Assembly (NCBI GenBank): GCA_019429365.1
Contig: JAHYJD010000032.1
Coordinates: 1-32,723, forward strand
Direction of reading: 5' to 3'
Length of the DNA stretch: 32,723 nucleotides
From: Bacteroidales bacterium
Lineage (GTDB): Bacteria > Bacteroidota > Bacteroidia > Bacteroidales > UBA7960
A program made the translations under genes and the position numbers. Shown here piece after piece: positions 1 through 32,723 of the stretch. The notes under the pieces are model-generated. The model was not told the DNA's origin, searched no databases, and saw only the letters and a program-made list of their open reading frames with translations. Within the stretch, counting starts at the first letter, position 1. Every line of letters begins with the position of its first letter.

Positions 1-494
1 GTGTACTTTGCAAAGAAGACGAAGAGGGCTCCATTCATTTTAATGTAAATGGAGGGGTTGCACCTTACACCTTCCTATGGAGCAATGGTGCAACCACCGA
101 AAGTCTCGTCAATGTCACCGGGGGCGAATACCAGGTGATTATTACTGATACCAACGGCTGCGAGCTCACTTATGATTTCCTCATTCCTTATGAGGATGAA
201 GATTGTGAACTCAGAATACCCCAAGGTATTAGTCCCAACGGTGATGGATTAAATGATTTTTGGGTAATAAATGGTCTGATCAGGTTTCCGCAGAACGTGG
301 TGAGAATTTATAACCGTTGGGGAACGCTGGTATTCGAGGCCGGCCCATACCAAAACGATTGGGAGGGAAGACCAAACCGCGGCAGAATGTCGACCGATAT
401 GACCGGAAGACTGCCTTCAGGAACCTACTTTTATGTTATTGAATTTGAACCTGGCAAGAAAGCAGTTTCTGGGTTTATTTACCTAACGAAGTAA
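1..494 (+). CDS. Type IX secretion cargo protein, C-terminal part (SprB-like repeat plus CHU_C domain), 5' truncated
   Basis: The open frame runs in from the left edge (first full codon at base 3), so only about the last 163 residues are present. The start of the visible part reads as an SprB-type repeat (GGVAPYTFLWSNGATT, then a VTGGEYQVIITDTNGC ending), a module that occurs many times in giant gliding adhesins. It is followed by a type B type IX sorting domain (CHU_C): ISPNGDGLNDFWVI, then VRIYNRWGTLVFE, and SGTYFYVIEF near the end. Such proteins cross the outer membrane through the type IX system and depend on a partner PorP/SprF protein, which is the next gene, 27 bases downstream. The substrate or binding partner cannot be told from this fragment. 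An internal ATG at 135 is not the real start, because the repeat continues upstream of it. Confidence 0.88.
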   Translation, partial: VLCKEDEEGSIHFNVNGGVAPYTFLWSNGATTESLVNVTGGEYQVIITDTNGCELTYDFLIPYEDEDCELRIPQGISPNGDGLNDFWVINGLIRFPQNVVRIYNRWGTLVFEAGPYQNDWEGRPNRGRMSTDMTGRLPSGTYFYVIEFEPGKKAVSGFIYLTK

Positions 495-521
495 AAAACC
501 TTTTTGAGGAACTTTTAAAAA

Positions 522-1460
522 ATGAAAAAGTCAATTCCATTCATATTGTTTTTTGGTTTATTCCTTTGCGGGATGGCTTATTCTCAGCAGGTTCCGATGT
601 ACGGTCAGTACATTTTCAACAACTCTGTTATAAACCCGGCCCAGGCAGGCGTTAATGATCACAGCCAGTGGGGCGTGCTCGGAAGGTACCAATGGCGTGG
701 CGTTGAAGGGGCTCCGGTAACCCATACCGCTTTTTTCAACAGCAGGCTTCCGGGAAACATGGGTTTTACCATTGGCATTTACCAGGACAATATCGGCCCG
801 GTTCGCGATCACACCCTGCAGACGGACTTTGCTTACCATGCAAGGCTCTCGGAAAGCTGGTATCTCTCAGGTGGATTGAGAGTTGTTGCTTCCATCATAA
901 AATTAAATCTGCTCGAACTCGAAAACCTGGATCCGGGCGATCCATACTTTAACCAGAATCTATCTTCCGGTTTGCATTTTAATGTTGGAGCTGGACTGCT
1001 TGCCTTTTCCGAAAAAGTCTTTTTAGGTGTCTCTCTTCCAAAAGCCCAAAGAAAAGGTTTTGGCGATGCCAACCAAATGCAAAGCATTGTTTCGCGCCAT
1101 TTGTTTTTATATGGTGGTGCCACCTTCGATCTGGTTGACAATTTTGTGGTTACACCAAGCTTCCTTTTCAAGGACAGCGAGAGAGCCCCGGCACAACTCG
1201 ACCTTAACCTCGTTTTTGGATACAATGAGGTATTTGACTTTGGTCCGATGCTCAGGTCGAACTTTTCGAACAGCTGGCTGGACGCAGTCGGGTTCTTGGT
1301 TGGGATGAAAGTTACACCAAGCTGGTACTTCGGGTATATGTACGAATACCCCACCAACGATATGAATCTTGCCACCAAACAAACGCATGAAATATCGCTT
1401 CGATACCTATGGGGCGCAAAACAACGACTGAAAATTCGTTCTCCAAGGTATTTTCTTTAA
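522..1460 (+). CDS. PorP/SprF family type IX secretion outer-membrane protein
   Basis: This 312-residue protein has a signal peptide (MKKSIPFILFFGLFLCGMAYS, cleavage before QQ) followed by the family hallmark QYIFNNSVINPAQAG. The rest is rich in alternating hydrophobic and aromatic residues, as in a transmembrane beta-barrel (for example FNVGAGLLAF, WYFGYMYEY), and ends with a basic tail. PorP/SprF proteins sit in the outer membrane and are needed for secretion or surface attachment of type B (CHU_C) cargo; SprF serves SprB. The gene follows a CHU_C cargo gene after 27 bases, the usual cargo-partner arrangement, so the two are probably co-transcribed. Many paralogs exist per genome, so this is more likely a dedicated partner of the upstream protein than the core PorP. 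Antisense open frames across this gene are shadows. Confidence 0.9.
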   Translation: MKKSIPFILFFGLFLCGMAYSQQVPMYGQYIFNNSVINPAQAGVNDHSQWGVLGRYQWRGVEGAPVTHTAFFNSRLPGNMGFTIGIYQDNIGPVRDHTLQTDFAYHARLSESWYLSGGLRVVASIIKLNLLELENLDPGDPYFNQNLSSGLHFNVGAGLLAFSEKVFLGVSLPKAQRKGFGDANQMQSIVSRHLFLYGGATFDLVDNFVVTPSFLFKDSERAPAQLDLNLVFGYNEVFDFGPMLRSNFSNSWLDAVGFLVGMKVTPSWYFGYMYEYPTNDMNLATKQTHEISLRYLWGAKQRLKIRSPRYFL

Positions 1461-1549
1461 ATAAATCCAGAAAAAAAAGCGATCATACGCAAAATTTTGC
1501 ATAAAATTGCAAAACAGACCATTGATTAAAAGGCAAAGCAAAAAGGTGT

Positions 1550-1557
1550 TATCTTAG
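1550..1557 (+). promoter_or_regulatory. Possible -7 element upstream of the PorE-like gene
   Basis: TATCTTAG differs from the Bacteroidota -7 consensus TAnnTTTG at one base. It lies 25 bases before the GTG start at 1583, in the 122-base gap after porP. A TTG at 1522-1524 is about 25 bases upstream, rather far for a -33 element. This is weak evidence only. Confidence 0.25.
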
Positions 1558-1582
1558 CTTAAGCAGATTTGTATTAAAAAGG

Positions 1583-4192
1583 GTGGAATTGGAAAAACTT
1601 TACAAGAAACTCCTGGTTTTTTCTTTTTGTGTGGCTTGCTTCTCCGCGGTGTCGTATTCCCAGGGAATCCCCGACCCTGAGACACTATTTGGAGCAAACC
1701 TGCGAAAAGCCCGCGTTTACCTCAACGAGGCCATAAAACAAGGCAACGACAGCCTTACTATTGACCTGGCTGAAGTACTTTTCTATAGCGGCGATTATGA
1801 GCAAGCCTTTAAGATGTATCGCCGCGCCGACTCCCTGCGCCTTTTTTCATCGCTTCGCCAAAGAAGGAATTTTTCTCATTCTGCCAGACTCATCAATACC
1901 CGTTCACCTTACGACAGGGAAACAGGCTATTTCAATAAGGAATGGTATTTCGACATTGATGTGCAACCTTACTGCGGCAATTCCGCCAATGAAGACCTCG
2001 CTCCCTACAAATGGAACAATTGGCTGTTCGTGGCATCTTCAAGGGGCTCCAGCCGCCGCAAATATGACTTCACCAAGCGACCGTTTCTCGACATTTTTGC
2101 TTTCGAACAAAACAGTTGTCAGCCAGTCAAACTCCCTGATTTTCTCCCGCAAAGGATTAATACCCGCTGGCACGATGGGCCAATAACCATTTCGGCCGAT
2201 ACCAGCCTTGTGATTATTTCGCGCAATTTTGGCCGCCCCAACGAACGCGGTATTGTAAATATTTTCCTTGAGTATTTCGTTAGGACAAACGGCCGCTGGA
2301 GCCGCCCCAAAGCATTCCCATTTGCCAGTGATTTCTTTTCCATACAGCACCCTTTTTATCACGACCAGGAACAAACGCTGTATTTTTCTTCCAACATGCC
2401 AGGCGGGCATGGTGGATTCGACCTTTACAAGTCAAGATGGAATGGCAACAGTTGGGACTCTCCGGTAAATCTTGGCCCGGAAATCAACTCACCCTACGAT
2501 GAGGTATTCCCAAGTTTCACGCCAGCAGGCGATTTGGTCTATTCAACCAACCATATCGAAACCTCAGGTGGCCTCGATATCGTTTTGTTTAAGGATGGCG
2601 TTCGAACGCTGTTCCCTTCGCCTGTAAACACCCCGTTTGATGATTATGCCATTTTCTTTGTGGACGAAAACAAAGGTTATCTGTCTTCAAACCGCACTGG
2701 CAGGGCATTTGCCGACAACATCTATTCATTCACCATCCACATTGAGCCAATTATTGAGCAAGAGTTTATTGCCATAGTTGTTGACGTAAAAACCGGGCTT
2801 CCGGTAGAAGGTGCCAGCATTATTTTTTCTTCTTACGATGAAAAAATTACAGGAACGGTAACCACCAACGAAGAAGGAAAGGAGTTGCTTTTCACTTCTG
2901 AAACTGAACCCGAGGCTTTGAGTTTTGAGATTAGCAAACCCGGATATCAAACCCTAATTATTGGCAAAGATGAACCAATCAAGGCCGATTCACTCAATTT
3001 TATCATTTTTCCAATTGAGCGAATTGCAGTAGCGGAAGAGCCGGTTTTTGCAGATCAAATTCCTGATGAACCAGAGATTATTACCACGCCTGCCCCCACC
3101 ATGGCTCAGCATATTACTTCAGAGGTATCTACCGGGAGCATTATCCTTTATTTCGAGAATGACCTTCCGACCCGTGCAGCTGGCGGAAACCAAAATATTG
3201 CGCAGTACCAGGTGGTATATGAGTTGTACTATAACTCCCGTAATGAGTATTACCAGAAAAGTGCCAGCAGCCGCGAGGACCTTGATGCCTTTTTCACGGA
3301 AGTAGATGATGGCATGAAAAATCTTGAGGCTTTCTCTGAGTTTCTTTTTGACCAGCTCAGAGAGGGCAAGCGGTTTTTAATTGACCTTTCGGCATATGCA
3401 AGCCCCATTGCCACCAGCGAATACAATGCACGCCTTTCTGAAAGAAGAAATGCCTCGGTAAGAAATTACCTTGAAAACTGGCGCGGTGGCGTCATCACTC
3501 CCTTTATCAGGAATGGCGATCTTCAGTTCTCAGAAAAATCATTGGGCGATACCCAGGCCCCGCCCCAGGTTTCTGCAAGTCGCACCCAGCGAGAGCGTTC
3601 AGTGTACAGCGTTGAAGCATCAAGAGAAAGAAGGGTTGCCCTTTTCTGGAAAAGAGGTGAGGATGGAAGACCTTTACCGATTGCCGAACTTCAGAAGGAA
3701 AGTTCAGAATATTATATTATTGCCGGAAGTTTTAAGAGCCGCAGGGGTGCCGAAACCATGGCAGCCAGTCTGAAAAGGCGCGGAGCCAGTGCACCGGGTA
3801 TTCTTGGACCGACCCCAAATGGCTTTTACAGGGTTTATTACAGCCGCAGGCAGCAACTTGAGCCTGCATTAAAAGACCTGGAATTTGTTAGAAGAAGCAT
3901 CGACCCGGCTGCATGGATTATCAATAATGAAGGAGCTTCACTGCATATGGAGGAGATCAGAGGTCCCGAAAATTATATTATTGCAGGCAGTTTCAGGAAT
4001 ATGCGCGGTGCTGAAGAAATGCTTAAGGAGCTGGTCAGAAGGGGCGTCAGTACTGCCGGCATTCTCGACCGCACCGCCGAAGGCCTTTACCGGGTCTATT
4101 ACAACCGCTACGAGCAACCAACTCAGGCAACAAGAGAACTGGCAAACGTAAGGCAAAGCGTTGCCCCTGATGCTTGGATCCTTTCGCGTTAA
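1583..4192 (+). CDS. PorE-like periplasmic protein: TPR, PD40 propeller, carboxypeptidase-regulatory-like, OmpA-like and two SPOR domains
   Basis: The 869-residue product starts at GTG 1583 behind an AAAAAGG stretch; a TTG at 1589 is the alternative. A signal peptide ends near VSYSQG (about residue 27). Next come a TPR-like region (about 30-95) and PD40/beta-propeller repeats (FSSNMPGGHGGFDLY near 270, YSTNHIETSGGLDIV near 320, LSSNRTGRAFADNIY near 368). A carboxypeptidase-regulatory-like domain follows (about 396-480, GLPVEGASIIFSS), then an OmpA-like domain (about 515-695, ILYFEND and SEYNARLSERR). The first four modules in this order match PorE, which links the type IX machine to peptidoglycan. 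Two tandem SPOR-like repeats (about 709-775 and 797-862), each starting YIIAGSF and containing YRVYY, are appended. The usual GHTD of OmpA reads AYAS (604-607), so the diaminopimelate-binding Asp is Ser607, while the Arg of LSERR is kept. SPOR domains usually bind peptidoglycan glycan strands stripped of peptides. It follows porP in the same direction. Confidence 0.82.
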   Translation: MELEKLYKKLLVFSFCVACFSAVSYSQGIPDPETLFGANLRKARVYLNEAIKQGNDSLTIDLAEVLFYSGDYEQAFKMYRRADSLRLFSSLRQRRNFSHSARLINTRSPYDRETGYFNKEWYFDIDVQPYCGNSANEDLAPYKWNNWLFVASSRGSSRRKYDFTKRPFLDIFAFEQNSCQPVKLPDFLPQRINTRWHDGPITISADTSLVIISRNFGRPNERGIVNIFLEYFVRTNGRWSRPKAFPFASDFFSIQHPFYHDQEQTLYFSSNMPGGHGGFDLYKSRWNGNSWDSPVNLGPEINSPYDEVFPSFTPAGDLVYSTNHIETSGGLDIVLFKDGVRTLFPSPVNTPFDDYAIFFVDENKGYLSSNRTGRAFADNIYSFTIHIEPIIEQEFIAIVVDVKTGLPVEGASIIFSSYDEKITGTVTTNEEGKELLFTSETEPEALSFEISKPGYQTLIIGKDEPIKADSLNFIIFPIERIAVAEEPVFADQIPDEPEIITTPAPTMAQHITSEVSTGSIILYFENDLPTRAAGGNQNIAQYQVVYELYYNSRNEYYQKSASSREDLDAFFTEVDDGMKNLEAFSEFLFDQLREGKRFLIDLSAYASPIATSEYNARLSERRNASVRNYLENWRGGVITPFIRNGDLQFSEKSLGDTQAPPQVSASRTQRERSVYSVEASRERRVALFWKRGEDGRPLPIAELQKESSEYYIIAGSFKSRRGAETMAASLKRRGASAPGILGPTPNGFYRVYYSRRQQLEPALKDLEFVRRSIDPAAWIINNEGASLHMEEIRGPENYIIAGSFRNMRGAEEMLKELVRRGVSTAGILDRTAEGLYRVYYNRYEQPTQATRELANVRQSVAPDAWILSR

Positions 4193-4210
4193 AGACTTTT
4201 AAAAATTAAA

Positions 4211-4250
4211 GAAGAGGCTGCCTCGCAAAGGGGCAGCCTCTTCTTTTTTT
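4211..4250 (+). terminator. Bidirectional rho-independent terminator between the PorE-like and C69 peptidase genes
   Basis: A perfect 12-base-pair stem (4211-4222 with 4232-4243) encloses a 9-base loop and is followed by a run of seven T. On the minus strand the flank reads TTTAATTTTT, so it can also end the convergent peptidase transcript. The stem core (AGAGGCTG/CAGCCTCT) recurs in the terminator after polA. Confidence 0.9.
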
Positions 4251-4266
4251 CCGCGAAAGCGCAAGA

Positions 4267-6003
4267 TTAATCCTGGCCGGGCACCAGGAACTTATCGCCA
4301 GTTACTTGTATGATCAGGCGCAGCCACCATTCGGGGTATTGCGGATGCTCAACGATAGGATAACGGCCATAACGGTTGGTAAGAAACTCACCGTTTTCTT
4401 CCTTCTTCAGGTTGCCATCAAGGTGTTTTACCATTAAAAAACGGAAAAGCTGCTCCCAGCGCTCCACGGTGTAATTGCCCGAGTTTACTGAGAACTCCGT
4501 TACAAATTCGCGTGCCAGTTCCGGGTTGGTTTTGAAAAGCTCTGTTGCAGTTTTGTCTATTGCCGGTACCATGGCGAAAAAGCGGTTTTCGAGTTCGCTC
4601 TGGGCTTTCTGGACATCAGGCATTATCATGCTGTACCGCAGGTAAGCGAAGTGGGCAACTTTGTTAAATACCCAGAAAGCGGCATCTTCAGAATACTCAA
4701 GAATACTGCCATTGCCCACGGCAAAAGTTTGGGGCACGCGCTGCATTCCGGCATACATTGGCACATATACGGTAGAGTTGGCATCGTCCACACCAAACCA
4801 CAAAATGCCACCCACCGGATCCGGGTAATCTTTGCGCAGCTGGGCGATATATGAGAAGGCAGTTTGCTGGGTGGCGGTAGTGCGTTCGTGGAAATATTCT
4901 TTGCCATCAACCTCCCAGGTAAGCGGACGCCAGCGATAGGGCAATCCCCAGGGGCCAGCGCCGATATCACCACTCATATCGTAATCCGTACCTCCCAGGT
5001 AGTCGCGCTTGAAACTGATCAGATCCTGCACCGACAATTTGCGTTCAGGCTTAATGTAAAGCGGCATACGGTTGTCCATATCGTAGCCCATGGCATAATC
5101 CATATAAGGCTGCATTTCGCTGCTTACCTCCTTAAACATGCTCCATACGCGGGCTTCGCAAAAACGGGCCGAGCCAAAATCGAGCGGTGCATAGGCATCG
5201 GAGAAACTGAATTCTGCATCAGAACCAGTAAAATATTCCTTGCGGCGGGCAAAGCTCACCACGTCGTGAGCATATACGGTAGAAATGCCGGGTTCGTTGA
5301 TCAGGTGCAGGTTTTTGCTGCTGATAGAGGTTTTTAGGTCTTCGCGATCGAAATTCATGATACGGGCATGGTTGGCATGGGCCGAAATATACCCATCGGG
5401 AATGCGAATGGCCACCCATACAGCGCCTTTATCGGCATTATAATATTCGCGGGTGCGGCGGTTGTATTGCCAGTCTGTTCCTTTGCCCACAATCTCCATG
5501 ATCCAAACCTCATTGGGATCGGCAATGGAAAACGACTCTCCCCCACCATAATACCCATACTCCTCTACCAGTTCGGCGATTACCTTAATGGCTTCGCGGG
5601 CTGTTGCGGAGCGCTGCATGGCCATAAACATCAGGCTGCCATAATCGATACCGCCGGTGGTGTCATTGAGTTCGCGCCGGCCGCCAAAGGTGGTTTCTCC
5701 AATGGCTACCTGCTTCTCGTTCATAAAGCCAATAACCGTATAAAGATGCGGCGGATTGGGAATTTTGGCCAGGGGCTTGTGGCTTCCGCGGTAGTAGGCC
5801 TGAAAGTAAGAACCTTCGGGCTGAGGGCCACCGGGCAAGTAATACAACTCGCCGTAGCGAATGTGAGAATCGGCGGCATAACTGATCATGGAAGAGCCGT
5901 CAACAGAGGCTCCGGGAGTAACCAGGTAGCTGGTACAGGCAAGGGAAAAGCCTGCAATAAGGCTGAAAAATGCTGTGAATAAAACGCGAATGGATTTTTT
6001 CAT
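4267..6003 (-). CDS. Secreted C69 family dipeptidase (PepD-like Ntn hydrolase)
   Basis: The protein is 578 residues from the ATG at 6003 (MKKSIRVLF). An upstream in-frame ATG at 6051 would add 16 residues ahead of a normal signal peptide and lies beyond the likely -7 element at 6046-6039, so it is rejected. The signal peptide ends directly at Cys23 in ACTSYLVTPGASVDGS. In C69 peptidases this Cys becomes the N-terminal nucleophile after processing. Other family marks are GGESFSIADPNEVWIMEIVGKG-like sequence and the DYAMGYDMDNRMPLY region. Such enzymes cleave dipeptides, and in this phylum are exported to the periplasm or surface. The length is typical. The gene is alone on its strand between two plus-strand genes and converges on the PorE-like gene with a shared terminator. 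The exact substrate is unknown. Confidence 0.88.
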   Translation of the reverse strand: MKKSIRVLFTAFFSLIAGFSLACTSYLVTPGASVDGSSMISYAADSHIRYGELYYLPGGPQPEGSYFQAYYRGSHKPLAKIPNPPHLYTVIGFMNEKQVAIGETTFGGRRELNDTTGGIDYGSLMFMAMQRSATAREAIKVIAELVEEYGYYGGGESFSIADPNEVWIMEIVGKGTDWQYNRRTREYYNADKGAVWVAIRIPDGYISAHANHARIMNFDREDLKTSISSKNLHLINEPGISTVYAHDVVSFARRKEYFTGSDAEFSFSDAYAPLDFGSARFCEARVWSMFKEVSSEMQPYMDYAMGYDMDNRMPLYIKPERKLSVQDLISFKRDYLGGTDYDMSGDIGAGPWGLPYRWRPLTWEVDGKEYFHERTTATQQTAFSYIAQLRKDYPDPVGGILWFGVDDANSTVYVPMYAGMQRVPQTFAVGNGSILEYSEDAAFWVFNKVAHFAYLRYSMIMPDVQKAQSELENRFFAMVPAIDKTATELFKTNPELAREFVTEFSVNSGNYTVERWEQLFRFLMVKHLDGNLKKEENGEFLTNRYGRYPIVEHPQYPEWWLRLIIQVTGDKFLVPGQD

Positions 6004-6038
6004 TGTTATAGAATTGATTGATAATTTTTCGGCGTTGG

Positions 6039-6046
6039 CAAATATA
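6039..6046 (-). promoter_or_regulatory. -7 promoter element for the C69 peptidase
   Basis: On the minus strand the bases read TATATTTG, a full match to TAnnTTTG, 36 bases upstream of the ATG at 6003. No clear TTTG -33 element is seen at the usual distance. Its position supports the shorter start of the peptidase. Confidence 0.45.
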
Positions 6047-6179
6047 ACCAAAAAATCCTCAAGGGTTTAACACCCAAAACGCATAAACACAAATGGGATT
6101 ACTGAAGAATATTGCAAATAATTGAAACCAAAAAAATCTTAATACATCTGAAACACAAACATTTGGCATTAATTATTGT

Positions 6180-6187
6180 TATTTTTG
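6180..6187 (+). promoter_or_regulatory. -7 promoter element for the TonB-dependent receptor
   Basis: TATTTTTG matches TAnnTTTG and lies 37 bases before the ATG at 6225. A TTTG at 6162-6165 is only 14 bases upstream, shorter than the common spacing, so the -33 element is uncertain. No recognisable Zur or Fur operator was identified by eye. Confidence 0.45.
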
Positions 6188-6224
6188 CACCCTTAATGGA
6201 AAATAAACAAATTAATTTATTGAA

Positions 6225-8465
6225 ATGAAAAACTATTTCATATTTCTACTTGTAATTATTCAAACTGCCGTTAATCCGGTTTTAGCCGAACGGCTCGAAC
6301 AGCGTCCGGTCACCGATGCCAATGTTTTCGGGCATGTTATTGATGCCGAAACTGGCGAGCACATACCCTTCATTAATCTGCTGATTGAAGGTACCCGCAT
6401 TGGAACCATTACAGATGCCACCGGGCATTATATTTTAACCAATTTGCCCGTGGGCGACCATGTGCTGATTGTGCAGGGTATGGGATACGAAACAGCCCGG
6501 GTGGCTTTTACAGCCGTTGCCAGGCAAACCATAGAAGTAGATGTGAAGGTAAACTCCACCCACATTAACCTGAGCGAAATCATTATAACGGCCTCACCCA
6601 CGGCAAGCGGGTTCCGTTATCAGCCCGACAAGAGTTTTATTGGCGAAGACCTTCAGCGCCGCAGCGAAGCCTCTTTTGGCGAGATGCTCAACGGCGAGCC
6701 TGGAGTTGCCATGCGCAGCATGGGCTCGGCACCTGCCCGCCCGGTAATTCGCGGCCTCGATGGCGACAGAATACTGGTACTGCAAAATGGCGAGCGTATG
6801 GGCGATATTTCTGAAACTTCGGCTGATCATTCCATTTCGCTCGATCCCCTTGCTGCCAGCCGCGTGGAGGTGGTTCGCGGTCCAGCCAGCCTGCTGTATG
6901 GTTCAAGTGCCCTTGGCGGAGTTATTAACCTGATGACCACCGACATTCCCGACGATGCCGACATGGGAACCAGTGGCGTATTTTCTTTGCAGGGGGCCAC
7001 CGTAAACAGCATGGGTGCCGGCTTTGGACGCATTACCCAGGGCATGGACAACTGGGCCGCCTCAGCAAGATTTTCTTACAGGCAAGCTGGCGACACCCAG
7101 ACCCCTGGGGGAATTATTCCCGATACTGGCATGAACAACTACGACGGTTCTGTTGGATTTGGCCTGAAGAAAGGCCAGAACGCAGGGGGCCTCAGCCTTT
7201 CGCTCACTGGTCAGAATTATGGGCTGCCAGGGCACAGCAATCACCCCAGCGAAAGGGTGGAAATTGCCATGCAGCGACAGTCTCTTCAAGGGCGATGGAA
7301 CTACCAGCGCAGTGGCTTTTTCGATCGTGGACAACTGCGCTTCAATGCTTCCAGAATGCTGCAGGACGAGCTTGAAATAGAAGAAGCCGAGGGCATGGAA
7401 GAAGAAAACATTGAGCTTTCTTTTGAAAAATACACCCTTAGCAGCACTGCCACCTTGCAGCACAAGCCTTACAGCATATTTGCCCGCGGCGCCTTTGGCA
7501 TGAACCTTTATGCACACAGCCTCGATGTTAGTGGCGATGAGGCCTTTACCCCGGGCGAGCGCCGAATGGCATTGGGCGTTTTCACTTTCCAGGAAATCCC
7601 ACTAAGTAACATATTCAGGCTGCAGGCAGGCATTCGGTTCGATTTGCAGCACACTGGAGCATTGCCAAATGACATTTTTCCGCAAGCCAATGAATCGAGA
7701 AATGCCTTTAACTACTCAGGTTCTATTGGATTAAACCACCGCCCACTTCCCGGTTGGGAGGTAGGAGGCCAGTTTGCCCGTTCGCACCGCAACCCCAATA
7801 TACAGGAACTTTTTGCCCATGGGGTACACCTAGGTGCCGGGGTTTTCGAAATAGGCGATCCGACACTCAAGGACGAGATTGGCAATGGGGGTGATTTTTT
7901 TATTCGCTACGGCAGCGAAAAAATGGAGTTTGAACTGGCAACTTTCGTCAACCATTTTTACAACTTCATCATTTTTGTACCCACCGGCGAGGAAGACGAG
8001 GACAGCGGCTTTGCCATATTTCGCTACGAAGGCGATGAGGCACGCCTGATGGGAGGTGAGATTTCACTGGGATGGATGCCCACAGAAAGCCTTACCCTTG
8101 GCCTGGGGTTGGATTATGTATATGGACGCCGCATTGGCAACGGTAAGGAAGACCTGCCGTTTATTCCGCCCTTGCGATTCCGGGCCGATATTGAATACGA
8201 CTTTGGCTGGGGCTGGCTGGGCGCCAAAATGCAGGCAACGGCTACACAAAACCGTGTTGCTCCTGAAGAAGACATTACACAGGGATATACCCTGCTGGGT
8301 GCTTCAGCTGGTTACCGCCTCAACAAAGCGGGTCGCCACGTAATTATACTCAGGGCAGACAACCTGCTGAATACCAGCTACCGCGATCACCTCTCACGCA
8401 TGGAAGACCGCAACTATCTTATGCCAGGCAGAAATATCAGCCTAGCCTACCGCTGGTTTTTCTAA
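6225..8465 (+). CDS. TonB-dependent outer-membrane receptor, ZnuD-like
   Basis: The 746-residue protein begins with a signal peptide (MKNYFIFLLVIIQTAVNPVLA). A carboxypeptidase-regulatory-like domain follows (about 34-115, VFGHVIDAETGEHIPFINL), usual for Bacteroidota receptors. Next is a TonB plug (RGLDGDRILVLQNGERMGD, ETSADHSISLDPL, VEVVRGPASLLYGSSALGG), then a 22-strand-type beta-barrel ending LSRMEDRNYLMPGRNISLAYRWFF. The plug wording and the barrel segment RNPNIQELFAHGVHLGAGVF closely resemble the ZnuD/zinc-receptor group, and the final Phe is typical of barrel proteins. It probably takes up a metal ion or metal complex across the outer membrane using TonB energy. No SusD partner follows, which argues against glycan uptake. 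The gene stands alone, with its own promoter and terminator. Zinc specificity is inferred from similarity only; heme or another metal is possible. Confidence 0.85.
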   Translation: MKNYFIFLLVIIQTAVNPVLAERLEQRPVTDANVFGHVIDAETGEHIPFINLLIEGTRIGTITDATGHYILTNLPVGDHVLIVQGMGYETARVAFTAVARQTIEVDVKVNSTHINLSEIIITASPTASGFRYQPDKSFIGEDLQRRSEASFGEMLNGEPGVAMRSMGSAPARPVIRGLDGDRILVLQNGERMGDISETSADHSISLDPLAASRVEVVRGPASLLYGSSALGGVINLMTTDIPDDADMGTSGVFSLQGATVNSMGAGFGRITQGMDNWAASARFSYRQAGDTQTPGGIIPDTGMNNYDGSVGFGLKKGQNAGGLSLSLTGQNYGLPGHSNHPSERVEIAMQRQSLQGRWNYQRSGFFDRGQLRFNASRMLQDELEIEEAEGMEEENIELSFEKYTLSSTATLQHKPYSIFARGAFGMNLYAHSLDVSGDEAFTPGERRMALGVFTFQEIPLSNIFRLQAGIRFDLQHTGALPNDIFPQANESRNAFNYSGSIGLNHRPLPGWEVGGQFARSHRNPNIQELFAHGVHLGAGVFEIGDPTLKDEIGNGGDFFIRYGSEKMEFELATFVNHFYNFIIFVPTGEEDEDSGFAIFRYEGDEARLMGGEISLGWMPTESLTLGLGLDYVYGRRIGNGKEDLPFIPPLRFRADIEYDFGWGWLGAKMQATATQNRVAPEEDITQGYTLLGASAGYRLNKAGRHVIILRADNLLNTSYRDHLSRMEDRNYLMPGRNISLAYRWFF

Positions 8466-8549
8466 ACTTTGGCACGACATTTGATTATTTCTAACCAGAC
8501 ACGAATACCCCCTATATATTTTCTCTTCATGTTGTTTTGGTTTGTTTGC

Positions 8550-8583
8550 AAAGCCCGGTTCTGCCGGGCTTTTGTATTTTTTG
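8550..8583 (+). terminator. Rho-independent terminator after the TonB receptor
   Basis: A 9-base-pair stem (AAAGCCCGG at 8550-8558, CCGGGCTTT at 8564-8572) with a 5-base loop is followed by TTGTATTTTTT-type sequence. It lies inside the upstream extension of the polA open frame, which shows that translation of polA cannot sensibly start at 8542. Confidence 0.8.
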
Positions 8584-8613
8584 GCATGGCCTTGCGTTTG
8601 TTCCTTATCTTTG
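8580..8613 (+). promoter_or_regulatory. polA promoter (TTTG and TATCTTTG)
   Basis: TATCTTTG at 8606-8613 matches the -7 consensus TAnnTTTG, and TTTG at 8580-8583 lies 22 bases upstream as a possible -33 element. The start codon at 8629 follows within 16 bases, so the leader would be very short. Confidence 0.5.
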
Positions 8614-8628
8614 CATAAAACACAACAA

Positions 8629-11433
8629 ATGTCAGAACCCCATAAGAAACTTTTCCTGCTCGATGCTATGGCATTGATATACAGGGCCTATTATGCCTTC
8701 AGTAAAAACCCCAGGATCAATTCAAAGGGGATGAACACCAGCGCTATCCTGGGTTTTGCCAACACCCTTACCGAGGTGCTAAAAAAAGAAAACCCCACCC
8801 ATATTGCCGTAGCTTTCGACTCGAAGGCGCCAACGGTAAGGCATACCGATTTTGCCGCATACAAAGCCCAGCGCCTGGAAGTGCCCGAAGATATTATTGC
8901 CTCCCTGCCTTATATCCGCAAGTTAATTGAAGGTTTCAATATACCGGTTATTGCCTTGGATGGTTACGAAGCCGACGACATTATTGGCACCCTGGCAAAA
9001 AAAGCCGAGAAAGAGGGTTTCCGGGTGTATATGATGACACCCGACAAGGATTTCGGACAATTGGTTTCTGAGAATATTTTTATGTACAAGCCTGCCCGCA
9101 TGGGCAACGGGGCTGAAATATGGGGTGTGAAGGAAGTTTGCGATAGGTATGGCATCGAACGGCCCGAACAGGTAATCGACCTGCTTGGCTTATGGGGCGA
9201 CTCTTCCGACAACATTCCGGGCGTTCCCGGTATTGGCGAAAAAAAAGCCAAAGACCTCATCCGCCAGTTTGACTCCATGGAGAACCTTTTGCAAAACCTT
9301 GATAACGTTAAAGAAAAAAGAAGTCAGCAAAACTTACGCGATTTTTCCGATCAGGCGATTATGTCGAAAAAACTGGCCACCATTATCCTCGATGTGCCTG
9401 TTGAGTTTGATGTGGAGGCCCTCAGGGTAAAAGACCCCAACGCCAAAGCCTTGCTGCCGCTTTTTGAGGAGCTTGAGTTCCGCACTTTTGCCAAAAGGGT
9501 TTTCACTGACACCGAGATCATTCCCGAAGAAAAAGCAAAAAAAGCAGTGCAAGAAAGCGGCCAAATGGACCTCTTTGGGGGATCCGGCATGTTCGACGAC
9601 GAAGCTTCGGCCGAAGAAAAACTGGAAAAACTCCTTACGGAAAAGAATTATAAGACCCTTAGCGAGGGCAAAGAACTTGATGAGTTACTTTCCCAAATCG
9701 TGAAGGAAAAACACTTTTGTTTCGACACCGAAACCACAGGTCTCGACACCATCGATGCCCAGCTGGTTGGCATCGCCTTTTGCCTGAAGGAGGGACAGGC
9801 CTGGTATCTTCCGTTTCCTGAAGATCAGGAAAAGGCGCAGGAACTGGCAGGCAAGCTCAAGGAGATTTTTGAAGATTCGACCATTGAAAAGACCGGACAG
9901 AACCTGAAGTTCGATATCGCGGTACTTCGCAACTACAACATACGCACTGAAGGAAAGCTTTTCGATACCATGCTGGCCCATTACCTGCTGCAGCCTGATA
10001 TGAGGCACAACATGGATTTGCTTGCCCAAACCTATTTGAACTATACCCCGGTAAGCATCGAAGCCCTGATAGGTCCCAAGGGAAAAAATCAGCAAACCAT
10101 GCGTTCGGTGCCACTGGAAAAAGTAACCGCCTATGCCTGCGAAGATGCCGACATTACTTTGCAACTGCGACAAGTTTTTGAACCCATGCTAAAAGAGCAA
10201 AAGCTTCTGGAACTTTTCCACACGGTTGAAACGCCATTGGTCCCGGTGCTGGCCGAAATGGAACGCCACGGCGTCAGCATTGACGAAAAAGCCCTGGACG
10301 AGTATTCAAAAGTGCTCGAGAAAAGTATTGCCACCATTGAAAACGAAATTTACGAACTGGCAGGTGTAAGATTCAACATTGGTTCGCCCAAACAACTTGG
10401 TGAAATTCTTTTTGTCCGGCTAAAAGTGTCAGAAACGGCAAAAAAAACCAAAACCAAGCAGTATAGCACCAGCGAAGATGTGCTTTCCAAGCTGGCCGAC
10501 AAACATCCTATTATCAGCAAAATTCTCGATTACCGTTCGCTAACCAAACTCAAGTCCACTTACGTGGATTCTTTGCCCAAGCTGGTGAATGAAAGAACCG
10601 GCCGCATACACACCTCCTACAACCAGGCGGTGGCAGCTACCGGCAGGCTGTCTTCGAACAACCCCAACCTGCAAAACATTCCAATTCGCACCGAAGAAGG
10701 CAGGCTCATTCGCCAGGCCTTTGTGCCGGGAGGCAAGGAGTTTACGCTGCTGGCCGCCGACTACAGCCAGATCGAGTTGCGGGTTATTGCCTCCATGAGC
10801 AAAGATGAGGCCATGATGGAAGCCTTCCGGCAAAATCTCGACATCCATACCGCCACCGCTGCCAAGGTGTACGAGGTGGAGTTGGCCGATGTAACAAAAG
10901 AGATGCGTCGCAATGCCAAAATGGTAAACTTTGGTATTGTGTATGGCATATCAGCCTTCGGCCTTGCCGAAAGGCTCAATATTACCAAACAGGAGGCCGC
11001 CCAGATCATTGATCAGTATTTTGAGAAATACCCGGGCATAAAAAAGTATATGGAAGACACCATTGCCTTTGCCCGCGAGCACGAATATGTTTCCACAATT
11101 TTAGGACGCCGCCGCTACATTAAAGACATTAACAGCGCCAACGGCATGCTGCGGGGTTATGCCGAGCGAAACGCCATCAACGCTCCGGTGCAGGGATCGG
11201 CCGCCGACATGATCAAACTGGCCATGATTGCCATTGACCAGGAAATGCAGAAAAAGAAAATGAAGTCAAGGATGATCATGCAGGTGCATGACGAACTTGT
11301 TTTTGAGGTTCACCAAAGGGAAATCGCAGAAATGAAAGCCCTGGTGGAAGAGAAGATGAAAACGGCCATGGTACTGGAAGTACCGGTAGTGGTGGAGATG
11401 AACACCGGAAGCAACTGGCTGGAAGCACATTAA
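8629..11433 (+). CDS. polA: DNA polymerase I
   Basis: The protein is 934 residues from ATG 8629 (MSEPHKKLFLLDAMALIYRA). An upstream TTG at 8542 would read through a terminator and promoter, so it is rejected. The N-terminal 5'-3' nuclease shows DGYEADDIIGTLA, TPDKDFGQL and GDSSDNIPGVPGIGEKKA. The central 3'-5' exonuclease keeps its metal-binding residues: FDTETTGLD near 365-373, NLKFD, and YACEDAD. Proofreading is therefore probably active, unlike in some bacterial Pol I enzymes. The polymerase domain has motif A (DYSQIELR, Asp711), motif B (RRNAKMVNFGIVYG) and motif C (HDE, 887-889). It fills gaps and removes RNA primers in replication and excision repair. The gene is monocistronic, with its own promoter and a strong terminator. 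Confidence 0.97.
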   Translation: MSEPHKKLFLLDAMALIYRAYYAFSKNPRINSKGMNTSAILGFANTLTEVLKKENPTHIAVAFDSKAPTVRHTDFAAYKAQRLEVPEDIIASLPYIRKLIEGFNIPVIALDGYEADDIIGTLAKKAEKEGFRVYMMTPDKDFGQLVSENIFMYKPARMGNGAEIWGVKEVCDRYGIERPEQVIDLLGLWGDSSDNIPGVPGIGEKKAKDLIRQFDSMENLLQNLDNVKEKRSQQNLRDFSDQAIMSKKLATIILDVPVEFDVEALRVKDPNAKALLPLFEELEFRTFAKRVFTDTEIIPEEKAKKAVQESGQMDLFGGSGMFDDEASAEEKLEKLLTEKNYKTLSEGKELDELLSQIVKEKHFCFDTETTGLDTIDAQLVGIAFCLKEGQAWYLPFPEDQEKAQELAGKLKEIFEDSTIEKTGQNLKFDIAVLRNYNIRTEGKLFDTMLAHYLLQPDMRHNMDLLAQTYLNYTPVSIEALIGPKGKNQQTMRSVPLEKVTAYACEDADITLQLRQVFEPMLKEQKLLELFHTVETPLVPVLAEMERHGVSIDEKALDEYSKVLEKSIATIENEIYELAGVRFNIGSPKQLGEILFVRLKVSETAKKTKTKQYSTSEDVLSKLADKHPIISKILDYRSLTKLKSTYVDSLPKLVNERTGRIHTSYNQAVAATGRLSSNNPNLQNIPIRTEEGRLIRQAFVPGGKEFTLLAADYSQIELRVIASMSKDEAMMEAFRQNLDIHTATAAKVYEVELADVTKEMRRNAKMVNFGIVYGISAFGLAERLNITKQEAAQIIDQYFEKYPGIKKYMEDTIAFAREHEYVSTILGRRRYIKDINSANGMLRGYAERNAINAPVQGSAADMIKLAMIAIDQEMQKKKMKSRMIMQVHDELVFEVHQREIAEMKALVEEKMKTAMVLEVPVVVEMNTGSNWLEAH

Positions 11434-11468
11434 AAAAAAGAGGCTGCGAAAAACAGCCTCTTTTTTTT
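11432..11468 (+). terminator. Bidirectional terminator between polA and the lytic transglycosylase gene
   Basis: The stem pairs 11432-11446 with 11454-11468 without mismatch: eight A-T pairs outside an AGAGGCTG/CAGCCTCT core, with a 7-base loop. The A and T runs make it work in both directions. It starts within the polA stop codon and includes the first bases of the stop codon of the opposite gene. Confidence 0.88.
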
Positions 11469-12915
11469 ATCCTCCTACTGCATTTTTATAATGCTCGTAT
11501 CGTTCAAGAATTTCGTACACGTACTGGTAAGGCTCCTCACCCCTGGCAAATCCAAACCGGACCACCTCGTCCTGGTAATACTTGGGCTTTGATTTGTTGA
11601 GGATAAAGTAGTCCACATTATCTTTCCAAATATTAGGATCTTTTTCGTACTTCTCGGCCAGACGCCGGGCATCGAGCACGTGCCCAATGCCTACGTTATA
11701 GGCAGCAAGCACAAACTTGATCCTTTCGTCGTCGTCGGCCACCTGTTCCTTCAGTATATTGTCGAGCCAGCGCAGATAGCGCACTCCGGCAAGAATATGC
11801 TCAGGCACGCTGGAAGCTGAATCCACATTGAGGGTTTCGGCCGTAGTAGGCATTAACTGCATAATACCCATGGCTCCTGCCCAGGAAACCGCATCATGGT
11901 TAAAGCGCGACTCCTGGTAAGCCAGTGAGGCAATGAGGCGCCAGTCCCAGCCAACAATGCTGGCATACTGTTTAAAGTAGGTATCGAAAACAGAAATATT
12001 GCCGCCGCCCAGCGAGTTGTAGGAGCTTTTGGCTATATACAAGCTACGCGGATTGTTGTAATATTTGCTGTAAATACCTGCAAACTGGCTGGTTGCTTTA
12101 AAATCGCGCATCCATTCATTAATTGCCTCGAGCAGCAGGGGCATATCTTTTTTTACAGCCCACGACAGGTTCTGGGGAAAACTCAGCGGCGTGCGCGTAT
12201 CAATACCGGCATAGTAATTCTGGTTGATACGGGCAAGCTGTTCGTCGCTCACGGTGTACTCAATCTCTCCATGGGCAACCATTTCAATAAGCTGCTCCAC
12301 TTCAAGGTCCATTTCCACAATCTGAATGGGGTGGCCAATCTCTTCCATGAGGTTGCGAAGGCGCTCCACAAAAGCTGAATTGCGCTGCACATGGACGGTC
12401 TTCCCGGCCAGATCGAGCTGGTTGCGCACCAGGCGGTCTTCAATATCGGAGGAGCGCATGGCAAGCCAGTTGGCTGGTTTACGCTGTACAAGCACCTGGC
12501 GCGATTGGCCATGGGGCTCAGTAAAACTTACAATACGGCTCCTCGATTTGGTAACCGTAAGGTCAAGGGCAATCACATCACATTCATTTTCTGCCAGCAG
12601 GCAGTTAAGGTTTTCTTCCAGGTCGTTGGTGGCATACACCTCCAGTTCAACCCCTATATGAGCGGCAAAAAGCCTGAGTAATTCAAGGTGAAAGCCCATA
12701 GGTTCGCCACGATACACAAAATAATTGGTAGAATTGTAGTTCGTGGTAGCCCTCAGCACGCCTCTTTCGAGGATCTGAGGAAGGTCTACGGTTTGATCCT
12801 TTTCTATTGCCGACAACTGATCTTCGGACTTAAGTCCGCGTATGATAAAAAATACTGAGAAGATCAGGAGGGAAAAGGCAACGAAGAAGAGAATCTGTTT
12901 TCGTTGTGTAAGCAT
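11467..12915 (-). CDS. MltF-like membrane-bound lytic murein transglycosylase
   Basis: The 482-residue protein begins with a membrane anchor or uncleaved signal (KQILFFVAFSLLIFSVFFII, residues 6-25). It has a periplasmic solute-binding-protein family 3 domain (about 45-275, GVLRATTNYNSTNYFVYRGE, then MGFHLELLRLFA) and a C-terminal SLT lysozyme-like domain (about 315-470). The catalytic Glu is Glu335 in AYQESRFNHDAVSWAGA, followed by MGIMQLMPTTA and AAYNVGIGHV, as in the MltF/Slt family. It cleaves the glycan backbone of peptidoglycan to give 1,6-anhydromuramic ends. In MltF the SBP-like domain is thought to control activity by binding muropeptides. The gene is alone on its strand and convergent with polA. 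The symbol mltF is avoided because Bacteroidota carry several such paralogs. Confidence 0.88.
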   Translation of the reverse strand: MLTQRKQILFFVAFSLLIFSVFFIIRGLKSEDQLSAIEKDQTVDLPQILERGVLRATTNYNSTNYFVYRGEPMGFHLELLRLFAAHIGVELEVYATNDLEENLNCLLAENECDVIALDLTVTKSRSRIVSFTEPHGQSRQVLVQRKPANWLAMRSSDIEDRLVRNQLDLAGKTVHVQRNSAFVERLRNLMEEIGHPIQIVEMDLEVEQLIEMVAHGEIEYTVSDEQLARINQNYYAGIDTRTPLSFPQNLSWAVKKDMPLLLEAINEWMRDFKATSQFAGIYSKYYNNPRSLYIAKSSYNSLGGGNISVFDTYFKQYASIVGWDWRLIASLAYQESRFNHDAVSWAGAMGIMQLMPTTAETLNVDSASSVPEHILAGVRYLRWLDNILKEQVADDDERIKFVLAAYNVGIGHVLDARRLAEKYEKDPNIWKDNVDYFILNKSKPKYYQDEVVRFGFARGEEPYQYVYEILERYEHYKNAVGG

Positions 12916-12947
12916 TTAAAAAAATTTCGTTGCTACTAAAAAGCCGA

Positions 12948-12955
12948 CAAAGGTA
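12948..12955 (-). promoter_or_regulatory. -7 promoter element for the lytic transglycosylase gene
   Basis: The minus strand reads TACCTTTG, a full match to TAnnTTTG, 33 bases upstream of the ATG. No good TTTG -33 partner was found. Confidence 0.45.
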
Positions 12956-13074
12956 CAAAAAAAACCAATACCAGCATACTTAAATATATTTGGTTCAAAT
13001 ACAATAGATAAAGTTAAGTTTAAATCCGCTTAAAACTTTGTTTTCATTTACCATTTTATTAACAGCTGCTTGCG

Positions 13075-13082
13075 TAACTTTG
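13075..13082 (+). promoter_or_regulatory. -7 promoter element upstream of the holB-ricT-gldH-PBP cluster
   Basis: TAACTTTG matches TAnnTTTG. It lies about 184 bases before the start at 13266, a long leader for this organism type, so a nearer promoter may have been missed. No -33 partner is clear. Confidence 0.35.
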
Positions 13083-13265
13083 TTCATAAACAACCAAAGC
13101 CCAATAAAAACAACCATTTTTTCTTTCTCTTTCAAAATTTTTTGTTGATAAAAACCTTTGAACGATGGCATTTAACAAATACCGGGCCATAAATTTTTGA
13201 TGTCAGGTTGGGCATTTGAAAAAATTCATGTAGGTTTGGGTGGCCTAAATCAGAAAGGAATTTAA

Positions 13266-14411
13266 ATGTTTTTTAAAGATGTGGTGGGTCACGAGACCCT
13301 CAAAAAACAACTGATTGTAAATGTTTCGAAGAACCGGATCAGTCATGCCCAACTATTTCTCGGGCCTGAGGGATCGGGTAAGTTAGCCCTGGCGCTGGCA
13401 TATGCCCGCTATATCCACTGCCGCAACCGAGGCCCTGAAGATGCTTGCGGAAGCTGTCCTTCGTGCATCAAATTCAACAAACTCGAACATCCCGACCTGC
13501 ACTTTTACTTCCCAACAGCCAAGGTTAAAGGCATGGATGATGACGAAGAAAAAAAACCACGCAGCAAGCTGTTTTATGGACCGTGGCGCGAGATACTGCT
13601 GGACTCTCCTTATTTCCACTACAGTGACTGGCTTGAAAAACTGGGCGTTCAAAACCAGCAAACCATAATTTATTCTGAAGACTGCAACGACATTATCAAG
13701 GACTTGGGCCTGAAAGCCTTTGAAAGCCCTTATAAAATTGTGATCATATGGATGATAGAAAAGTTGCAGCATCAGGCTGCCCCAAAATTGCTTAAAACAT
13801 TGGAGGAGCCGCCCGGTGGCACGGTGTTTCTTCTGATTTCGGAAAACAAAGATGACATCCTGAAAACCATATTGTCGCGCGCCCAGTTGGTAAAGATTCC
13901 CTTGATTGCCGATGAGGATATGGAGCATTACCTTGAAAAAAAGCTTGGCCGGCCACCGGCCCAGGCCAGGCAAATTGCCTTTCTGGCCGGGGGAAATTTT
14001 GCCGAAGCCCTACGCATTATGCAAAGCAACAATGAGCCTCAGGAAGATTTTGGCATTTTCCGCGAATGGATGCGCCTTTGCTTTCAAAAAAAGGTGAAGG
14101 ATTTGCTGGCATGGGTCGACAAGTTTTCGCGCGCTGGCCGCGAGCGCCAAAAAGCCATGCTGCAATACGGGCTTACCATCTTCAGGCAGTGCCTGTTGCA
14201 AAACTATCATGCCGGGCAAGCCCTGAGGCTCGAAGGTGAGCAGCGCGAGTTCATTGAAAAGTTCTCTCCCTTTGTTAACCACAGCAACGCCCTCGAAATT
14301 ATTGAAGCTTTCAATCAAGCCATCTACCACGTGGAGCGAAATGCCAATCCGAAAATTTTGTTTACTGACCTCTCCTTTAATTTGGCACGGCTGTTCAGGC
14401 AGGGCAAATAA
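13266..14411 (+). CDS. holB: DNA polymerase III delta' subunit (clamp-loader component)
   Basis: The protein is 381 residues from ATG 13266. The N-terminal AAA+ fold has a P-loop-like GPEGSGKL (33-40) and a structural zinc site with cysteines 52, 61, 64 and 67 (C-x8-C-x2-C-x2-C), typical of delta' and DnaX. The Walker B region reads IIWMIEKLQ, and the SRAQ motif near 204 stands for the usual SRC/SRAQ arginine motif. The segment KLLKTLEEPPGGTVFLL is highly characteristic. The delta' subunit is part of the clamp loader that places the beta sliding clamp on primed DNA. An insertion of about 40 residues with charged stretches (DDDEEKKPRSK) follows the zinc site. It leads a four-gene cluster (delta', RicT, GldH, PBP1A), an arrangement I recall from other Bacteroidota. 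Confidence 0.92.
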   Translation: MFFKDVVGHETLKKQLIVNVSKNRISHAQLFLGPEGSGKLALALAYARYIHCRNRGPEDACGSCPSCIKFNKLEHPDLHFYFPTAKVKGMDDDEEKKPRSKLFYGPWREILLDSPYFHYSDWLEKLGVQNQQTIIYSEDCNDIIKDLGLKAFESPYKIVIIWMIEKLQHQAAPKLLKTLEEPPGGTVFLLISENKDDILKTILSRAQLVKIPLIADEDMEHYLEKKLGRPPAQARQIAFLAGGNFAEALRIMQSNNEPQEDFGIFREWMRLCFQKKVKDLLAWVDKFSRAGRERQKAMLQYGLTIFRQCLLQNYHAGQALRLEGEQREFIEKFSPFVNHSNALEIIEAFNQAIYHVERNANPKILFTDLSFNLARLFRQGK

Positions 14412-14421
14412 GATTATTTGC

Positions 14422-14429
14422 TAACTTTG
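14422..14429 (+). promoter_or_regulatory. Possible internal promoter upstream of ricT
   Basis: TAACTTTG matches TAnnTTTG exactly, in the 41-base gap between the delta' gene and the RicT gene, 23 bases before the TTG start. It may allow ricT-gldH-PBP transcription independent of holB. No -33 element at normal spacing was seen. Confidence 0.4.
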
Positions 14430-14452
14430 TGAGATTTTAATCCGGAAAACCC

Positions 14453-15634
14453 TTGGATACTATAGACGACCAGGACTTTTTGACACGCGGCTGCCGTTGT
14501 GCACCCCAGCCCCATACCAGGCAAACCCGGGTTGCATCACATGCATGCAACAAGCTGGATGCCATCGACTGGCTGAAAGACATAAAGTCGCCCGACATAT
14601 ACCCCGCTTTCGACCTTGTGGAAGTTCGCTTCAAAAATGGTCGTAAGGATTTTTTTCGCTGCACGCCCGATATGGACCTCGAAGCCGGAGACATTGTGGC
14701 CGTGGAGGCCTCTCCAGGCCACGACATTGGCATTGTGTCGCTCACCGGACAAGTGGTAAAACTGCAAATGAAGAGCAAGAAGGTAAACCCCGAAAGCAAT
14801 GATTTGCGCAGAGTTTACCGCAAGGCCAAAATTTCTGATGTAGAAAAATGGGTAGCTGCCGTGAAGCAGGAGGATGAAACCATGTATCGCTCACGCGAAA
14901 TGGCTTCACGCCTGAAGCTCGACATGAAGATCAGCGATGTGGAATACCAGGGCGACCGCACTAAAGCTATCTTTTACTATACTGCCGATGAGCGGGTCGA
15001 CTTTCGCGAGCTCATCCGCGTGCTGGCCGATGCCTTCAGCGTGCGCATTGAAATGCGGCAAATAGGCATGCGTCAGGAAGCCAGCCGCCTGGGCGGTATT
15101 GGCTCTTGCGGACGCGAGCTGTGCTGCGCCACCTGGCTTACCAGCTTCAGGTCGGTATCGACCAACGCCGCACGCACCCAGCAACTCTCCCTGAACCCCC
15201 AGAAACTGGCAGGGCAGTGCAGCAAACTTAAATGCTGCATCAATTACGAAAACGACTGCTACCTCGACTACCAAAAAGCCCTGCCCGACAACGTAAACGA
15301 ACTGTACACCAAAAAAGGACGGGCGTTTCTGCAGAAAATCGATGTACTCAGGGGTTTTATGGGCTACTCCTATGCCGACAGCCCCGGCAGCATTGTTATG
15401 CTAACCACCGAAAGAGTGAAAGAAATAAAAGAGGCCAACATTCGCAATGTTCGACCCAACGACCTCATCGATGAGCAGCAGGCAGGTGATCCGAATTCCG
15501 CTTCGCGCGAAAAGCGGCCATTTGAAATGGAGAACAACCTGGAAGACAGCCTTACCCGCTTTGACCAGCCTGCAGGCAAGTCGCGCAAAAAAAAGAAAAA
15601 GAACAGACCTGGAAAAAACTTTAACAAATCCTGA
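14453..15634 (+). CDS. ricT: RicT/PSP1 family iron-sulfur regulatory protein
   Basis: The 393-residue protein starts at TTG 14453. No ATG occurs in frame near the beginning, and the conserved N-terminus lies right after this codon. It has a Cys-containing N-terminus (Cys14, Cys16, Cys32), then CNKLDAIDWLKDI, which is common to the Bacteroidota form. A PSP1 domain follows (ADERVDFRELIRVLADAF), with the conserved cluster CGRELCC (219-225) and GQCSKLKCC (Cys256, 261, 262). In Bacillus, RicT (YaaT) with RicA and RicF binds [4Fe-4S] clusters and directs RNase Y to mRNAs. The role in Bacteroidota is less clear. The C-terminus is a lysine-rich tail (SRKKKKKNRPGKN), which may bind nucleic acid. It lies between holB and gldH in one direction. 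Confidence 0.88.
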   Translation: MDTIDDQDFLTRGCRCAPQPHTRQTRVASHACNKLDAIDWLKDIKSPDIYPAFDLVEVRFKNGRKDFFRCTPDMDLEAGDIVAVEASPGHDIGIVSLTGQVVKLQMKSKKVNPESNDLRRVYRKAKISDVEKWVAAVKQEDETMYRSREMASRLKLDMKISDVEYQGDRTKAIFYYTADERVDFRELIRVLADAFSVRIEMRQIGMRQEASRLGGIGSCGRELCCATWLTSFRSVSTNAARTQQLSLNPQKLAGQCSKLKCCINYENDCYLDYQKALPDNVNELYTKKGRAFLQKIDVLRGFMGYSYADSPGSIVMLTTERVKEIKEANIRNVRPNDLIDEQQAGDPNSASREKRPFEMENNLEDSLTRFDQPAGKSRKKKKKNRPGKNFNKS

Positions 15635-15668
15635 CCACCGCTGGCCAGGCCCCAACTCCAACAACATT

Positions 15669-16142
15669 ATGCTTTGGTCCGAAAAAAAGTTGCTTTTTAT
15701 TGCCATGATGGCAATGCTATTGCTTTCTGCATGTGACCGCCAGGTGGTTTTTGAAAAAAACCAGGCGATCCCGTCCGAGGGCTGGAACTATCAGGACAAA
15801 ATTAAATTCGAAGCCGAAGTAAACGATACTGCCAGCCTCCATAACCTATACATTAACATTAGGAACACCACCGATTACGGCTTCAGCAATCTTTATCTTT
15901 TCTTGGATATTGAGTTTCCTGATGGCACCGCCCTGCGCGACACCATTGAGTGTTTACTTGCCGACCGAACCGGCCAATGGACAGGCAAGGGATTTGGTAA
16001 GATCCGCTCGAACAGCTTTCTGTTTCGAACTGATGTGTGGTTTCCCGAGCAAGGAAACTATGTTTTCACCATGGAGCAAGCCATGCGCACCCAGTTGCTT
16101 GAAGGCATTGCCGATGTGGGCCTTCGCATTGAAAGAAAATAA
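15669..16142 (+). CDS. gldH: Gliding motility lipoprotein GldH
   Basis: The 157-residue lipoprotein begins at ATG 15669. The frame stays open back to 15447, but that part overlaps ricT and has no signal peptide, so it is rejected. A lipoprotein signal ends with lipobox LSAC (Cys22). The body (WNYQDKIKFEAEVNDTASLH, NLYLFLDIEFPDGT, then GFGKIRSNSFLFRTDVWFP) matches GldH. GldH is a lipoprotein required for gliding in Flavobacterium; homologs also occur in non-gliding species with a type IX system. Its molecular role is not established. It sits 34 bases after ricT and 41 bases before the PBP gene, which suggests one transcript. Confidence 0.88.
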   Translation: MLWSEKKLLFIAMMAMLLLSACDRQVVFEKNQAIPSEGWNYQDKIKFEAEVNDTASLHNLYINIRNTTDYGFSNLYLFLDIEFPDGTALRDTIECLLADRTGQWTGKGFGKIRSNSFLFRTDVWFPEQGNYVFTMEQAMRTQLLEGIADVGLRIERK

Positions 16143-16183
16143 TATTTTTTTTTGCCCGTTCACCTTACAAACAAATTTTTACG

Positions 16184-18439
16184 ATGAGCAAAAAATCAGT
16201 TTCCGGCGAGAAGAAATACCTTCGTAATTTCTGGATTATCATCCTTTCGCCTGTGCTTTTTCTTCTGCTGCTCATAACCACTATTTCAATTGGTATTTGG
16301 GGGTTTATGCCCACTTTCGAAGAGCTCGAAAACCCCAGAAGCAACCTTGCCAGTGAGATATATTCGGCCGACGGGGTGCTGCTTGGCACCTTTTACATTC
16401 ACAACCGTTCCAATGTGAATTACGAAGAAATTTCGCCAAACATGGTGCACGCCCTGCTTTCAACCGAAGACATTCGTTTTCACTACCACTCGGGCGTAGA
16501 TGTCAGGAGTATTTTCAGGGTCATTGTGCGCAATATTATCGGAGGCCAGCGCAGTGCGGGCGGGGGCAGCACTTTGAGCCAGCAACTGGCCAAAAACCTT
16601 TTCCCAAGGCAGGAAAACCCTTCGGTGTTTTCGCTGGCCGTTATCAAGCTAAAGGAGTGGGTTACGGCAGCCAAATTGGAGCGCAACTACACCAAAGAAG
16701 AGATCATTGCCATGTACCTGAACACGGTTGATTTTGGCAGCCATGCTTTTGGAATTAAATCGGCCGCAAAAACCTACTTTAACACCACCCCCGACTCACT
16801 TAAGGTGGAAGAGGCAGCTGTGCTGGTGGGTATGCTCAAGGCCCCATCATATTTTCACCCGGTAAGAAACCCCGAGCGGGCGTTTAACCGCAGGCAGGTG
16901 GTACTGAGCCAAATGGCCCGCTACAGCTACATCAGTCCGTTTGAGCTCGACTCCATTCGTGCCCTACCGCTCGACATGTCGCAATACCAGGTTCAAGACC
17001 AGAATACCGGTCTGGCCACTTATTTTCGCGAGTATCTTCGCCTTGAACTGAACGAGTGGAGCAAAACCCGCATTAAGCCCGATGGCAGCAGTTTCAACAT
17101 TTACAAAGACGGCCTGAAGATTTATACCACCATAGATTCGCGCATGCAGAAATATGCCGAGGAAGCTATGGAGGAGCATATGGGCAAAACCCTTCAGCCC
17201 GACTTTTTCAGGCACTGGAGGGGCTATAATAATGCGCCCTTTGGCCGCGACCTTACCCAGGCACAGATCAACACCAACATTGAAAACAGCATGCGGCGCA
17301 GCGACCGCTTTATTAATATGCGCCGCCAGGGAGTTCCCGAAGACTCCATCAGGATGTCGTTCAATGTGCCGGTACCAATGACCATCTTTACCTGGGACGG
17401 TGAGGTGGACACCCTCATGACCCCACTTGACTCCATCTGGTACTACAAGCATTTTCTGAATACAGGCATGATGGCCATTGAACCTCAGACAGGCCATGTG
17501 AAGGCCTATGTGGGCGGCATCAACTTCAGGCATTTCAAATTCGATCATGTAACCGCAAGCCGCCGCCAGGTGGGCTCCACCTTTAAACCATTTCTATACA
17601 CCCTGGCTATGCGCGAAGGAGAGTTCAGCCCTTGCACCGAGGTGCCCAACACCCCGGTAACCTTCGACACTCCACAGGGACCCTGGACACCAAAAAACAG
17701 CTCCGATGAGCGAGAAGGAGAAATGGTTTCCCTGAGATGGGCACTGGCCAATTCCGTCAATTATGTTTCGGCCTTTTTAATGAAAAAATATTCGCCCCTG
17801 GCGGTTATTAACCTGGTTCGCCGCATGGGAATTACCAGCCCCATTGATCCGGTGCCGGCCCTTGCCCTGGGAACACCCGACATTTCCGTAAAAGAAATGG
17901 TAGGTGCATTTGCCACCTATGCCAACAAAGGGGTTTTTATTGAACCTACTTTTATTACCCACATTGAAGACAAGAGTGGGAACCTCATAGAAGCTTTTAT
18001 GCCACAGCAGGAAGAGGCCATTAGCGAGGAGAACGCTTACCTCATGCTGGAGCTAATGAAAGGGGTGGTAGAAAGCGGCACTGGAATGCGCCTGCGCTTT
18101 CGTTATGGCTTTACCCATCCCATTGGCGGAAAGACCGGAACCACACAAAATCAGTCCGATGGCTGGTTTATGGGTCTTACACCCAACCTTGTGGCGGGGG
18201 TCTGGGTTGGCGCCGAGGATCGCGGCATAAGATTTCGCAGCATTAGCCTTGGACAGGGGGCGAACATGTCACTGCCAATTTGGGCCCTGTTTATGCAAAG
18301 GGTATATGCCGACGAAAGCATAAACCTGACCCAGGAAGATTTTGAAAGACCGGCCCGCCCGCTATCGGTGGAAACCGACTGCAGCAAATACCGTCAGGAC
18401 ACCAGTGCGCGCGATGTTTTCAGGCGCGATGTTTTCTGA
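16184..18439 (+). CDS. Class A penicillin-binding protein (glycosyltransferase 51 plus transpeptidase)
   Basis: The 751-residue protein has a short cytoplasmic N-terminus and one membrane segment (about 16-41). The GT51 domain contains the catalytic Glu95 in TEDIRFHYHSGVD and GGSTLSQQLAKN (127-138), and polymerises lipid II into glycan strands. The transpeptidase domain has SxxK (Ser465-Thr-Phe-Lys468), SxN (Ser524-Val-Asn526) and KTG (650-652), and crosslinks peptides. All catalytic motifs are intact, so it is a bifunctional peptidoglycan synthase in the inner membrane, and a beta-lactam target. It closes the holB-ricT-gldH cluster and converges with cysN only 16 bases away, without a visible terminator. 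The last codons show a 12-base repeat giving RDVFRRDVF. Confidence 0.95.
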   Translation: MSKKSVSGEKKYLRNFWIIILSPVLFLLLLITTISIGIWGFMPTFEELENPRSNLASEIYSADGVLLGTFYIHNRSNVNYEEISPNMVHALLSTEDIRFHYHSGVDVRSIFRVIVRNIIGGQRSAGGGSTLSQQLAKNLFPRQENPSVFSLAVIKLKEWVTAAKLERNYTKEEIIAMYLNTVDFGSHAFGIKSAAKTYFNTTPDSLKVEEAAVLVGMLKAPSYFHPVRNPERAFNRRQVVLSQMARYSYISPFELDSIRALPLDMSQYQVQDQNTGLATYFREYLRLELNEWSKTRIKPDGSSFNIYKDGLKIYTTIDSRMQKYAEEAMEEHMGKTLQPDFFRHWRGYNNAPFGRDLTQAQINTNIENSMRRSDRFINMRRQGVPEDSIRMSFNVPVPMTIFTWDGEVDTLMTPLDSIWYYKHFLNTGMMAIEPQTGHVKAYVGGINFRHFKFDHVTASRRQVGSTFKPFLYTLAMREGEFSPCTEVPNTPVTFDTPQGPWTPKNSSDEREGEMVSLRWALANSVNYVSAFLMKKYSPLAVINLVRRMGITSPIDPVPALALGTPDISVKEMVGAFATYANKGVFIEPTFITHIEDKSGNLIEAFMPQQEEAISEENAYLMLELMKGVVESGTGMRLRFRYGFTHPIGGKTGTTQNQSDGWFMGLTPNLVAGVWVGAEDRGIRFRSISLGQGANMSLPIWALFMQRVYADESINLTQEDFERPARPLSVETDCSKYRQDTSARDVFRRDVF
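18410..18436 (+). repeat. 12-base direct repeat at the 3' end of the PBP gene
   Basis: CGCGATGTTTTC occurs at 18410-18421 and again at 18425-18436, with a 15-base period, encoding RDVF twice. This probably arose by a small slippage duplication that keeps the reading frame. Confidence 0.7.
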
Positions 18440-18455
18440 GAATTTCCCGAAACCA

Positions 18456-19730
18456 TTAAATAATCATGCCGGCACCAACGGTTTCGTTGGTTCCCTCGTC
18501 AATGAGTATCACGCTGCCGGTAAATCGGTTAATCTGATATTTGTCGAAAAAGAAGGGTTTGGTGGTGCGCACCGAGATGCGGGCAATATCGTTCATTCCC
18601 ACTTCCTTGTCGTCCTGCATGCGGTGCAGGGTATTTACATCCACCTTGTAAAGAATGTTTTTCACCACACAACGTGCCTCACGTGTGGTGTGCCTGATGC
18701 CATACTTTCCGTTAAGCTGCAGTTTTGCGGGGTTCATCCAGCAAACCATCATGTCAATATCCTGCGATATTTCGGGCACATTATTTACACGTACGATCAT
18801 ATCTCCGCGGCTCACATCGAGTTCGTCTTCGAGCCTGATCGTTACCGACATGGGTGCAAAAGCCTCCTGAACCGGCCCTTCAGGACCATCGATGGCTTTA
18901 ATTTTTGAGGTGAAGCCTGAGGAAAGTACCATTACCTTGTCGCCGGGTTTAAAAATGCCCCCGTCCACCCTGCCAGCATAGCCACGGTAGTCGTGATACT
19001 CGTCGGTTTGCGGACGAACCACATACTGCACCGGGAAGCGACAGTCGACCAGGTTAAGGTCGCTGCCAATATGAATGGTTTCGAGCAGGTACATCAGGGT
19101 GGATCCGCCATACCATGGCATATTCTGCGATTTCTCAACCACATTATCACCCTTGAGTGCACTGATGGGAATAAACTGAATATCCTGCACTTTAAACTTA
19201 GATGCAAAACCCTGGAATTCCTTTTTGATTCTTTCAAACACCTGCTGATCGTAATCCATCAAGTCCATTTTGTTTATGCAAATGACCAGGTGGGGAATGC
19301 CCAGCAATGAGGCAATAAAGGCATGGCGCTTGGTTTGCTCCAATACACCTTTGCGGGCATCCACCAGGATTATGGCCAGGTTGGCTGTGGAAGCTCCGGT
19401 AACCATATTGCGGGTATACTGAATGTGACCAGGGGTGTCGGCGATAATGAATTTGCGCTTTGGGGTAGCAAAATAGCGGTAGGCCACATCGATGGTGATA
19501 CCTTGCTCCCTTTCTGCCCTTAGCCCATCGGTGAGCAGGGCAAGATTTACTTCAGGCTCACCGCGACGCTCACTGCTAAGCCTGATGGCTTCATACTGGT
19601 CTTCAAAAATAGATTTGCTGTCGTATAGCAGGCGCCCGATCAGGGTGCTCTTCCCGTCGTCTACGCTACCGGCGGTGGTAAAGCGCAGCAGCTCCATATC
19701 AAGGTATCCGTTTCCTGAAAAATGTTCCAT
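18456..19730 (-). CDS. cysN: Sulfate adenylyltransferase subunit 1 (GTPase subunit)
   Basis: The protein is 424 residues from the ATG at 19730 (MEHFSGNGYLDMELLRF). A start at 19814 would overlap cysD by 71 bases, so it is rejected. The G-domain motifs are complete: GSVDDGKST (21-29), DTPGH (98-102) and NKMD (153-156). Elongation-factor-like beta-barrel domains follow (VQYVVRPQTDEYHDYRGYAG). CysN hydrolyses GTP to drive formation of adenosine 5'-phosphosulfate from ATP and sulfate by its partner CysD. There is no fused APS kinase domain, in keeping with a separate cysC. It is the last gene of the cysC-cysD-cysN operon, 13 bases after cysD. Confidence 0.95.
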   Translation of the reverse strand: MEHFSGNGYLDMELLRFTTAGSVDDGKSTLIGRLLYDSKSIFEDQYEAIRLSSERRGEPEVNLALLTDGLRAEREQGITIDVAYRYFATPKRKFIIADTPGHIQYTRNMVTGASTANLAIILVDARKGVLEQTKRHAFIASLLGIPHLVICINKMDLMDYDQQVFERIKKEFQGFASKFKVQDIQFIPISALKGDNVVEKSQNMPWYGGSTLMYLLETIHIGSDLNLVDCRFPVQYVVRPQTDEYHDYRGYAGRVDGGIFKPGDKVMVLSSGFTSKIKAIDGPEGPVQEAFAPMSVTIRLEDELDVSRGDMIVRVNNVPEISQDIDMMVCWMNPAKLQLNGKYGIRHTTREARCVVKNILYKVDVNTLHRMQDDKEVGMNDIARISVRTTKPFFFDKYQINRFTGSVILIDEGTNETVGAGMII

Positions 19731-19743
19731 TACAGCCTGATTT

Positions 19744-20649
19744 TTAAAAATAACCTTCTTTTTTCCGGTCCTCCATGGCGGTTTCACTTCGCTTATCGTC
19801 GGCACGCGATCCACGTTCTGTCACCCTGGCAGCAGCCACTTCCTGAATAATTTCTTCGAGTGAGTTGGCAGCTGATACCGTGGCCCCGGTGCAGCTCATG
19901 TCGCCAATGGTTCGAAAACGAATGTGCATCATTTCCCATTTTTCGCCATCCATAAGCTTAACGTAATCGCTGCGGGCCAGCAGGGTGCCCTTTCGATCCA
20001 CGCATTCGCGGTCGTGCGAGAAGTAAAGCGAGGGCATTTCAATGTTTTCGAGCAGCACATATTGCCACACATCCATTTCCGTCCAGTTACTCAGGGGGAA
20101 CACCCTGAAGTGTTCTCCCATTTTTTTGCGGCTGTTGAAGAGGTTCCACAGCTCAGGCCGCTGGTTTTTGGGGTCCCACTGCCCGAATTCATCCCGGTGT
20201 GAAAAAAAACGTTCCTTGGCACGGGCTTTTTCTTCGTCGCGGCGCCCGCCGCCCATCAGGGCATCAAAGCCATGCTCCTCGATGGTGTCGAGCAGTGTAA
20301 CCGTTTGCAACATGTTACGGCTGGCCTGGGGGCCGGTTTCCTCCACCGCCCTGCCCTTATCTATACTTTCCTGAACATGACCTACCACCAGGCGAGCGCC
20401 CAGCTTCTTGACAAGATTGTCGCGGTATTCGAGCGTTTCAGGAAAGTTGTGCCCGGTATCGATATGCAATAGTGGGAAGGGAATACGCGCTGGGAAAAAA
20501 GCCTTGTTGGCAATGTGAAGCATCACGATGGAGTCCTTGCCTCCCGAAAAAAGCAGGGCTGGCTTTTCAAACTGGGCTGCCACTTCGCGGATCACAAACA
20601 TGGATTCAGCTTCCAGCTCGCGCAGGTGACTCAGGTTGTAAGATTGCAT
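19744..20649 (-). CDS. cysD: Sulfate adenylyltransferase subunit 2
   Basis: The 301-residue protein has the PP-loop ATP-binding motif SGGKDS (35-40). It also carries CysD hallmarks: LLHIDTGHNFPETLEYRD, GGRRDEEKARAKERFFSHRD-like sequence, and FPLSNWTEMDVWQY. It is the catalytic subunit that joins sulfate to AMP from ATP, coupled to GTP hydrolysis by CysN. The R-G-S-R near the C-terminus (TERGSRADDKRSETAMEDRK) is the usual end of the family. It starts 5 bases after the cysC stop and is 13 bases ahead of cysN, so the three are translated from one transcript. Confidence 0.96.
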   Translation of the reverse strand: MQSYNLSHLRELEAESMFVIREVAAQFEKPALLFSGGKDSIVMLHIANKAFFPARIPFPLLHIDTGHNFPETLEYRDNLVKKLGARLVVGHVQESIDKGRAVEETGPQASRNMLQTVTLLDTIEEHGFDALMGGGRRDEEKARAKERFFSHRDEFGQWDPKNQRPELWNLFNSRKKMGEHFRVFPLSNWTEMDVWQYVLLENIEMPSLYFSHDRECVDRKGTLLARSDYVKLMDGEKWEMMHIRFRTIGDMSCTGATVSAANSLEEIIQEVAAARVTERGSRADDKRSETAMEDRKKEGYF

Positions 20650-20654
20650 AAGGA

Positions 20655-21257
20655 TTATTCTTTAAAAACTATTTTCGGTAATATAAAGTCAATCAACTCG
20701 TTTACAGCATCCGAGACGCTGCACTGGTCGGTACGAATCTCCAGGTCGGGGTTTTCGGGCGGCTCGTAAGGCGAGTCGATACCGGTAAAGTTTTTTAATT
20801 CACCCTGACGTGCTTTTTGATAGAGGCCTTTGGGATCTCGTGCTTCGCATACTTCGAAAGGCGCATTTACATAAACTTCGCAAAAATCAGCAGCCCCAAC
20901 GATAGTGCGCGCCATTTGCCTGATGCGCCGGGTTGGACTAATAAAGCAACTGATCACCACCATACCGGCTTCGAGAAACAGCCTTGAGATGGCGGCCATG
21001 CGGCGAATGTTCTCGATGCGTCCCTCCATGGAAAAATCAAGGTCGCGGTTTATGCTGGTGCGTATAAAATCGGCATCGAACACCTGCGTTTTGAAACCCA
21101 TCTCGTGAAGTCTTTTTTCAAGATCGATGGCAATGGTCGTTTTGCCCGAACCCGACAGGCCTGTGAGCCAGACCACCAGTGCCTTCTGCCCCAGCAGCCG
21201 TTCCTTGTCAAGGCGCTGCAAAAAGGAACACATCATTGAAGCGGGTTTTTTCTCCAT
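20655..21257 (-). CDS. cysC: Adenylyl-sulfate (APS) kinase
   Basis: The protein is 200 residues from the ATG at 21257 (MEKKPASMMCSF). An open frame reaches back to 21386, but a -7 element lies at 21331-21324, downstream of that start, so the longer version is rejected. The P-loop is GLSGSGKTT (33-41), the phospho-acceptor serine motif is FISP (Ser107), and ARDPKGLYQKARQGELKNF and FTGIDSPYE are kept. It phosphorylates APS to PAPS. Two motifs differ from the usual wording: DGDxxR reads DADFIR (61-66) and DLGFS reads DLDFS. No APS/PAPS reductase or sulfite reductase gene is nearby, so PAPS may serve sulfation as well as, or instead of, assimilation. It is the first gene of the operon. Confidence 0.93.
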   Translation of the reverse strand: MEKKPASMMCSFLQRLDKERLLGQKALVVWLTGLSGSGKTTIAIDLEKRLHEMGFKTQVFDADFIRTSINRDLDFSMEGRIENIRRMAAISRLFLEAGMVVISCFISPTRRIRQMARTIVGAADFCEVYVNAPFEVCEARDPKGLYQKARQGELKNFTGIDSPYEPPENPDLEIRTDQCSVSDAVNELIDFILPKIVFKE

Positions 21258-21323
21258 GGGTGATGTTTTTTCAGGATTTACGGGCGTTCTCCAAAAAACA
21301 ACAAGGCTGCCTTCCGGGAACTG

Positions 21324-21331
21324 CAAAATTA
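21324..21331 (-). promoter_or_regulatory. -7 promoter element for cysC-cysD-cysN
   Basis: The minus strand reads TAATTTTG, a full match to TAnnTTTG, 67 bases upstream of the cysC ATG at 21257. No -33 element at standard spacing was seen. Confidence 0.45.
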
Positions 21332-21471
21332 TAAAAAACCCCCATATAAAAGCCCGGTAAAAAAATGCAAGCCGGGGCAGAAACAAAAGCGCCAGCTTTC
21401 CACAATTACGGAAGCAGCATGGTCGTTGTTTTTATGCCATCAATAATGCAACCTTTGCCGGTGTTTTTGGT

Positions 21472-21479
21472 TAATTTTG
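21472..21479 (+). promoter_or_regulatory. -7 promoter element for porZ-recO
   Basis: TAATTTTG matches TAnnTTTG, 45 bases before the ATG at 21524. A TTTG at 21454-21457 lies 14 bases upstream, a short spacing. Together with the cysC element it makes a divergent promoter pair in the 266-base gap. Confidence 0.45.
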
Positions 21480-21523
21480 CATGAGCTGCTCTTTGTGGGC
21501 AGTTTTTCAGAAAAATATCTTGC

Positions 21524-23872
21524 ATGATAAAATTCAAATTCTCGCATCTCCCTGCAATAGTTTTTTCAACCCTTGCGGTCCTTTTGTTTTGCGCTCCTGC
21601 TACGCTGGGTCAGAACATTCCTTTGGGGCACTGGCGGCATCACTTGCCCAACAACAGGGTAATTGCCATTACCGAAACCCCTGAAAGAGTAATAGGCGCC
21701 ACAGCTTTTGGCCTGGTGGTTTTCAATAAGACCGACAACAGTGTGGAAAAAATTGACAAGGTGCAGGGGCTGACCGACTTTGGCATTACCAGCCTGGCTT
21801 ATTCCGAACCTCACGATCTGTTACTGGTAGGTTATGCCAACGGCAACCTGGACCTTATCAAAGACCGGCAATTCATTAATGTGCCCGACATACGCCGCTC
21901 GTCAATCATGGGCAGTAAAAGCATTAACAACATAATGCTACGCGGCAACCGGGCTTACCTTTCTTGCGGCTTTGGCATTGTAGAATTCGACCTGGCCACT
22001 TACCTGATTCGCGACACCTACTTTATCGGGCCATTGGGAAGCCAGGTGGAGGTTTTTGATCTGACCCACTCCGGCACCCATTTTTTTGCAGCAACCAACG
22101 CAGGATTGCTCAGCGCACCGGCACAGGGAGTGAACCTGGCCGACTTTCAGAATTGGCATAAGATCAATGTCTCAGGACAGGCCAGCGAAACGATAAACAT
22201 GGTGGTCTGGTACGAAGGACGTTTACTTGCCAATGTGGCAAGGTCAACCGGGGACCTGCTGTATGTCTTTAACGATTCATCATGGGAGCTTTTCAGCCCT
22301 GTTGGGCAGCCCTACACAGGAACAAGGCGTAAACTTAAGGTCAGTGGCGGTAAATTGCTGGTTTCCAACGAATCTTTTGTGGACATCTTTGATCAGAACC
22401 TGAACCTGGCAGAGCGTGTGGACAACTATTACGAAGGGCAGGTAAGGGCTTTAGATGTGATGTTTGATGCGGAAAACCAACTCTGGCTTGGCGACGTGAA
22501 CGACGGGCTCATTCGCCGCAATGCACCCACTGCCTTTTTCAGGATTATTATGCCCGGGCCTGCCACTTCCAATTCTTTCGGGCTGGCCACCGGAGGCGGT
22601 AATCTTTGGGTGGCGCCGGGAGCCATTTCTTCAGGAGGAGGCAACACCTGGAACTCCAACGGGGTCTTTATGTTCTCAAACGGAAACTGGAAATGGTTTT
22701 TCGTGGCCAGTTATCCCATCATGAATGGGGTTTGGGATATTATTCGAATTGCAGTTGATCCGGGTAATCCGCAAAAAGTTTATGCCGCTTCCTGGACTGA
22801 GGGCCTGCTGGAGTTCACGCCCGACGGCCCGGTGACTCTCTGGGACGACAGCAACAGCACGCTCAGGCGCCGCACCGACATTGAAGATCACATAAGGATC
22901 GGCGGCGTGGTCGTGGACAACAGCGGAAATGTGTGGATGACCAATTCCAACACCCTGCGACCCATTGCCGTTAAAAAGGAAAACAACGAATGGCTGAGTT
23001 TCAGCAGCCAGGGCATGGTAAGCACAAGCCAGCTGGTTGGCCAGCTGGTCATCGACCGCAATGGTCAGAAATGGGCTGCCCTGCCCAATGGTGGCGGCAT
23101 TTACGTGTTTAAGGAAAACAACCTGAACAGCGACAATGACTTCCAGGCGCGCCGTCTCACAACAAATGATGGTAGCGGCGGATTGCCAACCAACAATGTT
23201 ACCACTCTTGCCGTCGATCATGATGGCTATATTTGGGTGGGTACTGACAAGGGCGTGGCCGTGTTTTACGCTCCGCAAAGGGCATTTTCGGGCGATCCCA
23301 TCAATGCCCAGCAAATCATTGTGCAGCAGGATGGATTTGCAGGTATCCTGTTCGAAACCGAAACCATTAACGCCATTGCCGTAGATGGCTCCAATAAAAA
23401 ATGGTTTGGCACAGGGCGTTCGGGTGCTTTTCTTCTTTCGTCGGATGGCCGGGAAACCGTGTTTCATTTTACGGCCGAGAACAGCCCCTTGCCTTCGAAC
23501 AACGTGCTGGATATTGCCATTGATGGACAAACCGGCGAAGTTTTCTTTGCCACAGACAAGGGCATTGCTTCCTTCAGGGGGCTGGCCACCGACGCGCCCC
23601 TGGCACACACCGATGTGTATGCCTATCCCAACCCGGTGCGGCCAGGGTATTCCGGCTACATTGCAGTGAAGGGCCTGGTGAAAAATGCCCTGGTGAAAAT
23701 TACTGACATTAACGGCAACCTGGTGTATGAAACCATTGCCGAGGGTGGGCAGGCCGTATGGAACGGGCAGGACCTTTGGGGGCGCAGGCCGTCAACGGGC
23801 GTTTACCTGGTGTTTTCGACCAACGATGATGGCAGCGAAACCATGGTAACCAAGATCCTTTTTGTAAACTAA
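21524..23872 (+). CDS. porZ: PorZ, type IX secretion surface component (beta-propeller protein)
   Basis: The 782-residue protein has a signal peptide (to about residue 29, ATLGQNIPLGHWRHHLP). Repeated propeller blades of the two-component-regulator type follow (for example DGYIWVGTDKGVAVFY, NVLDIAIDGQTGEVFFATDKGI, KKWFGTGRSGAFLL). The C-terminus is a type A sorting domain (about 700-782, YAYPNPVRPGYSGYIAVKG, VKITDINGNLVYE, STGVYLVFST). Length and layout match PorZ of Porphyromonas gingivalis: two seven-bladed propellers plus a sorting domain. PorZ is part of the cell-surface attachment complex and helps deliver anionic lipopolysaccharide to PorU. I recall porZ next to recO in other Bacteroidota, which fits here (36 bases apart). 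Distinguishing it from other propeller proteins rests on length, domain layout and neighbour. Confidence 0.83.
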   Translation: MIKFKFSHLPAIVFSTLAVLLFCAPATLGQNIPLGHWRHHLPNNRVIAITETPERVIGATAFGLVVFNKTDNSVEKIDKVQGLTDFGITSLAYSEPHDLLLVGYANGNLDLIKDRQFINVPDIRRSSIMGSKSINNIMLRGNRAYLSCGFGIVEFDLATYLIRDTYFIGPLGSQVEVFDLTHSGTHFFAATNAGLLSAPAQGVNLADFQNWHKINVSGQASETINMVVWYEGRLLANVARSTGDLLYVFNDSSWELFSPVGQPYTGTRRKLKVSGGKLLVSNESFVDIFDQNLNLAERVDNYYEGQVRALDVMFDAENQLWLGDVNDGLIRRNAPTAFFRIIMPGPATSNSFGLATGGGNLWVAPGAISSGGGNTWNSNGVFMFSNGNWKWFFVASYPIMNGVWDIIRIAVDPGNPQKVYAASWTEGLLEFTPDGPVTLWDDSNSTLRRRTDIEDHIRIGGVVVDNSGNVWMTNSNTLRPIAVKKENNEWLSFSSQGMVSTSQLVGQLVIDRNGQKWAALPNGGGIYVFKENNLNSDNDFQARRLTTNDGSGGLPTNNVTTLAVDHDGYIWVGTDKGVAVFYAPQRAFSGDPINAQQIIVQQDGFAGILFETETINAIAVDGSNKKWFGTGRSGAFLLSSDGRETVFHFTAENSPLPSNNVLDIAIDGQTGEVFFATDKGIASFRGLATDAPLAHTDVYAYPNPVRPGYSGYIAVKGLVKNALVKITDINGNLVYETIAEGGQAVWNGQDLWGRRPSTGVYLVFSTNDDGSETMVTKILFVN

Positions 23873-23908
23873 AACAGAAACAAATTCCTGTTATAGCTTT
23901 TGCCCGCC

Positions 23909-24634
23909 ATGATCGAAAAAACCAGCGGCATTGTGTTGCATCACTTCAGCTATGGCGAAACCAGCGTCATTGCTAAAATATTTACCCGTGAAGCAGGCCT
24001 GCAATCGTTTATTGTGCCGGGGGTAAGAAAGGCAAAAGCCCGCATCAAGCAGAATATTTTCCAGCCGCTGACCATCGTCGATATGGTAATTTACCGCAAG
24101 GAGCGCGATGGATTGCAGCACATCCGTGAAATCACAAACCCTGAGCCCTGGCAAAGCATTCCATACGACATCACCAAAACCTCCATTGCCATTTTCCTTG
24201 CTGAGATACTTTCGGGCGTGCTGAAAGAGTCGGACACCAGCACGGCCATGTTCGATTTTGTAAAAGAATCATTGGTATTTCTTGATCAAGCCGAGGGGCG
24301 AATTGCCGACTTTCACCTGGTATTTTTGTTGCAGCTCAGCGGACACCTGGGCTTTTCGCCACGGAACAATTTCAATGAGTACTGTTGCTTTTTTAACCTT
24401 GCAGAAGGTCTGTATCAAACCGTATATTATGGCCCCGAGATCTGCCTCGACAAAGAGCTGAGCCAGCAGTTTACCAAGCTTAGCAAGTGCGGTTTCGGAG
24501 ATTTGGAGGGCATTCACTTGAAACCCGAACACCGGAAAACTTTGCTGCATAAAACCATCGATTACTACCGCTTTCATTTGGAAGGCTTGAAGGAAATTAA
24601 ATCGCACCACGTGCTGGAGAGCGTGCTGCATTAG
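23909..24634 (+). CDS. recO: DNA repair protein RecO
   Basis: The protein is 241 residues from ATG 23909 (MIEKTSGIVLHHFSYGETS). A TTG at 23900 would add three residues and is less likely. The N-terminal OB fold is clear (SVIAKIFTREAGLQSFIVPGVRKAKA), followed by a helical domain (SIAIFLAEILSGVLKES). The four-cysteine zinc site known from some RecO proteins is absent, which is usual for this phylum. RecO helps load RecA on SSB-coated DNA, with RecR, in gap repair. It lies 36 bases after porZ in the same direction and probably shares its promoter. It converges with the gene fragment at 24643, only 8 bases away. Confidence 0.9.
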   Translation: MIEKTSGIVLHHFSYGETSVIAKIFTREAGLQSFIVPGVRKAKARIKQNIFQPLTIVDMVIYRKERDGLQHIREITNPEPWQSIPYDITKTSIAIFLAEILSGVLKESDTSTAMFDFVKESLVFLDQAEGRIADFHLVFLLQLSGHLGFSPRNNFNEYCCFFNLAEGLYQTVYYGPEICLDKELSQQFTKLSKCGFGDLEGIHLKPEHRKTLLHKTIDYYRFHLEGLKEIKSHHVLESVLH

Positions 24635-24642
24635 GAAGCAGC

Positions 24643-25122
24643 TTATTCCACTTTTTCGATAACCAAGTGGTCAAACCAGGCATTTAGCCTGCCGGTATTC
24701 CTGAGAATTATCTGAAGGTTTCTAATCTCAGCTTCAGGAACGGTGATTTGAAGCGACAGAGAATCCCACCCAGGTCGGGATGAAGGCAGGCCAATACGAA
24801 TGTCCTTGTAAAAATGGGCGCCTTCATCACCGGTCAAAACCAAGGCCCCGTTGAACCATGGGGAATTTCTTTTTACTGATACCACCCATTGTTCACCAGG
24901 CTCCACCGGAATAAATGTCGAAATGTTTTGTTCTGTTCTTCGACCCAATTTCAGGCTGTACTCACCGGAAAATGCCTTTCCGGAAATACGGGAAGTACCC
25001 GGATTAAAAAAATGTTGGCCATCATTCGAAACAATAAACTGTCCGGAATCATCCATTTTTTACATGTCGAAAACAATGGTTTCCAACACCTGGTATTGGG
25101 GCTTTTCACGCTTGATGACAGC
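24643..25122 (-). pseudogene. Broken gene: C-terminal jelly-roll-like domain with an in-frame stop
   Basis: The longest intact frame is 137 residues from an ATG at 25056 (MDDSGQFIVSNDGQHFFN), with no signal peptide. Its second half looks like a carbohydrate-binding-type beta-sandwich (SGKAFSGEYSLKLGR, WVVSVKRNSPWFNGALVL, RNTGRLNAWFDHLVIEKVE). In the same frame, upstream of a TAA at 25062-25060, the sequence continues as VIKREKPQYQVLETIVFDM. That reads like the preceding part of a Bacteroidota membrane protein ending in such a domain. A TGA at 25125-25123 then closes it. I infer the remnant of a longer gene whose 5' part is lost. The family is not identified. It could also be a short intact cytoplasmic protein, but no promoter or good ribosome site is seen. 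Confidence 0.5.
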
Positions 25123-25468
25123 TCAACGGTTAAGAGTAAAAAAGCATTAACTTGTATGGCTTAAAAAAGTTCCAATTGTTGCTTGGCTCTTTTCTGAATA
25201 ATAAAAGAGGTTTCCTGGGATTTTTTATTGGATTTTTTGGGATTTTAAAGTAAAAATTGGTGGGGGATTTAAATCTATTTCCCTATATTACTGCAATAAC
25301 CTTGATCAGTAAATATGTTCTTATTTATGGCATCTTGCTGAAGTGGTCTATTATTTTTTGATTCAAGTAACACTTTTTTATAAAAAATATTACTTTTACC
25401 AAAGTAAGACTTCACTTAAAAGATAAATTTTATGCCCTAATTTTAATTTATAAACAAAATCTTTTACT
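25123..25468. other. AT-rich intergenic stretch upstream of the lectin-metallopeptidase gene
   Basis: No convincing gene or TAnnTTTG element was found. It contains a short inverted repeat, TTACTTT (25390-25396) and AAAGTAA (25401-25407), with a 4-base loop, which could be an operator or hairpin about 60 bases before the ATG at 25469. It also contains near-duplicate GGATTTTTT stretches around 25217-25240. Base composition is clearly lower in G+C than the porZ-recO side. Confidence 0.4.
25390..25407. repeat. Perfect 7-base inverted repeat (possible operator)
   Basis: TTACTTT-TACC-AAAGTAA lies about 60 bases upstream of the ATG at 25469. The half-sites suit a dimeric regulator, but chance is possible in AT-rich DNA. 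Confidence 0.3.
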
Positions 25469-26712
25469 ATGAAAAAAATCTTTTTTTTGACCTTTGCAAT
25501 TTTTGCTTTTTTTCTTGCGAAAAAGATACTAGCATAAAAGAAGAAACTCCTCAAACTGAAAATGAATTTCAGTATATCGACCTTAACTCTTTAAGAGAAA
25601 GTCCGATTTACAAGCTAATCCTTACTCTAGGTTTTGACGAATCAGAAATCCGAATTAGCGACAAATATTTAATTGTGCAAGGAGACATTTTATTTCCCCT
25701 GAGTTACTATAAAGAGATTTCAAGTAAACATTGGAGAACAGAGACCCTTGTTTCTTTTGAGAACCAAACTAACATAAGAGTAAAAATTGATAATTCAATA
25801 CCGCCTACAAGCCAGTGGAGAACAGCAATCAATCAGGCTATAACTAATTGGAATAATATTCCTGATTGTAGGCTCAATTTTTCTTTGGTTACATCCGGTC
25901 AATTTGATATCTTGATTAAAAGTGATGATGGGGTATTAGAGGATTACTTATGTTCATGTAGCTGGATTCCATATCCTTATTATTTGCCAGTTGCAGCTGC
26001 TGGAACTTTCCCTGTTGGGGGTAAGCCAGGTTCTGAAATATTAATAAATCTTGACGTGGAAGATTTTGATGCGGGCCCTTTGTCCTTAGCGCAAAAGACT
26101 TACAATATTTCTCATAACATAGGTCATTGCATGGGATTTCTTCACACTGATGCTCATGTTCATGAAGGTGTTTGGTACAATGATGTTTTTATTCCAGGCA
26201 CTTCATTTAATGATGAGTTTTCCATAATGAACTCACAGGATTTATGGAGAGATTGGAGCTTTTCACAAATGGATGTTTTCGCAATACAATATTTATATGG
26301 TGTTGGAAGGAGAGTTTGTTTAAGAACAAGTAATGGACATTATGTGCAAGCTTTAAATGGCGGTGGCGGAAATGTTGTTGCAAGCAGCACAAATCCTTAT
26401 GCTTGGGAAACTTTTCATCTAATGGAAAGTCCTCTTTACGGTCACCCATACTACGTTCTCCAAGCAAGAAATGGGAATTATTTACAAGCGGCAAATGGAG
26501 GAGGTGGAAACGTTGTTGCAAACAGTCCAAATCCGTGGGATTGGGAAACTTTTGAATTAATTCCCGGCCAGGAAAAAGGAACCTATTTTTTTAGAACGAA
26601 GACCACAGGTCATTTTCTTCAAGCAGAAAATGGAGGTGGAGGCAACCTAAATGCAACCAGCAATAATCCATGGGCTTGGGAATCCTTTGTTTTAATAAAT
26701 TCGCATTTTTAA
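25469..26712 (+). pseudogene. Frameshifted lipoprotein: M57-like metallopeptidase fold with HNIGH active site plus three-repeat beta-trefoil lectin-like domain
   Basis: ATG 25469 opens a lipoprotein signal (MKKIFFLTFAIFAFF). In that frame it soon stops (after LAKKILA), but the next frame continues SCEKDTSIKEETPQ and stays open to 26712. One extra T in the T7 run at 25507-25513 would join them into a lipoprotein of 414 residues. As it stands, the longest start-to-stop frame is 345 residues from GTG 25675, without a signal. The middle resembles the M57 (HEIGH) peptidases: INQAITNWNNIPDCRLNF, FPVGGKPGSEILIN, a zinc motif at 26113-26145, and the Met-turn-like SIMNSQ. The motif reads HNIGHCMGFLH, with Asn for the catalytic Glu, so it may bind zinc but should not cleave. 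The C-terminus has three repeats of about 45 residues (GGGGNVVA, WETF), a fascin/ricin-type beta-trefoil likely to bind sugars. It may be a phase-variable gene, a pseudogene or a sequencing error. Confidence 0.7.
26335..26688 (+). repeat. Three in-frame repeats of the beta-trefoil domain
   Basis: Related 81-base units lie at 26335-26415, 26473-26553 and 26608-26688 (spacing 138 and 135 bases). Each encodes G-x-Y/F-x-Q-A-x-N-G-G-G-G-N, then NP-x-x-WE-T/S-F. This threefold pattern is what a beta-trefoil fold needs. The first two units are also similar at the DNA level. Confidence 0.85.
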
Positions 26713-26723
26713 CATACATGAAA

Positions 26724-26739
26724 GCAAATTTATATTTGC
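26724..26739. terminator. Weak hairpin between the convergent lectin and membrane-protein genes
   Basis: GCAAAT (26724-26729) pairs with ATTTGC (26734-26739) around a 4-base loop. It is short and AT-rich, without a strong T run, so its action as a terminator is doubtful. Confidence 0.25.
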
Positions 26740-26783
26740 CCCCATTTCTTTCTGTTTTAAATCAAAGAAAATTAAATTTTCAT

Positions 26784-28139
26784 TTAAGGATATTCCGATT
26801 CTCCCCTTAAAGCTTTTTCATAATCGGGAATCTTGATAAGGTTCTCATAATTCTCGGGCCATTTTTTCTTACCGAAAATGGAAAAATAAGCCTCCTTGGT
26901 CATGCTGTCCCAGTGTAAAAGAGAAGACCGGTATTGGTTCATTTGAAACTGATTCAACCATATAAAGGCTAAAAAAATAAAAGCAGCCATCCCCTTTAGC
27001 CAAAGCTTAGAGTTGTTGGCTTTTTGAAAAAATGCTGCCAGGGGGATGGCCATAATCCCATACATGTCAATCATTGGCCTGGAACCGAAACTACCGCCAT
27101 ACCACCAGCACCACCAACTATAAATAATATAAATATTTAAAACCACGAAAATCAAAATGGGTAAAAATAAGGCCGGAACTTTTTTTCTAAGCCAAAAAAT
27201 TCCAATCAGGCCAAAAATCATCACGGGCGTATAAATTAACCAGCCTTTTCTGAAACTAAACAGGCCATGCCAAATGTTTGGCTTTAAAAAATAAAACTTC
27301 CCCTGGTCAAGATAAGAATTGAACAACCATTGACCGGTTTGCATTTTCCAAAAGGCCATTTGAGGCAATAAAACCAGGAAAGCCACAAAACCTGCCAGCA
27401 TTATTAGTTTCCAATTGTTCTTAAGCCTTTCGGCAAAGTCATTAACAGAAGCAATTCCTGTAAGAGTCGGAAACACCAAAACAATAATGTTAACAGGCCG
27501 AATCAGAACAATTAGTCCAGCAAGTAGGCCCATAACAATAGTATGTTGGATCCCTGGTTTTTTTATCCATTCCAAAGAAAAGTGGATAAATGCCGCAATT
27601 AAGGCAAAATTATACACATGCGCCATCCCAGGCTCAGAAATAACATAATAGATCAAATTGGTTGCAAAAAACACAAAGAGCAAAGTAATGCCTGTAATCG
27701 CCTCAGAATAATACCTGAGCAAAATTTTTCGCAAAAAATACAACCCTATAAATAGGTAAAAAAGGGCAGCAATAAAAATGGAAAAACCATAAGGCCAGGA
27801 ATAACCGTAGGAAGAAACAGGAAGTACCTGAGCAAACATATGAGCAACTAGAAAAAACGGAAGCCATAAAAAAGCCAATCCCATGGTCATCCTAACAATC
27901 GGTTTTCCACCGGGGGCTTCCTGTAGCCAAATAGTTCCGTCAAAATTTTCAGGCAATGATTTGGCAAATTCAAAAGAAAGATCATTAAAGATAAAAGCAG
28001 CCGGAAGATAAGCATAATATGAAATGACATCATTTTGGATCACCCGGTTCTTGCCCCAGGAGTTCAAATTCTTTCCATACCAGGCAGCAGCGATCATTAT
28101 GAAAATAATGGCTGCCATTGAGAAGTTTTTCTTTATCAT
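26784..28139 (-). CDS. Multi-spanning GT-C-like membrane glycosyltransferase (ArnT/PMT-like)
   Basis: The protein is 451 residues from the ATG at 28139 (MIKKNFSMAAIIFIMIAA), with AGGAG directly before it. An open frame back to 28319 overlaps the methyltransferase gene and is hydrophilic, so it is rejected. About ten hydrophobic segments are seen. After the first comes a periplasmic loop with an acidic pair region (NDVISYYAYLPAAFIFNDLS), as in GT-C enzymes that take sugars from polyprenyl phosphates. WWCWWYGGSFGSRPMIDMYG in the second half is found in many Bacteroidota membrane proteins of this type. The acceptor is unknown. It is the last gene of the minus-strand operon. Its base composition is lower in G+C than the first two genes of the operon (24 of 60 on the line from 27361). 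Confidence 0.65.
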   Translation of the reverse strand: MIKKNFSMAAIIFIMIAAAWYGKNLNSWGKNRVIQNDVISYYAYLPAAFIFNDLSFEFAKSLPENFDGTIWLQEAPGGKPIVRMTMGLAFLWLPFFLVAHMFAQVLPVSSYGYSWPYGFSIFIAALFYLFIGLYFLRKILLRYYSEAITGITLLFVFFATNLIYYVISEPGMAHVYNFALIAAFIHFSLEWIKKPGIQHTIVMGLLAGLIVLIRPVNIIVLVFPTLTGIASVNDFAERLKNNWKLIMLAGFVAFLVLLPQMAFWKMQTGQWLFNSYLDQGKFYFLKPNIWHGLFSFRKGWLIYTPVMIFGLIGIFWLRKKVPALFLPILIFVVLNIYIIYSWWCWWYGGSFGSRPMIDMYGIMAIPLAAFFQKANNSKLWLKGMAAFIFLAFIWLNQFQMNQYRSSLLHWDSMTKEAYFSIFGKKKWPENYENLIKIPDYEKALRGESEYP

Positions 28140-28165
28140 CTCCTGTAGCTTTAACACCTCTCTAA

Positions 28166-28897
28166 CTATTTTTTTACGGCCACCTGAATTACTGAAACAC
28201 CAGCAAAACGGCTTGTAAACAGATCTAGAACACGCCAAACAGGCACTAAGGCATTGAATAGTCTTAACTGATTGTTGGGTATTATCCTTTTTCTCAAAAC
28301 CTTTCCAGTGAAAAACCAACCAAAAATGGCCATAAAATTGAAATACTGTGAGTGCACAACATCAAACCCTGCAGCTTCCAATACCGCTTTCAATGATTTG
28401 CTAGTATATCGCCTGAAATGCTCAAGTTGTTCATCAAATGAATTATACAATGATTGAAAAGCCGGTACAAGAATAATAACCTTGCCTCCTTTTTTCAACA
28501 TCTTCCCGGCATTATCAAGAGCCTGAACATGATCTTCGATATGTTCCAATACGTTTAGGGCAAAAATGGTGTCAAATTTACCCTGCATATCAGGAAATTT
28601 TCTGACCAAATCCTTGTCAGAAAAATCCATTAGGTTTATTCCACCCAAATTAGCCTTATCTCCAAACTTTTTCTTCAGCAATGGAAAATAACTGTTCTCA
28701 TAATCGCTTAAATTGATATCAAACCCTCCATCAATGAAAAACTCCGAAATATTTCCAATACCACTACCAATTTCCAGTATTTTACCGCTGCAATGTGGTT
28801 TGATGGTTTCGAACATCCATCGATTAAATTTCCTGGCTTTAGAAATAACTTCAAGAGTCTCCGTGCCGTATTTAGAATTCCCGGTTTTTATAGTCAT
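28166..28897 (-). CDS. Class I SAM-dependent methyltransferase
   Basis: The 243-residue protein has motif I ILEIGSGIGNISEFF (SAM binding), an acidic residue after strand 2 (INLSDYENSYF), FDTIFALNVLEHIEDH (motif IV region) and MLKKGGKVIILVPAFQ. The C-terminal part is hydrophobic (YFNFMAIFGWFFTGKVL), suggesting contact with the membrane or a lipid-linked substrate. Similar proteins often sit in glycan or lipid-linked sugar clusters, and may methylate a sugar or the lipid carrier. It lies 26 bases before the GT-C-like gene 26784-28139 and 51 bases after the GT-C gene 28949-30439, so it is probably part of one operon. The substrate is not predictable. Confidence 0.82.
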   Translation of the reverse strand: MTIKTGNSKYGTETLEVISKARKFNRWMFETIKPHCSGKILEIGSGIGNISEFFIDGGFDINLSDYENSYFPLLKKKFGDKANLGGINLMDFSDKDLVRKFPDMQGKFDTIFALNVLEHIEDHVQALDNAGKMLKKGGKVIILVPAFQSLYNSFDEQLEHFRRYTSKSLKAVLEAAGFDVVHSQYFNFMAIFGWFFTGKVLRKRIIPNNQLRLFNALVPVWRVLDLFTSRFAGVSVIQVAVKK

Positions 28898-28948
28898 TGT
28901 ATTATTTAAGCAATTTCAAGAAAAAAGGACATTTGCAGATTTTCAGAC

Positions 28949-30439
28949 TTAGTCTTCACCCTTTTCAGGGACAAAACTATCGTTAGCAAAATTCTCGTCC
29001 ACGTCAAGCCTTCGGAAAACCGCTACTTTGTAATCTGTTTCGAAAATGGTAAAAGGATGCGCAGGTTCAAAAAGCCCCAGCATTTCATAATACGGACTGT
29101 TTTGCAAGTCTTCGAGCTTCACCCCTTCCAGGGCCATAAAATGCCCTTCCCAAATCACAATTTCACCAGGTTTTACTTCATAATGGGGTTTGGATGAATT
29201 GGGTAGCCTGAAGCGCGATTTGCTATCGTCAAAGGGATTCAGGTCAAGAAACATCTCAAAAGCAGGGTCAGAATAGTAGAGTTTATTCTGGTTAAGCTTT
29301 TCATGGATCATAAAATCGGCGGCTTCCTTCATCACTATGTTCATGCCATCGAGTTTCTGCGGGATGCGATACCTTTGGAAAGGAATAGAGACAAAAAGCG
29401 CCATTACTACGACTCCAAAAAAATAACCTGCTAGTTTTGGGCGGGTTAAGCGCTCGAGAGATTTAAATATTGTATTGAAGCCCCGTAATGCCAGCAGCGC
29501 CCCCACGGGAACGATGGAAATCATGTAGCGGTACATGCCCAGTGATCGCCCTATACCCGAGTACCACATTACCACGTGTGCCATAAAATACAGCGCAAAT
29601 GGCAAAATGATAAGTATGGCTTCATCCAAATGGCGACTCTCTCTCTTTCGAAGCAGATCGAACATTATGGCCAGAATACCAAGCGGAATCAGCAGGTAGT
29701 TAATTGCCCCGAAAATTTTTGGCCAAACATCGAAATAGTACCAGAAACTGCCCGTGCCATACATTTCGGCTTTGCCGGAATAAGGCATCTGGGTTATCAG
29801 CCAAAAGAAATCGCCAAAGTGAAAATAGCCAATAATGCTGTAAGTTAGGGTGCCGGTGAGCAACCATGGAATATGCCGGTATTGCTTTTTCACCAGGAAA
29901 AACAACCCGATAATGGGAATGATAATAATGCCTTCGGTCCGCACAAGGTGCGAGAAAGAAATGACCACGGCCGCCCAGAAGTATTTTTTTTCAAGGCAAA
30001 GCCATACCGTGGCCATAATAAAAAGCCCAAACAGCACTTCCACCTGCCCGGAAATGACCAGCAGGGTATAAATAGGAGTGAAGAAGACCAGAAAGGGCAA
30101 CAATAAGCGGTTGGAGTACCCAAGCTTTTTTGCAGAAAGCCACACCAACCAGGCACTTGCAATGCCCGAAAGCAAGTTGAAAACGGATACTCCTGAATGG
30201 CCAAATTGTGCAAAGGGGCTGGTAAGCAGGGTAAACACCGGCTTGGCCCAGTGATCGAGCAAAAATGCCGGAAACTGCCATGAATATCTTGAAAAGCGAT
30301 AATGCGTTACGCTGTCAGCATCGCCAACAAAGCCTTCTGAACGGAATAAAATCCACAAAAAGAAAAAAAAGAGACTCGATAAAATCAACCCAAGAGCAAG
30401 TTTCTCTTCAGGAAAATATTTTTCAGTTTTCTTAAGCAT
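28949..30439 (-). CDS. GT-C superfamily membrane glycosyltransferase
   Basis: The protein is 496 residues from the ATG at 30439 (MLKKTEKYFPEEKLALG). A start at 30505 would overlap the GT2 gene by 40 bases, so it is rejected. The first membrane segment is followed by a periplasmic loop containing GDADSVTHYRFSRYSW. This carries the Asp-containing pattern of PMT/ArnT-like enzymes, which transfer a sugar from a polyprenyl phosphate to a protein or lipid. About ten further hydrophobic segments follow, including HLVRTEGIIIIPIIGLFFLV. A soluble C-terminal domain of about 110 residues is periplasmic or cytoplasmic. It starts 26 bases after the GT2 gene, whose product probably makes its donor. The acceptor is unknown. 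G+C is near that of the core genes. Confidence 0.72.
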   Translation of the reverse strand: MLKKTEKYFPEEKLALGLILSSLFFFFLWILFRSEGFVGDADSVTHYRFSRYSWQFPAFLLDHWAKPVFTLLTSPFAQFGHSGVSVFNLLSGIASAWLVWLSAKKLGYSNRLLLPFLVFFTPIYTLLVISGQVEVLFGLFIMATVWLCLEKKYFWAAVVISFSHLVRTEGIIIIPIIGLFFLVKKQYRHIPWLLTGTLTYSIIGYFHFGDFFWLITQMPYSGKAEMYGTGSFWYYFDVWPKIFGAINYLLIPLGILAIMFDLLRKRESRHLDEAILIILPFALYFMAHVVMWYSGIGRSLGMYRYMISIVPVGALLALRGFNTIFKSLERLTRPKLAGYFFGVVVMALFVSIPFQRYRIPQKLDGMNIVMKEAADFMIHEKLNQNKLYYSDPAFEMFLDLNPFDDSKSRFRLPNSSKPHYEVKPGEIVIWEGHFMALEGVKLEDLQNSPYYEMLGLFEPAHPFTIFETDYKVAVFRRLDVDENFANDSFVPEKGED

Positions 30440-30465
30440 AATCGATGCTGTTGTTTTATCCCGTA

Positions 30466-31182
30466 TTAACGACGGCTCCAAATGTTGTATTTCAGAATGC
30501 ACCAAATGGCGCGGAAACCATCCTTCCAGTTGATCTTTTTTCCTTCTTCGTATGTGCGACCGTAGTATGAAATGCCCACTTCATAAATCCGAACTTTGGG
30601 GTAGCGCGAAACCTTGGCCGTAACTTCCGGCTCAAAACCGAAACGTCTTTCTTTCAGGTGAAGGCTTTTTATGATATCGGCCCTGAAAAGCTTGTAGCAG
30701 GTTTCCATATCCGAAAGATTCAGATTGGTAAACATGTTCGACAGAAAGGTCAGGAGCTTGTTTCCGATGGTATGCCAGAAAAACAATATTCGGTGAGGGT
30801 TACCTCCAAGAAATCGCGATCCGTAAACCACATCGGCATTGCCTTCGAGTATTGGCTTCAGCAGGTCTTTGTATTCGCGGGGGTCGTATTCCAGGTCGGC
30901 ATCCTGAATGAGAATAAAATCGCCTTTGGCCTCTTTAATGCCGCGGTGCAGGGCTGCCCCCTTGCCCATGTTAACCGGCTGGTGATAAAACTGGATGTTG
31001 GCCTGGTGGTTGCTTTTTATGAAACCCTCAACCACTTCGGCAGTATTGTCTTTGCTGCAGTCGTTCACAATAACCAGCTCCTTTTCAATACCATCGAGCT
31101 CAACGGCCAATACGCGTTCAAGAATGGCGGTGATGGTTCGGCCTTCGTTGTATGCCGGGATAATAATCGACAGTTTCTTCAT
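30466..31182 (-). CDS. Polyprenyl-phosphate sugar synthase (GT2, dolichol-phosphate mannosyltransferase-like)
   Basis: The 238-residue protein has a GT-A fold: [39 protein letters not shown] and the metal-binding DADLEYDP. Next come [34 protein letters not shown] and [20 protein letters not shown]. This wording is typical of dolichol-phosphate-mannose-synthase-like enzymes without C-terminal membrane segments. It would move a hexose, perhaps mannose, from a nucleotide sugar to a polyprenyl phosphate on the inner face of the inner membrane. It is the first gene of the operon and should feed the two GT-C-like proteins downstream. The sugar is not certain. Confidence 0.85.
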
Positions 31183-31266
31183 TATTCAGGTCAGTCAGAA
31201 ATAATTGGTAAAAGTATGAATAAAAATTTAAGTGAAACGCGTTTGTATTGACCTCCAAAAATCCCG

Positions 31267-31273
31267 TACTTTG
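31267..31273 (+). promoter_or_regulatory. Possible promoter for the CotH-type gene
   Basis: TACTTTG resembles the -7 consensus but is one base short in the spacer (TAnTTTG). TTTG at 31242-31245 is 21 bases upstream, a suitable -33 position. It lies 22 bases before the ATG at 31295 and 55 before the ATG at 31328. Confidence 0.3.
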
Positions 31274-31294
31274 GAAGGTTGAAAAAACAGAAAA

Positions 31295-32723
31295 ATGAAA
31301 ATCAACAGGCCAAAGATACTCGTAGGGATGAAGCAAAAAATTTCCAAAACACTCTTGTTAATAATTCTTTTGGGGTTAACTGCAGCCCCTTTGCAAGCAC
31401 AGACCCTGGTTATTAACGAAATTATGGCATCGAACCAAACCACCATTGCCGACGATGATGGAGATTATGCCGACTGGATCGAAATTCACAATGCAGGTCT
31501 TTTCCCGGTTAACCTTGCAGGCTTTGGTCTATCTGACAGTTACAACAATCCCTTTAAGTGGGTTTTCCCTGAAATAATCATTACCCCGGGCCAGTTTCTG
31601 CTGGTTTGGGCATCGAATAAGAACCGCACCAATCCTGATGCGCCTTTGCACACCAGCTATGCCATCAGTGCAGGGGGTGAAGAAGTAATCCTGACCCATC
31701 CCAACGGCACCCGCATTTCAGAAATACCGCCCACTCCAATGGGCACCGATATCTCGTTCGGGCATCAGCCCGATGCTTCCGGCAACCTGGTGTTCTTCAC
31801 CAATCCTACCCCGGGTGCCTCAAACAACCAGCAAGGGTTCGAAGACATTCTCGCCCCACCTGCATTAAGTCTTGCTTCTGGTTTTTATGCAGAAGAACAA
31901 ACCCTGGAGATTAGCCATCCTGATCCGCTTGCAACCATTTATTACACCCTTGACGGGAATATCCCAAGCACTGAATCAATCCCCTACGAAGGGGCCATTA
32001 CCCTCACAGCCCAATGGAGCGACGACGCGGGCATAAACATGATCCGCACCAATCCGCCCGAGACCGACCCCCTGGGCTTTGGCTGGAAGATTCCCGGCAT
32101 ATATCCTGAAAAGGCCACCGTGGTAAGGGCAGCTGCCTTTCGCGAAAACTACTTTACCCCTGCCCCCGCCACAGCAACCTATTTCATAGGCATGGAACCT
32201 CCTGCCCTGCCCGTGGCCAGCCTGGCCATCGATACCTTTAAGCTGTTTAACCATTATGAGGGGATCTACATTCCCGGCATCGATTACGAAACTTTTGGCT
32301 ATGGGGATGGCTTTTACGGAACCCCCTTTGCCAACTATTTCCGTCGGGGCGAACTCTGGGAAGTGCCTTCGCATTTCAGCTTTTTTGAAGCAGGCAATGA
32401 GGTCCTTTCAGAGAACGTTGGAATTCGCATACACGGGGGCGGCACCCGCGCCTTGCCGCAAAAGTCGTTGCGCATTTATGCCCGGGGAGGTTATGGCAGC
32501 GATTACCTGAGCCACCCGTTTTTTCCCAATCAAAACCACACCCAGTATAAACGCATTTTGCTGCGAAATGCCGGGCAGGATTTTTTTGGCGCAGGTGTGC
32601 ACTTACGCGATGGATTTATTGAAAAGCTGGCCGAGCCTATCGGTGTGACCATTCAAGACTACCGCCCGGCCATTCTTTACCTGAACGGCGAATACTGGGG
32701 CATACAAAATCTGCGCGAACGCT
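31295..32723 (+). CDS. Secreted LTD / chitobiase-C / CotH-kinase-like protein, 3' truncated
   Basis: The frame is open to the right edge (476 codons visible). The ATG at 31295 gives MKINRPKILVGMKQKISK; the ATG at 31328 (MKQKISKTLLLIILLG) gives a more standard signal peptide ending PLQAQ and is equally possible. A lamin-tail domain follows (about 38-175, LVINEIMASNQTTIADDDGD, DWIEIHNAG, FGLSDSYNNPFKWVFP). Next is a chitobiase/hexosaminidase C-terminal-type domain (about 190-300, ATIYYTLDGNIPSTE), then the start of a CotH kinase-like domain (GIRIHGGGTRALPQKSLRIY, YKRILLRNAGQDF, LYLNGEYWGIQNLRER). CotH proteins are kinase-fold proteins; in Bacillus CotH phosphorylates spore coat proteins. Bacteroidota versions are large, secreted and often carry type IX sorting domains, which would lie beyond the window. 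Confidence 0.85.
   Translation, partial: MKINRPKILVGMKQKISKTLLLIILLGLTAAPLQAQTLVINEIMASNQTTIADDDGDYADWIEIHNAGLFPVNLAGFGLSDSYNNPFKWVFPEIIITPGQFLLVWASNKNRTNPDAPLHTSYAISAGGEEVILTHPNGTRISEIPPTPMGTDISFGHQPDASGNLVFFTNPTPGASNNQQGFEDILAPPALSLASGFYAEEQTLEISHPDPLATIYYTLDGNIPSTESIPYEGAITLTAQWSDDAGINMIRTNPPETDPLGFGWKIPGIYPEKATVVRAAAFRENYFTPAPATATYFIGMEPPALPVASLAIDTFKLFNHYEGIYIPGIDYETFGYGDGFYGTPFANYFRRGELWEVPSHFSFFEAGNEVLSENVGIRIHGGGTRALPQKSLRIYARGGYGSDYLSHPFFPNQNHTQYKRILLRNAGQDFFGAGVHLRDGFIEKLAEPIGVTIQDYRPAILYLNGEYWGIQNLRER
31311..31318 (-). promoter_or_regulatory. -7 promoter element for the glycosylation operon
   Basis: The minus strand reads TATCTTTG, a full match to TAnnTTTG, 129 bases upstream of the GT2 ATG. 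It lies within the first codons of the CotH-type gene if that starts at 31295, but in the intergenic region if it starts at 31328. Confidence 0.35.

Follow-up and report, generated by a model that had tools for sequence, protein, structure and literature searches.

The window, i.e. the whole stretch of 32,723 nucleotides analysed here (contig C196 of a 3.57-Mb Bacteroidales assembly, 95.9% complete and 4.88% contaminated), carries a gene that probably encodes a pseudopeptidase, a reading to which a probability of about 0.6 is assigned: an M57 metallopeptidase-like domain that has the three-His site and the Met-turn but not the catalytic Glu, followed by a CBM92-like beta-trefoil, with a role in binding or recognition. 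In metzincins, this Glu activates water, and forms that lack it are expected to bind rather than to cut. No published description of Glu-less M57 proteins was found in the open-licence literature.

Domain layout and motif site

The gene consists of the following parts (the leader and the WExF motifs were read directly from the sequence).
25469–25537, plus strand: leader frame, with ATG, a hydrophobic signal-peptide-like stretch and a stop, out of frame with the body
25507–25513, plus strand: T run where the frame is lost; comparison of the copies in the genus gives lengths that differ by one
25516–26712, plus strand: gene body, which starts at the would-be lipobox Cys and stays open for 398 codons until the stop
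25720–26301, plus strand: M57 (PF12388) metallopeptidase-like domain; the Pfam match covers 25720–26163 and the alignment extends to the YLYG end
26113–26145, plus strand: HNIGHCMGFLH, i.e. HExxHxxGxxH with the three His and the Gly intact and Glu replaced by Asn at 26116–26118
26221–26232, plus strand: SIMN, the intact Met-turn of the metzincin-like domain, the Met238 of which is shared by 40 of 40 Glu-bearing rows
26302–26703, plus strand: beta-trefoil, DUF7910/CBM92-like, with three repeats at a spacing of 135–138 bases
26404–26415, plus strand: WExF motif 1 (WETF), of the kind described in PMC11039641
26542–26553, plus strand: WExF motif 2 (WETF)
26677–26688, plus strand: WExF motif 3 (WESF)

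An earlier note on this DNA had assigned the domain to the M57 family, and this call is borne out by a score of 33.1 bits against PF12388, above the curated Pfam threshold of 21, and by the SIMN downstream; for the same two reasons, HNIGHCMGFLH is not a chance occurrence. The codons at 26113–26145 (CAT AAC ATA GGT CAT TGC ATG GGA TTT CTT CAC) yield the motif as the note had given it, and its statement that at least two base changes separate this Asn codon from a Glu codon agrees with the code table. A sequencing error at the Asn codon was rejected, the identical 33 bases being present in two further assemblies (L006 and L007).

Ten columns are invariant among 40 Glu-bearing M57 rows (N113, H200, E201, G203, H204, G207, H210, S236, M238 and D253), a set counted after removal of nine weaker HExxH proteins that fall outside the M57-lipoprotein type (L012, L014, L044 and L083 to L088, all with Glu), of L004, a short fragment with Asn, and of three spurious regex matches. 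The window domain, L003, L008 and L013 each retain nine of these ten columns, and the sole loss is E201. H200, H204, H210 and M238 are thus all present in the window at the sequence level; a metal would probably be bound at the three-His site, and the window protein is predicted to lack proteolytic activity. AlphaFold2 models built from an alignment of three rows, one of most of the body (pLDDT 38.8) and one of the M57 domain (pLDDT 38.6), are too low in confidence to be of use.

Compared with Peptidase_M57 (PF12388), the family of dual-action HEIGH metallo-peptidases, the window domain has the same three His, Gly, Met-turn, Asn113 and Asp253 but contains Asn in place of the catalytic Glu of HExxHxxGxxH that characterizes M57, lacks the Ser-Cys loop found in 34 of the 40 Glu-bearing rows, and is followed by a trefoil. 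The nearest Glu-bearing rows by sequence (L018, L019, L021 and L020, with 32–38% domain identity to the window), the first three of which share the NWNN..DC stretch with it, differ in having HELGH with the Glu, another C-terminal part and no WExF trefoil. The metzincin pseudopeptidases described in the available portion of PMC11266112 are animal ADAMs (M12), which resemble the window protein in being metzincin-type, in retaining the Met-turn and in having binding domains attached; many of their zinc-binding residues are substituted as well, whereas in the window gene only the Glu is replaced. Glu replacements and the presumed inactivity that accompanies them are discussed in section 6 of PMC3650047.

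The C-terminal domain, which the note had called a beta-trefoil, is one, and can be placed more closely as DUF7910/CBM92-like: it scores 59.4 bits against DUF7910 (Pfam cut-off 35), and its best solved relatives are the CBM92 modules 7ZOI (E = 3e-8) and 7ZOH (E = 1e-6), i.e. CpCBM92A and CpCBM92B in PMC11039641. The window domain is homologous to the CBM92 beta-trefoil, with the same trefoil repeats and a WExF motif closing each of the three subdomains (W297, W343 and W388, numbered from the lipobox Cys). In PMC11039641, the WExF motifs of CBM92 are tied to three sugar-binding sites, and nearly every CBM92 protein is stated to carry a glycoside hydrolase or a polysaccharide lyase, whereas the partner in the window is an M57-like domain. 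Binding of beta-1,6-glucans is one criterion for CBM92, and the window trefoil is a putative sugar-binding domain.

Relatives, surveys and selection

A pattern scan of genome contigs, with a reach confined to close relatives, recovered three proteins with an M57 domain and a trefoil, L006, L007 and L008. The closest, L006 (UBA4814), is 98% identical to the window copy, and the Asn codon together with all 33 bases of the motif is identical in the window, L006 and L007, i.e. in all three of the copies found in the genus. L008, the only M57-trefoil protein found outside the genus, is an intact Flavobacteriales lipoprotein of the same architecture, 56% identical, in which Cys takes the place of Glu (HCIGHAVGFRH); its M57 domain scores 39.4 bits against PF12388, and the three WExF motifs are present as well. 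The earlier note had proposed to align homologues at the HExxH position and had named, as a result that would speak for simple decay, close homologues that all have Glu combined with other disabling changes in this copy: the close homologues found are all Glu-less (N, N and C), which disposes of the former part, while the latter part holds, the window leader being out of frame. The other 199 genomes of the family of L008 yielded no second member, and a permissive scan of the 319 genomes of its order besides its own gave one weak match (L104), which bears Glu. Near the L008 gene (L091, G716:C106) lie the type II/IV secretion genes T2SSE and T2SSF, a two-component system, a gene for a MORN protein and one for a large protein that ends in a T9SS sorting tail.

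A survey of 395 genomes across the phylum with PF12388 produced 42 match rows in 36 genomes, with the motif read inside every match (for L054, at a contig end, the Glu motif was read separately); Glu is present in 41 of the 42, and the window has Asn. In the survey of the order (295 genomes), there are 10 match rows in 7 genomes, three of them Glu-less, with Asn in the window, Ala in L013 and HNILHCLGLHH in L017. The first tree comprises 44 rows, 40 with Glu and the remaining four being the window, L003, L008 and L013; Glu is found in 40 of its 41 more distant rows, the exception being L013 (Ala). The window's own genome, at 95.9% completeness, contains a single M57 match, which disfavours the idea that the protein acts as a decoy for, or a regulator of, an active M57 paralogue encoded alongside it. 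Cargo of phages or plasmids was likewise considered and rejected: 50,697 phage records and 72,556 plasmid records were searched without a match, and a scan of viral contigs with two peptide patterns gave none that could be confirmed.

Selection was assessed with omega from Nei–Gojobori counts and the Fisher test. Since the genus copies were exchanged only recently, the codon counts in their pairs are small: the window and L007 differ by 10 synonymous and 6 non-synonymous changes (omega 0.15, Fisher 3e-4), with 8 and 10 between L006 and L007 (omega 0.32, Fisher 0.019), and 4 and 8 between the window and L006 (omega 0.52, Fisher 0.28, not different from 1). Between the window and L008, the residue is the same in 127 of the 250 aligned M57 codons and in 89 of the 136 trefoil codons, with synonymous change in excess and the synonymous sites saturated. 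In two of the three recent pairs, the Asn form is thus under purifying selection. By the comparison with L008, the protein has long been constrained, most simply after the loss of the Glu, which is absent from both the window and L008; two independent losses after the split of the two are possible. In a pseudopeptidase, the catalytic residue is lost and the fold is under selection, and this combination is observed here, though one pair is not significant and all three copies are frame-broken.

Three trees bear on the number of losses. In the first, built from all rows, an open fork joins the Asn and Cys forms to the Glu-bearing L020 and L028, and because they are left unsplit from these rows, two separate losses of Glu are possible. 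The second tree, with L013, L024, L028 and L040 left out, groups the window clade with L008 at 53/28, and the third (44 rows, with L017/L121, L114, L115 and L117 added and the Glu-bearing long-branch L024, L027, L028 and L040 left out) does so at 90/84. The pairing rests mainly on the M57 domain identity of 54% between the window and L008, compared with at most 38% (window) and at most 39% (L008) to the Glu-bearing rows of the second tree, together with the trefoil that they have in common. The Glu was probably lost once in this lineage, before the Asn form of the Bacteroidales and the Cys form of the Flavobacteriales diverged. In the third tree, the Ala clade and the Glu-bearing L020 come together at 89/91, apart from the window clade, and L121, the same gene as L017, lies on a long branch among canonical M57 rows; the Glu label requires three changes, and the starred branches force at least two. 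These placements are provisional, given the long branches, and the hypothesis that all eight Glu-less rows share one origin has a p-AU of 0.042, a value that is subject to the same long branches and to the group having been named after the trees were seen.

Glu-less M57 domains in other Bacteroidales

Starting from the Ala form L013, five related genes, L113 to L117, were found in one genus (family f113), where two of the 14 genomes (G245 and G1373) carry them. Their motifs (HAVGH, HAFGH in two genes, HAIGH and HAMGH) continue with xxGxxH, and a Met-turn-like SIM comes after it in every case; the Ala protein P0003 scores 25.9 bits against PF12388, and L116, with an incomplete start, was too short to enter any tree. 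Like the window gene, these are Glu-less M57 genes that retain the three His, the Gly and the Met, with lipoprotein-like leaders where the start is present; unlike it, they have Ala instead of Asn and no trefoil, and three of them lie behind BIG2 lipoprotein genes. The pair L114–L115 has an omega of 0.22 (Fisher 1e-10), and the other computable pairs of the clade range from 0.14 to 0.31 at high divergence.

In G245, L113, L115 and L117 each follow a BIG2 lipoprotein gene. The BIG2 partners are alike over the first ~120 residues (30–40 of 40 identical per block) and not over the remainder (3–17 of 31–38 per block), and the adjoining M57 domains are 24–61% identical per block before their C-terminal end. 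The variable block covers the junction of the two genes and is preceded by DNA that is 91–96% identical; downstream of it, L113 and L115 are 98% identical over 1.2 kb, and identity with L117 extends for ~120 bases (83–92%), after which the tail is different. Because the variable block spans the junction, we infer that the variable BIG2 and M57 domains interact. A phage-type integrase gene follows one of the G245 cassettes (L119, 14253–15380). No BIG2-like partner was detected by Pfam among the eight ORFs scanned beside the window gene.

L017 (L121; G218:C5:17187–17753) is the third gene of a tandem M57 cluster, with two HEIGH paralogues beside it. Its Glu has likewise been replaced by Asn. The three His are intact, as is the Gly at position 8 of the motif; a Met-turn-like AIMN is also present, and Leu stands where G203 would be. 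In G115, which has a similar pair, the survey of the order gave no third match, and the 9 kb read there (L120) contain none either.

State of the gene copies and competing explanations

The earlier note had reconstructed a protein of 414 residues. This is not an intact ORF: the frame of the ATG at 25469 encodes the hydrophobic leader and stops after 22 codons, and the first ATG, GTG or TTG in the open frame of the body is the GTG at 25675, so that the signal peptide and the body lie in different frames. L006 has a T run of the same length as the window and, likewise, a leader out of frame. In L007, the counterpart of the leader is in frame and reads MKKIFFLTFAIFAFFSCEKDTS, with FFSCEKD as the lipobox, and the gene is broken mid-way, at a place that is not a T run. 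Each of the three copies in the genus accordingly has one frame break, in the leader (window and L006) or mid-gene (L007), the body is free of stops in two of them, and among the four copies only L008 combines an intact leader with an intact body. An in-frame signal peptide with a lipobox Cys, as judged by eye, is present in L007 and L008 and absent from the window and L006; by the lipobox-like leaders of these two copies, the protein would be located at the surface, and the gene product appears to be meant as a secreted lipoprotein. With the leader out of frame at the T run, the window copy seems to be either switched off or beginning to decay, and every copy found in the genus may be inactive or on the way to being lost; the frame breaks may reflect assembly error, phase variation or early decay.

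The gene lies within DNA that has recently been exchanged between species.
25000–27000, no strand: part of the recently exchanged tract; in bins of 250 bases, identity to G003 and G002, from two other species of the genus, is 94–99%
The left edge is sharp, near 25,000, where identity drops at once to 75–82%; farther left, it is 70–96% for G003 and about 74–78% for G002. On the right, identity is 91–98% to about 28,500 for G003 and 90–100% to about 29,000 for G002, and past ~28,500–29,000 it is 63–88% for the two; this edge is gradual, not sharp. Beyond 30,500, G003 is again mostly at 93–98%. The tract takes in the non-coding DNA upstream of the gene. Upstream, a small ORF (24643–25056, minus strand) adjoins recO, with a PorZ-like gene farther away, and downstream an ORF without a Pfam match (26784–28319, minus strand) leads into methyltransferase and glycosyltransferase genes. 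In G001, the fourth genome of the genus (L118, G001:C150 7327–7400), the flanking ORFs are adjacent, ~70 bases apart, the gene is absent, and no M57 match was found in the genome. Given the tract exchanged with G003 and G002 and the absence from G001, the gene is accessory and has moved between species by recombination.

Several further observations concern this locus. G002 has an extra ORF of 588 aa between recO and the small ORF (L092, 8774–10540), ~34% identical to the product of the window ORF 26784–28319. The gene is followed by a terminator-like palindrome (26718–26745), the left arm of which is altered in the window. The G003 contigs C27 and C46 (L093 and L101) both end near copies of this palindrome, their outer sequence ends look like inverted repeats (CTTnAGTTTGGC), and the contig ends appear as if an insertion element sat at the palindrome. 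Scans with Rfam (24500–27200) and for tRNAs (whole window) were empty.

The state of the copies invites the explanation that a dead gene is decaying, with the Glu lost, the copies drifting, and the leader and mid-gene breaks as later steps. This agrees with the one frame break in each of the three genus copies, with the window–L006 omega of 0.52, not different from neutral, and with the absence of the gene at the corresponding place in G001, and decay may account for the condition of these copies today while leaving the missing Glu unexplained. That loss is most simply old because L008, intact and 56% identical, is also without Glu; moreover, nine of the ten invariant M57 residues survive in both the window and L008, omega is 0.15 and 0.32 in two comparisons, and two genus copies have no stop in the body, which together make decay an unlikely account. 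The non-catalytic role suggested in the earlier note is favoured over simple decay because of the N, N and C in the relatives, the nine of ten invariants kept, the selection in two of the three pairs and the Glu-less M57 domains in other Bacteroidales; counting against it are the out-of-frame window leader and the broken genus copies.

Surface proteins are the typical products of phase-variable loci with homopolymers, and slippage in the T run could toggle this lipoprotein, the window and L006 having been caught in the off state. The frame is indeed lost in a homopolymer of the signal peptide, the length of which differs by one between copies, but the run is short, and L007 has its leader in frame and its break elsewhere, which leaves phase variation improbable as an explanation; it is compatible with the pseudopeptidase reading and not a replacement for it. 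Instead of recognition, the site might have been recruited to serve a different metal-dependent chemistry or to capture metal: the N, C and A forms all retain the three His along with the Gly at motif position 8, and L008 could gain one more metal ligand through its Cys. The clades, however, have no replacement residue in common, and the Pfam scan of the eight neighbouring ORFs revealed no suitable partner enzyme, so that such a recruitment is highly improbable.

Under the pseudopeptidase reading, the M57 fold would hold a peptide or a partner without cleaving it, the trefoil, with its three sugar-binding motifs, would hold a beta-glucan-like polysaccharide, and a lipid anchor would carry the protein, with the trefoil keeping the non-cutting binder on the glucan. 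Tentatively, and at somewhat less than even odds, the Glu-less M57 domains that keep the metal site can be viewed as recurrent, selected, non-cutting recognition modules on Bacteroidota lipoproteins that have arisen two to three times in the sampled genomes, in one genus as a cassette that has diversified along with a variable lipoprotein partner, and as a fusion to CBM92 in the window clade. Bacteria appear to have lost the Glu alone, more than once, with the rest kept, and the role of the residual metal site is, therefore, directly testable. The fusion to CBM92 suggests that the protein is anchored to sugar and binds a peptide or a partner without cutting it.
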